Positions 1 to 64,000 of a stretch of DNA of 64,000 nucleotides are shown piece by piece. The position numbers and the translations under genes were made by a program. Source of the stretch: Cellulomonas sp. P24 (GTDB taxonomy: Bacteria; Actinomycetota; Actinomycetes; Actinomycetales; Cellulomonadaceae); NCBI RefSeq assembly GCF_024704385.1, contig NZ_JAJDFX010000002.1, forward strand, positions 1,550,001-1,614,000, given 5' to 3'. The first letter of the stretch is position 1. Each line of letters begins with the position of its first letter. A model generated the notes under the pieces. That model was not told the origin of the DNA. It did no database searches and was given only the letters and a program-made list of their open reading frames with translations.

Positions 1-307
1 CCTGCGGGCTGCGATCCGACCGTCCGCGCACCGCCTCCCAGAGGCCGTCGTCGACGTCGACATGGGCCACCTGACCGCGGGCATGCACACCGGCGTCGGT
101 TCGCCCCGCCACGGTCAGGCGCGGCGTCGGCAGACCGGGACGCGCCGTCCGCAGCACCAGAGCGAGCGCATCCTCGACGACGCCCTGAACGGTCCGGCGT
201 CCCGGCTGCCGGGCCCAGCCGGCGAAGTCGGTGCCGTCGTAGGAGAGGTCGAGGCGGATCCGGATCACGCAGGCAACGGTACCGATCGGCACCGCCTCGA
301 CGGGCAC
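1..307 (-). CDS. truA: tRNA pseudouridine synthase A (TruA), N-terminal part; gene runs off the left edge
   Basis: TruA isomerises uridines 38-40 in the anticodon arm of tRNAs. About 102 codons are present. The N-terminal RNA-binding strand ([14 protein letters not shown]) is followed by the catalytic motif [14 protein letters not shown] with the nucleophilic Asp. The C-terminal two thirds lie outside the window. The GTG at 307 is chosen because a GGGAG Shine-Dalgarno sits 8 nt upstream. In-frame GTGs at 292 and 268 lack one, although 268 would give a more usual short N-terminus. The gene follows the carboxypeptidase gene on the same strand, at the distal end of the ribosomal cluster where truA usually follows rplQ. 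Confidence 0.9.
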
Positions 308-471
308 CGGACCGGCTCCCGCCACGACGTCAGACGTCGAACGACAACGCCAGACCCGCACCACGTCGTCAGGCCCCGCACGACGCACCAGGGTGCCGGT
401 CGTGCGCGCCACGGCCCGTCGCGAGCGGACCGCTCAACCGGTCGCGGCGGCGCCGGCGTCACCGAGCCCGA

Positions 472-1539
472 TCAGCGGACGTACTCGAAGTGCCACGGCT
501 CCGGGTTGCCGCCGTTCTGCAGCGCCCACTCCGGTGCCGCCCAGCCGAACCGCGGTCCGTTCGCCACCATCCACTCGTAGCCTGGCGTCCCGAAGCCGTA
601 GAGCGGGTTCCCGTCCGCCCCGACGGCGTCGTCGATGTCGATCGCCTTCCCCCAGCCGTGGTTGGAGGTCCCCGGGATCGCCGCGCGCGGGGACCCGTAG
701 CGCGCGAAGGTCGCGACCTGCTGGTCGTAGGAGCGGTAGCACGACTCCGGCCACGGATCGATCGGCAGCGGGATCCCGAACTGTGCGCGGTACGCGTCGG
801 AGAATGCGACGAGGTCCGGGAGCGCGCGGCACAGGACCTGGTGATCGCTGAGGAACGGGATGTCGCACAGCAGCGAGGGGTCGACGCGACCGTTCGAGCC
901 GTCGTACGTCGCAGCCGCCGCGACCGGGGTGGTGGCGGCCGCGGCACGCTGGGCCGATGCGGCTTCGGCGGCCGCGCTCGCCTCAGCCGCGGCACTGGCC
1001 TCAGCCGCTGCGCTCACCACGGCAGCGGCGCTTGCCTCGGCCGCTGCGCTGGCCCGGGCTGTCGCCGCCGCGTCGGCGTCGCGAGCAGACTGCCACGCGG
1101 CCTGAGCGCGTCGCAGCGCGTCGATCGCCGCACGAAGGTCCTCGGCCGCGGAGGTCAGGCGATCGACGTCGGCGTGCGTCGGCGTGCCCGCGAGCATCGG
1201 CCGCGAGGTCGTGAGCGCGACCTGCACGGCCCGACGTTCGCCGTCAGCCGTCGTGACCGTGTCCGTCGCCGCGACCAGCGAGTCCGCCGTGTCCACGAGC
1301 CCGGCAAGGACGTCACGTGCGGACCGGGCACCGGCCGCGTCCGCCGCCGCGACGCGCGCGTCGGCCTCCCGTACCTGGGCCGACGCTGCGCGCTGGTCCG
1401 CGACGGTGAACCACGCGGTCACGGCGAGACAGAGGACGGCGACGACGGCGACGACCGGGTGGGCCCGCGACGACCGCGCGACCATCCGCACGGCTCTGGT
1501 CGTCGGCGAGCGGTGGCGTGGTCGCAGCGTCTGATTCAT
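472..1539 (-). CDS. membrane-anchored D-alanyl-D-alanine carboxypeptidase, VanY/peptidase M15 family
   Basis: Predicted zinc D,D-carboxypeptidase trimming peptidoglycan stem peptides outside the membrane. It has 355 aa. One membrane segment spans about residues 27-48, followed by a helical, probably coiled stalk (50-160), an Ala/Glu-rich repeat tract (about 162-200), then an M15 domain (about 220-355). Zinc and catalytic signatures are visible: SNHGWGKAID (H294, D301) and the terminal EPWHFEY (H350). Cys225, Cys237 and Cys267 lie in the domain. The ATG at 1539 is preceded by GAGGA; the reading frame is open 50 codons further upstream, but that stretch has no family-like sequence. It sits between the glucokinase-like gene (divergent) and truA, an uncommon insertion in the rplQ-truA interval. 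Confidence 0.88.
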   Translation of the reverse strand: MNQTLRPRHRSPTTRAVRMVARSSRAHPVVAVVAVLCLAVTAWFTVADQRAASAQVREADARVAAADAAGARSARDVLAGLVDTADSLVAATDTVTTADGERRAVQVALTTSRPMLAGTPTHADVDRLTSAAEDLRAAIDALRRAQAAWQSARDADAAATARASAAAEASAAAVVSAAAEASAAAEASAAAEAASAQRAAAATTPVAAAATYDGSNGRVDPSLLCDIPFLSDHQVLCRALPDLVAFSDAYRAQFGIPLPIDPWPESCYRSYDQQVATFARYGSPRAAIPGTSNHGWGKAIDIDDAVGADGNPLYGFGTPGYEWMVANGPRFGWAAPEWALQNGGNPEPWHFEYVR

Positions 1540-1652
1540 CCCGTCCTCGGAGGCCGGTCGATGCAGGTCGCACATGCAGCAGGTCGGACCGCACTCTACC
1601 CGAGGGGCGCTGAGATGCCGAAGGTACCTCGAGCGAGGCCGAGGGCGGCGGC

Positions 1653-1658
1653 TAGCCT
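1653..1658 (+). promoter_or_regulatory. -10 element of a leaderless promoter for the glucokinase-like gene
   Basis: TAGCCT ends 6 nt before the ATG at 1665 and no Shine-Dalgarno is present, so transcription would begin at or next to the start codon. The -35 region is weak. Leaderless messages are common in actinobacteria. The assignment is an inference from spacing. Confidence 0.45.
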
Positions 1659-1664
1659 GGACGG

Positions 1665-2429
1665 ATGGACGGACAAGGCCCGCGGACACTCGCAGTCGAC
1701 TGCGGGGGCAGCGGGATCAAGGCCTCGGTGCTGGATGCCGCCGGCACGATGCACGCACCTGCGGTACGCGTCCCGACGCCGTACCCCTTGCCTCCGGAGC
1801 GCCTGGTCGCGACCCTCGTGGAGATCGCCGCCGACCTCCCGGCAGCCGACCGCATCACGGTAGGGATGCCCGGGATGATCCGTCACGGCGTCGTCGTCGC
1901 GACCCCGCACTACGTCATGCGCTCGGGCCCGCACACCCGGTCCGATCCCGAGCTCGTCGAGGCCTGGGCTGGTTTCGACATGCAGGCGGCCGTCGCCGCC
2001 GCGCTCGGGATGGCTGCCCTCGTGCTCAACGACGCCGAGGTCCACGGCGCCGGCGTGATCTCCGGGACAGGCACCGAGCTCGTGCTCACTCTCGGGACCG
2101 GTCTGGGGAGCGCGCTCTTCGACGGAGGCGCGCTCGCCCCGCACCTCGAGCTGTCCCACGCACCGGTGCGTCGCGGGACCAGCTACGACTCGTACATCGG
2201 GCAGCTCGAGCGCGCACGCCTCGGGGACGCACTCTGGTCGCGGCGGGTACGTCGCGTGATCGAGGGGTTGCGGCCGGTCTTCTGGTGGGACCGCGTCTAC
2301 CTCGGGGGCGGCAACGCGAGGCGGGTGTCTCCGCAGGTGCTCGAACGCCTGGGTGACGACGTCGTCGTCGTCCCCAACCAGGCCGGCATCGTCGGTGGGG
2401 TCCGCGCCTGGAGCCTGCGGACGCCGTGA
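1665..2429 (+). CDS. ROK-family sugar kinase, polyphosphate glucokinase-like
   Basis: Predicted cytosolic kinase phosphorylating glucose, probably with polyphosphate and/or ATP. It has 254 aa, close to the size of actinobacterial PpgK. It shows the N-terminal phosphate loop DCGGSGIKAS (12-21), the catalytic Asp in LNDAEVHG (D123), the second phosphate motif LGTGLGSALF, ELSH where PpgK proteins have an ExGH, and a C-terminal GGGNAR plus NQAGIVGG. The Cys-rich zinc motif of many ROK repressors is absent and there is no HTH domain, so this is an enzyme rather than a regulator. It is the only plus-strand gene in the first 35 kb. PpgK versus another ROK hexokinase cannot be settled by eye. Confidence 0.8.
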   Translation: MDGQGPRTLAVDCGGSGIKASVLDAAGTMHAPAVRVPTPYPLPPERLVATLVEIAADLPAADRITVGMPGMIRHGVVVATPHYVMRSGPHTRSDPELVEAWAGFDMQAAVAAALGMAALVLNDAEVHGAGVISGTGTELVLTLGTGLGSALFDGGALAPHLELSHAPVRRGTSYDSYIGQLERARLGDALWSRRVRRVIEGLRPVFWWDRVYLGGGNARRVSPQVLERLGDDVVVVPNQAGIVGGVRAWSLRTP

Positions 2430-2500
2430 GGGCGCGGGCGCACCGTCGCGCCCGACGCGGGAGGGTCTCCGGCGCGGGACGCCTGTCGGGAGAACGCCGA

Positions 2501-2539
2501 ACGGCCCGTCCTCCGACCTGTGGTCGGGGGACGGGCCGT
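2501..2539. terminator. bidirectional terminator hairpin
   Basis: An 11-bp stem (ACGGCCCGTCC with GGACGGGCCGT) has an inner CCGAC/GTCGG pairing. It lies between the 3' ends of the convergent glucokinase-like gene and rplQ, so it can serve both strands. Confidence 0.8.
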
Positions 2540-2567
2540 CAGTGTCGGTCGCTCGGCGCGGAACCGA

Positions 2568-3113
2568 TCAGGCGTCGGCCTGCTCGGTGCCGGTCTCGTC
2601 GACAGGCGCTTCGGTCGGCTGCTCGGCGGTCTCCTCGACCGGAGCCTCCTCGACAGCCTCGACGACAGGGGTCTCCTCGACCTTCGTCGCCTTCGGCGCC
2701 GCTGCCTTCTTGGCGGCCTTCACGGCCTCCTTGACGACGGCCTGCTTCGGGCTGAGCGGCTCGAGCACGAGCTCGATCACGGCCATGGGGGCGTTGTCGC
2801 CCTTGCGCGGCGCAACCTTCGTGATCCGCGTGTAGCCGCCCTGACGCTCGGCGACGGCGGGGGCGATCTCGGAGAACAAGCGGTACACGACGTCCTTGCT
2901 CTTGACCGTCGTGAGAACGCGGCGGCGAGCGTGCAGGTCACCGCGCTTCGCGAAGGTGATCATCCGCTCGGCGAGCGGACGCATCCGCTTCGCCTTCGCC
3001 TCGGTCGTCGTGATCCGGCCGTGCTCGAACAGGCTCGTGACCAGGTTGGCCAGGATGATCCGCTCGTGAGCCGGTCCGCCACCGAGCCGGGGACCCTTGG
3101 TGGGGGTAGGCAT
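2568..3113 (-). CDS. rplQ: 50S ribosomal protein L17 with long acidic tail
   Basis: L17 is part of the large subunit near the peptide exit region. The first ~115 residues are the standard domain ([43 protein letters not shown]). Most bacterial L17 proteins stop near 120-130 aa. This one has 181 aa, with an Ala/Lys segment followed by a Glu/Thr/Val-rich acidic tail ([17 protein letters not shown]). Such tails occur in other high-GC Gram-positives. It is the last gene of the alpha operon, after rpoA, and is followed by a terminator hairpin. Confidence 0.97.
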
Positions 3114-3183
3114 GGTCTTTACTCCTCAGTTCCAGTGATGGGTCGCACGACGGGCCCGGAAGGCCCCTCGTGCGTTCCCGGCG

Positions 3184-4197
3184 TCAGTACTGCTCGTCCT
3201 CGGTCAGCTCGGCCTCGTCGCCGTCGTAGTACCCGGCGGCCGCCGTGGGGTCGAAGTCCAGCGGGCTGTCCTTGAGCGACAGGCCCAGCTCGGCCAGCTT
3301 CTCCTTGACCTCGGTGATGGACTTCGCACCGAAGTTGCGGATGTCCAGCAGGTCGGCCTCGCTGCGACCCACGAGCTCACCCACGCTGTGGATGCCCTCA
3401 CGCTTGAGGCAGTTGTAGGACCGGATCGTGAGCTGCAGGTCCTCGATCGGCAGGGCGAGGTCGGCGGCGAGAGCGGCGTCCGTCGGCGACGGGCCGATCT
3501 CGATGCCCTCGGCCTCGACGTTGAGCTCGCGCGCCAGACCGAACAGCTCGACGAGCGTCTTGCCCGCCGAAGCGAGCGCGTCCCGCGGGGTGATCGCCGG
3601 CTTGGTCTCGACGTCGACGATCAGCTTGTCGAAGTCGGTCCGCTGCTCGACACGCGTCGCCTCGACCTTGTACGTCACCTTGAGCACCGGCGAGTAGATC
3701 GAGTCGATCGGCACGCGACCGATCTCGGCGTCGTAGGACTTGTTCTGGTTGGCGGACACGTAGCCGCGCCCACGCTCGACCGTGAGCTCGATCTCGAGCT
3801 TGCCCTTGTCGTTGAGCGTCGCGATGTGGAGCTCGGGGTTGTGCACCTCGACGCCGGCCGGCGGGACGATGTCCGCGGCGGTCACCACGCCGCCACCCTG
3901 CTTGCGCAGGTACATGACGACCGGCTCGTCGTTCTCCGAGGAGACGACCAGCTTCTTGATGCTGAGGATGATCTCGGTGACATCCTCCTTGACACCCGGG
4001 ACCGTGGTGAACTCGTGGAGGACACCGTCGATCCGGATCGACGTCACCGCTGCACCAGGGATCGACGACAGCAGCGTGCGCCGCAGCGAGTTCCCGAGGG
4101 TGTAGCCGAAGCCGGGCTCCAGCGGCTCGATGGAGAACCGCGACCGGTACTCCGAGATGACCTCTTCGGTCAGGGTGGGGCGCTGTGCGATGAGCAC
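3184..4197 (-). CDS. rpoA: DNA-directed RNA polymerase alpha subunit
   Basis: Alpha nucleates polymerase assembly and contacts UP elements and activators. It has 337 aa. The N-terminal dimerisation domain starts [13 protein letters not shown] (GTG start, AAAGGAA upstream) and includes [16 protein letters not shown]. The C-terminal domain contains [20 protein letters not shown] and [17 protein letters not shown], the helix-hairpin-helix DNA-binding part. The acidic tail ends TEDEQY. A 180-nt spacer separates it from rpsK, where rpsD usually lies. Confidence 0.98.
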
Positions 4198-4288
4198 GTG
4201 TGATTCCTTTCAGCGGGCGTCCGCCATATGACGCCCTGCAGATCTGACGACCAGCCGGGTCTCGGTCTACCCGGACAGGTGCCGTGAC

Positions 4289-4318
4289 GCGGGTCCCCGG
4301 GACATCCCTGGGACCCGC
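4289..4318 (-). other. hairpin in the rpsK-rpoA spacer
   Basis: A 9-bp stem (GCGGGTCCC with GGGACCCGC) surrounds a short inner pairing. Read on the minus strand it lies between rpsK and rpoA. No U-tract follows, so it may be an attenuator or processing site rather than a full terminator. The surrounding 180-nt spacer (4198-4377) holds no ORF resembling rpsD. Confidence 0.45.
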
Positions 4319-4377
4319 ACCACGGTCAAGCTGCTGTCGCACCGACCGACGCACGCGCGCGGTCGGCGGGAGTGGGG

Positions 4378-4779
4378 TCAGACGCGGCGACGCTTGGGCG
4401 GACGGCACCCGTTGTGAGCCTGGGGCGTGACATCCTGGATCGAGCCGACCTCGAGCCCGGTCGCCTGAAGCGACCGGATCGCGGTCTCACGGCCGGAGCC
4501 GGGGCCCTTGACGAAGACGTCGACCTTCTTCATGCCGTGCTCCTGTGCCCGGCGCGCTGCAGCCTCAGCGGCGAGCTGCGCGGCGAACGGGGTCGACTTG
4601 CGCGACCCCTTGAAGCCGACCTGGCCCGACGAGGCCCAGGCGATGACGGCACCGGTCGGGTCCGTGATCGACACGATGGTGTTGTTGAACGTGCTCTTGA
4701 TGTGCGCCTGGCCGTGGGAGACGTTCTTCTTCTCCTTGCGGCGCGGCTTGCGCACGGCGGTACGGGTCTTGGGAGGCAT
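4378..4779 (-). CDS. rpsK: 30S ribosomal protein S11
   Basis: S11 lies on the small-subunit platform near the E site. It has 133 aa with an Arg/Lys-rich N-terminus, [17 protein letters not shown], a [14 protein letters not shown] core and the conserved C-terminus [10 protein letters not shown]. The ATG is preceded by GAGAGAAC. It lies 92 nt downstream of rpsM in the alpha operon. In most relatives the next gene would be rpsD; here it is rpoA. Confidence 0.98.
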
Positions 4780-4871
4780 CTGCTGTGTTCTCTCTCGGTT
4801 CGAGGTCGGCTGGCCGCCGGTCCGCCCGATGCGTTGGGGCTCTCACCCCGGCATCGTCGGACCGATGCGTG

Positions 4872-5252
4872 CTACTTGCGACCGGCCTTCTTCTTGCCGG
4901 CGACGGTGCGCTTCGGGCCCTTGCGGGTACGCGCGTTGGTCTTGGTGCGCTGTCCGCGCACGGGGAGTCCACGGCGGTGCCGCAGGCCCTGGTAGCAGCC
5001 GATCTCGACCTTGCGACGGATGTCCGCCGCAACCTCGCGGCGCAGATCACCCTCGAGCTTGAAGTTGCCCTCGAGGAAGTCGCGGAGCACAAGGAGGTCA
5101 GCGTCGCTGAGGTCCTTGACCCTGATGTCCGGGCTGATCCCGGTTGCGGCCAGCGCCTGGTGGGCGCGGGTACGGCCAACGCCGTAGATGTAGGTGAGCG
5201 CGATCTCCAGCCGCTTCTCGCGGGGGAGGTCGACGCCGACAAGACGTGCCAT
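4872..5252 (-). CDS. rpsM: 30S ribosomal protein S13
   Basis: S13 forms inter-subunit bridges and contacts P-site tRNA. It has 126 aa: [20 protein letters not shown], the helix-hairpin-helix [31 protein letters not shown] and a Lys-rich tail. The start at 5252 is fixed by homology and an AGGAG 10 nt upstream; the open frame extends 29 codons further but is not S13-like. The 167-nt gap to infA lacks rpmJ. Confidence 0.97.
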
Positions 5253-5419
5253 GTTCCGGGGAACTCCTGTACTGCCGCGGAGGTCTGCCGCACCACCCTC
5301 CCGCGTGCTGCGGGCCCCGGCCTCCGACCGAGGGTTCACCGTCGTCGGCCGACAGGCCGGGCTCCGGAGTGGTGGTGCGCTGATCCAGGACGACGAGGCC
5401 CTGGAATTCTCTCGAGCGA

Positions 5420-5641
5420 TTACTTGTAGCGGTAGACGATCCGACCGCGGGACAGGTCGTACGGGCTCAGCTCCACGACCACGCGATCCTCGGGGAGGAT
5501 CCGGATGTAGTGCTGGCGCATCTTTCCCGAGATGTGGGCGAGCACCCTGTGACCGTTGCTCAGCTCGACGCGGAACATCGCGTTGGGGAGAGCCTCGACC
5601 ACGCTGCCCTCGATCTCGATGACACCGTCCTTCTTCGCCAT
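5420..5641 (-). CDS. infA: translation initiation factor IF-1
   Basis: IF-1 binds the ribosomal A site during initiation. It is a 73-aa OB fold, [12 protein letters not shown]...[37 protein letters not shown], nearly identical to the family consensus. The start at 5641 is set by the conserved MAKKDG and an adjacent GGAGG. An upstream in-frame start 14 codons earlier is rejected. It follows map on the same strand after 248 nt that hold a candidate promoter. Confidence 0.98.
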
Positions 5642-5772
5642 ATCCTCCGCTAACTCTCTGGGACTTCGATCCATCCGCGGCACGACGCGAACAACCCGTC
5701 AGGGTCGATCCTCGTGCTCATGGATTGGCGTGCGCGTGGGCGAGTTCGCCGGCGGCACACGCCCAACCAGCG

Positions 5773-5801
5773 ATGCTACGCCATCGCACACGATCGGCGA
5801 A
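5773..5801 (-). promoter_or_regulatory. candidate promoter of the infA-rpsM-rpsK-rpoA-rplQ group
   Basis: TTCGCC, 17 nt, TAGCAT reads toward infA and predicts a leader of about 125 nt. The -10 is good, the -35 partial. The rest of the 248-nt map-infA spacer shows only an alternative TTGACG...GACCAT pair slightly upstream. Confidence 0.5.
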
Positions 5802-5889
5802 ACGGACGCATGGTCCGCGATCGTCCGGTCAGCGTCAACGCTGTCCACGCCATCCAGTCCGTCGGCGCCACACGCGCCGTGCGTCGACC

Positions 5890-6730
5890 TCACTCGAGCG
5901 CGGCCACCGTCACGCCGAGCTCTGCGAGCCGTGCCGCTCCCCCGTCGTGCGCCGTCAGCACCCAGATGCCGTCATCGAGGACGGCCACCGTGTGCTCCCA
6001 GTGGGATGCGCGCGCCCCGTCGTCGGTGACGACCGTCCAGTCGTCCTCGAGCACCTGCGTGAACCTCGCCCCGCGCGTGATCATCGGCTCCACCGCGACG
6101 CACAGCCCGGGCCGGATGCGCGCGCCACGGTCCCGGGTCCGGTAGTTCAGCACCTCGGGCGGCTCGTGCATCGACCGGCCGATCCCGTGCCCGACGTACT
6201 CCTGCACGATCCCGTACGGCTGGCCCCCCGTTCACCGCCCTCTCAGCGGCCTCGACCACGTCCTCGACGGCGTCGCCGACCGCACCGAGCCGATCGGCCG
6301 TGGCGAGTGCGGCGATCCCGGCCCACATGGCGCGCTCGGTGAGGTCCGACACGGCGACGTCTGCCGGGTCGGACGCACCGAGCACGAACGTCAGTGCCGA
6401 GTCGCCGTGCCACCCGTCCACGATCGCCCCGCAGTCCACCGAGACCAGATCGCCCTCGGCGAGCACGCGGGAGCCCGGGATGCCGTGCACGACCTCGTCG
6501 TTGACGGACACGCACACCGTCGCCGGGTACCCGTGGTAGCCGAGGAACGACGGCGTGGCCCCGGCCGTGCGGATCGACTCGGCCGCGATGCCGTCGAGCT
6601 CGGCGGTCGTCATGCCCGGTTCCGCGGACGCCCGCACCGCCGCCAGGGTGTCGGCGACCACCAGTCCGGCCTGGCGCATGGCACGCACCTGGTCCGCGGT
6701 CTTGTAGGTGACCCGTTCCCGTCCGAACAC
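5890..6730 (-). pseudogene. map: type I methionine aminopeptidase, interrupted by a one-base frameshift
   Basis: MetAP removes the initiator Met from nascent proteins. The first part (from 6730) reads MFGRERVTYKTADQ...HGYPATVCVSVNDEVVHGIPG...VSVDCGAIVDGWHGDSALTF and contains the metal-binding Asp residues. It runs to ERAVNGG near 6230 and then leaves the family frame. The continuation, in the -1 register, is QPYGIVQEYVGHGIGRSMHEPPEVLNY...CVAVEPMI...SHWEHTVAV, with the metal-binding His and Glu residues, ending at 5890. Removing one base from the C6 run at 6224-6229 rejoins them into about 279 aa. All catalytic residues survive across the two frames, so a sequencing error or very recent mutation is more likely than an old pseudogene. 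It starts 5 nt after the adk stop. Confidence 0.9.
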
Positions 6731-6735
6731 GCAGG

Positions 6736-7314
6736 TCAGCCGATCTGCTCAGCCAACGCGGTGAGCATCCGTTCGGTGACCTCGTCGATCTCCCCGATCC
6801 CATCGACACGGACGAGCAGACCCCGCTCTGCGTAGAGGTTCGCGATCGGCGCCGTCTGCGCGCGGTACACCTCGAGGCGGTGACGGATCACCGGCTCGGT
6901 GTCGTCCGCCCGGCCCTCGATCGCGGCGCGGTTGAGCAGGCGCTCGACGACGACATCCGTGTCCGCGGTCAGCTCGATCGCGGCGTCCAGCTGGGTCCCG
7001 GCCTGCGCCATCGCGGCGTCGAGGGCAGCCACCTGGGCGGCGTTCCGCGGGTAGCCGTCGAGAAGGAACCCGTCGCGCGCGTCGTCGTGCAGCAGGCGAT
7101 CACGCACGAGCGCGTCGGTCAGCTCGTCCGGGACCAGAGCCCCCGCGGACGTGAACTCCTGGACCTGGCGACCGAGGTCGGTGCCGTCCTTGATGTTGGC
7201 CCGGAAGATGTCGCCGGTCGAGATCGCCGGGATCCCGATGCGCTCGGCGAGCCGCAGCGCCTGCGTGCCCTTGCCCGCGCCAGGAGGCCCCAGCAGGACC
7301 AGACGTGCACTCAT
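6736..7314 (-). CDS. adk: adenylate kinase
   Basis: Interconverts ATP + AMP and 2 ADP. It has 192 aa, the short-lid form usual in actinobacteria, without the Cys4 zinc lid. It shows [19 protein letters not shown] (P-loop), the AMP-site [19 protein letters not shown], and [22 protein letters not shown]. The ATG at 7314 overlaps the secY stop by 4 nt (ATGA), indicating translational coupling. The frame is open upstream inside secY, but that sequence is a shadow. Confidence 0.97.
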
Positions 7315-8609
7315 CGCAAGAACCCTTCGTAGTGACGTTGCTGCAGCTGCGACTCGATCTGCTTGACGGTCTCGAGCCCGACGCCGACGACGATGATGAT
7401 CGACGTGCCGCCGAACGGGATGTTGGTCGTGATACCGAGGGCGATGAACAGGATCGTCGGCAGGAGCGCGACGATGGCCAGGTACAGCGAACCCGGTGCC
7501 GTGATGCGCGAGATCACGAAGTCCAGGTACTCGGCGGTCGGGCGGCCGGCCCGGATGCCCGGGATGAACCCGCCGTACTTCTTCATGTTGTCGGCGACCT
7601 CGTCCGGGTTGAACGTGATCGCGGTGTAGAAGTACGCGAAGAAGATGATCAGCACCACGTAGAGCGAGATGTGCAGCGGCGCCGACTGCGAGACCAGGTT
7701 GTTGCGCACCCACAGCACCCAGCCCGTGGTGCTCTGGGAGAACTGCGCGACCAGCCCGGGCACGGCGAGGAGCGACGACGCGAAGATGACCGGGATGACG
7801 CCGGCCATGTTGATCTTGATCGGGATGTAGGTGCTCGAGCCCCCGTACATCTTGCGTCCGACCATGCGCTTGGCGTACTGGACGGGCACCCGACGCATCG
7901 ACTGCTCGACGAACACGACCAGTCCGACCACGAGCACCGACATCGCGAGGACCGCGATGAACTTGCTGACGCCGTTGTCACCGCCGGCGATCGACCACAG
8001 CGCCGTGGGGAACTTCGCCGCGATGGACGTGAAGATCAGGAGCGACATGCCGTTGCCGATGCCACGCTCCGAGATGAGCTCGCCGAGCCACATGATCAGG
8101 CCGGTACCGGCGGTCATGGTGAGCACCATGATGAGGATCGTCGTGACGCTGTTGTCGGGGATCACGCTGACGCTGCACCCCGTGAACAGCTGGCCGGAAC
8201 GCGCCACGGTGATGACCGTCGTGGACTGCAGGATCGCGAGAGCGATCGTCAGGTACCGCGTGTACTGCGTGAGCTTCGCGGTACCGGACTGGCCCTCCTG
8301 GTGCAGGGCCTCGAAGCGGGGGATGACCACCCGCAGCAGCTGGATGATGATGCTGGCCGTGATGTACGGCATGATCCCGAGCGCGAAGACGCTCAGCTGG
8401 AGCAGCGCGCCACCGCTGAAGAGGTTGACGAGACCGAGGAGGTCGTTGGTCCCGGACGTCTGGGCGATGCACTCCTGGACGTTCTTGTACGAGACCCCGG
8501 GGGTCGGCAGGAACGACCCGATCCGGAAGACAACCATGACACCGATCGTGAACAGCAGCTTGCGCCGCAGATCCGGGGTCCGGAACGCCCGGACGAATGC
8601 GCTGAGCAC
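7311..8609 (-). CDS. secY: preprotein translocase subunit SecY
   Basis: Forms the channel of the Sec translocon in the inner membrane. It has 432 aa with ten hydrophobic segments. Family motifs include the N-terminal [56 protein letters not shown] and a C-terminal [12 protein letters not shown]. The GTG start has GGGAGGAG 6 nt upstream. It begins a new segment after the rplO terminator and is coupled to adk. Its partner SecE is encoded at 35030-35314. Confidence 0.98.
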
Positions 8610-8717
8610 CTGTACTCCTCCCGCCGCGTGGCGGTGTCGTGTGGTCGGGGCCCGGAGGTTCCCGACGATCGGCGAGGCCGACCACCGAGGACACTAACCG
8701 ATCCGGGCGGCGATGCG

Positions 8718-8762
8718 CGGACGGGACCGGCCCACGCTCGCGCGTCTGGCCGGTCCCGTCCG
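8718..8762 (-). terminator. terminator hairpin after rplO
   Basis: A 15-bp perfect stem (CGGACGGGACCGGCC with GGCCGGTCCCGTCCG) has a 15-nt loop and starts 4 nt after the rplO stop. It separates the spc ribosomal genes from secY. The ACACTA at 8691-8696 (TAGTGT on the minus strand) is a possible -10 for secY, without a convincing -35. Confidence 0.75.
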
Positions 8763-8766
8763 TCGA

Positions 8767-9414
8767 TCAGTCCTGCGCGATGGAGCCACCCGCAGCCAGG
8801 ATCTTCTCCTTGGCCGAGTCCGAGTAGGCGTCCACGGCGACCGTGAGCTTGACGGACAGCTCACCGGTTCCGAGCACCTTCACCGGTGCGCCCTTGCGCA
8901 CGGCACCCTTGGCGACGAGGTCGGCGATCGTGACCTCACCACCCTGGGGGTAGAGCTCCTCGAGCCGCTCCAGGTTCACGACCTGGAACTCGACCCGGAA
9001 GGGGTTGCGGAACCCGCGCAGCTTCGGGAGGCGCATGTGCATGGGCATCTGCCCACCCTCGAAGCGCTCGGGGATCTGGTAGCGAGCCTTCTGGCCCTTG
9101 GTACCGCGACCAGCCGTCTTGCCCTTCGAGGCCTCACCGCGACCGACGCGGGTCTTGGCCGTCTTCGCACCGGGAGCCGGGCGGAGGTGGTGCACGCGCA
9201 GCGTGCCGCCGTGCCCCTTCTCCTCGGCGGCCTCAGCGGCCTTCTTCGCCGCAGCCGGCTTCTTGGTGGCCTTGGCAGGCTTCGTGAGCAGCGCCTCGGC
9301 GGACTCCGCCTTGGCCTTGTCGGCCGCGGGCTTCGCCGTGGCCTTCTTGGCAGCCGGCTTCGTGGCCGTGGCCTCGGTCACCGTCTCGTCGACGTCGTTC
9401 TTCTTCTCAGCCAT
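8767..9414 (-). CDS. rplO: 50S ribosomal protein L15 with a Lys/Ala-rich N-terminal extension
   Basis: L15 is an early assembly protein of the large subunit. The conserved body starts near residue 69 ([49 protein letters not shown]). The 215-aa length exceeds the usual ~147 because of about 68 residues rich in Lys, Ala and Glu ([20 protein letters not shown]), resembling a histone-H1 tail. The ATG at 9414 lies 3 nt after the rpmD stop and no internal start with a good ribosome site was found, so the extension is probably translated. Confidence 0.96.
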
Positions 9415-9417
9415 GAC

Positions 9418-9600
9418 TCACTCAACCTCCTCGACCGCGACGAGGTGCGTCACCGTGGCAACCATGCCGCGGATCTCCGGACGGTCCTCCTTGACGACGA
9501 CGTCGCCGATCCGCTTGAGGCCCAAGGAGCGCAGCGTGTCGCGCTGGTTCTGCTTGCCGCCGATGACGGACTTGGTCTGGGTGACCTTCAGACGCGCCAT
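9418..9600 (-). CDS. rpmD: 50S ribosomal protein L30
   Basis: Small large-subunit protein of 60 aa ([41 protein letters not shown]). The start at 9600 overlaps the rpsE stop by 1 nt (TGATG). It is the usual length for the family. Confidence 0.97.
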
Positions 9601-10265
9601 CACGCACCTGCCTTCGCCGCGATGCCGGCCGCCTGCGCGCGCAGCAGCGGCGCCGGGGCGACGTGCTCGATCGGCAGGCCACGACGGGCCGCGACAGCCT
9701 CCGGGAGCTCGAGGCCCCGCAGCGCCGCCACCGTCGCGTGCACGATGTTGATCGCGTTCGACGAACCGAGCGACTTGCTCAGCACGTCGTGGATGCCGGC
9801 GCACTCGAGCACGGCGCGCACCGGACCACCGGCGATGACACCGGTACCCGGACGAGCCGGCCGGAGGAAGACGACGCCTGCGGCAGCCTCACCCTGGATG
9901 ATGTGCGGGATCGTGCCCTGGATGCGGGGAACCTTGAAGAAGTTCTTCTTGGCCTCCTCGACACCCTTGGCGATCGCCGCGGGCACCTCCTTGGCCTTCC
10001 CGTAGCCGACGCCGACGGTGCCGTCACCGTCGCCCACCACGACGAGCGCGGTGAAGCTGAACCGGCGACCACCCTTGACGACCTTGGCGACGCGGTTGAT
10101 CGCGACGACGCGCTCGAGGTACTGGCTCTTCTCGGCGGCATCTCCACGACGGTTGTCGCGGCGGTCGCCGCCACCCCCGCCACGGCGCTCGCCACCGCGA
10201 TCGGAACCGCCGGCGCCTGCGGCGCCACCACCGGCGCCGGTGTTGCTGCGCACTGGTGCAGCCAT
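9600..10265 (-). CDS. rpsE: 30S ribosomal protein S5 with a Gly/Arg-rich N-terminal region
   Basis: S5 helps maintain decoding accuracy and mRNA helicase activity. It has 221 aa. The conserved part begins [32 protein letters not shown] and includes GYGKAKEVP and [19 protein letters not shown]. It is preceded by about 45 residues rich in Gly, Arg and Asp ([18 protein letters not shown]). The ATG at 10265 is preferred over an open extension of 22 codons, with AAAGGAT upstream. It is coupled to rpmD. Confidence 0.96.
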
Positions 10266-10308
10266 CAGAGAATCCTTTGCTTCCGTGCGGACGTGGGTCG
10301 GTTCGCGG

Positions 10309-10680
10309 TCACAGGGCAAGACCGCCTTCACGGGCGCCCTCGGCCACAGCTGCCACCCGGCCGTGGTACTTGTTGCCGCCGCGGTCGAAGACCACCGCGT
10401 CGATGCCGGCGGCCTTCGCGCGCTCGGCGATCAGCTCGCCGACCTTGCGTGCCTTCGCGGTCTTGTCGCCCTCGACGGCCCGCAGGCCACTCTCGAGCGT
10501 GGAGGCGTAGACCAGTGTGCGGCCGACGGTGTCGTCGACGACCTGAGCCGACATGTGGCGCGACGAGCGCGACACCACCAGACGCGGACGGACCGGAGTC
10601 CCCGAGACCTTCTTGCGCAGTCGCAGGTGACGCCGCGTACGGGCGATCGCCTTGCCCTTGCCCTTGATCGTGATAGCCAC
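10309..10680 (-). CDS. rplR: 50S ribosomal protein L18
   Basis: Binds 5S rRNA together with L5. It has 123 aa with a basic N-terminus ([22 protein letters not shown]), [22 protein letters not shown] and the C-terminal [23 protein letters not shown]. It has a GTG start directly after rplF. Confidence 0.97.
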
Positions 10681-10682
10681 GG

Positions 10683-11222
10683 TTACTTACCAGCCTTTCC
10701 GACCTTGCGGCGGACCAGCTCGCCGGCGTATCGCACGCCCTTGCCCTTGTAGGGCTCCGGCTTGCGGATCTTGCGGATGTTCGCGGCGACCTCGCCGACC
10801 TGCTGCTTGTCGATGCCGCTGACGGAGAACCTGGTCGGGCTCTCGACAGCGAACGTGATGCCGGCCGGCGGTGTGACGCTCACCGGGTGGCTGAACCCGA
10901 GCGCGAACTCGAGACCGTCACCCTTCGCGGCGACGCGGTAACCGGTGCCGACGATCTCGAGCTTCTTCTCGTAGCCGGTCGTCACACCCGTGATGATGTT
11001 CGCGAGAAGCGTCCGGGTGAGGCCGTGCAGCGAGCGCGACGCACGCTCGTCGTCGGGTCGGGTGACCGCGATGGCCCCCGACTCGTCGCGCGCCACCTGG
11101 ATGGGCGCCGGGATCGAGTGCGACAGGGTTCCCTTGGGACCCGTCACCGTGACCTGGGCGCCGTCGATCGTGACCTCCACGCCGGTGGGAACCGGGACGG
11201 GGACTTTGCCGATACGGGACAT
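10683..11222 (-). CDS. rplF: 50S ribosomal protein L6
   Basis: Two-lobed protein near the sarcin-ricin loop. It has 179 aa: [51 protein letters not shown], and the signature [14 protein letters not shown]. It lies in the spc group, 24 nt after rpsH. Confidence 0.98.
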
Positions 11223-11246
11223 GGCTGACTCCTTTCCGTCTCCGAG

Positions 11247-11642
11247 TTACCAGACGTAGGCGAGGACTTCCCCACCCACGCCCTTCTTGGCGGCCTGCTT
11301 GTCGGTGAGCAGCCCCGAGGACGTGGAGAGGATCGCCACGCCCAGGCCGCCGAGCACCTTCGGCAGGTTGGTCGACTTGGCGTACACGCGCAGGCCCGGC
11401 TTGGACACGCGGCGCACGCCCGCGAGCGAACGCTCGCGGTTCGGGCCGAACTTCAGGTCGATGGTGAGCGTCTTGCCCACCGTCGCGTCCTCGACCTTCC
11501 AGCCGGCGATGTAGCCCTCGGCCTGGAGGATCTCAGCAATGTGCGACTTCAGCTTCGAGAACGGCATGGACACCGTGTCGTGGTACGCCGAGTTCGCGTT
11601 GCGCAGACGCGTCAGCATGTCTGCGATCGGATCGGTCATCAT
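11247..11642 (-). CDS. rpsH: 30S ribosomal protein S8
   Basis: Binds the central domain of 16S rRNA and in other bacteria represses the spc operon. It has 131 aa ([60 protein letters not shown]). Two adjacent ATGs exist (11642, 11639). The preceding 115-nt spacer to rplE is too short for rpsN and contains none. Confidence 0.97.
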
Positions 11643-11757
11643 TGGGCTTCAGCCCTTCCTCGCCGGGGTATCTTCGCGGGCCCGTGGACCCGGTCGAAGA
11701 CCTGCGACGTAGTTCTTCAGGAGTGGTGGGGGGCGGTGCTGGAACGACTGGCCACGA

Positions 11758-12348
11758 TCAGTTCTCCTTGAACGGGAACCCGAGGCGCTTGAGCAGCGAC
11801 CGGCCCTCGTCGTCGGTGACCGCGGTGGTGACGACCGTGATGTCCATGCCGCGGACGCGGTCGATCTTGTCCTGGTCGATCTCGTGGAACATCGACTGCT
11901 CCGTGAGGCCGAACGTGTAGTTGCCGTTCCCGTCGAACTGCTTCGGGGACAGACCGCGGAAGTCGCGGATACGCGGCAGCGCCGTGCTCAGCAGGCGGTC
12001 CAGGAACTCCCACATGCGGTCGCCGCGGAGCGTCACGTGCGTGCCGATCGGCATGCCCTCGCGCAGCTTGAACTGGGCGATCGACTTCCGTGCCTTGGTC
12101 ACCTGCGGCTTCTGCCCGGTGATCAGGGTCAGGTCGCGGATCGCGCCGTCGATGAGCTTGGAGTCCTTCGCCGCGTCGCCGACACCCATGTTCACCACGA
12201 TCTTGGTGAGCCGGGCGACCTCGTTGACGTTCGCGTGCGAGAACTCCTCGCGGAGTGCCGCCACGATCTCGTCCTGGTACTTCGTCTTCAGACGCGGCTT
12301 GACCGGCACAGACGCCGGGGCCGTGGTCTCGGTGGTCTCAGCGCTCAT
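11758..12348 (-). CDS. rplE: 50S ribosomal protein L5
   Basis: Binds 5S rRNA and contacts P-site tRNA. It has 196 aa with a short Thr/Pro-rich N-terminal extension, then [39 protein letters not shown] and [20 protein letters not shown]. The ATG overlaps the rplX stop by 1 nt. Confidence 0.98.
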
Positions 12349-12689
12349 CAGACGTCCTTACCGGAGCGCTTGGCGACGCGGACCCGCACAGTGCGGCTGC
12401 GTCCGTCGCGCTCGATCTGCTCGGTGCGGTACCCGACTCGGGTGCCCTTCTTCGTCTCCGGGTCCACCAGCATCACGTTGCTGATGTGGATCGGGGCCTC
12501 GACCGTCTCGATGCCGCCCGTCTGGGTGCCCCGCGCCGACTGCCCGGCCTTGACGTGCTTGGTCACGCGCTGGACACCCTCGACGACGACGCGCTGCGTC
12601 TGCGTGAGGACCTCCAGGACACGACCTTCGCGGCCCTTGTCCCGGCCCGAGATGACGACGACGAGGTCGCCCTTCTTGATCTTCGCCAT
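12348..12689 (-). CDS. rplX: 50S ribosomal protein L24
   Basis: Assembly initiator of the 50S subunit, KOW fold. It has 113 aa: [53 protein letters not shown]. It lies 2 nt after rplN and overlaps rplE. Confidence 0.97.
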
Positions 12690-12691
12690 GG

Positions 12692-13060
12692 TCAGAGCAC
12701 CTCCGGTGCCAGCGAGATGATCTTCATGAACTTCTTGTCGCGAAGCTCGCGACCGACAGGACCGAAGATGCGGGTGCCGCGGGGCTCGCCGTCGTTCTTG
12801 AGGATGACCGCGGCGTTCTCGTCGAACTTGATGTAGGACCCGTCAGGACGCCGACGCTCCTTGGTGGTACGCACGACGACCGCCTTGACGACGTCGCCCT
12901 TCTTGACGTTGCCGCCGGGGATCGCATCCTTCACGGTGGCGACGATCACGTCGCCGATCCCGGCGTAGCGACGGCCCGAACCGCCGAGAACGCGGATGCA
13001 GAGAATCTCCTTGGCACCCGTGTTGTCGGCGACACGAAGTCGCGACTCCTGCTGAATCAT
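12692..13060 (-). CDS. rplN: 50S ribosomal protein L14
   Basis: Forms bridges to 16S rRNA. It has 122 aa: [72 protein letters not shown] 132-nt spacer (13061-13192) upstream of it contains one moderate hairpin (CGACGG...CCGTCG) and no gene. Confidence 0.98.
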
Positions 13061-13192
13061 CTGATGAACTCCTGTCGTCTGCCGGTTCTCGCGGCGCGAG
13101 CCTTGCCGAACGGGTAGCTGTCGTCTTGCACCCGGGACGACGGCTCAGCGGAGCTGGACCGTCGCACCCCGGGGACAACTGGGGGGTTGGGC

Positions 13193-13510
13193 TTACTTGG
13201 CGCGCTCGAGGATCTCCACGAGACGCCACCGCTTCGTCGCCGAGAGCGGTCGCGTCTCCATGATGAGGACGAGGTCCCCGACGCCGGCCGAATTGGCCTC
13301 GTCGTGCGCCTTGACCTTGCTCGTGCGCCGGATGACCTTGCCGTAGAGCGGGTGCTTGACCCGGTCCTCGACCTCGACCACCACGGTCTTGTCCATCTTG
13401 TCGCTGACGACGTAGCCACGCCGCGTCTTGCGGTGCGCCCGGTGCGAGGCGGCCTGCGTCTCGGCGGTCGCCTCGACGACAGCCTCGTTCTTCTCAGTCT
13501 TCGTGCTCAT
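13193..13510 (-). CDS. rpsQ: 30S ribosomal protein S17
   Basis: Primary 16S rRNA binder, OB fold. It has 105 aa: about 20 extra Glu/Ala-rich residues, then [36 protein letters not shown] and [16 protein letters not shown]. The ATG at 13510 follows rpmC by 7 nt; a longer open frame upstream is a shadow of rpmC. Confidence 0.96.
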
Positions 13511-13517
13511 CGTGACC

Positions 13518-13757
13518 TCACTCGCTCGGGCTCGGGGCGGTACGGATGCCGAGCTCGCGCTCACGCAGGATCGTGTAGATCCGCGCGATGTCACGACGCA
13601 CCGACTTCAGCCGGCCGTGGCTCTCGAGCTGACCGGTGGCCGACTGGAACCGGAGGTTGAACAGCTCCTCCTTGGCCTTCTTCAGCTCGCCCATGAGTCG
13701 CTCGTCGTCGAATGCGTCGAGCTCGGTGGGGGCCAGCTCCTTCGAACCGATAGCCAT
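13518..13757 (-). CDS. rpmC: 50S ribosomal protein L29
   Basis: Located at the peptide exit tunnel, a docking site for trigger factor and SRP. It has 79 aa ([58 protein letters not shown]). The ATG overlaps the rplP stop by 1 nt. Confidence 0.97.
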
Positions 13758-14176
13758 CAGTTGCCACCACCCTCGCGCACCAGGAAACGGGTCTTCATCG
13801 GAAGCTTGTGCTGCGCGCGACGCATGGCCTCGCGTGCGAGCGGCTCCGGGACGCCGGCCAGCTCGAACATGACACGGCCCGGCTTGACGTTGGCGATCCA
13901 CCACTCGGGAGAACCCTTGCCGGAACCCATGCGGGTCTCGGCAGGCTTCTTGGTGAGCGGACGGTCCGGGTAGATGTTGATCCAGACCTTCCCGCCACGC
14001 TTGATGTGCCGGGTCATGGCGATACGAGCGGCCTCGATCTGGCGGTTGGTGACGTACGCCGGCTCGAGAGCCTGGATGCCGTACTCGCCGAACGAGATCG
14101 TCGTGCCACCGGTCGCGGCGCCGGAACGCCCGGGGTGGTGCTGCTTGCGGTGCTTCAGCCTGCGCGGGATCAGCAT
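13757..14176 (-). CDS. rplP: 50S ribosomal protein L16
   Basis: Contacts A-site tRNA and is needed for peptidyl transfer. It has 139 aa: [70 protein letters not shown]. It lies 3 nt after rpsC. Confidence 0.98.
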
Positions 14177-14179
14177 TGC

Positions 14180-15004
14180 TCAGGCCTCCGTTCCGGTCTC
14201 AGGGGTGGACGGTGCGGCTGCGGCCTCGGCGGGGGCCGCGGCAGCAGGAGCGTCGGAGCGCTCCGGACGACGTCCGCCGCCGGCGCCACCGCGTGCGGGG
14301 CGGTCGGCACGGGGTCCGCGGGGAGCGCGCGGCGCGGCAGTCGCCTGCTCGCGTGCGAACTCCTTCTCGGTCATGTCGCCCTTGTAGATCCAGACCTTGA
14401 CGCCGATGCGTCCGAACGTGGTCCGGGCCTCGTAGAAGCCGTAGTCGATGTTCGCGCGGAGCGTGTGCAGGGGCACCCGACCCTCGCGGTAGAACTCGCT
14501 GCGGCTCATCTCCGCGCCACCGAGACGACCGGAGCACTGCACCCGGATCCCCTTGGCGCCGGCACGGAGCGCGGACTGCATGCCCTTGCGCATCGCGCGA
14601 CGGAACGACACACGGCTCGCAAGCTGCTCCGCGATCCCCTGGGCGACGAGCTGAGAGTCGATCTCAGCGTTCTTCACCTCGAGGATGTTGAGCTGGACCT
14701 GCTTGCCCGTGAGCTTCTCGAGCTCGCCACGGATGCGGTCGGCCTCGGCGCCGCGGCGACCGATGACGATGCCCGGGCGCGCGGTGTGGATGTCGACGCG
14801 CACACGGTCACGCGTGCGCTCGATCTCCACCTTCGAGATGCCCGCGCGCTCGAGGCCGGTGCCCATGAGCTTGCGGATCTGCACGTCCTCGCGAATGTAG
14901 TCGCGGTAGCGCTGACCCGGCTTCGTCGAGTCCGCGAACCACCGCGACCGATGGTCGGTCGTGATGCCCAGGCGGTACCCGAGCGGGTTGACTTTCTGTC
15001 CCAC
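14180..15004 (-). CDS. rpsC: 30S ribosomal protein S3
   Basis: Part of the mRNA entry helicase. It has 274 aa: [23 protein letters not shown] domain with [49 protein letters not shown]. The last ~55 residues are Ala/Pro/Arg-rich ([20 protein letters not shown]), as in other actinobacteria. GTG start overlapping the rplV TAG by 1 nt. Confidence 0.98.
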
Positions 15005-15405
15005 TATCGGGCCCTTCCCTTCGTCCCGGCGGACACGGCCTTGGCCGTGGTCTTCTGCTCGCGCGGAGCGACCACCACGGTGATGTGGCTGGTCCGCTTG
15101 AGGATCTGGCTCGCCCGTCCCTGCGCACGCGGACGGAACCGCTTCAGGGTGGGGCCCTCGTCCACATAGGCCTCGGCGATCACGAGCTCACGCTCGTCGA
15201 ACGCCACGCTCGCGCGCTCCGCCTTCACCCGTGCGTTGGCAACTGCGCTCTCGACGACCTTGCGCACGGTCTCAGCCGCTGCCTGGGGTGCGAACTGGAG
15301 CGTTGTCACGGCCTCGCCGGCCTGCTTGCCACGGATGAGGTCCACGACGCGCCGGGCCTTCTGGGGCGTGACGCGGACGAACCGCGCCTGCGCCTTGGCT
15401 TCCAT
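15004..15405 (-). CDS. rplV: 50S ribosomal protein L22
   Basis: Its beta-hairpin lines the exit tunnel. It has 133 aa: [54 protein letters not shown]. The sequence shows no insertion in the tunnel loop of the kind associated with macrolide resistance. Confidence 0.97.
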
Positions 15406-15474
15406 TGCTGTCCTGCCTTCTTGTCTCGTCAGATCTGAAGTGCGATCACGTGGTCGTCTGCTGTGCCCGAGGGC

Positions 15475-15756
15475 TCAGCGACGACGACCCTTGCGGTCGT
15501 CCTTCTCGTGGCCGCGGAAGGTCCGCGTGGGGGCGAACTCGCCCAGCTTGTGCCCGACCATCGCCTCGGTGACGAAGACGGGAGTGTGCTTGCGGCCGTC
15601 GTGCACCGCGAACGTGTGGCCGAGGAACTCGGGCGTGATGACCGAGCGACGGGACCAGGTCTTGATGACGTTCTTGGTCCCCTTCTCGTTCTGCACGTCC
15701 ACCTTCTTCATGAGGTGGGCGTCGACGAAGGGGCCCTTCTTCAGGCTGCGTGGCAT
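15475..15756 (-). CDS. rpsS: 30S ribosomal protein S19
   Basis: Located in the 30S head with S13. It has 93 aa: [61 protein letters not shown] is represented in full by family motifs ([27 protein letters not shown]). A 69-nt gap separates it from rplV. Confidence 0.98.
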
Positions 15757-15771
15757 CTGTCAGGCTCCTTA

Positions 15772-16611
15772 TCAGCGCTTGTTCTTGCCGGTGCGCCGAC
15801 GACGCACGATCAGCTTGTCGCTCGGCTTGTTGGGACGACGGGTCCGGCCCTCGGCCTGGCCCCACGGGCTGACCGGGTGGCGACCACCGGAGGTCTTGCC
15901 CTCACCACCACCGTGCGGGTGGTCGATCGGGTTCATCGCGACACCACGGACGGAGGGGCGCTTGCCCTTCCACCGCATGCGACCGGCCTTGCCCCAGTTG
16001 ATGTTCGACTGCTCGGCGTTGCCGACCTCACCGACCGTTGCGCGGCAGCGGACGTCGACGTTCCGGATCTCGCCGGAGGGCATGCGCAGCTGCGCGTAGG
16101 GCCCCTCCTTCGCGACCAGCTGCACCGAGGCACCGGCTGAGCGTGCGATCTTCGCGCCGCCACCGGGCCGGAGCTCGATCGCGTGGATGACCGTACCGGT
16201 CGGGATGTTGCGGAGCGGCAGGCTGTTGCCGGGCTTGATGTCGGCGGCGGGGCCGTTCTCGATCACGTCGCCCTGCTTGAGCTTGTTCGGCGCGATGATG
16301 TAGCGCTTCTCGCCGTCGGCGTAGTGCAGCAGCGCGATGCGCGCCGTGCGGTTGGGGTCGTACTCGATGTGCGCGACCTTCGCCGGCACGCCGTCCTTGT
16401 CATGGCGACGGAAGTCGATGACACGGTACGCACGCTTGTGCCCACCACCCTGGTGACGGGTGGTCACGCGACCGGTGCTGTTGCGTCCACCGGTCTTGTG
16501 CAGCGGGCGAACCAGCGACTTCTCCGGCGTGGAGCGCGTGATCTCGACGAAGTCGGCGACGCTGGCGCCACGGCGGCCCGGAGTCGTCGGCTTGTACTTA
16601 CGGATTCCCAC
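15772..16611 (-). CDS. rplB: 50S ribosomal protein L2
   Basis: Near the peptidyl-transferase centre and required for subunit association. It has 279 aa: [37 protein letters not shown], and the C-terminal [20 protein letters not shown] with the functionally important His. GTG start. Confidence 0.98.
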
Positions 16612-16642
16612 GATCAGTCCTCAATCTGCTTATCGCGCCGGC

Positions 16643-16945
16643 TCAGCCGACGGGTCCGCCGAAGATGTCGATCGTTCCCTCGCGGAGGGTGACGATCGCA
16701 CGCTTGGTGTCCTTGCGCTTGCCCAGCCCGAACTTCGTCCGCCGCGACTTGCCCTTGCGGTTGATCGTGTTCACCGAGGCGACCTTGACGGAGAAGATCT
16801 GCTCGATCGCGATCTTGATCTCCGTCTTGTTCGAGCGCGGGTCCACGACGAAGGTGTACTTGCCCTCGTCGAGCAGCCCGTAGCTCTTCTCCGAGACGAC
16901 CGGCGCGAGCAGGATGTCCCGCGGGTTCTTTGCGACGGCGCTCAC
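16643..16945 (-). CDS. rplW: 50S ribosomal protein L23
   Basis: Exit-tunnel protein and docking site for trigger factor. It has 100 aa: [63 protein letters not shown] start overlaps the rplD stop by 4 nt. Confidence 0.97.
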
Positions 16946-17634
16946 TTGCCGGCCTCCTCGATCTCGGACTCCGACGCGACTGCCTTCACAGACCGGCCGT
17001 TGACCGGGCCCGCGAGGAAGGCGTCGAGCGCCCCCTGGGTGAAGATGACGTCGTCGGAGATCAGGACGTCGTAGGTGTTGAGCTGGTCAGCGACCAGCAG
17101 GTGCACCCGCTCGACGTTCCGGAGCGACTTCCACGTGATCTCGTCCTGCCGCTCGACGACCACCAGGACGTTCTTGCGACCGGAGAGGTTGTCGAGGACG
17201 GCGATCGCCGACTTGGTCGACGGCGCGGCGCCCGGCGCGAAGCCGGAGACGACGTGCACACGACCGGCACGCGCGCGGTCCGAGAGAGCACCGCGGAGCG
17301 CCGCGGCCTTCATCTTCTTCGGGGTCCGCTGCGAGTAGTCACGCGGGGTCGGGCCGTGCACCACGCCACCACCGGCGAACTGCGGTGCGCGGGTCGAGCC
17401 CTGACGGGCGCGACCGGTGCCCTTCTGCTTGTACGGCTTGCGACCGCCACCGCTGACCTCGCCACGCGTCTTGGTCGACGCGGTGCCCTGGCGTGCCGCC
17501 GCGAGCTGCGCGACGACGACCTGGTGGATCAGCGGGACGTTCGTCTGGACGTCGAACACCTCGGCGGGGAGGTCGGTCGTGCCGGCCTTCTTCCCCGAGG
17601 CGTCGATGACGTCGACTGTCAGAGTGTCAGCCAC
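16942..17634 (-). CDS. rplD: 50S ribosomal protein L4
   Basis: Assembly protein with a tunnel loop; in enterobacteria it autoregulates the S10 operon. It has 230 aa: [44 protein letters not shown] (loop), [19 protein letters not shown] start 1 nt after rplC. A role in regulating this operon is unknown. Confidence 0.97.
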
Positions 17635-17635
17635 G

Positions 17636-18295
17636 TCACGCCTCCTTCACTGCGGAACGCACGAGGACGACGCCGCCCTTGGGGCCCGGGACCGCGCCCT
17701 TGACGAGCAGCAGACCCTTCTCGACGTCGACCGCGTGAACGGTCAGGTTCTGGACGGTCTTGCGCGCGTTGCCCATGCGGCCCGCCATCCGCACACCCTT
17801 GAACACGCGCGACGGCGTCGATGCGCCACCGATCGAGCCGGGCTTGCGGTGGTTCCGGTGCGCACCGTGGGAAGCGCCGACGCCGTGGAAGCCGTGACGC
17901 TTCATCACACCCGCGGTGCCCTTGCCCTTGGTCGTGCCGGTGACGTCGACCGTGGCGCCGGCCTCGAAGGCCGCCGCCGTGATCTCCTGGCCGAGCGAGT
18001 ACTCGGCGGAGTCGCTCGTGCGGATCTCGGCAACGTGACGGCGCGGGGTGACCCCGGCCTTCTCGAAGTGGCCCTTGAGCGGCTGAGTCACCTTGCGCGG
18101 GTCGATCGCGCCGTAGGCCAGCTGGACGGCGGCGTAGCCGTCCGTCTCGACAGCGCGGACCTGCGTCACGACGTTGGTGCCGACACGCACGACGGTGACC
18201 GGCACGAGACGACCGTTGTCGTCCCACACCTGGGTCATGCCGAGCTTGGTGCCGAGCAGCGCCGTGATCTGTCGCGCGTTCTGCTGGGTGGTCAT
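17636..18295 (-). CDS. rplC: 50S ribosomal protein L3
   Basis: Early assembly protein reaching the peptidyl-transferase centre. It has 219 aa: [56 protein letters not shown] split over its glycine-rich loop (motifs [18 protein letters not shown]), [13 protein letters not shown]. The ATG is 19 nt after rpsJ. Confidence 0.97.
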
Positions 18296-18314
18296 GGTCT
18301 GTTCCTTCCCAGCG

Positions 18315-18623
18315 TCAGAGCTTGATCTCGATGTTCACGTCTGCCGGCAGGTCGAGCCGCATGAGCGAGTCGACGGCCTTGGGCGTGGGATCGATGATGT
18401 CGATGAGCCGCTTGTGGGTACGCATCTCGAAGTGCTCGCGGCTGTCCTTGTACTTGTGAGGCGACCGGATGACGCAGAAGACGTTCTTCTCCGTCGGCAG
18501 CGGCACCGGGCCCACGACCGTCGCACCAGCGCGTGTCACCGTGTCGACGATCTTGCGCGCCGAACTGTCGATGACCTCGTGGTCGTAGGACTTGAGCCGG
18601 ATGCGGATCTTCTGTCCCGCCAT
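18315..18623 (-). CDS. rpsJ: 30S ribosomal protein S10
   Basis: First gene of the S10 operon. S10 also acts as NusE in transcription antitermination. It has 102 aa: [55 protein letters not shown]. The start at 18623 is fixed by homology; an open extension of 30 codons lies in the leader and overlaps the conserved hairpin. The upstream 384-nt region (18624-19007) holds the leader, a promoter candidate and the tuf terminators, but no gene. Confidence 0.98.
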
Positions 18624-18660
18624 GGCGTCGTCTACTTCTCTCTCTCGAACCGCTAGCTGT

Positions 18661-18686
18661 CCGACCCCCGCACTCGGGCGTGTCGC
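18661..18686 (-). promoter_or_regulatory. rpsJ leader hairpin shared with the rpsL leader
   Basis: Minus-strand RNA folds as CGAC - bulge ACG - CCCG - loop AGTG - CGGG - bulge G - GTCG, ending 38 nt before the rpsJ ATG. The same 26 nt, with one difference that falls in the loop (GGTG), occur in the rpsL leader. The asymmetric internal loop is typical of protein-binding RNA hairpins. Its function is inferred. Confidence 0.6.
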
Positions 18687-18877
18687 ATCTTGCGACATAC
18701 CCTCGCGCTGCACACCATGGTGGTGCGTGGTCGTTGGTTGCTGTGGGGGCGGCCCCGGCTGATCGCCAGACTCGCGCCCTCATCATGTGGCTGCCCGGAG
18801 CCGCATCCACGCCCGCGGCCCTACTGCTCTCGCAGCGGGCATCGATCGCGGGCGCATGTGCACCGGGCAACCTGAAC

Positions 18878-18907
18878 AGTGTGCCAGATCGGCCGACCGA
18901 AGGCCAA
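18878..18907 (-). promoter_or_regulatory. candidate promoter of the S10 operon
   Basis: TTGGCC, 18 nt, CACACT on the minus strand, giving a leader of roughly 250 nt before rpsJ. It lies between the tuf terminators and the conserved leader hairpin. The -10 is a weak match. Confidence 0.4.
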
Positions 18908-18926
18908 TCCGAGGTCGCCGTGCTAC

Positions 18927-18955
18927 CGGCCCGCCCGATTCCTCCGGGCGGGCCG
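18927..18955 (-). terminator. second tandem terminator hairpin after tuf
   Basis: An 11-bp stem, CGGCCCGCCCG with CGGGCGGGCCG, has a 7-nt loop and lies 15 nt beyond the first tuf hairpin. Confidence 0.6.
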
Positions 18956-18970
18956 ACAGCCGGACGTGCG

Positions 18971-19000
18971 GCAGGGCCCGGGCATCAGCCCGGGCCCTGC
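18971..19000 (-). terminator. first terminator hairpin after tuf
   Basis: A 13-bp perfect stem, GCAGGGCCCGGGC with GCCCGGGCCCTGC and loop ATCA, starts 7 nt after the tuf stop. It ends the str operon before the S10 operon. Confidence 0.8.
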
Positions 19001-19007
19001 CTGGAGA

Positions 19008-20198
19008 TCACTTGATGATCTTGGTGACCTTGCCCGAACCGACGGTCCGGCCGCCCTCGCGGATCGCGAAGCCGAGGCCCTCCTCCATGGCGATCGGCTG
19101 GATCAGCTCGACCGTCATCTCGGTGTTGTCACCCGGCATGACCATCTCGGTGCCCTCGGGCAGCGTGATGACGCCGGTGACGTCGGTGGTGCGGAAGTAG
19201 AACTGCGGGCGGTAGTTCGAGTAGAACGGGTTGTGACGCCCGCCCTCGTCCTTGGCCAGGATGTAGACCTGGGCCTCGAAGTCGGTGTGCGGCGTGATCG
19301 TGCCCGGCTTCGCGACGACCTGGCCGCGCTCGACCTCTTCGCGCTTGATGCCGCGGAGCAGGAGGCCACAGTTCTCGCCGGCCCACGCCTCGTCCATCTG
19401 CTTGTGGAACATCTCGATGCCGGTGACCGTGGTCTTCTGCACCGGGCGGATGCCGAGGATCTCGACCTCCGAGTTGATCGAGAGCTTCCCGCGGTCGACC
19501 TTGCCGGTCACGACGGTGCCACGACCCGTGATCGTGAAGACGTCCTCGATCGGCATGAGGAACGGCTTGTCCATGTCACGGACCGGCTCCGGGACGCTCT
19601 CGTCGACAGCGTCGAGGAGCTCCTGGACCGAGGCAACCCACTTCGGGTCACCCTCGAGGGCCTTGAGGCCGGAGACGCGCACGACCGGCGCGTTGTCCCC
19701 GTCGAAGCCCTGCGCCGAGAGCAGCTCCCGGACCTCCATCTCGACGAGCTCGAGGATCTCCTCGTCGTCGACCATGTCGGCCTTGTTGAGCGCCACGAGC
19801 AGGTACGGGACGCCGACCTGGCGGGCGAGCAGGACGTGCTCACGCGTCTGGGCCATCGGGCCGTCGGTCGCCGCGACCACGAGGATCGCACCGTCCATCT
19901 GCGCCGCACCGGTGATCATGTTCTTGATGTAGTCGGCGTGACCAGGAGCGTCGACGTGCGCGTAGTGGCGCTTCTCCGTCTGGTACTCGACGTGCGCGAT
20001 GTTGATCGTGATACCGCGCTGCTTCTCCTCCGGCGCCTTGTCGATCTCGTCGAACGGCGTGAAGGGGTTCAGGTCGGGGAACTTGTCGTGCAGCACCTTC
20101 GAGATGGCCGCCGTCAGCGTCGTCTTGCCGTGGTCGACGTGACCGATGGTCCCGATGTTGACGTGCGGCTTGGTGCGCTCGAACTTCGCCTTGCCCAC
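19008..20198 (-). CDS. tuf: translation elongation factor EF-Tu
   Basis: GTPase delivering aminoacyl-tRNA. It has 396 aa: G1 GHVDHGKTT, the G2-region [13 protein letters not shown]3 DAPGHADY, G4 [10 protein letters not shown], then the beta-barrel domains ending [18 protein letters not shown]. The GTG start has GAGGAGG upstream. It lies 128 nt after fusA; this spacer contains two small hairpins and no clear promoter. Confidence 0.98.
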
Positions 20199-20326
20199 TG
20201 TGGGTCCTCCTCAGGACTCTGGTAGAGATTGCCGGACGATCGCAGGAGCCATGGTGGCTCCCTGAGCGGCGTTCGGTCCTACGGGTCGGTTGTGTTGTGT
20301 GGAACTACAGGTTGCGACCTGTGGGA

Positions 20327-22429
<2,103 letters not shown>

Positions 22430-22504
22430 GTGTCTTGCCCCTTGTCGGTTGGCTGTGGGTGTCGGTCGGGGAGCCAGTCCTGACTCCCCGACCGGCTGCC
22501 GGGA

Positions 22505-22975
22505 TTACCAGCGGTAGTGCGCGAAGGCCTTGTTGGACTCGGCCATCTTGTGCATGTCCTCGCGACGCTTGACCGCGGCGCCCAGGCCGTTGCTCGCGTC
22601 GAGGATCTCGTTCATGAGGCGCTCGGTCATGGTCTTCTCGCGACGTGCCCGCGCGTAGTCCGTGAGCCACCGCAGGGCCAGCGTCGTCGACCGCACGGGA
22701 CGGACCTCGACGGGGACCTGGTAGGTGGCGCCACCGACACGGCGCGACCGCACCTCGAGCGCGGGACGCACGTTCTCCAGCGCCCGCTTGAGGACGACGA
22801 CCGGGTCACCGGAGGTCTTCTCGCGGACGCCCTCGAGGGCGCCGTAGACGATGGCCTCGGCGACGGACTTCTTGCCGTCGAGGAGGACCTTGTTGATCAG
22901 CTGCGTGACGACCGGGGACCCGTAGACGGGGTCGACGATCAGCGGCCGCTTCGGGGCCGGACCCTTGCGAGGCAT
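22505..22975 (-). CDS. rpsG: 30S ribosomal protein S7
   Basis: Primary 16S 3'-domain binder; represses the str operon in E. coli. It has 156 aa: [42 protein letters not shown], and the C-terminal [21 protein letters not shown] is present in full. The ATG overlaps the rpsL stop by 1 nt; the long open frame upstream is a shadow of rpsL. Confidence 0.98.
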
Positions 22976-23349
22976 CAGCGCTTCTCCTTCTTGGCTCCGT
23001 AGCGGCTGCGTGCCTGCTTGCGGTTCTTCACGCCCTGGGTGTCGAGGGCGCCACGCACGATCTTGTAGCGCACACCGGGGAGGTCCTTCACACGACCACC
23101 GCGCACGAGCACGATCGAGTGCTCCTGCAGGTTGTGACCGACACCGGGGATGTAGGCCGTCACCTCGATCTGGCTCGAGAGCTTGACGCGCGCGACCTTC
23201 CGGAGAGCCGAGTTCGGCTTCTTCGGGGTGGTCGTGTAGACGCGGGTGCACACACCGCGTCGCTGCGGGCTGCCCTTGAGGGCGGGCGTCTTCGACTTGT
23301 TGGTCTTCGCCTGCCGGCCCTTGCGGACCAGCTGCTGGATCGTAGGCAC
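22975..23349 (-). CDS. rpsL: 30S ribosomal protein S12
   Basis: Decoding-centre protein. It has 124 aa: [28 protein letters not shown] with the wild-type Lys at the classic streptomycin-resistance position, [23 protein letters not shown] with the second such Lys also wild type. GTG start with GGAG upstream. A leader of about 275 nt precedes it. Confidence 0.98.
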
Positions 23350-23451
23350 TACGTCTCCGTGTCTGTTCGAAGTTCTCTGGTCGACCGGGCCTTCTCTGCC
23401 CGCTCTTGATGGACAGGCCTTGCGGCCGGCCCGATGGCCTTGAGTCCCGCA

Positions 23452-23477
23452 CCGACCCCCGCACCCGGGCGTGTCGC
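23452..23477 (-). promoter_or_regulatory. rpsL leader hairpin shared with the rpsJ leader
   Basis: Same 26-nt element as at 18661-18686 with loop GGTG, ending 103 nt before the rpsL GTG. It lies within the transcript predicted from the promoter at 23631-23659. The 394-nt rpsL-rpoC region (23350-23743) otherwise holds only the rpoC terminator and this promoter. Confidence 0.6.
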
Positions 23478-23630
23478 CCGCGTCACCCCGCACGGCAGCC
23501 GTCCAGGGATCTTCGACGGCATGTCCGTACGTGATGGGCGAGAGGTCCACCCGGCACCTGACGCTGCTGGTTGAACGAGGCAGCGTCTCGATGCACGCAC
23601 GAGGGCCCGACGACGCGGGCACGGTGGCCA

Positions 23631-23659
23631 ACGTTACCTTCCCGCCCCTGCAGCGTCAA
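23631..23659 (-). promoter_or_regulatory. promoter of the str operon (rpsL-rpsG-fusA-tuf)
   Basis: TTGACG, 17 nt, TAACGT on the minus strand, directly after the rpoC terminator. It predicts a leader of about 275 nt containing the conserved hairpin. Confidence 0.65.
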
Positions 23660-23692
23660 AGCGGCAGAGGTGGGCCCGCTGGCCGTGACCGG

Positions 23693-23737
23693 CCGGTCGG
23701 CCGGGGCACGACGCGATGTCGCACCCCGGCCGACCGG
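23693..23737 (-). terminator. terminator hairpin after rpoC
   Basis: A 14-bp perfect stem (CCGGTCGGCCGGGG with CCCCGGCCGACCGG) begins 6 nt after the rpoC stop and has a 17-nt loop. Confidence 0.8.
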
Positions 23738-23743
23738 ACGGTG

Positions 23744-27622
<3,879 letters not shown>

Positions 27623-27694
27623 GGGGTCCTACTTCCTTCGCTTGCCGGATCGATCGCGACCCAGCGGTGATGGAGGTGCAACTGTGGTGTCGGT

Positions 27695-27724
27695 GCTCGG
27701 CGCCGTCCGGGGACGGCGCCGAGC
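27695..27724 (-). other. strong hairpin between rpoB and rpoC
   Basis: A 14-bp stem GCTCGGCGCCGTCC with GGACGGCGCCGAGC and a loop of 2 nt begins 6 nt after the rpoB stop. Its geometry equals that of the other terminators in this cluster, yet rpoC has no obvious own promoter in the remaining 72 nt. Partial terminator or RNA-processing site are both possible. Confidence 0.6.
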
Positions 27725-27730
27725 CCGAGG

Positions 27731-31237
<3,507 letters not shown>

Positions 31238-31386
31238 GAGGGGTCCTTCCCTGCGGATCGAGTGCACTCTGCGCGGCCAGGACGAGGCGCGACCCCCCGG
31301 CCTCAAGCCCGCTGACGTCGCGCACGACGACGTCGATCCGGGCTCGGGTTATTCGGGGTCGCAGGCAAAGGCCAGCGCAAAGCGCT

Positions 31387-31415
31387 AGCATAACCGGCCG
31401 TGACATGCGTGTCCA
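31387..31415 (-). promoter_or_regulatory. rpoB promoter
   Basis: TGGACA, 17 nt, TATGCT, both close to consensus, lie on the minus strand after the rplL terminator. The predicted leader is about 140 nt. This is the clearest promoter in the window. Confidence 0.7.
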
Positions 31416-31454
31416 CCTGACACCGCAACCTTGCACTGTACGCCGCACCGACGC

Positions 31455-31491
31455 CAGAGGCCGGCACCCCTCGCGGGGGTGCCGGCCTCTG
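31455..31491 (-). terminator. terminator hairpin after rplL
   Basis: A 16-bp stem (CAGAGGCCGGCACCCC with its complement) and 5-nt loop lies 46 nt after the rplL stop. It separates rplJL from rpoBC. Confidence 0.8.
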
Positions 31492-31536
31492 ATCGTTCGT
31501 GCTACGCGCGGGGGATGAGACCGCCGCGCGCGGGGG

Positions 31537-31923
31537 TCACTTGAGGGTGACGGTCGCGCCTGCACCCTCGAGGGCGGCCTTGGCCTTCTCGGCGGCCTCC
31601 TTGTTGACAGCCTCGAGAACCGGCTTCGGGGCGCCGTCGACGAGGTCCTTGGCCTCCTTCAGGCCGAGGCTCGTGAGGGCACGCACCTCCTTGATGACCT
31701 GGATCTTCTTCTCGCCGGCTGCCTCGAGGATGACGTCGAACTCGTCCTTCTCCTCCTCGACGACGACCTCGGCGCCACCGGCGGCCGGGGCCGCAACGGC
31801 GGCGACGGGAGCAGCAGCGGTGACCTCGAAGGTCTCCTCGAACTGCTTCACGAAGTCGGAGAGCTCGATGAGGGTGAGCTCCTTGAAAGCATTGATCAGC
31901 TCGTCGGTGCTGAGCTTCGCCAT
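31537..31923 (-). CDS. rplL: 50S ribosomal protein L7/L12
   Basis: Stalk protein that recruits translational GTPases. It has 128 aa: an N-terminal dimerisation helix ([20 protein letters not shown]), an Ala/Glu hinge, and the C-terminal domain [39 protein letters not shown]. It follows rplJ by 74 nt. Confidence 0.98.
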
Positions 31924-31997
31924 GATGGCGTTCCTTCCGTGTCGTTCCTACCGGCCTGCTGACGGCAGAAGTGGGGGGTGCGGCTTGGCCAGAAGGC

Positions 31998-32528
31998 TCA
32001 GGCTGCGTCGTCGATCGACTGCTTCTTCTCGCGAAGCGCGTCGATGGTGCGCACGGCCTGGGCCGCGGGCGCGGTGAAGAGGTACGCCGCCTGGTAGAGC
32101 GACGCCTTGAGCACGCCGGCCGTCTTGGCCAGCAGGACCTCACGGGACTCGAGGTCCGCGAGCTTGTTGATCTCCGCGGCGTCCAGGGCGCGTCCGTCGA
32201 GGACACCGCCCTTGATCACGAGTGCGGGATGCGCCTTGGCGAAGTCACGCAGACCCTTGGCTGCCTCGACCGGGTCACCGGTCACGAAGGCAATCGCCGA
32301 CGGGCCGGCGAGGTGCGCGTCGAAACCTTCGACGCCCGCCTCCTTGGCCGCGATGGCGGTCAGCGTGTTCTTCACCACGGCGTAGGTTGCGTTGCCGCTG
32401 AGCGCGCGCCGCAGCTGCTTGAGCTGGGCGACGGTGAGCCCGCGGTACTCGGTCAGCACAGCCGCGTTCGACTCGCGGAACTGGTCCGTGAGCTCTGCGA
32501 CTGCGGCTGCCTTGTCCGGCCTCGCCAT
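31998..32528 (-). CDS. rplJ: 50S ribosomal protein L10
   Basis: Anchors the L7/L12 stalk to 23S rRNA and, with L7/L12, represses its own mRNA in other bacteria. It has 176 aa: [57 protein letters not shown] structured leader precedes it. Confidence 0.98.
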
Positions 32529-32748
32529 GGCAATCCTTCCGGTGGTGGTGCCGCAGCTCGCCTACCTGGGCCGGACATGAGAAGAGCCCCGCGCAGGCGC
32601 GGGGCTCGGACCGGTCGGAACACGTCCGACGAAGCTGAGTCACTCACCTGCGCTGGCCTCCGCTGATGCGGGACTTCGGTGGGCCTCCGGGACGCAGCAC
32701 CTCGGAAGGTGAGGAATCTCGGGAGCCGACGACCTGCGGTCTTGGGCA
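32529..32748 (-). ncRNA. L10-type ribosomal leader of rplJ-rplL
   Basis: About 220 nt between the predicted start of transcription and the rplJ ATG. L10 leaders, which bind the L10-(L12)n complex, stand in this position in many bacteria. A GC stem with loop AG (GAGCCCCGCGC/GCGCGGGGCTC, 32584-32607) is followed on the minus strand by CTCTTCTC and could serve as attenuator. The kink-turn was not verified by folding. No ORF of note lies inside. Confidence 0.6.
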
Positions 32749-32754
32749 ACGATC

Positions 32755-32783
32755 AGACTACGGCACCCGGGGAGCAGCGCCAA
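32755..32783 (-). promoter_or_regulatory. rplJ promoter
   Basis: TTGGCG, 17 nt, TAGTCT on the minus strand, immediately after the rplA terminator. Confidence 0.65.
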
Positions 32784-32789
32784 ATCGCA

Positions 32790-32828
32790 CGACGAGGCCC
32801 GGCGACATGATGTCGCCGGGCCTCGTCG
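32790..32828 (-). terminator. terminator hairpin after rplA
   Basis: A 19-bp near-perfect palindrome (CGACGAGGCCCGGCGACAT with its complement) lies 27 nt after the rplA stop. It is the longest stem in the ribosomal cluster. Confidence 0.85.
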
Positions 32829-32855
32829 GACAGCTCGACCGGGTAGCGCTCGGGG

Positions 32856-33578
32856 TCAGGCGACCTCGGCGTCGTCCTCGGTCAGGTTCCGGGTCTTGGT
32901 CTGGTCCACCAGGATGCCGGGGCCGATCGTGGTGGCGATCGTCGCCTTCGTGATGTAGCGGCCCTTCGAGGACGCCGGCTTGAGCCGGAGGACCTCGTCG
33001 AGCACCGACGCGTAGTTCTGGACGAGCTGCACGTCCGTGAAGGAGACCTTCCCGATGATGAAGTGCAGGTTCGCGTGCTTGTCGACACGGAACTCGATCT
33101 TGCCGCCCTTGATCTCGGTGACCGCCTTGGCGACGTCCATCGTCACGGTGCCCGTCTTCGGGTTCGGCATGAGCCCGCGCGGACCCAGCACCTTCCCGAG
33201 GCGACCGACCTTGCCCATGAGGTCGGGCGTCGCGACCGCGGAGTCGAAGTCGGTGAACCCGGCCGCGACCCGGTCGATCAGCTCGTCGCCGCCGACGATG
33301 TCGGCGCCTGCGGCACGCGCCGCCTCGGCACGGTCGCCCGTGGCGAAGACCAGGACCCGAGCGGTCTTGCCGGTGCCGTGGGGCAGGTTGACGGTGCCAC
33401 GGACCATCTGGTCCGCCTTGCGGGGGTCGACACCGAGGCGGAACGCGACCTCCACGGTCGCGTCGAACTTGGCGGTCGACGTCTCCTTCGCGAGGCGCAC
33501 GGCCTCGAGCGGCGAGTAGAGGTGGTCCTTCTCGATCTTCTCGGCGGCCTGGCGGTACGCCTTGCTGTGCTGTGCCAT
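32856..33578 (-). CDS. rplA: 50S ribosomal protein L1
   Basis: Forms the mobile L1 stalk that releases E-site tRNA. It has 240 aa: [23 protein letters not shown]..., [53 protein letters not shown]. The ATG at 33578 has GAGAGA upstream; a 15-codon open extension was discarded. Confidence 0.98.
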
Positions 33579-33688
33579 CTGCTCTCTCCTTGTGATCAGC
33601 AGTTGTGGTCGAACGGGCCGCACATGGCCCTGCCACAGAACTTCCGGGTGGTGCGTGCGGGTGGTGCTGGTGACGCTCGGTGCGGACG

Positions 33689-34120
33689 TCAGTCCTGAAC
33701 CGTGATGCCCATCGAACGGGCGGTGCCGGCGATGATCTTCTCGGCGGCGGGCAGGTCGTTCGCGTTCAGGTCGACCAGCTTGGTCGAGGCGATCTCACGC
33801 ACCTGGTCCGCGGTGATCTTGGCGACCTTGACCGTGTGCGGCGTCGGCGAGCCCTTGGCGACACCGGCAGCCTTCTTGATCAGCTCGGCAGCCGGCGGCG
33901 TCTTGGTGATGAACGTGAACGAGCGGTCCTCGTAGACCGTGATCTCGACCGGGATGACGTCCCCGCGCTGGGCCTCGGTGGCCGCGTTGTACGCCTTGCA
34001 GAACTCCATGATGTTGACGCCGTGCTGGCCCAGTGCGGGACCGATCGGCGGCGCCGGTGTGGCGAGCCCAGCCTTGATCTGGAGCTTGATCAGGCCGGTG
34101 ACCTTCTTCTTGGGAGGCAT
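33689..34120 (-). CDS. rplK: 50S ribosomal protein L11
   Basis: Part of the GTPase-associated centre and required for the RelA-dependent stringent response. It has 143 aa: [45 protein letters not shown] split by the proline-rich hinge (motifs [27 protein letters not shown]). It follows nusG by 63 nt. Confidence 0.98.
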
Positions 34121-34183
34121 GTCGGGTCCTTCGTCGTGACTTCGTGGTGGACGGCGCCGCGCGACGCCGTCGGGTTGGTCAAC

Positions 34184-34951
34184 CTAGATCTTGGCGACCT
34201 GGTTGAACGACAGCTCGACCGGGGTCTCCCGGCCGAAGATCGAGACGAGAACCTTCAGCTTCTGGCTCTCGGGGTTGATCTCGGAGATCGTCGCCGGCAG
34301 CGTGTCGAACGGCCCGTCCGTCACCGTGACCGACTCGCCGACCGTGAAGTCGACCGTGATCGCCGACGCGGCACGCGCGCCGCCCGTCGCCACCGGGGCC
34401 TTCGGGGCGAGCGTCGAGCCCAGCATCGAGAAGACCTCGTCCTGGGTCAGCGGGACGGGCTGGTGGGTGTGCCCGACGAAGCCCGTCACCCCCGGCGTGT
34501 GCCGGACCGCGCCCCACGACTCGTCCGTCAGGTCCATCCGGACCAGCACGTACCCGGGGATACGCACCCGGCGGACCGTCTTGCGCTGCGCGTTCTTGAT
34601 CTCCACGACCTCTTCCATGGGGACCTCCACCTGGTAGATGAAGTCCTCCATGTTGAGGCTCTGCGTGCGGTTCTCGAGGTTCGCCTTCACGCGGTTCTCG
34701 TAGCCGGCGTAGGAGTGGATCACGTACCACTCGCCGGGGAGCGCGCGCAGGTGCGCCTTGAAGGCCGCGACCGGGTCCTCGTCGACCTCAGGGTCGACGG
34801 AGGGGACGGCGTCCGAGTCGCTCTCGGCGACCTCGGAGGCCTCGGCGACCTCGGAGGCCTCGGGCACCTCGACTGCACTGCTCGACTCGAGGGCGTCGTC
34901 GACGTCCACCTCGACCTCGTCGACGGTCGGGTCCTGCGACTCCTGCGACAC
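34184..34951 (-). CDS. nusG: transcription termination/antitermination protein NusG
   Basis: Elongation factor linking RNA polymerase with Rho or S10. It has 255 aa. The NGN domain (about residues 74-190) shows [51 protein letters not shown]. The KOW domain (about 200-255) shows [21 protein letters not shown] and [21 protein letters not shown]. An acidic N-terminal extension of about 70 residues includes imperfect EASEVAE repeats; similar acidic extensions occur in actinobacterial NusG. GTG start. Confidence 0.97.
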
Positions 34952-35029
34952 GTGCGAACCTGCTTTCTACTTCGATCACTTCACTGCGGGGACCACGCGC
35001 AGGCGCCGGCCACGGCGCCTCGCCCGACG

Positions 35030-35314
35030 TCAGCCCCCGAACACCCAGAACACGATCTTGCCGATACCCAGGTCGACGAGCGTCACGAACGCCATGACGG
35101 CGAGCACGAAGACCAGCACCACCGACGTGTAGGTCATCAGCTCGGACCGGGTGGGCCGGACGACCTTCTTGAGCTCGGCGACCACCTGACGGACGAACAG
35201 GGCGACGTGCGCGAAGAGCCCCTTGCGCTCGTTCTTCCCGGCGGGTCGGGACTTCTTCGAGCTGGTCGGAGCGCCGTCGGCGCCCGACGCCGCAGCACGT
35301 GCGGATTCGCTCAC
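35030..35314 (-). CDS. secE: preprotein translocase subunit SecE
   Basis: Clamps SecY in the membrane. It has 94 aa with a basic/polar N-terminus, an amphipathic segment FVRQVVAELKKVVRPTRSEL and one transmembrane helix (about 63-90), the single-span form usual outside enterobacteria. The GTG at 35314 is chosen by homology and an AGGGAA upstream. It lies between tRNA-Trp and nusG, the common actinobacterial arrangement. Confidence 0.96.
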   Translation of the reverse strand: MSESARAAASGADGAPTSSKKSRPAGKNERKGLFAHVALFVRQVVAELKKVVRPTRSELMTYTSVVLVFVLAVMAFVTLVDLGIGKIVFWVFGG

Positions 35315-35404
35315 AGGTCGTTCCCTACGTCTCGTCGTGTGGTGTGTCTGCGGACCACGGGCTGACCGCAGGAAGTCCTTCCGGGAAGAACCGATCCGCA
35401 AGCG

Positions 35405-35477
35405 CAGGGCAGGCGGGACTCGAACCCACAACCGCCGGTTTTGGAGACCGGTGCGCTACCAATTGCGCCACTGCCCT
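35405..35477 (-). tRNA. tRNA-Trp (anticodon CCA)
   Basis: 73 nt. The acceptor stem is AGGGCAG/CTGCCCT, the anticodon loop CTCCAAA, the T loop GTTCGAGTC and the discriminator G; CCA is not encoded. It is likely co-transcribed with secE-nusG. Confidence 0.96.
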
Positions 35478-35671
35478 TCGGTGCCGGTGACCGCCGACGG
35501 CCGCACCAGACAGACCAGGATACCTGCTCGACATCCTGACCGCGGGCACGACTCATCATGGCGGGCGTCAACCACCGACGGGTCACTGTACGCGGTCCCG
35601 CGTGGCAGGTCGAACCGCGGCTCGTCTCGCATGCTCGACAGCCCGCTCCTCGCCACGCCGGATCTGCCAAG

Positions 35672-36940
35672 ATGGACGACGTGACCCACGACAGCGGCAC
35701 CTCTCCCACGCCCCCCACCGTGCAGCCGACCACGTCCGCCAAGCCCCGCGTCTCGGCGCGCCTCGCAGCGATCGCCGAGTCCGCGACGCTCGCGGTGGAC
35801 GCCAAGGCGAAGGCCCTCAAGGCGGCCGGCCGGCCGGTCATCGGCTTCGGCGCGGGCGAGCCCGACTTCCCCACCCCGCAGTACATCGTCGACGCCGCCG
35901 TGCTCGCGGCGAACGACCCGGTCAACCACCGCTACTCCCCCGCCGCCGGCCTGCCCGTGCTGCGCGAGGCGATCGCGGCCAAGACGCTGCGCGACTCGGG
36001 CTACGAGGTCGCACCGAGCCAGGTGCTCGTCACCAACGGCGGGAAGCAGGCCGTCTACCAGGCCTTCGCCGCGATCGTCGACCCGGGCGACGAGGTGCTG
36101 CTCCCCGCGCCGTACTGGACGACCTACCCCGAGGCCGTCCGCCTCGCCGGCGGCGTCCCGGTGGAGGTCTTCGCCGGCGCCGACCAGGGCTACCTGGTGA
36201 CCGTCGAGCAGCTCGAGGCCGCGCGCACGGACCGCACCAAGGTGCTGCTGTTCTGCTCGCCGTCCAACCCGACGGGCGCGGTGTACCCGCCCGAGGAGAC
36301 CGCCGCCATCGGGCGCTGGGCGCTCGAGCACGGCATCTGGGTCATCACCGACGAGATCTACGAGCACCTGACCTACGACGATGCGGTCTTCACGCCGATC
36401 GTGCGCGCGGTGCCGGAGCTCGCCGACACCACGATCGTCCTGAACGGCGTCGCCAAGACCTACGCCATGACCGGCTGGCGCGTGGGCTGGATGATCGGCC
36501 CCGCGGACGTCATCAAGGCGGCCACGAACCTGCAGTCGCACCTGACCTCGAACGTCGCGAACGTCTCGCAGCGCGCCGCCGTCGCGGCCGTGTCGGGCGA
36601 CCTCGCCGCGGTCGAGGCCATGCGGGCGGCGTTCGACCGTCGGCGGAAGACCATGGTCGAGATGCTCTCGGCGATCGACGGCGTCGTGTGCCCCACGCCG
36701 CAGGGGGCGTTCTACGTCTACCCGAGCGTCGAGGGCGTGCTCGGGAAGACGATCCGTGGCGTCACGCCGACGACGTCGGCCGAGCTCGCCGCGCTGATCC
36801 TCGAGCAGGCCGAGGTCGCGGTCGTCCCCGGCGAGGCGTTCGGCCCGAGCGGGTACATCCGACTCTCCTACGCCCTGAGCGACGCCGACCTCGTCGAAGG
36901 CGTCAGTCGCATCCAGGCCCTGCTCGCCGAGGCACGTTAG
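35672..36940 (+). CDS. PLP-dependent aspartate-type aminotransferase (class I)
   Basis: Predicted cytosolic transaminase exchanging amino groups between aspartate (or a related amino acid) and 2-oxoglutarate. It has 422 aa. Motifs: [13 protein letters not shown] (near the N-terminus), [38 protein letters not shown], and the PLP-lysine segment [14 protein letters not shown]. The ATG at 35672 is chosen because the conserved fold starts about 25 residues later; its ribosome site is poor, and GTG 35681 is an alternative. It is divergent from tRNA-Trp and ends in a hairpin. Exact substrate cannot be read. Confidence 0.9.
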
Positions 36941-36964
36941 GCGCCGGCGACCGATCACGCACAT

Positions 36965-37002
36965 CGGGGTCCGGCCGACAGAACGCTGTCGACCGGACCC
37001 CG
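36965..37002 (+). terminator. terminator hairpin after the aminotransferase gene
   Basis: An imperfect 17-bp stem, CGGGGTCCGG plus CCGACAG paired with CTGTCG and CCGGACCCCG, has loop AACG and lies 24 nt after the stop. Confidence 0.8.
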
Positions 37003-37022
37003 ACGTACGCCAGGCTGTCCCC

Positions 37023-38036
37023 ATGAGCTCAACGAGACTCGCGCCGAGCCGCCCGCAGGACGACGACGCCGTCGTCGTCGCAGGACTGGTCAAGTGCTAC
37101 GGCGACAAGAAGGCCGTCGACGGACTCGACCTCACCGTCCACCGCGGCGAGGTGTTCGCCGTGCTCGGACCGAACGGCGCGGGCAAGACGACCACGATCG
37201 AGATCCTCGAGGGCTACCGCGAGCGCGACGCGGGCACGGTGCACGTCCTGGGGGTCGACCCCCAGGGAGCCGACCGCGCCTGGCGCAGCCGGATCGGGAT
37301 CGTCCTGCAGAGCGCGACCGACCAGGCGGAGCTCACGGTCGGCGAGCTCGTGCGCCACGTCAGCGGCTACTACCCCCACCCGCGCGACCCCGACGAGGTC
37401 ATCGACGCGGTCGGCCTCCGCGAGAAGGTCCGCACCCGGACCCGTCAGCTCTCCGGCGGGCAGCGCCGACGCCTCGACGTCGCCCTCGGGATCGTCGGCG
37501 ACCCCGAGCTGCTGTTCCTGGACGAGCCGACCACCGGGTTCGACCCGGAGGCGCGCCACGCGTTCTGGGACCTCATCGGCGGGCTGCGCGACGGCGGGAC
37601 GACGATCCTCCTGACGACCCACTACCTCGACGAGGCGGAGAACCTCGCCGACCGGTGCGCCGTGGTGCGCGACGGCCGGGTCGTGGCGCTCGATGCCCCT
37701 GCCGCCCTCGGTGACCGCGCGGCGCGGCAGGCCGTCGTGCGGTGGGTCGAGGACGGGACCGCACGTCAGGTGCCGACCGACACACCGACCGCCGTCGTGG
37801 CCGAGCTCGCCGCCCGGTTCCCCGCAGGCGAGGTGCCCGGGTTGCAGGTGCTGCGGCCCTCGCTCGAGGACGTCTACCTGAGCCTCATCGGCGAGACGCC
37901 GGCGGTGCTCGCCACGGGCCCGGGTGACGACGCGGGGACAGGCGACGACACGGGGACAGGCGACGACACGGGGACGGACGACAACGCGGGGGCAGGGGCC
38001 TGCGTCCCCACCCCGGCGACGGAGGCCCACCGATGA
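37023..38036 (+). CDS. ABC-2 type exporter, ATP-binding protein
   Basis: ATPase of a two-gene export system. It has 337 aa: Walker A GPNGAGKTT (49-57), signature LSGGQ (143-147), Walker B LLFLDEP (163-169), then a switch His (LTTHYLDEAENLADRC). The family is DrrA/CcmA-like (drug, lipid or polymer export). The C-terminus carries a low-complexity tail made by an 18-bp DNA repeat (GDDTGT units). CAGGCT sits 7 nt before the ATG without a Shine-Dalgarno, so the message may be leaderless. It overlaps the permease gene by 4 nt. Substrate unknown. Confidence 0.9.
   Translation: MSSTRLAPSRPQDDDAVVVAGLVKCYGDKKAVDGLDLTVHRGEVFAVLGPNGAGKTTTIEILEGYRERDAGTVHVLGVDPQGADRAWRSRIGIVLQSATDQAELTVGELVRHVSGYYPHPRDPDEVIDAVGLREKVRTRTRQLSGGQRRRLDVALGIVGDPELLFLDEPTTGFDPEARHAFWDLIGGLRDGGTTILLTTHYLDEAENLADRCAVVRDGRVVALDAPAALGDRAARQAVVRWVEDGTARQVPTDTPTAVVAELAARFPAGEVPGLQVLRPSLEDVYLSLIGETPAVLATGPGDDAGTGDDTGTGDDTGTDDNAGAGACVPTPATEAHR
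37926..37990 (+). repeat. 18-bp tandem repeat in the 3' end of the ABC ATPase gene
   Basis: About three and a half copies of an 18-bp unit (GACGACACGGGGACAGGC with substitutions) encode DDTGTG repeats. It lies in frame and leaves the coding sequence intact. Confidence 0.7.
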
Positions 38037-38896
38037 GCACGACCCGTCCCGGTCGCACGGCCGACGTCGCGGCGCCGCTCCCCACGGTGCTCACCCTCGG
38101 GCTCGCCCGCACCCGGATCGAGGTGCGGCAGTTCTTCCGCGAGCGCGACGCAGTGGTGTGGATCTTCGCCTACCCGATCATCATGCTCGCGATCTTCGCG
38201 ACCGTGTTCGGCCAGGGCGACGCACGGGTCGGCGCGACGGGCACGTTCGCCGGGATCCCGTTCGGCCAGTACTTCCTGCCCGGGATGGTCGCGACCGGCG
38301 TGATGCTCTCGAGCTTCCAGAACCTGGCGATCACCATCGCGGTCGAGCGCGACGACGGCACGCTCAAGAGGCTCCGCGGGACCCCGCTGCCGGCGTCCGC
38401 GTACTTCCTCGGGAAGATCGGCTCGGTCCTGACGACCTCCCTCGTGCAGACGGCGCTCCTGCTGCTCGTCGCGTGGACCGCGTTCGGCATCCCGATGCCC
38501 ACGACCGCCCAGAGGTGGGCCACGTTCGCGTGGGTCTTCGCGCTGGGCACGGCTGCCGGCGCGGTGTGCGGGGTCGCGTTCTCCTCGGTGCCGCGCACGG
38601 GACGGAGCGCATCCGCCGTCGTGACGCCGGTCGTGCTCGTCCTGCAGTTCATCTCCGGGGTGTTCTTCGGGTTCACGCAGCTGCCGGGCTGGATGCAGGA
38701 CGTCTCCGCGGCCTTCCCGCTCAAGTGGATGGCCCAGGGCATGCGCTCGGTGTTCCTGCCCGACCAGTTCCAGGCGCAGGAGGTCTCGGGGTCCTGGGAG
38801 CACGGTGCCACCGCGCTCGTCATCACCGCCTACCTCGTCCTCGGGCTGGTCGTCGGCGCGCGCACGTTCCGCTGGCGTCGTCGCGACGACGGCTGA
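38033..38896 (+). CDS. ABC-2 type exporter, permease
   Basis: Membrane partner of the ATPase immediately upstream (ATGA overlap). It has 287 aa with about six hydrophobic segments: one near residue 40-60 (VVWIFAYPIIMLAIFATVFG), the rest from 80 to 285. It contains the ABC-2 pattern ATGVMLSSFQNLAITIAVER, DGTLKRLRGTPLP and the late ISGVFFGFTQLPGW. The operon contains no further gene. Exported substrate unknown. Confidence 0.88.
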   Translation: MSTTRPGRTADVAAPLPTVLTLGLARTRIEVRQFFRERDAVVWIFAYPIIMLAIFATVFGQGDARVGATGTFAGIPFGQYFLPGMVATGVMLSSFQNLAITIAVERDDGTLKRLRGTPLPASAYFLGKIGSVLTTSLVQTALLLLVAWTAFGIPMPTTAQRWATFAWVFALGTAAGAVCGVAFSSVPRTGRSASAVVTPVVLVLQFISGVFFGFTQLPGWMQDVSAAFPLKWMAQGMRSVFLPDQFQAQEVSGSWEHGATALVITAYLVLGLVVGARTFRWRRRDDG

Positions 38897-38990
38897 CGCC
38901 CGACGGTGAGGGGCAGGCGCCTTCCAGGGCCGGACCGATGACGCGACTCGTTCTCATGGCGGTCTCATCACATACCGGGATACTGGAGAC

Positions 38991-39509
38991 ATGGCTCGGG
39001 TCCGCACCTCCGTCTCGCTCGGCACGGTCGCCGTCGTGGTGCTCGGCGGGCTGAGCCTCGGCCTCGGCAGCGTGATGATGCCGAGCTCGGCCTCGCTCGG
39101 CGGTCCCGTCGTGCTGTCGGAGCGGCCCGCCGCCCAGCTCCCGCTGACCGCCGACGCCGAGCCGACCACCGAGCCCACCTCTCCCCCCGACGAGGCCACG
39201 ACCACCGAGGCCGTCGGGGTACGCCCGCCGTCGCCGGTCCGCGCCGACGGCAGCCGTCCGACGTCACCGCCCGCCACCGGCGACACGGGCACCAGATCCC
39301 GGACGTCCGGGGTCGACACGTCCACGTCGGGCTCCGACGCGCCGACCACCAAGGGGCTCGCGACCACGGGCACGAGCACCGGCGACGGGCCGGCGCACGC
39401 GCCGGCGGCTCCGTCACGCAGCGACGACCTCCGCGACACCGTCACGACCTCGGACGTGGTGACCACGGACGGCGCCTCCGAGGACACCCACTCCCACACC
39501 CGGCCATGA
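38991..39509 (+). CDS. exported Thr/Ser/Pro-rich protein heading a two-component operon
   Basis: 172 aa, no recognised domain. The N-terminal hydrophobic segment (about 8-33, TVAVVVLGGLSLGLGSVMM) is a signal peptide or anchor. The rest is disordered and rich in Thr, Ser, Pro, Asp and Gly (EPTTEPTSPPDEATTTE), typical of an extracellular stalk. A GGAG just before the ATG supports the start. It overlaps the kinase gene by 4 nt (ATGA), so the three genes are translated together. A role in sensing is only an inference from this coupling. Confidence 0.65.
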   Translation: MARVRTSVSLGTVAVVVLGGLSLGLGSVMMPSSASLGGPVVLSERPAAQLPLTADAEPTTEPTSPPDEATTTEAVGVRPPSPVRADGSRPTSPPATGDTGTRSRTSGVDTSTSGSDAPTTKGLATTGTSTGDGPAHAPAAPSRSDDLRDTVTTSDVVTTDGASEDTHSHTRP

Positions 39510-41101
39510 GGGCGACGGCCCCGCACCCGCTCGCGCGGTGGCGTGCGCGTCGTCGGAGCCTGTCGGTCCGGACCCGGGTGCTCGCCGCGGTCCTCGCCCT
39601 CGCGGCGCTGGCGATGCTGATCGCCGGGGCGACCTCGCTGCTGCTGCAGTACCAGCGCACGGACCTGCGGATCGACGACTCGCTCGCGCGCGCGGCGCAG
39701 GACCTGCGGGACTTCGCGACGACCGACCTCGACCCCACGACCGGCGAGCCGTTCACGTCGATCGACGACCTGCTCTACCTGGCGGTGCAGCGCCGGGCAC
39801 CTGCCGCCCATGAGGGGGTGATCGCCCTCGTCAACGGCGCCGAGCAGTGGCTCGCCGCTCCGACCGTGAGCCTGCGGCTCGAGGCCGACCCGGAGCTGAT
39901 GCGCGTGCTCCGTTCGCTCGACCCGACGGCCACGCCCCGGCTGCGCACCGTGCGGACCGCGATCACGGAGTACCGGTTCGTCGCGATCCCGGTGACCGTG
40001 CAGGGCGACTCGGCTCAGGGCTTCTTCGTCGTGGCGGCCGACAGGTCCGCCGAGCTCGGCGCCCTCGCGATCTCGTCCCGCTCCTACGCGGTCGTCGCCC
40101 TCGGTTCGCTGCTGATCATCGCCGCCGTGAGCTGGTTCGTCGTCGGCGCGCTGCTCCGGCCGATCCGCCTGCTGCGGGACACCGCCCGGCGCATCACCGA
40201 GACCGACCAGTCAGAACGCATCCCGGTGACCGGTCACGACGACCTCGCGGACCTCGCCCGCACCGTGAACGCGATGCTCGACCGGCTGCAGGGTGCGTTC
40301 GGCTCGCAGCGACGGCTGCTCGACGACGTCGGGCACGAGCTGCGGACCCCGCTGACGATCGTCCGGGGGCACCTGGAGCTGGTGGACCCCACGAACCCGG
40401 CCGAGGTGGAGCAGACCCGTGCGCTCGCTCTCGACGAGCTCGACCGGATGCGGCGCCTCGTGGACGACCTCGTCACGCTCGCGACGGTCGACCGCCCGGA
40501 CTTCGTGCGACCGGCGCCGACCGACCTGGGGCGCCTGACCGACGACGTCCTCGACAAGGCTCGCCCGCTGGGCGACCGGCACTGGCAGGTCGAGGCCCGG
40601 GCGGACGCGACGGTCGTCGTCGACGCGCAACGCCTCACCCAGGCGTGGCTCCAGCTGATCGCGAACGCCGTCACGATCACCGGACCAGGATCCCGGATCC
40701 GCATCGGGAGCGCCGTCCGCGGGGACCGTGCCCTCGTGTGGGTGCACGACGACGGCCCCGGCATCGCCCCCGAGGACATGCCACGGCTCCTCCAACGATT
40801 CGAACGCGGAGGCAGCGCACGGCGCACCGACGGCGCGGGACTCGGGCTGCCGATCGTCGCGGCGATCGCCGAGGCCCACCACGGCGAGGTCAGGCTGGAC
40901 CCGTCGCCCGTGCCGTCCGCCGACCCGCCGCACGGCACGCCGGACGACCGCTGGGGCACCCTCACCGGTGCGCGGATCGTGATCGACGTCCCCGCACACG
41001 TGGTTCCCCTGGCGGGCGACGACCGCGACGACGATGCTTCATCTGACAGCGGTCGCCCTCTGGGACGAGCCGCACGAACGGAAGGGCTGGTGGGTCGGTG
41101 A
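39506..41101 (+). CDS. sensor histidine kinase
   Basis: Membrane kinase. It has 531 aa: TM1 about 24-48, extracytoplasmic sensor of about 145 residues, TM2 about 194-216, HAMP (216-268), HisKA with phospho-acceptor H277 in DDVGHELRTPL, and HATPase_c with N-box LIANAVTIT, G1 VHDDGPGI and G2 GAGLGLPIVAAIAEAHHG. The N-box Asn is present, the G boxes are intact. The stimulus is unknown. It is coupled to the response regulator by a GTGA overlap. Confidence 0.93.
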   Translation: MRATAPHPLARWRARRRSLSVRTRVLAAVLALAALAMLIAGATSLLLQYQRTDLRIDDSLARAAQDLRDFATTDLDPTTGEPFTSIDDLLYLAVQRRAPAAHEGVIALVNGAEQWLAAPTVSLRLEADPELMRVLRSLDPTATPRLRTVRTAITEYRFVAIPVTVQGDSAQGFFVVAADRSAELGALAISSRSYAVVALGSLLIIAAVSWFVVGALLRPIRLLRDTARRITETDQSERIPVTGHDDLADLARTVNAMLDRLQGAFGSQRRLLDDVGHELRTPLTIVRGHLELVDPTNPAEVEQTRALALDELDRMRRLVDDLVTLATVDRPDFVRPAPTDLGRLTDDVLDKARPLGDRHWQVEARADATVVVDAQRLTQAWLQLIANAVTITGPGSRIRIGSAVRGDRALVWVHDDGPGIAPEDMPRLLQRFERGGSARRTDGAGLGLPIVAAIAEAHHGEVRLDPSPVPSADPPHGTPDDRWGTLTGARIVIDVPAHVVPLAGDDRDDDASSDSGRPLGRAARTEGLVGR

Positions 41102-41790
41102 CGCAGATCCTCATCGCCGAGGACGAGGACCGGATCGCGGCCTTCGTCGCCAAGGGCCTGCAGGCACACGGGATGACGACCTCGGTGGTCGCGAGCGGGC
41201 GCGAGGCGTTCGACCAGGTGATGTCCGGCAACGTCGACCTGCTGCTCCTCGACCTCGGCCTGAGCGACGGCGACGGCGGCGACGTCCTGCGGCGGATGCG
41301 CGCAGAGGGCAGCACCGTGCCCGTCATCATCCTCACGGCACGCAGCTCGGTCACCGACACCGTGGCAGGACTCGAGAACGGTGCGGACGACTACATGTCG
41401 AAGCCGTTCCGGTTCGAGGAGCTGCTCGCGCGGATCCGGCTCCGGCTCCGCGGCGCGGCGGCGCCGGCGGCGAGCGAGTCGTCGACCATCACGCAGGGTC
41501 GCCTCTCGCTCGACCTGCTGACCCGGCGGATCTCCGTCGACGGCGCCGAGGTCGAGCTGTCGGCACGGGAGTTCGCTCTCGCCGAGGCGTTCATGCGGCA
41601 CCCGGGTCACGTCCTGAGCCGCGAGCAGCTGCTGTCCCAGGTGTGGGGCTACGACTTCGACCCCGGGTCCAACGTCGTGGACGTCTACGTCCGGTACCTG
41701 CGGCGCAAGATCGGCCCGGAGTTCATCGCGACCGTCCGTGGCATGGGCTACCGGCTCATCGGCACCCCCGAGGCCTCCGAGTCGGACTGA
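41098..41790 (+). CDS. OmpR/PhoB-family response regulator
   Basis: Cognate regulator of the kinase. It has 230 aa: receiver domain with EDED acidic pair near residues 8-11, phospho-acceptor D52 (LLLLDLGL), Thr80 and K102 (MSKPF); winged-helix DNA-binding domain with REFALAEAFMRHPGHVLSRE and VDVYVRYLRRKIG. GTG start inside the kinase stop codon. No binding site could be identified without known targets. Confidence 0.93.
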   Translation: MTQILIAEDEDRIAAFVAKGLQAHGMTTSVVASGREAFDQVMSGNVDLLLLDLGLSDGDGGDVLRRMRAEGSTVPVIILTARSSVTDTVAGLENGADDYMSKPFRFEELLARIRLRLRGAAAPAASESSTITQGRLSLDLLTRRISVDGAEVELSAREFALAEAFMRHPGHVLSREQLLSQVWGYDFDPGSNVVDVYVRYLRRKIGPEFIATVRGMGYRLIGTPEASESD

Positions 41791-41832
41791 GCACCGCCGG
41801 GCACTGAGCACCGCTGGACTGAGCACCGAACC
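41784..41832. repeat. three degenerate ~16-bp direct repeats at the response-regulator stop
   Basis: ACTGAGCACCG recurs three times at 16-17-bp spacing, with the natural stop codon in the first copy and a TGA in each of the others. It lies in the 3' untranslated region before the terminator. Confidence 0.5.
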
Positions 41833-41893
41833 TTCGGTGCGGACCGAGAACGACCGACCCGCTCGTGCGGGTCGTCAGGCCGCGCCGGGGACG

Positions 41894-41941
41894 CACCACG
41901 GTGCGCCGACCAGGTGGGGGTCTGGTCGGCGCACCGTGGTG
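41894..41941. terminator. bidirectional terminator hairpin
   Basis: A perfect 20-bp stem (41894-41913 with 41922-41941) and an 8-nt loop lies between the convergent response regulator and the exported Gln/Thr-rich gene. It is the longest perfect stem in the window. Confidence 0.85.
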
Positions 41942-41958
41942 TCAGCAGGCGCTCTCGG

Positions 41959-42598
41959 TCACTTCCCCGAGGCTGTGCGCTCCTGCGTCGACGTGCTGAC
42001 CTGGGCCTGGTCGCTCGTCTGCGTCTGGGTCTGGGTCTGCGTCTGGGTCGCGATCTTCGCCTCGGTCCGGGTCTGGACGGTGGCGCGGGTCGTCACCTGG
42101 TTCTGGGCCTGCGCGGGGACGGGCTTCGCCGCGAGGACGGACACGGCCGTCGATGACCGCATCAGGCGGAGCTGGTCGCCGTCACCGACGGAGTCGCAGT
42201 CCTGGAGACGGTCCCGGACGCGGTCCAGGGTCGCGTCCTTGTCCCTGTCCTGGAGCTGGTCCTGGGTCACGGTCGCGTCGTAGGCCGGGTCCTGGATCCG
42301 GTCACGGTCCTGCGTCTTGTCCATGTCCCGGAGCTGGTCCCCGGTGCAGGTGGGGGGTCGGGACGGCGGTCGGGTCTGCGGTCGGCACCGTCGTCGGGTC
42401 GTCCGTGGGGACGTCGACCCGCAGGCGGTCCTGGTCGGCCGTGTGCAGGCGGTCGGCGGTGGGAGAGCTGGTGGACGATGCGGTCACCCCGGAGAACGCA
42501 GGTGAGACCGGCGCGGCGACCGACGCGAATGCTGCGGTCGCACCCAGCCCGACGACGCCGACGGCGCCGGCGAGGATCCAAGAGATCTTGGTGCTCAC
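41959..42598 (-). pseudogene. exported Gln/Thr/Asp-rich protein, interrupted by a one-base frameshift
   Basis: The start is GTG at 42598 with GAGAGGAG upstream. A signal peptide (ISWILAGAVGVVGLGATAAF) is followed by a Thr/Asp/Pro-rich stretch to about 42358. There the frame must shift by one base in the G6 run 42352-42357. It then continues as CTGDQLRDMDKTQDRDRIQD, DRDKDATLDRVRDRLQDCD and a C-terminal tail with TQTQTQTQTQT. Corrected length is about 212 aa. No known domain. Two Cys flank the DRDK-rich region. Both halves have uniform coding composition, so the break looks recent or artefactual. It faces the two-component operon across a strong terminator. Confidence 0.6.
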
Positions 42599-42690
42599 GG
42601 TGGTGCTCCTCTCATCGGGCTGCAGGTGGCAGTCCTGGTACTGATCCGACACGGCCTTCGTGCTGTGTCACCACCAGGGTGTCGCGCGCC

Positions 42691-42730
42691 GGTGAGAGGG
42701 GCAGGAGAGCGCGGTGAGACTCCTCTCACC
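42691..42730. promoter_or_regulatory. inverted repeat in a divergent intergenic region
   Basis: GGTGAGAGG (42691-42699) pairs with CCTCTCACC (42722-42730), and a further GGTGAG at 42713 can pair with the same right arm. It lies between the divergent starts of the exported Gln/Thr-rich gene and the deaminase-family gene; an operator or a leader stem for the latter. Confidence 0.35.
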
Positions 42731-42755
42731 CCCTTCCACCAGGCACAATGAGCCG

Positions 42756-43775
42756 ATGCGCGACCTTGCTCGGCTCCCGAAGGCTCATCTGCACCTGCAC
42801 TTCACCGGATCGATGCGGGTCTCGACGCTCGTGGACCTCGCCGCCGAGCGAGGTGTCCGGCTGCCCTCCGCGCTGGTCGACGGGGACCCCCTCCGGGTTC
42901 CCGGAAACGAGCGCGGCTGGTTCCGGTTCCAGCGGCTGTACGACGCCGCGCGCAGCTGCGTGCGCTCGGAGGAGGCGATGCGTCGGATCATCACCGAGGC
43001 CGCGCAGGACGACGCCGCCGAGGGTTCCGGTCGCCTGGAGATCCAGGTGGACCCGACCTCGTACGCCCCGTTCGTCGGAGGTCTCACCCCGGCGCTGGAG
43101 ATCGTGCTCGATGCCGCGGTCACCGCCGGGGAGTCCACCGGGATCGAGGTCGGCGTCATCGTGGCGTCGTCCCGGATGCGTCACCCGCTCGAGGCGCGGA
43201 CCCTCGCACGGCTCGCGGCAGCGCACGCGGGCGACGGCCCGGGGCAGGTCGTCGGGTTCGGCCTGAGCAACGACGAGCGGCGCGGGGAGACGGCCGACTT
43301 CGCTGCGGCGTTCGCGATCGCGCGACGTGCCGGTCTGGCGTCGGTCCCGCATGGCGGCGAGCTGCTCGGCCCCCGGCACGTGGCGGACGTCGTCACCCAG
43401 CTCGCCCCGGACCGTCTGGGGCACGGCGTCCGGTCTGCCGAGGACCCACGGGTCCTCGACGCGCTCGTGGCTGCCGGCATCGCTCTGGAGGTGTGCCCGG
43501 CGTCGAACGTGTCGCTCGGCGTGTATGCGACGCCGGCGGACGTCCCGCTGCGTGCGCTGGTGGAGGCCGGTGCCGTCGTCGCCCTCGGGGCCGACGACCC
43601 GCTGCTCTTCGGGTCGCGACTGACCCGGCAGTACGAGGACGCGCGCACGGTGCACGGGTTCGGCGACGACGAGCTCGCCGACCTGGCCCGCGGGTCGATC
43701 CGCGCCTCGAGAGCCTCGGAGACGACGAAGGCGCGCCTGCTCACCGGTGTGGACGACTGGCTCGCCTCCTCGTGA
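42756..43775 (+). CDS. adenosine deaminase family protein
   Basis: Predicted zinc amidohydrolase of purine salvage, converting adenosine (or a related 6-aminopurine) to the 6-oxo product. It has 339 aa: metal-binding HLHLHFTGSM near the N-terminus, PHGGE (usual HAGE), DRLGHGVRSAEDPRVL, CPASNVSLG and the catalytic DDPLLFG. The start is ATG 42756 because the family begins MRDLARLPKAHLHLH; an open 14-codon extension is not conserved. Substrate range cannot be read from sequence. Confidence 0.85.
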   Translation: MRDLARLPKAHLHLHFTGSMRVSTLVDLAAERGVRLPSALVDGDPLRVPGNERGWFRFQRLYDAARSCVRSEEAMRRIITEAAQDDAAEGSGRLEIQVDPTSYAPFVGGLTPALEIVLDAAVTAGESTGIEVGVIVASSRMRHPLEARTLARLAAAHAGDGPGQVVGFGLSNDERRGETADFAAAFAIARRAGLASVPHGGELLGPRHVADVVTQLAPDRLGHGVRSAEDPRVLDALVAAGIALEVCPASNVSLGVYATPADVPLRALVEAGAVVALGADDPLLFGSRLTRQYEDARTVHGFGDDELADLARGSIRASRASETTKARLLTGVDDWLASS

Positions 43776-43786
43776 TCCCGCCGTGC

Positions 43787-43815
43787 TTGACACCGGCGCA
43801 GGAGAGGATCATTGT
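43787..43815 (+). promoter_or_regulatory. promoter of the membrane protein-gntR operon
   Basis: Perfect -35 TTGACA, 17 nt, -10 CATTGT, just after the deaminase-family gene. The -10 touches the palindrome that begins at 43814. Confidence 0.6.
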
Positions 43816-43839
43816 GTCAATTGCTTGATGCATTGATAC
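43814..43839 (+). promoter_or_regulatory. palindromic operator, probable GntR autoregulatory site
   Basis: GTGTCAAT, 10 nt, ATTGATAC: 8-bp arms matching at 7 positions, overlapping the -10 and start of transcription. The operon it controls ends with a GntR regulator, so autorepression is likely. Confidence 0.6.
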
Positions 43840-43880
43840 TGAGGCGGTACACCCGCCGCACCCGAACGAGAGGTACCGGC

Positions 43881-44915
43881 GTGTTCGCTCTGACCCTCGT
43901 GGAGCTCGCGCTCCTGCTGCTCGTCCCCCTCGCGGCCGTGGCCGGGCTGCTCCTGCTCCTCACTGCACGTCGACGGACCACGAACGACCCTGCCGCAGGC
44001 GCCCGCACCGCGGTCGCCGAGACCGCTGTCGCCGCCCGTCGGCATGCCGGGGTCGTCTCGGCGCTCGCCTGGGGCATCGCCCTGACAGCCCCTCCGCTCG
44101 TCCTGGCACCGACGGCGCTGCAGGTCATGCGTGCGACGCGGGCCAGCTCGCTGACCGTCGGCGTGCTCACCGGTCTCGCTCCCGCGAGCGCCGGTCTGCT
44201 GTTCCTCGGCGTGCACCTGATCGGCGAGCTCTCCTGGCCGCGCCCGACCGGCACCCTCCGGCGCGCGGCGCTCATCCGCCGCACCCTCGGCGACATCGTC
44301 CCTCGCCGACTCGGCGCGGTCACCCTGACCTGGGCGGCCCTGCTCACGATCACCCTCGCCAGCTGCGGGATCGTCGCGACCGACGGCCGGTCCGTGACGC
44401 GCACCTGGCCGGGCGGGTCGTCGACCGCGAGCCCGTTCCCGGGCTGGTTCTACGGGCTGCCGCTGCTCCTGGCGACGCTCGTCATCCTCGTCGGCACGCG
44501 AGCGGTCCTGCGGCTCGTCGCCGGCCGCCCCGCGGTCATGGACACGCAGCCGGCATGGGACCTCAGCCTGCGCCGACTCTCGGCGCACCGCGTGCTCCGC
44601 GGGGTCCAGCTCGTCATCGGGGCCACCACGAGCGGTGTGCTCGCCGTGACGTCGAGCGCCGTGATCTCGATCGGTCGGTCCGGCGGCACGGACCCGGCCA
44701 CCGCCTCGGGCCCGCTCGCGGCGGTCGGGGTCGCGCTCGGCGTGCTGGCGGCCCTGGTCGGCGTCGCCTCGATCGCGACCGCCCTGGTCCCCGGCCAGCC
44801 GGCGAGCGCACCCCTGGTCGCCGACCCCCTCGATGACTCCAGCTGGTCCGGTGACTCCGGCAGCTCAGAACCGTCAGGACGCACGCCGCGCAGCCCGACC
44901 GGACAGCTGCCATGA
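43881..44915 (+). CDS. multi-pass membrane protein of unknown function, coupled to GntR regulator
   Basis: 344 aa with about six or seven hydrophobic helices (first LVELALLLLVPLAAVAGLLL, last near residues 275-320) and a polar Ser/Asp-rich C-terminus. No enzyme or transporter signature recognised. GTG 43881 is chosen for the GAGAGG 8 nt upstream; 23 extra open codons precede it and overlap the operator. It is coupled to gntR by an ATGA overlap. Membrane proteins paired with short GntR (YtrA-type) regulators are frequent in Gram-positives. Confidence 0.7.
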   Translation: MFALTLVELALLLLVPLAAVAGLLLLLTARRRTTNDPAAGARTAVAETAVAARRHAGVVSALAWGIALTAPPLVLAPTALQVMRATRASSLTVGVLTGLAPASAGLLFLGVHLIGELSWPRPTGTLRRAALIRRTLGDIVPRRLGAVTLTWAALLTITLASCGIVATDGRSVTRTWPGGSSTASPFPGWFYGLPLLLATLVILVGTRAVLRLVAGRPAVMDTQPAWDLSLRRLSAHRVLRGVQLVIGATTSGVLAVTSSAVISIGRSGGTDPATASGPLAAVGVALGVLAALVGVASIATALVPGQPASAPLVADPLDDSSWSGDSGSSEPSGRTPRSPTGQLP

Positions 44916-45337
44916 CCCTCCAGATCGAGATCGACCTCGCCGCGAGCGTCCCGCCGTACGAGCAGATCCGCAGCCAGATCGTCGCCCACGTGACTGCGGA
45001 GCGACTCCGGGTGGGCGACCGGCTCCCGACGATCCGCGCTCTCGCCGCGGACCTCGGGGTCGCCGCCGGGACAGTCGCCCGCGCCTACCGCGAGCTCGAG
45101 CAGGCCGGGGTGGTCGCCACCCGCCGCCGGTCCGGCACCGTCGTCGCGGCCGGTGCCGTCGCGGCCGACGTCCTCGTCCGCCATGCCGCGTCGACGTTCG
45201 TCGCCACCGTACGCGCCGCCGGGCTGACCGACGAGGCGGTCCTCGACCTCGTCCGTGGTGCTCTTCTCGAGCCGACGACCTCCGTCGACCGCGAGCCTCA
45301 GGACGGGAGGGACGCCGTCCAGCCCGACGCCAGGTAG
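44912..45337 (+). CDS. GntR-family transcriptional regulator, short YtrA-like
   Basis: 141 aa: winged helix with PPYEQIRSQIVAHVTAERLR, VGDRLPTIRALAADLGVAAG, TVARAYRELEQAGVV; then only a short helical C-terminus, without the usual ligand domain, as in the YtrA subfamily. Likely repressor of its own operon through the palindrome at 43814-43839. Its 3' end overlaps the convergent sigma-partner gene by 40 nt. Confidence 0.88.
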   Translation: MTLQIEIDLAASVPPYEQIRSQIVAHVTAERLRVGDRLPTIRALAADLGVAAGTVARAYRELEQAGVVATRRRSGTVVAAGAVAADVLVRHAASTFVATVRAAGLTDEAVLDLVRGALLEPTTSVDREPQDGRDAVQPDAR

Positions 45338-46386
45338 GCCGTGAAGCCCACCACGGCGGGCACGTCGACGACGTACCCGGCCTTGGGGTCCATCGCGACC
45401 TGTTCGTACCCGAGCAAGGACCCGTTCGCCGGGTCGATCAGCAGGATGCAGCGCACCGGTGCCACGAGCTCGAGGGACGTCGTGATCGCGATCGCCGGCC
45501 TGCCGGCGCGATCCGTCACCGCACCGAGCGTGACGACGCCCTTCTCGGAGGCGAGCATCTGCCACATCTCGCTGTCGACCACCCCCGGGACCACCTGCTG
45601 GTCGTGCACCCGGGGGATGTCCTGGAGCAGGCAGTCCGCGTCGGAGGAACCAGGCACGCACCCCATGCCGTCGAGAAGGGCGGTGCGAACACCGCTCGGT
45701 CCGACCGCGGCGGCGAGCTGCGCGGCGGTCGGCTGCGCCTGGGTGCCAGGCGGCAACGTCGTCGACACGACCACGCCCGTCGAGTTGCCCGCCGGGAGCC
45801 ACCCCTCGAGCCGGAGGGGCGGCGACGTCCGATCGTGCCGGACCCCTGACCCGTCCGGGGCCGTCCAGGTCTCCGACGAGACCGGCCGGATCCCGGTCGA
45901 CCGGGTCTTCCCGTTCACCGACGCCGTGAAGAACCAGTTCGCCGTGCGGACGTAGGCGACGTCCCCGGGGTGAGGGGCGTCCGGGCGCGCCCGGGCGGCC
46001 TCCGCCAGTCGCAGCAACGTCGCCTCGGCGGGCTGGCCGTCGGCCTTCCCGAACGGTGTGCTCCCGACGAGGCCGTAGCTGAGGATCGGCGGCGTCTCGG
46101 CGGTCGCCGTGTCCGGTGGTCTCCACGGAGACACGACGAGGACGACCGCGGCGGCCACCCCGACGAGTGCGACGAGTGCGGCACCGGCCCTCCGTCGAGG
46201 CCGGGCCGGACGCAGGCTCGTCCCACGGAGCACCGGACCGAGCGGGAGGGTTCCATCACGGCGCGTCGCGAGCAGCCGATCCCGGAGCGCGACAGCCTGC
46301 GTGCGGTGCTCGACCCCCTCGAGGGCCTGGACCGGAACCGGGTTGGTGCCGGCGAGCAGACGCCGTGCGAGCTCGACCTCGTCCAC
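45298..46386 (-). CDS. CU044_5270-type membrane protein paired with ECF sigma factor
   Basis: 362 aa. The cytoplasmic N-terminus (VDEVELARRLLAGTNPVPVQ) is followed by one membrane helix (about 58-78, ALVALVGVAAAVVLVVS) and a large extracytoplasmic domain ending in a pattern like ILLIDPANGSLLGYE. Proteins of this type habitually follow an ECF sigma gene and are thought to act as its anti-sigma or sensor, but I see no classical anti-sigma zinc motif. GTG 46386 has a GGGGGTGG upstream, 4 nt after the sigma stop. The family name is from memory of the pattern. Confidence 0.75.
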   Translation of the reverse strand: MDEVELARRLLAGTNPVPVQALEGVEHRTQAVALRDRLLATRRDGTLPLGPVLRGTSLRPARPRRRAGAALVALVGVAAAVVLVVSPWRPPDTATAETPPILSYGLVGSTPFGKADGQPAEATLLRLAEAARARPDAPHPGDVAYVRTANWFFTASVNGKTRSTGIRPVSSETWTAPDGSGVRHDRTSPPLRLEGWLPAGNSTGVVVSTTLPPGTQAQPTAAQLAAAVGPSGVRTALLDGMGCVPGSSDADCLLQDIPRVHDQQVVPGVVDSEMWQMLASEKGVVTLGAVTDRAGRPAIAITTSLELVAPVRCILLIDPANGSLLGYEQVAMDPKAGYVVDVPAVVGFTAYLASGWTASLPS

Positions 46387-46390
46387 GGTG

Positions 46391-46960
46391 TCACCACCCC
46401 CCGTCAGTCGTCGCGTCGTCGTCGTCGTGTCCGTCCGCGCCGCGCAGCACCGAGGTGTGCCCGCCGATCTCCAGCAACCGTTCCAGCCGGGTCCGCGCAC
46501 GGTGCAGGCGCATGGCGGCGGCGCCGACCGAGCACCCGAGCACGGTCGCGAGCGCATCCAGGTCGAGACCGTCCCAGGCCGCGAGCTGCAGGATCTCCTG
46601 GTCGCGAGGGCTGAGCCGGCGCATCGCCGCTCCGGCGACCAGCCGCTCGGCCACGACGTCAGCAGGATCGAGCTCGACGACAGGGACACCGGCGGCGAGC
46701 CCGGCACGGAGGCGCACGTCGAGTCGTGCGGACCGGAGTCGTGTGCGTTGCGAGTTCGCGAGGACGTTGCGGGCGACCACCAGGATCCACGCCTTCCGGT
46801 GCTCGTCGTCGTCGGGCACCATGTCCAACCGGTGCCATGCGACGAGGAACACCTGAGCCGCGACGTCCTCGGCGACGTGCCACTGCGTGCGTCGTGCCGC
46901 GTATCCGAGCACGACCGGGTACAGCTCGGAGAACATCGCCTCGAACTGACGCTCGTGCAC
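46391..46960 (-). CDS. ECF-type RNA polymerase sigma factor
   Basis: 189 aa: sigma-2 region FEAMFSELYPVVLGYAARRT, DVAAQVFLVAWHRLDMVPDD; sigma-4 region LSPRDQEILQLAAWDGLDLD, GCSVGAAAMRLHRARTRLER. The GTG start at 46960 has AAGGGG upstream; a 31-codon open extension is discarded. It forms an operon with the membrane partner. No autoregulated promoter recognised in the 97-nt upstream gap. Confidence 0.9.
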   Translation of the reverse strand: MHERQFEAMFSELYPVVLGYAARRTQWHVAEDVAAQVFLVAWHRLDMVPDDDEHRKAWILVVARNVLANSQRTRLRSARLDVRLRAGLAAGVPVVELDPADVVAERLVAGAAMRRLSPRDQEILQLAAWDGLDLDALATVLGCSVGAAAMRLHRARTRLERLLEIGGHTSVLRGADGHDDDDATTDGGW

Positions 46961-47057
46961 GCCCGGCCCCTTCGTCGCACCCGTGAGGAGTCTAGGCGCG
47001 CACGATGACGTCGACGTGAACGGGACGCGTGGCAGCGCGATCCGCCTCACCATCCGC

Positions 47058-47618
47058 TCAGCAGGCTGTCTGGAAGAGCGCGAGATACACCGACTCGGAG
47101 TAGCGCGGCCACCCCGAGACGTAGCTCGAGGCCCCGTACGGTGCGATGCAGATGGTCAGGCCCGCGCTCCCGGCAGGGGCGGAGCTCAGCACCGCGATCT
47201 GCGACCGGTTGTTCCGGTAGGACATGTAGGCGGTGTTCTGCAGGTTGAAGGTGCTTCCCGAGCCCGTGTACTGCCACATGCTCCCGGTGTAGTTCGCGAG
47301 GCTCCACAGGCAGAAGTACCCCGCGCCGCAGTCGCTCGACGAGAGGACGCCGGCCGCGGCCCGGGTGTACAGCACTGCTCCCCCGTCGAGAGAGAGCGTC
47401 ACCGGGGTCGACGGTGCCAGTGGTCCGGGGACGTCGGTGGCGGCTTGCGCCGGCAACGCGAGTCCGACGAGCGTGACCAGTGCCACCAACGCGACGGCGA
47501 GCTGACGCGAGACGTCACGACGCCGGTGCCCGCGTCTCCCGGTCGAGGGCGACCTCAACCGTCCGGTCCACGTCGCTGCACGACGCGCCCTCCACCCTCG
47601 AGCTGCCGAGTCGTCCAT
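47058..47618 (-). CDS. secreted peptidase-inhibitor I36-like protein
   Basis: 186 aa from the ATG at 47618. A long Arg-rich n-region precedes the hydrophobic core LAVALVALVTLVGLALPAQA, then a Cys-containing domain CGAGYFCLWSLANYTGSMWQ and NNRSQIAVLSSAPAGS, resembling the SMPI/I36 beta-gamma crystallin-like family of streptomycete metalloprotease inhibitors. Four Cys could form two disulfides. ATG 47645 and TTG 47558 are alternative starts; none has a good ribosome site. A perfect CRP-type box lies upstream. Inhibitory activity is not shown. Confidence 0.65.
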   Translation of the reverse strand: MDDSAARGWRARRAATWTGRLRSPSTGRRGHRRRDVSRQLAVALVALVTLVGLALPAQAATDVPGPLAPSTPVTLSLDGGAVLYTRAAAGVLSSSDCGAGYFCLWSLANYTGSMWQYTGSGSTFNLQNTAYMSYRNNRSQIAVLSSAPAGSAGLTICIAPYGASSYVSGWPRYSESVYLALFQTAC

Positions 47619-47688
47619 GCCGTCGAAAGCTCTGTGTGCCCCCATACCCCGTACTGTCGGCGACGCCGCGCCGATCACCCCTCACGCA

Positions 47689-47704
47689 TGTGATCTGCCT
47701 CACA
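47689..47704. promoter_or_regulatory. CRP/FNR-type operator
   Basis: TGTGATCTGCCTCACA, an exact TGTGA-N6-TCACA palindrome, extended by one further matching base pair on each side. It lies between the murB stop and the I36-like gene, 44-71 nt before its possible ATG starts, suited to activation by a cAMP-CRP-like regulator. Confidence 0.65.
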
Positions 47705-47717
47705 TCGCGACAACCAC

Positions 47718-48866
47718 TCAGAGTGCGCAACCGACCAGGACCGGCTCCGGCACGAGCTCGACGCCGAACGCTGCGCGCACGCCATCGCGCACCGTGCGGG
47801 CGAGGGCGAGGACGTCCGCCGCGGTCGCAGTCCCCCGGTTCGTGATCGCGAGCGTGTGCGAGGTCGAGAGCGCAGCCGGTCCCGGCAGCCCGAACCCGCG
47901 GGTGAACCCGGCGTGCTCGATCAGCCACGCCGCACTCGTCTTCACCAGCTCAGGTCCGGACGGGTAGCGCGGCGCCGCCGCAGGAAGGCTCGCAGCCTGC
48001 TCACGATCAAGCACGGGGTTCGTGAAGAACGACCCCGCGCTCCAGGTGTCGTGGTCGGCAGGGTCGAGCACCATCCCCTTGGTGCGGCGCAGCGCGAGCA
48101 CCGCGGTGCGCACGTCGGCGAGCGGAGCACGGCCACCCACCGCCACCCCGAGGTGGTCCGCAAGCTGCGCGTACGCGATCGGCGCCGAGAGCGAACCCGA
48201 TCGGAGCTGGAACGTCACATCGAGGACGACGTGACGCGGGGTCGGTCCCCACCGTCGCTCCCCGTCCGGACCAGTCGCATACATCGACGCCTTGAGTACC
48301 GAGGTCCGGTACCCGAACCCGAGCTCGGCGAGCGGCATCGTGCGGTGCGCACGACGCTCCCGGTCCCAGACCCGGACGAGAGCGATCGTCTGGGAGACCT
48401 CCTGGCCGTACGCCCCGACGTTCTGCACCGGCGTCGCGCCCGTCGACCCCGGGACACCGGACAGCGCCTCGAGACCGACGAGCTCCTGGTCGACCGCATA
48501 GGCGACGACGTCGTCCCACCGGGTGCCCGCCGAGACGGTGAGCGTCGTCCCGGCGCAGGCCGACGCGTCCGGGACCCTGATCGTCGTCCGGACGTCTCGA
48601 ACCACCACGCCGGGAAAACCGGAGTCGGCGACCACCAGGTTCGAGCCTCCCCCGACGACGAGGAGCGGCTCACCGGCACGGTCGGCCTCGTCGACCGCCG
48701 CGACGAGCTCCTGCTCGGAGGTGGTCTCGACGTACCGTCCGACTGGGCCACCCACCCGCAACGAGGTCAGCTCCGCGAGCGCGACGGACGCTCCGTCGTC
48801 GGTTGCGGCGTGCCGGACGGACGCGGGCGACGCGGGCGGGAGCGGCTCAGGGATCTCGCAGGTCAC
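47718..48866 (-). CDS. murB: UDP-N-acetylenolpyruvoylglucosamine reductase
   Basis: Reduces UDP-GlcNAc-enolpyruvate to UDP-MurNAc in the cytosol. It has 382 aa: SLRVGGPVGRYVETTSEQEL, FAD loop LLVVGGGSNLVV, GVPGSTGATPVQNVGAYGQEV, FGYRTSVLK, and the active-site Ser in DTWSAGSFFTNPV. This is the type I form. GTG start. In many actinobacteria it directly follows hadAB; here two transporters and a regulator stand between. Confidence 0.96.
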   Translation of the reverse strand: MTCEIPEPLPPASPASVRHAATDDGASVALAELTSLRVGGPVGRYVETTSEQELVAAVDEADRAGEPLLVVGGGSNLVVADSGFPGVVVRDVRTTIRVPDASACAGTTLTVSAGTRWDDVVAYAVDQELVGLEALSGVPGSTGATPVQNVGAYGQEVSQTIALVRVWDRERRAHRTMPLAELGFGYRTSVLKASMYATGPDGERRWGPTPRHVVLDVTFQLRSGSLSAPIAYAQLADHLGVAVGGRAPLADVRTAVLALRRTKGMVLDPADHDTWSAGSFFTNPVLDREQAASLPAAAPRYPSGPELVKTSAAWLIEHAGFTRGFGLPGPAALSTSHTLAITNRGTATAADVLALARTVRDGVRAAFGVELVPEPVLVGCAL

Positions 48867-48875
48867 GCGACCAGG

Positions 48876-50192
48876 CTAACGAGCCTGCGCCGCCGCGGCG
48901 CCATCCGGGACCTCGGGAACGGCGGGGACCCGCAGCGGCGCCGCAGCCCGCATGACGGCGAGACCGGCCACGACCGGGATCACGATCAGCAGGAGCGCGT
49001 GCCGGTAGCCGACGTGATCGGCCACCAGACCGAGCAGCGGCGGCCCCGCAAGGAACGCGGAGTACCCGATCGTCGAGACGACGCTCACGCGCGCCGCAGC
49101 CCGGACCGGGTCGTCGCTCGCCGCGCTCATCCCGACCGGGAAGCCCAGCGCGGCACCGATCCCCCAGAACGCGACGCCCACCAGGGCGATCGGCAGGCTC
49201 GGGACCAGGCCGAAGACGAGCAGCCCGACCACGGCGAAGCCGGCCGCGAGCCGGAGCACCGGGATCCGGCCGTAGCGGTCGAGCAGCGCGGTCCCGAGCA
49301 GCCGCATCGCGGTCATGGCCGTCACGAACAGACCGAAGGCCAGTGCGCCTCCCGCATGCGTCGTGCCGAAGCCGTCGACGACGGACAGCGACACCCAGTC
49401 GTTCGCCGACCCCTCGGTGAGCGCCGCACCGAAGACGATCAGACCGATCATCAGGGTGCGCGGCTCGAGCCACCCGGCGAACGCTCCTGCTCGTGCCGGG
49501 GCCGCCTGCTGGGCCTCCGGGGCCTCCCGGCCGCCGGAACCCGCACCTGCGGCCGGTACCGCCGTCGGCACCCGGTGCCGGGGCGCGATCGGGAGGAACG
49601 ACCGCGCGGCCCAGGCCACCGCGAGCGTCGAGGCGACGATGACCACGGCGAGGTGGGCCAGCACGGACGCGTGGACGGCCGCCGCGACGGCACCGATGCC
49701 GGCACCGAGCATCGTCCCGACCGAGAAGCCGGCGTGGAACCGCGGCATGATCGACCGCCCGAGCCGCTGCTCGACCGCGACACCGGCCAGGTTCATCGCG
49801 GCGTCCCACACCCCCGCACCCATGCCGAACAGGACCAGTCCGACGACGACCACCGCGACGACGCCAGCTGCGGCGCCGAGCGCCGCCGTGAGGAGGCCGA
49901 CGGCGCACAGGACGGCGAACGTCACGACCGTGCGGCGTTCGCCGATGCGGTCGACCACCACCCCCGAGAGCGGGAGCGAGACGAGCGAGCCGATCGCACC
50001 GACGAAGAGCAGGAGACCGACCTGCCCGGGGTCGAGGCCCAGCGCATCCCGGACGGCCGGGAGGCGTGACGCCCAGCTCGCGAAGTCGACTCCGCTGAGC
50101 ATGAAGACGACGAACACCGCGACGCCGGCGCGCCGGACCGCGCGATCGTCCGGCCCGCCGCTGCGACCCTCGACCCACCTGCTGCTCAGCAC
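48876..50192 (-). CDS. MFS transporter (paralogue 1)
   Basis: 438 aa, about 12 transmembrane helices. Motif A-like DRIGERRTVV follows TM2 and DRYGRIPVLR follows TM8. FHAGFSVGTMLGAGIG and ALTEGSANDWVSLSVVDGF are shared with the neighbouring paralogue. A long Pro/Ala-rich loop separates the halves. GTG start overlapping the end of the upstream MFS gene by 7 nt. Substrate unknown; the LacI context suggests a sugar or related compound. Confidence 0.88.
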   Translation of the reverse strand: MLSSRWVEGRSGGPDDRAVRRAGVAVFVVFMLSGVDFASWASRLPAVRDALGLDPGQVGLLLFVGAIGSLVSLPLSGVVVDRIGERRTVVTFAVLCAVGLLTAALGAAAGVVAVVVVGLVLFGMGAGVWDAAMNLAGVAVEQRLGRSIMPRFHAGFSVGTMLGAGIGAVAAAVHASVLAHLAVVIVASTLAVAWAARSFLPIAPRHRVPTAVPAAGAGSGGREAPEAQQAAPARAGAFAGWLEPRTLMIGLIVFGAALTEGSANDWVSLSVVDGFGTTHAGGALAFGLFVTAMTAMRLLGTALLDRYGRIPVLRLAAGFAVVGLLVFGLVPSLPIALVGVAFWGIGAALGFPVGMSAASDDPVRAAARVSVVSTIGYSAFLAGPPLLGLVADHVGYRHALLLIVIPVVAGLAVMRAAAPLRVPAVPEVPDGAAAAQAR

Positions 50193-51610
50193 GCTGCCAC
50201 CTTCTCAGAGAGGACCGGACTGGGGCACGTCGATTCGAACGATGCCGGGCGCGCCGGCTGGACAGGGAGGGCGGTGCTCGCCCCCACCGTCGCGACGGGC
50301 GCACGTCGGTCCGGCTCTCGGGGGCGCGCGACGACGCGCGCCACGCTCACGCTCACCACCATCGCCACGGTGATGAGCAGCAACGCGTGCCTGGCGCCCA
50401 CGTACCCGGCGACGAGCCCGAGCAGGGGCGGTGCCGCCAGCGCGGCCACCGAGGCGAACGCCGAGACGACCGAGACCCGGCCCGCCGCGCGCACGGGGTC
50501 GTCGGACGCCGCGGCGATCCCGATCGGGACGGCGAGCGCGGCACCCAGCCCCCAGGCCACCACGCCGACGACGGCCACCTCCAGCCGTGGCGCGAGCCCG
50601 AAGACGAGGAGCCCGACGAACGACACCGCACCGGACGCCCGGAGCACGGTCACCCGCCCCCACCGGTCGATCAGCCGGGTCCCCAGGAGCCGCACCCCGG
50701 TCATCGACGCGACGAAGACGCCGAACACCGCCGCACCGACTGCCTCGGGGCGCTCGAACCCGTCGACGACCGCGAGGGACAGCCAGTCGCTCGCCGAGCC
50801 CTCGGTGAGCGCAGCCGACATGATGACCACGCCGATCAGCAGCGTCCGGCGCTCACGCCAGGCTCCGAGGGCCGACGGCACCCGCGGCACCGGGCCGTGG
50901 CCGGCGACGCGGCCGCCCGCGCCTCCGGTCGCGCCTCCGTTGGCCAGACCGCCTGTGCCCTCTGTCGCGAGAAGCGGTGCGACCGGCACCGCTCGCGGTT
51001 CCAGGACGGCCCCGCGGATCGACAGCAACCGCCACACCGTCCCGATCGCGGCCGTCGCCGTGAACTGCACGACCAGTGGCACCCCGAGGCGGGCTGCACC
51101 CGCACCCAGGAGCGATCCGGCGACGGCGCCGATCGAGAAGGCCGCGTGGAACTGCGGCAGCACGGTGCGCCGCATGCGGCGCTCGACCGCGGCGGTCTCG
51201 ACGTTGAGCGGGACGTTCCCGAGCGCGAACGACACCCCGTTGAGGAAGATGCCTGCCGCGAGCAGCTGCACGAGCCCGAGTGCCGCGCCGAGCCCGATCA
51301 GCGTGAACGCCAGGGCGAACCCGGCGGTGGAGAGCAGCAGGCCGACCCGGCCGCCGTACCGCGTCACGAGCACTCCGGAGAGCGAGATCGTCACGAGCGC
51401 TCCGAGCGACCCCGTCAGGAGAACGAGGCCCAGCTCGGCGGTGCTGAGCCCGAGCGCGTCGCGCACCGCGGGGATGCGTGCGAGCCAGCTCGACAGCATG
51501 AGCCCGTTGAGCCCGAAGAGGCCCAGGAGGAGCCATCGGGCCCGGCCGACCGCGGACGGATCGAGAGAACGGGGGGACGCGTCCGGGACCGGGACGCGGA
51601 GGATGTGCAC
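50186..51610 (-). CDS. MFS transporter (paralogue 2)
   Basis: 474 aa, about 12 transmembrane helices. It shares FHAAFSIGAVAGSLLGAGAA, ALTEGSASDWLSLAVVDGF and AAASDDPVRAAGRVSVVSAF with the downstream paralogue, so the pair arose by tandem duplication. The GTG at 51610 has GGAG 7 nt upstream. An upstream extension of 49 codons would run through the operator region and is rejected. It is transcribed divergently from the LacI-type regulator. Confidence 0.88.
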   Translation of the reverse strand: MHILRVPVPDASPRSLDPSAVGRARWLLLGLFGLNGLMLSSWLARIPAVRDALGLSTAELGLVLLTGSLGALVTISLSGVLVTRYGGRVGLLLSTAGFALAFTLIGLGAALGLVQLLAAGIFLNGVSFALGNVPLNVETAAVERRMRRTVLPQFHAAFSIGAVAGSLLGAGAARLGVPLVVQFTATAAIGTVWRLLSIRGAVLEPRAVPVAPLLATEGTGGLANGGATGGAGGRVAGHGPVPRVPSALGAWRERRTLLIGVVIMSAALTEGSASDWLSLAVVDGFERPEAVGAAVFGVFVASMTGVRLLGTRLIDRWGRVTVLRASGAVSFVGLLVFGLAPRLEVAVVGVVAWGLGAALAVPIGIAAASDDPVRAAGRVSVVSAFASVAALAAPPLLGLVAGYVGARHALLLITVAMVVSVSVARVVARPREPDRRAPVATVGASTALPVQPARPASFESTCPSPVLSEKVAAC

Positions 51611-51694
51611 GATGGCTCCAGCAGGGCTGACGTCGAGATCGGGTACCTCAGGGCAGGTCGGGACCGTCACCTCCGCGCGGCGTCCCACCGGTTC

Positions 51695-51710
51695 GTCGAA
51701 TCGATTCGAC
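51695..51710. promoter_or_regulatory. LacI-type operator O1
   Basis: GTCGAATCGATTCGAC, a perfect 16-bp palindrome in the divergent region between the MFS pair and the LacI gene. Its size and central CG fit LacI/GalR operators. Confidence 0.7.
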
Positions 51711-51729
51711 ACTTGATCGAGCACCAGGA

Positions 51730-51745
51730 GTCGAATCGATTTGAT
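51730..51745. promoter_or_regulatory. LacI-type operator O2
   Basis: GTCGAATCGATTTGAT, same sequence as O1 except two bases in the right arm. Centre-to-centre distance to O1 is 35 bp. Confidence 0.65.
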
Positions 51746-51862
51746 GAGCGGTTCCATGGTGACGGTACGCTGGCCCGCGAGTCAACTGCGCAGCGTCGAC
51801 CGGCCCCGAGCACGAGGGGAGCCGCGGAGGCGCCCGACCGTCAGGACCTGGAGGTGACCGGC

Positions 51863-52927
51863 GTGGCATCGAACCGCCCGACCCTTGCCGACGTCGCAGC
51901 GGCCGCCGGCGTCTCCGTGTCGACCGCCTCGCTCGCGTTCTCCGGCGCCGGCCCGATCGCCGCGGCGACGAAGGACCGGGTGCTGGCCGCCGCTGAGGCC
52001 CTCGACTACAGCGGCCCCAACCCGCTCGGTCGCCAGCTGCGCAGCGGCCGCTCCGGCATCGTCGGCGTCCTGATCGGCGACCAGCTCCGACGGTCGTTCC
52101 GCGACCCGGTGTCGATCCAGATGCTCGACGGCCTCGCGAGCACCCTCGGCCCCCTCGGCTTCGGCGTGCTCCTGATCCCCGGCGCCGCCGACCAGCCCCC
52201 CGAGCACCTGGATCCCCTCGTGGAGTCGGCGGTCATGGACGTCGCCGTGCTCATCTGCGGCGCCACCGCGGACGACGCGAACCTCGCGACCCTGCGTCGG
52301 CGCGGGATCCCGGTCATCTCGGTCGAGGGCGAGCCGCTCGAGGGCGTCGTCGAGGTCGGCATCGAGGACCGCCTCGGGGCCGCCGAGCTCGGCCGCCACG
52401 CGCTCGGCCTCGGGCACGAGCGCATCGCGATCGTGTCTCTCCCCTTCGACTGGCAGCGGTGCAGCGGCGTCGCGACGCCGGAGCGGCTCGCCCAGATCCG
52501 GTGGGAGATCCCGCGTCGCCGGCTCGCCGGGCTGACCGACGCAGGGATCGACCCCGTCGCGGTCTACGAGACACCGGCCTCCCTCGTCGAGCACGGGAAG
52601 GCGGCGGGCCATGCCCTGCTCTCCGGCCCCGACCGGCCGACCGCGATCATCGCGCACTCCGACCTGCTCGCCTCCGGCGTCGTCCTGGCGGCCCGGGAGC
52701 TCGGGCTCCGCGTCCCCGAGGACGTCTCGGTCGCCGGCTTCGACGGGCTCGACCTGCCGTGGCTCGCCCCCGACGTCCTCACGAGCATCAGCCAACCGCT
52801 GGCCGAGAAGGGCGCCGTGATCGGTCGGGCCGTGCAGGCCCTGATGTCGGGCGACACCCCCGACCCCGAGATGCTCGGCATGAGCCTGCGCATCGGCACC
52901 ACGACCGGACCGCCACCGATCCGCTGA
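51863..52927 (+). CDS. LacI-family transcriptional regulator
   Basis: 354 aa: HTH PTLADVAAAAGVSVSTASLA (about 8-27), hinge helix NPLGRQLRSGRSGIVGVLIG, and a periplasmic-binding-protein-like effector domain with AIIAHSDLLASGVVLAAREL and VAGFDGLDLPWLAPDVLTSI. The GTG at 51863 has GGAGG 8 nt upstream; the very long open frame before it is a shadow of the MFS gene. It probably represses the divergent MFS pair and itself through O1 and O2. Confidence 0.92.
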   Translation: MASNRPTLADVAAAAGVSVSTASLAFSGAGPIAAATKDRVLAAAEALDYSGPNPLGRQLRSGRSGIVGVLIGDQLRRSFRDPVSIQMLDGLASTLGPLGFGVLLIPGAADQPPEHLDPLVESAVMDVAVLICGATADDANLATLRRRGIPVISVEGEPLEGVVEVGIEDRLGAAELGRHALGLGHERIAIVSLPFDWQRCSGVATPERLAQIRWEIPRRRLAGLTDAGIDPVAVYETPASLVEHGKAAGHALLSGPDRPTAIIAHSDLLASGVVLAARELGLRVPEDVSVAGFDGLDLPWLAPDVLTSISQPLAEKGAVIGRAVQALMSGDTPDPEMLGMSLRIGTTTGPPPIR

Positions 52928-53024
52928 GACGCCCTGCGGCCCCGGGCCCACGCGCGACCCCAGGCGCATGCACAGCCCCGCGGCACACGCACGCGCCGCC
53001 GGGCCCCGGACGACCGGCCGTCGA

Positions 53025-53456
53025 TCAGGAGAGCCGGACGACCGCCTGGGTCTTCGCCAGCACGCGCGCGCCGTCGAACGTCACGGTCAGGTCGACCCGG
53101 ACGGTCCCGGCCACCGCGTCCACCGCACCGACCACCCCGGTCACCTCGACGACGGCGACCCCCGGGTCGGGGACCGCGACCGGGCGCGAGAACCGCGTCT
53201 GGTAGTCGACGACCGCACCCGGGTCGCCGGCCCAGTCCTCGACCAGGCCGATCGCCGCACCCATCGTGAACATCCCGTGCGCGATCACCCCGGGCAGCCC
53301 GACCTCCCGCGCGACGCGGTCGTTCCAGTGGATCGGGTTGAGGTCACCGCTCGCCCCTGCGTACCGCACGAGGCGCGCACGGTCGACCTCGACGCGCCGC
53401 ACACCCACCGGGTCGCCCACGGACGTGCTCGCGAGCCGGGGCCCGATGCCGCTCAT
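53025..53456 (-). CDS. hadB: MaoC-like hot-dog dehydratase, HadB-type subunit
   Basis: Catalytic half of a (3R)-hydroxyacyl-ACP/CoA dehydratase. It has 143 aa with the hydratase-2 signature SGDLNPIHWNDRVAREVGLP carrying the catalytic Asp and His, followed by GVIAHGMFTMG. ATG start overlaps the hadA stop by 4 nt. Known for mycolic-acid FAS-II in mycobacteria; in a mycolate-free relative the substrate is not established. Confidence 0.85.
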   Translation of the reverse strand: MSGIGPRLASTSVGDPVGVRRVEVDRARLVRYAGASGDLNPIHWNDRVAREVGLPGVIAHGMFTMGAAIGLVEDWAGDPGAVVDYQTRFSRPVAVPDPGVAVVEVTGVVGAVDAVAGTVRVDLTVTFDGARVLAKTQAVVRLS

Positions 53457-53914
53457 GCGCCGACCTCCACGTCCGCGCCCCGCACCGCGAGCGTCGAGAC
53501 GACGGTCGAGACGGGGCTGCCGTCCTCGGTGGCGATCTCCGCGCGCGTCGTGATCATCGACAACCCCGCGCGCTCGGTGATCGAGTCGACGTGCAGCACG
53601 GTGACGAGCCGGTCGCCCGCGTGGATCGGCCGATGGTGGGTGAACCGCTCGTCCGCGTGGACCACCCGGCTGAAGTCGATGCCGGAGTCCGGGTCGGCGA
53701 CGTACTGCTGCTCGGCCCGCTGGGCGACGACGACGGCGAACGTCGCCGGCGCGACGACATCGGGATGCCCTGCTGCACGCGCGGCCTCGACGTCGTGATG
53801 CGTCGGATGGCTCGCGCCGACCGCGTCGGCGAACTCCCGGAGCTTCTCGCGACCGACCTCGTACACCGGGCTCGGCGGGTACTCACGGCCCGTGTAGACG
53901 TGGTTCACCGGCAC
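53453..53914 (-). CDS. hadA: FAS1-type dehydratase, HadA-type subunit
   Basis: Non-catalytic, substrate-binding hot-dog partner of HadB. It has 153 aa: YPPSPVYEVGREKLREFADA, VVAPATFAVVVAQRAEQQYV, VVHADERFTHHRPIHAGDRL. It lacks the catalytic Asp/His pair of HadB. GTG start; upstream lies tRNA-Met without the rpmG gene often found here. Confidence 0.83.
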   Translation of the reverse strand: MPVNHVYTGREYPPSPVYEVGREKLREFADAVGASHPTHHDVEAARAAGHPDVVAPATFAVVVAQRAEQQYVADPDSGIDFSRVVHADERFTHHRPIHAGDRLVTVLHVDSITERAGLSMITTRAEIATEDGSPVSTVVSTLAVRGADVEVGA

Positions 53915-54011
53915 CGGCGTCGTCTCCCTCGAGGATCCGGCCCTGGACCGGACGCCCTCCGTCAGGGGTCGTCGACCACGTCGTGCCGACGACCACGCGT
54001 GCTGCCTGCAG

Positions 54012-54085
54012 TAGCGGGGGCGGGACTCGAACCCGCGACACCACGATTATGAGCCGTGTGCTCTAACCACCTGAGCTACCCCGCC
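54012..54085 (-). tRNA. tRNA-Met (anticodon CAU), elongator
   Basis: 74 nt. Anticodon loop CTCATAA. The anticodon stem CACGG/TCGTG lacks the three G-C pairs of initiator tRNA. G1 pairs with U72. CCA not encoded. Confidence 0.94.
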
Positions 54086-54134
54086 ATGCCGAGGACCCGG
54101 CCGACGCAGACGCGTCGACCCAGATCCTCCACAG

Positions 54135-54207
54135 AGCCCCGAAAGGGAATCGAACCCTTGACCTTCTCCTTACCATGGAGACGCTCTGCCGACTGAGCTA
54201 TCGGGGC
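54135..54207 (-). tRNA. tRNA-Thr (anticodon GGU)
   Basis: 73 nt. Acceptor stem GCCCCGA/TCGGGGC, anticodon loop ATGGTAA in stem TCTCC/GGAGA, T loop GTTCGATTC. CCA not encoded. It lies 49 nt before tRNA-Met, in the same orientation. Confidence 0.95.
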
Positions 54208-54322
54208 AGCGCGTGCAAGATTACACGTCGCGGGCCGGGCCGCGAAATCGTTCCGACGCCGTCTCGCGCACGCCCTCGAGCCACGGCCGCGACCCCGTAC
54301 GCACGGCCCGGCGGGTACGAGA

Positions 54323-54351
54323 ACGGGGCGCCCTCGTCGAGGACGCCCCGT
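54323..54351 (-). terminator. terminator hairpin after tRNA-Tyr
   Basis: ACGGGGCG pairs with CGCCCCGT, with inner CCTC/GAGG. It begins 2 nt after the encoded CCA of tRNA-Tyr, on the minus strand. Confidence 0.65.
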
Positions 54352-54353
54352 GC

Positions 54354-54438
54354 TGGTGGCAGGTGAGGGATTCGAACCCCCGTAGGCGTTGCCAGCTGAT
54401 TTACAGTCAGCCCCCTTTGGCCACTCGGGTAACCTGCC
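54354..54438 (-). tRNA. tRNA-Tyr (anticodon GUA)
   Basis: 85 nt including an encoded CCA. Acceptor stem GGCAGGT/ACCTGCC, anticodon loop CTGTAAA, and a long variable arm (type II). Unlike the other tRNAs of the window, CCA is encoded. Confidence 0.95.
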
Positions 54439-54529
54439 GCTACTCGTGAGGGCACAGCCCTGCGGAGCCACGCCAGAATACAGACCAGAGCACCCAGGAC
54501 GAAATCACCCCGACGAGCAGGAGCGGACC

Positions 54530-54913
54530 ATGATCATCGTGACCACCAACGACATCCCCGGGTACGAGGTGACGGCGGTGATGGGTGAGGTCATGGGCGT
54601 CACGGTGCGCAGCCGCAACATCGGTGCCCAGTTCACCGCAGGCCTGCGATCCCTCGCCGGAGGCGAGCTGCCCGAGATGACGCGTAACCTGCTGGAGTCT
54701 CGTGGGGAGGTCATGAACAGGCTCATCGCCGAGGCCGAGGCGCGTGGCGCCAACGCGCTCCTCGCCACCCGGTTCGACGCCAGCTCGATGGGCGACACCT
54801 GGACGGAGATCTGCGCGTACGGCACCGCCGTCCAGGTCCAGCCGATCCCGGACGGGCGCCCGGGGGCCACCCCGCAGTCCGTCGCGCACGCACGGCAGCT
54901 GGGCCTCTCCTGA
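54530..54913 (+). CDS. YbjQ/UPF0145 family protein
   Basis: 127 aa. Signature of the heavy-metal-binding-like UPF0145 family: [74 protein letters not shown]. Members form pentameric rings; function is not established. AGGAG 6 nt before the ATG fixes the start; the open frame upstream covers tRNA-Tyr and is not coding. Confidence 0.87.
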
Positions 54914-54972
54914 GAGTCCGGCCCCGCCGGGTCCGCGCGGCGGTCCGGCACGGCGGCACACCTCACGGCACG

Positions 54973-55043
54973 GCACCACCGCAGGGCTGAGCACCACCGC
55001 AGGACCACGCACCACTGCAGGACCACGCACCACTGCACGGCAT
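54973..55043. repeat. four tandem 18-bp repeats upstream of yajQ
   Basis: Units GCACCACCGCAGGGCTGA, GCACCACCGCAGGACCAC, GCACCACTGCAGGACCAC and a partial GCACCACTGCACGGCAT follow without gaps. They lie in the yajQ 5' region between the YbjQ gene and its Shine-Dalgarno. Confidence 0.75.
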
Positions 55044-55064
55044 CGACGCGAAGGAGAACCACCC

Positions 55065-55562
55065 ATGGCAAGCGAGTCGTCGTTCGACATCGTCAGCAAG
55101 GTCGACCGGCAGGAGGTCGACAACGCGCTCAACCAGGCCGCCAAGGAGATCATCCAGCGGTACGACTTCAAGAACGTCGGTGCCTCGATCGCCTGGAGCG
55201 GCGAGAAGATCGTCATGGTCGCCAACTCCGAGGAGCGGGTGAAGGCGATCCTCGACGTCTTCCAGACCAAGCTCATCAAGCGGGGGATCTCGCTCAAGTC
55301 CTTCGACACGGGCGACGGCGAACCCCACGCGTCGGGCAAGGAGTACCGCCTCGAGGGCACGATCGTCGAGGGCCTCAGCAGCGAGAACGCGAAGAAGATC
55401 GGCAAGATCATCCGCGACGAGGGCCCGAAGGGCGTCAAGTCCCAGATCACCGGGGACGAGCTCCGCGTCTCGGCGAAGTCGCGCGACGACCTCCAGGAGG
55501 TCATCGCGCTGCTCAAGGCCGCCGACCTGGACGTCGCCCTGCAGTTCACGAACTACCGCTGA
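55065..55562 (+). CDS. YajQ-family nucleotide-binding protein
   Basis: 165 aa, full length: [77 protein letters not shown]. The family binds nucleotides, and in Xanthomonas cyclic di-GMP; role here unknown. The AAGGAG 8 nt before the ATG fixes the start. The gene is followed by a hairpin. Confidence 0.93.
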
Positions 55563-55577
55563 GCTCGACCGCGACTG

Positions 55578-55601
55578 GGCCGGGGCGCAGCCGCCCCGGC
55601 C
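55578..55601. terminator. bidirectional terminator hairpin
   Basis: 10-bp stem GGCCGGGGCG/CGCCCCGGCC, loop CAGC, between the convergent yajQ-like and htpX genes. Confidence 0.75.
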
Positions 55602-55622
55602 TGCGCCGTCCGGACGAGACGG

Positions 55623-56495
55623 TCAGGCGAGCGGGCGCCCGGCCATCGACTCGAGCCGCGAGATCCGCTGCGCCATCGGCGGGTGCGTCTGGAACAGCAT
55701 CGCCATGCCCGCGCCTCGGAACGGGTTCGCGATCATCAGGTGCGAGACGTCCACGAGGCGCTGGTCCTGCGGCAGCGGCGCGCGCTTCACGCCGTACTCG
55801 AGCTTGCGCAACGCCGACGCGAGGGCGAGCGGGTCGCCGGTCAGCTTCGCCCCGTCCTCGTCGGCGTCGTACTCGCGCGTGCGGCTGATCGCCATCTGGA
55901 TGACCATCGCGGCGACCGGTGCGAGCAGCGCGAAACCGATCGCGGCGATCGGGTTCGCGTTCCGGTCGCGACTCCCACCCCCGCCGAAGAACATCAGGAA
56001 CTGTGCCAGCGACGTGATGAGACCGGCCACCGCAGCAGCGACCGAGGACGTGAGGATGTCGCGGTTGTACACGTGCATCAGCTCGTGCCCGAGCACGCCG
56101 CGCAGCTCTCGCTCGTCGAGGAGCTGCAGGATCCCCTCGGTGCAGCAGACGGCGGCGTTCCGCGGGTTGCGGCCCGTCGCGAAGGCGTTGGGCGCCGCGG
56201 TGGGCGAGACGTACAGGCGGGGCATCGGCTGACGAGCGGACGTCGACAGCTCGCGCACGATCCGGTACATCGCCGGGTACTCGATCTCGCTGACCGGCCG
56301 CGCCTGCATGGCCCGGATCGCGATCTTGTCCGAGTTCCAGTAGCCGTACGCCGTCGACACGAGGCCGAAGCCGACGAACAGCAGCAGCATCGTCGAGCTG
56401 CCGCGCCCGAAGATCGCCCAGACGCCCAGGAGCACGGCCCAGAGCACCCCGAACAGGGCTGCGGTCTTCAGACCGTTGAAGTGCTGGTGACCCAT
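55623..56495 (-). CDS. htpX: membrane zinc metalloprotease HtpX
   Basis: Inner-membrane quality-control protease (M48). It has 290 aa: two N-terminal membrane helices (about 10-29 and 33-52), zinc motif HELMH (137-141), two more helices (about 155-172 and 185-205), and third zinc ligand region [12 protein letters not shown]. Start at ATG 56495 by homology ([12 protein letters not shown]), with GGAGGAG 12 nt upstream; 34 extra open codons are discarded. Confidence 0.95.
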
Positions 56496-56608
56496 CGCGT
56501 GCTCTCTCTCCTCCTGCCCGCGGTGCTCACCGGTGGTGAGCTCGACGCTGCGGGCCCTCTCCTGCTCAACGCCCGCCCGTCCGGGCCGGTTCCCCACCGG
56601 CCGACGGA

Positions 56609-57997
56609 TCAGCCGCCCACGGTCTCCCCGAGCTCGATCGCGACCATCTCCTCACGAGGCACGACCTTGATCCGCTCCCGCCCGTGCGGCGCCCCGAGGT
56701 TGCGCTCGTGCGCGTCCAGCAGCTCCCAGGCCGACCACTCGACCGGCCTCACCCCACGAGCGCGCAGCGCGTCCACGATCGCACCCGGGTCCCGCTCGGG
56801 TGCGGTGAGGACGACACCGCCGTCCGCGTCGGTGACGTCCTCGACGAGGTGCTTGATGGTCTCCGACGCGTCGGACTTCGTGTGCCCGATCAGCCCGACC
56901 GGTCCGCGCTTGATCCAGCCCGTGGTGTAGACGGCGGCGAGGTGCTCACCGCCGGGATCGACCACGCGACCCTCCCGGTTCGTGATCACCCCCGCGGCGT
57001 GGTCGAACGGGAGATCCGGCAGCGGGGACCCGAAGTACCCGACGGCGCGGTACACCGCCTGCACCGGCCAGTCGTGGAACTCGCCGGTGCCGGTCACCGA
57101 GCCGTCGCCGGTCAGCACCGTGCGCTCGGTGCGCAGACCGACCACGTGGCCGTCCTCGCCGAGGACCTCGGCGGGTCGGTGCAGGAAGTGCAGGTGGATG
57201 CGCCGGCTCGCGGTGCAGTCCTCCGGCTCCTTGAGCGTCCAGTCCGTGAGGGTCTTGACGACCTGCTTCGTCTGGTTCGACGAGTGGATCGCCGACATCG
57301 ACCCCTCGTCGAAGTCGAAGTCCTCGGGGTAGACGAGGACGTCGACGTCCGGCACGTGGCCGAGCTCGCGCAGCTCGAGCGGGGAGAACTTGACCTGCGC
57401 GGGCCCGCGCCTCGCGAAGACGTGGACGTCGGTGACGGGAGAACGCTTGAGGATCTCGTAGACGTTGCCCGGCACATCGGTCGGCAGGAGGTCGTCCGCA
57501 TGCTTGGCCAGGATGCGCGCGACGTCGAGCGCCACGTTGCCGGCGCCGAGGACGGCGACCTCGCGCGCCTCGAGGGGCCAGGTGCGCGGGACGTCGGGGT
57601 GCCCGTCGTACCAGGACACGAAGTCCGCGGCACCGTACGAGCCCTCGAGGTCGATGCCCGGGATCGGCAGCGCCGCGTCCCGGATCGCCCCCGTCGAGAA
57701 GATCACGGCGTCGTAGTACCGGCGCAGCTCGGCGAGCGTGATGTCCGTGCCGTAGTCGACGTTGGCCAGCAGCCGGATGTCCCCCCGCTCGAGGATCTTG
57801 TGCAGCGCGACGATGATCTGCTTGATCCGCGGGTGGTCCGGGGCCACGCCGTACCGTACGAGTCCGAACGGGGCGGGGAGCCGCTCGAACAGGTCGATGC
57901 TGACGTCGACGCCGGCCTTCGAGAGGATGTCGGCGGCGTAGATGCCCGCCGGGCCGGCTCCGACGATGGCGACGCGCAGAGGACCGAGGGTGCTCAC
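56609..57997 (-). CDS. fprA: NADPH-ferredoxin/adrenodoxin-type reductase
   Basis: Flavoprotein moving electrons between NADPH and ferredoxin. It has 462 aa: FAD loop [37 protein letters not shown] loop [34 protein letters not shown], and the late FAD contact [20 protein letters not shown]. Same architecture as mycobacterial FprA. GTG 57997 is chosen by homology; the open frame extends far upstream without homology. Confidence 0.94.
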
Positions 57998-58252
57998 GTG
58001 GGAGAGTGCCTTCCAGTTCCGGGAGACAGCCACGACGCGCAGTCGCGCGGTGGCCGTGCGGGCCCCGGTCCGGGTGCCTGTCGATGTGCGCAGTCGGCGA
58101 ACCGAACGCCCGCAGCGGGTGCTGCAGCCCAGTGTACGGCTGTGCGCACGGCGTACCCGGGGAACGCCCATCTGACGGAACGGGTACCGGGAACGTCCGA
58201 CACGATGCGGACAACATTCCGGACCGCGCCACCCGGACCGTACCGTCAGCGC

Positions 58253-59314
58253 ATGAGCGCAAGCGGGTCGACCCCGCGACGGACCCCCGGTCGGACCGGA
58301 CTCGCCCTCGGCCTGAGCGCTTACCTCATGTGGGGCGGGTTCCCGCTCTACTTCCCGCTCCTCGCTCCGGCGGGTTCGGTCGAGATCATCGCGCACCGGG
58401 TCGTCTGGTCCCTCGTGGTGTGCGCGGTCCTGCTCACGGCCACCCGTGGCTGGGGCCCGTTCGTCGCCGCGGTGCGTCACCGCCGCACCCTCGCGCTGCT
58501 CTCGCTCGGCGCGGCCCTGATCGCCGTGAACTGGCTCGTGTACGTCTACGCCGTGCTCTCCGACCAGGTCGTCGACGCCTCCCTCGGGTACTTCCTCAAC
58601 CCGCTCGTCACGGTCCTCCTCGCCGTCTTCGTGCTCGGCGAGCGCGTGCGACCGGTGCAGTGGGTCGCCCTCGGTTTCGGCGCGCTCGCGGTGGTCGTGA
58701 TCGTGATCGGCGTCGCCCGCCTGCCGTGGGTCGCCCTCACCCTGGCCACCTCGTTCGGCCTGTACGGGCTGATCAAGAACCGGGTGGGACGGACGGTGAA
58801 TGCGCTCGCGGGGCTCGGTGTCGAGACCGCCGTCCTGTTCCCGCTGGCGCTCGCCTACCTCGTGTGGTTGCAGGCGACGGGGACCGGGCACTTCACCGGG
58901 TACGGGTCCTGGCACGCCGTCGCCCTCATGTGCGCCGGGGTCCTGACGGCGACTCCGCTGCTGCTCTTCAGCGGCGCGGCCCGCCGCCTCCCGCTGCGCA
59001 CGATCGGCATGCTGCAGTACCTCACCCCGATGCTGCAGTTCATCCTCGGGCTCGTCGTCTTCCACGAGCAGATGCCGGCCGCGCGGTGGGCCGGCTTCGC
59101 GCTGGTCTGGGTAGCGCTCGTGATCCTCACGGTCGACGGGTTGCGCACCTCGCGGCTCGACCTGCTCGCGCAGCGCGCGGCGAACGGAGCACGGATCGAG
59201 GACTCTCCGGCTCTCGACCGCACGACCGGGAACGTCCCGCCCATCGACACCTCGACCGGCATCACGACCGGGGACGGCCCCGGGCCTGCGGTCGGTCCGT
59301 CCGTCAGGAGATGA
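58253..59314 (+). CDS. rarD: RarD/EamA-family transporter
   Basis: Ten-helix drug/metabolite-superfamily permease. It has 353 aa: LSAYLMWGGFPLYFPLLAPA, HRVVWSLVVCAVLL, NWLVYVYAVLSDQVVDASLGYFLNPL in family order, FGLYGLIKNRVGRTVNALAG, MLQYLTPMLQFILGLVVFHE. This is the RarD subgroup (linked to chloramphenicol sensitivity in E. coli); the substrate is unknown. A hydrophilic C-terminal tail of about 60 residues is extra. Its 3' end overlaps the convergent next gene by 11 nt. Confidence 0.9.
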   Translation: MSASGSTPRRTPGRTGLALGLSAYLMWGGFPLYFPLLAPAGSVEIIAHRVVWSLVVCAVLLTATRGWGPFVAAVRHRRTLALLSLGAALIAVNWLVYVYAVLSDQVVDASLGYFLNPLVTVLLAVFVLGERVRPVQWVALGFGALAVVVIVIGVARLPWVALTLATSFGLYGLIKNRVGRTVNALAGLGVETAVLFPLALAYLVWLQATGTGHFTGYGSWHAVALMCAGVLTATPLLLFSGAARRLPLRTIGMLQYLTPMLQFILGLVVFHEQMPAARWAGFALVWVALVILTVDGLRTSRLDLLAQRAANGARIEDSPALDRTTGNVPPIDTSTGITTGDGPGPAVGPSVRR

Positions 59315-59777
59315 CCGCACTCGCCAGGATCGTGCGGATCTCGTCGAGAACCTCGTCCGCCTGAGCCGCGGAGCACGTCCCGGTGAGCTGGATCGCGTCG
59401 GTCGCACCGTCGTGCTCGACGAGCACGACCCGGACCGACTGGACGAGCGTGCCGACCTCTGGATCGGTGAACCGGCCGTCGATCCACGACGACGGCCACC
59501 CGCCCAGCTCCCCGGAGCCCCGCGCCGACTCCACGTAGCCCGGCAACCCGGCGAAGGATCGCGACAGGGCCTCGTCCACCGGGGCAAGCGTGCTCCCGGG
59601 GTCGAGGCGGGCGATCGCCAGCACGATGTTCGCCCGGAAGGCACCCGGTCCGGAGTCCCGCACGAGCGCGAGCGGTGTCGTCGGGGTCCGCAACGGCGAC
59701 CACCGGTCGGCGTAGTGCAGCGAGATCGTCGGGTACCCCGGGAACTCCGGGCTCGGGTACGTCGCCTGACCGGCCAC
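59304..59777 (-). CDS. hypothetical protein, LpqN-like fold possible
   Basis: 157 aa, not recognised with certainty. The GTG at 59777 has GAGGAG 5-6 nt upstream. The pattern PGYPTISLHYADRWSPLRTP and the closing AAQADEVLDEIRTILASAVI recall the LpqN/PsbP-like fold seen in secreted actinobacterial proteins, but no signal peptide or lipobox is present, so it would be cytosolic. It lies 41 nt downstream of the polyprenyl synthase gene on the same strand and may share its transcript. Confidence 0.6.
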   Translation of the reverse strand: MAGQATYPSPEFPGYPTISLHYADRWSPLRTPTTPLALVRDSGPGAFRANIVLAIARLDPGSTLAPVDEALSRSFAGLPGYVESARGSGELGGWPSSWIDGRFTDPEVGTLVQSVRVVLVEHDGATDAIQLTGTCSAAQADEVLDEIRTILASAVIS

Positions 59778-59818
59778 GGTGCTCCTCGTCTCGACGGTTC
59801 GGGGGCAGCGCCCGGCTG

Positions 59819-60826
59819 TCAGGCCGAGCGATCGACGAGCGACTCGGCGAACGCGGCGAGCGCGTCCTTCACCGAGCCGGCCGGCAGCGGGGCGAGCAGC
59901 TCCACGGCCTCGTTCGCCCACCGCACGGCCTGTTCCCGGGTCTCGTCGACGACCGGGTGCGTCCGCAGCGCCGCGACTGCCTCGTCGAGAGCGGCGTCGG
60001 TCGAGAGGTCCGACTCGAGCAGCGCGACGAGGTCACGGTCGGCGGTGCTCGCGCCATCGGCACCGGCCCGCGCGCGCAGCAGCAGCGCCGGCATCGTGGG
60101 GACCCGTTCCCGCAGGTCGGTGCCGGGCGTCTTGCCGGTCATCGAGCCGGTGGAGGTCAGGTCGATCACGTCGTCGGCGAGCTGGAACGCCACGCCGATC
60201 TTCTCCCCGTACCCCGTCACGGTGCGGACGACCGATGACGGGCAGCCGGAGAACATCGCACCGAACATCGCCGAGGTGGCGATGAGCGAGGCCGTCTTGT
60301 CCGCGAGGACCTGCAGGTAGTGCGCGACGGCGTCCTCGCCGGGCCGGGGACCGACCGTCTCGTGGAGCTGACCGAGGCAGAGCCGCTCGAACGTGCTCGC
60401 CTGGATCCGCACCGCCTCCGGCCCGAGACCGGCGACCGTCGCGGACGCGCGCGCGAACAGCAGGTCACCGGTGAGGATCGCCACCGAGTTGCCCCACACC
60501 TCGTGTGCCGCCGGTGCCCCGCGCCGCAACGGCGCCGAGTCCATGACGTCGTCGTGGTACAGCGTCGCCAGGTGCGTGAGCTCGACGACGACCGCAGCGT
60601 CGAGCACCTCCGGCCGTTGACCGTCACCGAGCTGCGCCGTGAGCAACGTGATGAGCGGGCGCAGGCGCTTGCCACCGGCGTTGACCAGGTGGCGCGACGC
60701 CTCGTCGGCCAGGGCGTCCGCGTGACTCACCGAGTCGCGCAGCCGCTCCTCCACCAGCTGGAGCTTGGTGGTGAGCAGCTCGGCGAGCTCGGGGTCGGCG
60801 AGCGGGATGGCTGTCGGGGACGTCAC
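59819..60826 (-). CDS. all-trans polyprenyl diphosphate synthase
   Basis: Condenses IPP units to a long prenyl chain, probably the side chain of the menaquinone used by the neighbouring complex I. It has 335 aa: GGKRLRPLI, first Asp-rich motif DDVMD (92-96), second DDVID (218-222) preceded by FQLA. The residues 4 and 5 before the first motif are small (T, A), consistent with a long product. GTG start overlaps the nuoN stop (GTGA). Chain length is not determinable by eye. Confidence 0.93.
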   Translation of the reverse strand: MTSPTAIPLADPELAELLTTKLQLVEERLRDSVSHADALADEASRHLVNAGGKRLRPLITLLTAQLGDGQRPEVLDAAVVVELTHLATLYHDDVMDSAPLRRGAPAAHEVWGNSVAILTGDLLFARASATVAGLGPEAVRIQASTFERLCLGQLHETVGPRPGEDAVAHYLQVLADKTASLIATSAMFGAMFSGCPSSVVRTVTGYGEKIGVAFQLADDVIDLTSTGSMTGKTPGTDLRERVPTMPALLLRARAGADGASTADRDLVALLESDLSTDAALDEAVAALRTHPVVDETREQAVRWANEAVELLAPLPAGSVKDALAAFAESLVDRSA

Positions 60827-62442
60827 GAGATGAACTTCGCCGCCTGCTGCACCAGCTCGAGCACCGGCGACGGGAACACACCGAGCAGCACGGTGAGCGC
60901 CGCGCAGACCCCGATGACGACCCCGGTGAGGCGGCCCTTGACCACCGTCGTCCCGGCCGCGGCCGAGGCCTCCACGTCGTCCGTGAAGTACATCAGCACG
61001 ATGATCCGCACGTAGAAGAACACCGATGCCGCCGAGACGAGCACACCGACGACCGCCAGCGGGGCCGCACCACCGGACACCGCCGCCGAGAACACCGTGA
61101 ACTTCCCGATGAAGCCGGCCGTGAGCGGGATGCCCGCGAACGAGAGCAGGAACAGCGAGAAGGTCCCGGCGATCCACGGGTGCCGCCGCCCGAGCCCGGC
61201 CCACTGCGAGACATGGGTGGCCTCGCCGAGGACGGACTCGGTCTCGCCGGCGCCGGAGTCCCCGGCCGCACCGACCAGCACCGGCGCCGCCGCCTTCTCC
61301 CGCACGAGGGTCACGACGGCGAACCCGCCGACCGTCGCCGCCCCGTAGGCGAGCAGGTAGAACAGCACGCCCGAGATGCCCTTCTGGTCGAGGGACACGA
61401 CGCCTGTCAGCACGAACCCGGCGTGCGCGATCGACGAGTACGCCAGGATCCGCTTGACGTCCGTCTGCACGAGGGCGATCACGGTTCCGACGACCATCGT
61501 GAGGATCGCGACGCCCCACAGGGCCGGCCGCAGGTCCCAGACCAGGCCGGGCAGCACGACGTACACGATGCGGAGCATCGCCCCGAACGCCGCGATCTTG
61601 GTGCACGCAGCCATGAAGCCCGTGATGGGCGTCGGCGCGCCCTGGTACACGTCGGGGGTCCAGGAGTGGAACGGCACGGCGCCGACCTTGAAGAACAGCC
61701 CGACGAGGACGAGGGCGGCACCGGCATAGAGCAGAGGGTCCATGCCGGTGACGGTCCCGATCGCCGTCGCGATGTCCGACAGCCGGATCGACCCGGCGAA
61801 CCCGTACAGCAGGGCGGTGCCGAACAGGAAGAACGCCGACGCGTACGCCCCGAGCAGGAAGTACTTCATCGACGCCTCCTGCGACAGCAGACGACGCCGA
61901 CGCGCCAACCCGGTCAGCAGGTAGAGCGGGAGCGACAGGACCTCGAGCGCGACGAACAGCGTGAGCAGGTCACCCGCCGCGGGGAAGATCATCATGCCGC
62001 CGGTGGCGAAGAGCACCAGGGGGAAGACCTCGGTCTGGATGAGCCCCTTGCGCCGCGCCAGCTCCTCGTAGTCGGAACCGGGGACGCCTGCGGCCTGCGG
62101 GGAGAACGCGTCCTCGCCGTTGGTGCGGTCGGCGATGACGAGCAGCGACAGCAGCGCGAGCGCGGCGACCGCCCCCTGGATCACGAGGGCCGGTCCGTCG
62201 AGGATCATCGAGCCGCCGAGGACGACCGTGCCGCCCGTCGTCCGCACACCGTGCCACAGGAGGACGGTGGCGATCAGGGCGCCGACCAGTGCGACCAGCG
62301 AGAGCGAGAGCTGCACGGGCCGGCGCAGCCGCGCCGGGACGAACGCCTCGACGAGAACGCCGATCACGGCGGCACCGAGCACGAAGATGACCGGCGACAG
62401 CTGCGCCCAGTCGACGTGCGGGGCGGTGAAGGTCCCGGTCAC
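60823..62442 (-). CDS. nuoN: NADH-quinone oxidoreductase subunit N
   Basis: Proton-pumping antiporter-like subunit of complex I. It has 539 aa with about 14 helices: the conserved LFVALEVLSLPLYLLTGLAR, VGLFFKVGAVPFHSWTPDVY, LVQTDVKRILAYSSIAHAGF, and the terminal FSLFLLSFAGIPLTAGFIGK. A polar loop with GAAGDSGAGETESVL interrupts the later part. GTG start overlaps the nuoM stop. Confidence 0.97.
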   Translation of the reverse strand: MTGTFTAPHVDWAQLSPVIFVLGAAVIGVLVEAFVPARLRRPVQLSLSLVALVGALIATVLLWHGVRTTGGTVVLGGSMILDGPALVIQGAVAALALLSLLVIADRTNGEDAFSPQAAGVPGSDYEELARRKGLIQTEVFPLVLFATGGMMIFPAAGDLLTLFVALEVLSLPLYLLTGLARRRRLLSQEASMKYFLLGAYASAFFLFGTALLYGFAGSIRLSDIATAIGTVTGMDPLLYAGAALVLVGLFFKVGAVPFHSWTPDVYQGAPTPITGFMAACTKIAAFGAMLRIVYVVLPGLVWDLRPALWGVAILTMVVGTVIALVQTDVKRILAYSSIAHAGFVLTGVVSLDQKGISGVLFYLLAYGAATVGGFAVVTLVREKAAAPVLVGAAGDSGAGETESVLGEATHVSQWAGLGRRHPWIAGTFSLFLLSFAGIPLTAGFIGKFTVFSAAVSGGAAPLAVVGVLVSAASVFFYVRIIVLMYFTDDVEASAAAGTTVVKGRLTGVVIGVCAALTVLLGVFPSPVLELVQQAAKFIS

Positions 62443-63995
62443 TTCGCGCTCCCTTCCGAGGCGGTGGCATGGGAGGCAGGGACGTCGGTCATGCCGACCT
62501 GGACGAGCGACACCTTCGCCGGTTCACGGACCAGGTCGAGCGCCGGGGCCGGGTAGAACCCGAACACCAGCATCAGCGCGATCAGCGGGGCGACCACCCA
62601 GATCTCACGACCGGAGAGGTCCGGTGTCGACGCGAGCTCGTCACGCACCGGCCCGGTGAACACCCGCTGGTAGGTCAGCAGGATGTACAGCGCCGCGAGC
62701 ACCACACCGACCGAGGCCACGATCGCGGCCGGGTGCGAGCGACCGAAGCTGCCGACCAGCACCATGAACTCGGAGATGAACGGTGACAGCCCCGGCAGCG
62801 CGAGCGCGGAGAGCCCGACGGTGAGGAACGTGCCGGCCAGCACCGGGGTGACCTTCTGCAGCCCGCCGAAGTCCGCGACGGACCGCGACCCACCACGCCG
62901 GACGATCAGGAACCCGGCGAGCAGGAACAGCGCCCCGGTCGACAGCCCGTGGTTGACCATGTAGAACGACGACCCGGCGATCCCGACCGACGTGAACGTG
63001 AAGATGCCCAGCACGATGAAGCCGAAGTGCGAGACCGACGTGTAGGCGATCAGCCGCAGGAGGTCCTTCTGACCGATCGCGAGGAGTGCGCCGTACACGA
63101 TCGACACGACGGCGAGGACCACCACGAACGGCGCCGCCCAGCGGGAGGCGTGCGGGAACAGCGGCAGGCAGAGCGTGAGCATCCCGAACGTGCCGACCTT
63201 GTCGAGCACGCCGACGAGCAGCACCGACGTCCCGACGGGTGCCTGCTCCGCCGCGTCGGGCAACCAGGTGTGCACCGGGAACATCGGAGCCTTGATCGCG
63301 AACGCCAGGAAGAACCCGGCGAAGAGCAGCCGTTCCGTGGTCGTGGACATCGTCAGCCCGACGAGGTGGTCCGTCAGGAAGCCCTGAGGTCCGCCCGGAC
63401 CCTGGTAGTACAGGCCGATCACGGCCGCCAGCATGACCAGGCCACCGGTGAGGGAGAAGATCAGGAACTTGACCGCGGCGTAGCGTCGCTGGGCGCCGCC
63501 GAAGGACCCGATCATGAAGTACACCGGGATCAGCATCGCCTCGAACAGCAGGTAGAAGAAGAACACGTCACGCGCGGCGAACACGGCCACGATGAACGCC
63601 TCGAGCACGAGCACGAGCGCGAGGTAGCTCGGCAGCCGCGGTCCCGGGCCGGAGCCGTCGGCCCCGTGCTCCTTCCACGCCGCGAGCACGACGACGGGCA
63701 CGAGCACGAGGGACATGAGGATCAGCGCGAGACCGACACCGTCGACACCGACCGCGTAGCTCACGCCGATCGCCGGGATCCACGAGTGCGTCTCGACCAG
63801 CTGGTGGACACCTGCCGTGCTCATGTCGAAGTGCGTCAACGTCACGACACCGAGCGCGAGCTCGAGCAGCGTGAAGCCCAGCGCCACCTGTCGCGCCTTG
63901 CTGCGCACCGAGGCGGGCAGCAGCGCGACGGTCACGGCCCCGAGCAACGGGAACACGATGAGCGCCGTCAGCCACGGAAAGCTAGAGGGTTGCAT
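62439..63995 (-). CDS. nuoM: NADH-quinone oxidoreductase subunit M
   Basis: Antiporter-like subunit of complex I. It has 518 aa with about 14 helices: YLLFEAMLIPVYFMIGSFGG, FFLAFAIKAPMFPVHTWLPD, IAYTSVSHFGFIVLGIFTFT, GLSALALPGLSPFISEFMVL. It appears complete, with the ATG 5 nt from the window edge; upstream nuoL would lie outside. It is coupled to nuoN by GTGA. Confidence 0.97.
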   Translation of the reverse strand: MQPSSFPWLTALIVFPLLGAVTVALLPASVRSKARQVALGFTLLELALGVVTLTHFDMSTAGVHQLVETHSWIPAIGVSYAVGVDGVGLALILMSLVLVPVVVLAAWKEHGADGSGPGPRLPSYLALVLVLEAFIVAVFAARDVFFFYLLFEAMLIPVYFMIGSFGGAQRRYAAVKFLIFSLTGGLVMLAAVIGLYYQGPGGPQGFLTDHLVGLTMSTTTERLLFAGFFLAFAIKAPMFPVHTWLPDAAEQAPVGTSVLLVGVLDKVGTFGMLTLCLPLFPHASRWAAPFVVVLAVVSIVYGALLAIGQKDLLRLIAYTSVSHFGFIVLGIFTFTSVGIAGSSFYMVNHGLSTGALFLLAGFLIVRRGGSRSVADFGGLQKVTPVLAGTFLTVGLSALALPGLSPFISEFMVLVGSFGRSHPAAIVASVGVVLAALYILLTYQRVFTGPVRDELASTPDLSGREIWVVAPLIALMLVFGFYPAPALDLVREPAKVSLVQVGMTDVPASHATASEGSAK

Positions 63996-64000
63996 GGTTC

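Follow-up and report, generated by a model that had tools for sequence, protein, structure and literature searches.

Gene Organization at the Locus

On the minus strand of the window (i.e., the whole stretch of 64 kb that was analysed), murB is followed by a palindromic box, a gene encoding an I36-domain protein, an ECF sigma factor gene and a gene of the CU044_5270 family, in this order (Table 1). The longest open frame of the I36 gene begins at 47678 and a simple gene caller gave a start at 47375; the ATG at 47645 was retained on the basis of its conservation in the sister species (G001) and of its position. Judged by eye, the encoded protein is probably secreted with a signal peptide. About 97–98 bp separate the I36 stop from the GTG start of the sigma gene, and the CU044_5270 gene begins 4 nt after the sigma stop. 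The sigma factor matches TIGR02937 over its whole length (56.9 bits, cut-off 42.9) as well as the Pfam profile of region 4 (PF08281), with no separate Pfam match to region 2. The CU044_5270 protein, which matches NF038083 and in which no Pfam domain was found, has one membrane segment predicted by eye. Scans of positions 46300–47800 returned neither a consensus sigma-70 promoter nor an intrinsic terminator.

The I36 gene would thus head an operon in which I36, the ECF sigma factor and the CU044_5270 protein are presumably co-transcribed. This sigma factor operon, which was overlooked in the initial annotation, may be the real target of the box. A target on the plus strand was set aside, as the simple gene caller finds no plus-strand gene between 45337 and 51917.

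Table 1. Coordinates of the features at the locus and of composite sites found in related genomes.
Feature	Position	Strand	Remarks
Crp/GlxR box TGTGATCTGCCTCACA	47689..47704	.	perfect TGTGAN6TCACA; centre 51.5 bp from A of ATG 47645
-35-like GTGATC	47673..47678	-	10 bp after box; by eye
-10-like GACAGT	47653..47658	-	seven bases before ATG; by eye
I36-domain protein gene	47058..47645	-	195 aa from ATG; PF03995 34.4 bits, cut-off 21.1, E 2.1e-8
ECF sigma factor gene	46391..46960	-	189 aa from GTG; 220 aa if started from ATG 47053
CU044_5270 family protein gene	45298..46386	-	NF038083 105.9 bits, cut-off 100
murB	47718..48866	-	PF02873, PF01565; gene upstream, end 13 bp before box
Asp23-side composite	L183:4989-5019		Pfam checked
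mqo-side composite (example)	L170:10028-10058
mqo-side composite (example)	L171:5574-5604

The Box in the Window and in the Genome

TGTGATCTGCCTCACA had been described as an exact CRP consensus extended by one further flanking pair, and our pattern scan agrees on both points: it has 0 mismatches to TGTGAN6TCACA, and an A at 47688 faces a T at 47705 outside the palindrome. It is the sole perfect site within the window. When up to two mismatches are tolerated, the window holds 11 matches for a shuffle mean of 14.9; these weaker matches are at chance level, without excess, and only the perfect one is therefore informative. The initial annotation had also suggested scanning the genome for this box. 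In its 4.42 Mb, we find five perfect sites (none for the reversed pattern used as a control) and 25 sites with at most one mismatch (six for the control), while the number of perfect sites expected from base composition is 0.77 for a whole genome and 0.011 for 64 kb.

Several perfect boxes lie elsewhere in the genome. Two of them (L004 and L005, positions 1501–1516 in each locus) stand directly ahead of chemotaxis receptor genes (MCPsignal, HAMP) and have in common the bases TGGACAACCGT that follow the box. A third (L001, also 1501–1516) is located between the gene of an ABC transporter ATPase and the divergent gene of a sensor kinase with a single Cache domain. At L003:1501-1660 (G000:C2, about 2132370-2132529), a perfect box is followed by GTGATT, GGACAT and a long hairpin, with no conserved gene downstream. 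The 3' stretch of this hairpin is 88% identical in G001, where the box has one mismatch, and a Crp-driven small RNA is possible there; a leaderless ORF of six codons was set aside, as it is absent from G001. Adjoining this box on the minus strand is a c-di-GMP-I-GGC riboswitch (RF03167, 65 bits for a gathering threshold of 59; L003:1294-1368).

Distribution of the Box Upstream of I36 Genes

In the sister species G001, the succession murB, box, I36 and sigma is kept, with a box (TGTGATCCAGATCACG) that shows one mismatch. Across the Cellulomonadaceae, PF03995 is present in 76 of the 221 genomes. The roughly 130 matches were collapsed by hand for repeated domains and identical copies to 106 places, with G108 added, and 104 of the 106 were counted (G075:C15:25570 and G135:C1:1551578 being left out); the frame is broken near the domain in two of the 104 genes (G071 L089 and G099 L115). 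For 21 of these 104 genes, the 480 bp that precede the I36 domain contain a perfect box; when one mismatch is allowed, the number rises to 34. The corresponding upstream windows total 48,004 positions and contain 22 perfect sites (none for the reversed pattern), against 0 perfect and four one-mismatch sites in the 419,671 positions of other DNA from the same loci.

These numbers bear on whether the perfect palindrome could have arisen by chance. About 0.8 perfect sites are expected per genome and the weaker matches of the window are at chance level, which would leave room for such an origin; yet the box occupies the same position in G001 and precedes I36 genes in other genera, and the imbalance between upstream windows and other DNA is complete for perfect sites. 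A chance origin is accordingly rejected as highly implausible. A site related to murB was rejected as well: the box lies after the murB stop, and the gene that precedes it differs by genus, being murB in the window and in G108 and other genes in Cellulomonas.

The box is associated with the sigma gene. Of the 104 family I36 genes, 41 have an ECF sigma gene behind them, and a box with no more than one mismatch is found for 26 of these 41, spread over five genera, versus eight of the 63 others (Fisher p 9e-8). The sigma profile behind this table had 11 loci as seeds, the majority of which carry the box, but rebuilding it from 15 box-less loci left the table unchanged. The link is weaker once the I36 proteins are grouped into 39 clusters (6, 6, 3 and 24; p 0.014). 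Moreover, in a quick tree, the genes with both box and sigma are clustered, with 10 changes against a mean of 16 in shuffled data and none of 500 shuffles as low. The window gene groups there with that of G001 and, with a support of 83, with those of G105, G108, G109 and G110; the box is present in G108 and G109, whereas G105 and G110, although close relatives of the window gene, lack it and keep the promoter-like bases. Against our main reading, 15 of the 41 sigma-linked genes have no box at this threshold, one of which (G035) is truncated by the end of its contig.

Outside the family, the box occurs in three of five distinct sigma-linked I36 genes (perfect in G437 and G427, with one mismatch in G315) and in four of 64 I36 genes without a sigma link, one of which shares the box of G437. 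This sample was hand-picked and comprises 70 rows, i.e., 25 of 26 loci returned (L200, located at a contig end, was omitted) plus 45 places from 40 regions, the places having been chosen mostly for short single-domain frames; as L208 and the first row of L257 are one gene, 69 distinct genes remain. At L257 (G437:C1:216118-219931), the box TGTGATCTAGATCACA is common to two divergent I36 genes, one of which is then followed by a sigma gene.

Conceivably, the I36 protein is an ordinary secreted protease inhibitor with its own Crp control, next to which the sigma gene is incidental and served by a promoter of its own. The gap between I36 and sigma, the eight box-bearing I36 genes devoid of a sigma neighbour and the Pfam family name would be compatible with this arrangement. 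Nonetheless, the box tracks the sigma neighbour, no terminator-like site was found between the two genes of the window, and the gene order is kept in both G001 and G108, so that we hold an independent inhibitor gene to be rather unlikely, and prefer an operon extending through the sigma factor.

Promoter Geometry

In 20 of the 26 sigma-linked genes with a box, the start codon lies 51.5–57.5 bp from the box centre, and in G097 it lies at 43.5 bp, about one helical turn closer. Against our main reading, five of the 26 have no start codon at 40–60 bp. Of 35 distinct box sequences, 17 have GTGA exactly 10 bp past the box. In the window, the -35-like and -10-like bases are separated by a spacer of only 14 nt, and GACAGT is conserved in G001; such bases suggest a leaderless promoter activated by Crp.

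Searching for the composite box-N10-GTGAC yields 46 occurrences in 36 of the 221 genomes, and none for the reversed pattern. Twelve of the 46 are ahead of family I36 genes, the window itself having GTGAT and thus falling outside this set. In several genera (L183, L184, L186 and L187), the composite has an ECF sigma gene on one side and an Asp23 gene on the other, and it drives the Asp23 side; L185 has the same composite on the other strand, assigned by position, the Pfam check having been made for L183. At seven Cellulomonas loci (L169–L175), it is separated from the I36 operon by a few kb, has no gene in its own direction and faces the 3' end of either mqo or a gene next to it, hence a role as an mqo promoter is wrong. 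It may make a small RNA there, for which no Rfam family matched in the loci searched. Since composites also occur at Asp23 operons and at such gene-less places, the arrangement is not specific to I36, and, judging from these sequences, box-N10-GTGAC looks like a general Crp-type promoter. In two further loci (L139:1501 and L151:963), a composite box precedes a small, apparently secreted protein (frame of 104 aa), within a few kb of I36-sigma genes that have no box, in G025 and G058.

This distribution also speaks to which sigma factor reads the promoter. ECF operons are often autoregulated, and the operon's own ECF sigma could mainly do so, with Crp just modulating its activity. The -10-like bases (GACAGT, GGATGT) are indeed poor sigma-70 matches, none having been found by the scan; however, the same composite stands before Asp23 operons and where no sigma gene is in sight, and we regard autoregulation as quite unlikely to be the main control.

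Regulator and cAMP Source

Two cNMP-binding regulators, L006 and L007, are encoded in the genome. The best PDB matches of L006 are 3h3u/3mzh/3d0s/3i54 (E about 5e-85 to 8e-85), followed by 4cyd, 4byy and 3r6s (E 6e-81 to 8e-81), all labelled as CRP/FNR-family regulators in the PDB listing; we take the former to be M. tuberculosis CRP and the latter C. glutamicum GlxR. In their alignment, L006 and 3h3u have the same recognition stretch (GASRETVNKALADFA). NCBIfam ranks CRP first for L006 and FnrL first for L007, all below cut-off, and the recognition stretch of L007 is TEESVSRV, which looks Fnr-like as far as we can judge. The CRP homologue on which the initial annotation made its proposal depend is therefore present, L006 being a close one. 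A class III cyclase has one match in the genome, and, together with L006, it provides both a reader for the box and a source of cAMP.

The presence of a second cNMP-binding regulator leaves the option that the site mainly serves L007, and another option is that Crp represses from it. The recognition stretch and the NCBIfam rank of L007, even though the latter is below cut-off, speak against the first. As to the second, Crp sites near the start site can repress, according to a study dealing with M. tuberculosis CRP (PMC4117774), which also reports activation by this regulator from sites upstream of the promoter. The box precedes the -35-like bases in the window and in the other linked loci, where activation is expected, and in this respect it resembles the activating sites described in that study and fits activation by Crp. 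Taken together, repression or a role of L007 appears decidedly improbable.

The I36 Protein and Its Predicted Fold

Modelling of the I36 protein with AlphaFold, based on 24 sequences, gave a mean pLDDT of 70.6. The model aligns with 1hdf_A with a Z of 10.4 and an rmsd of 2.5 over 90 residues, and the best Foldseek match reaches an E of only 0.0086. The domain is thus predicted to adopt a beta-gamma-crystallin fold. The type member of PF03995 is presumably SMI of Streptomyces, and SMI has a beta-gamma-crystallin fold; it is not among the 50 matches listed in either fold search, which is uninformative either way. A sequence search of the PDB for I36 relatives returned none (one irrelevant match, E 0.26). 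The window protein resembles peptidase inhibitor family I36 by its match to PF03995 over the cut-off and by its predicted fold, but differs from it by a long N-terminal part, with 49 of the 69 profile positions matched. "Protease inhibitor" is only the name of the Pfam family, and the predicted crystallin fold is no evidence for inhibition.

A Proposed cAMP-Controlled ECF Sigma Factor Operon

Altogether, the box is probably a working Crp/GlxR site for the I36-sigma operon. According to the mechanism that we propose, Crp loaded with cAMP would bind at a site centred about 51.5 bp ahead of the I36 start codon and immediately preceding a weak -35/-10 pair assigned by eye, and would activate rather than repress. 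The transcript, presumably leaderless, would begin on or close to the ATG at 47645 and extend through the probably secreted I36 protein, the ECF sigma factor and the predicted CU044_5270 membrane protein, the latter having a putative anti-sigma-like role. The cAMP (carbon) state would then set the supply of an ECF sigma module headed by a probably secreted protein resembling beta-gamma-crystallins, and a little-known signalling operon would thus receive input from carbon state. In the initial annotation, the box would link the I36 gene, taken to encode a putative secreted protease inhibitor, to carbon state through a cAMP-CRP or GlxR-like regulator. As a Crp/GlxR site for that gene, the box is credible, given that a homologue is present and that box, spacing and gene recur in related genera as well as in a few genomes from other families; the regulatory link itself appears supported at the level of the sequences, yet it would extend to the whole sigma operon.

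As in the actinobacterial regulons of M. tuberculosis CRP and C. glutamicum GlxR, the site is TGTGAN6TCACA and the regulator a close homologue; what differs is the target, an I36 – ECF sigma – CU044_5270 operon, and the near-fixed spacing from box to start codon. Likewise, the sigma gene of the window, followed after 4 nt by the gene of a protein with one apparent membrane segment, recalls ECF modules that include a membrane partner. Unlike in these modules, the partner is a CU044_5270 family protein that has no Pfam domain and is not a recognised anti-sigma factor, and the operon is headed by a secreted-looking I36 protein with a Crp box in front. In the literature searched, we found no description of this operon or of its control, no work on peptidase inhibitor family I36, on CU044_5270 or on an ECF sigma factor with I36, and no described Crp regulon in Cellulomonadaceae.

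More tentatively, the operon could encode a cAMP-gated circuit in which the I36 protein, once secreted, serves as a signal and acts from outside the membrane on its CU044_5270 counterpart, the latter in turn holding or freeing the ECF sigma factor. We consider such a circuit doubtful at this stage; if true, it would represent an ECF system equipped with a secreted sensor or ligand of its own and controlled by carbon state.

Cellulomonadaceae are a family of cellulose degraders, for which the I36-sigma operon provides a testable Crp/GlxR target; the regulator is familiar, the target unusual. The operon would connect to cAMP an ECF sigma factor whose partner is of the CU044_5270 family. It would also place proteins classified under "inhibitor I36" in a context other than protease inhibition. 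Finally, the near-fixed distance between box and start codon suggests a rule for spotting other Crp-activated promoters in these genomes.
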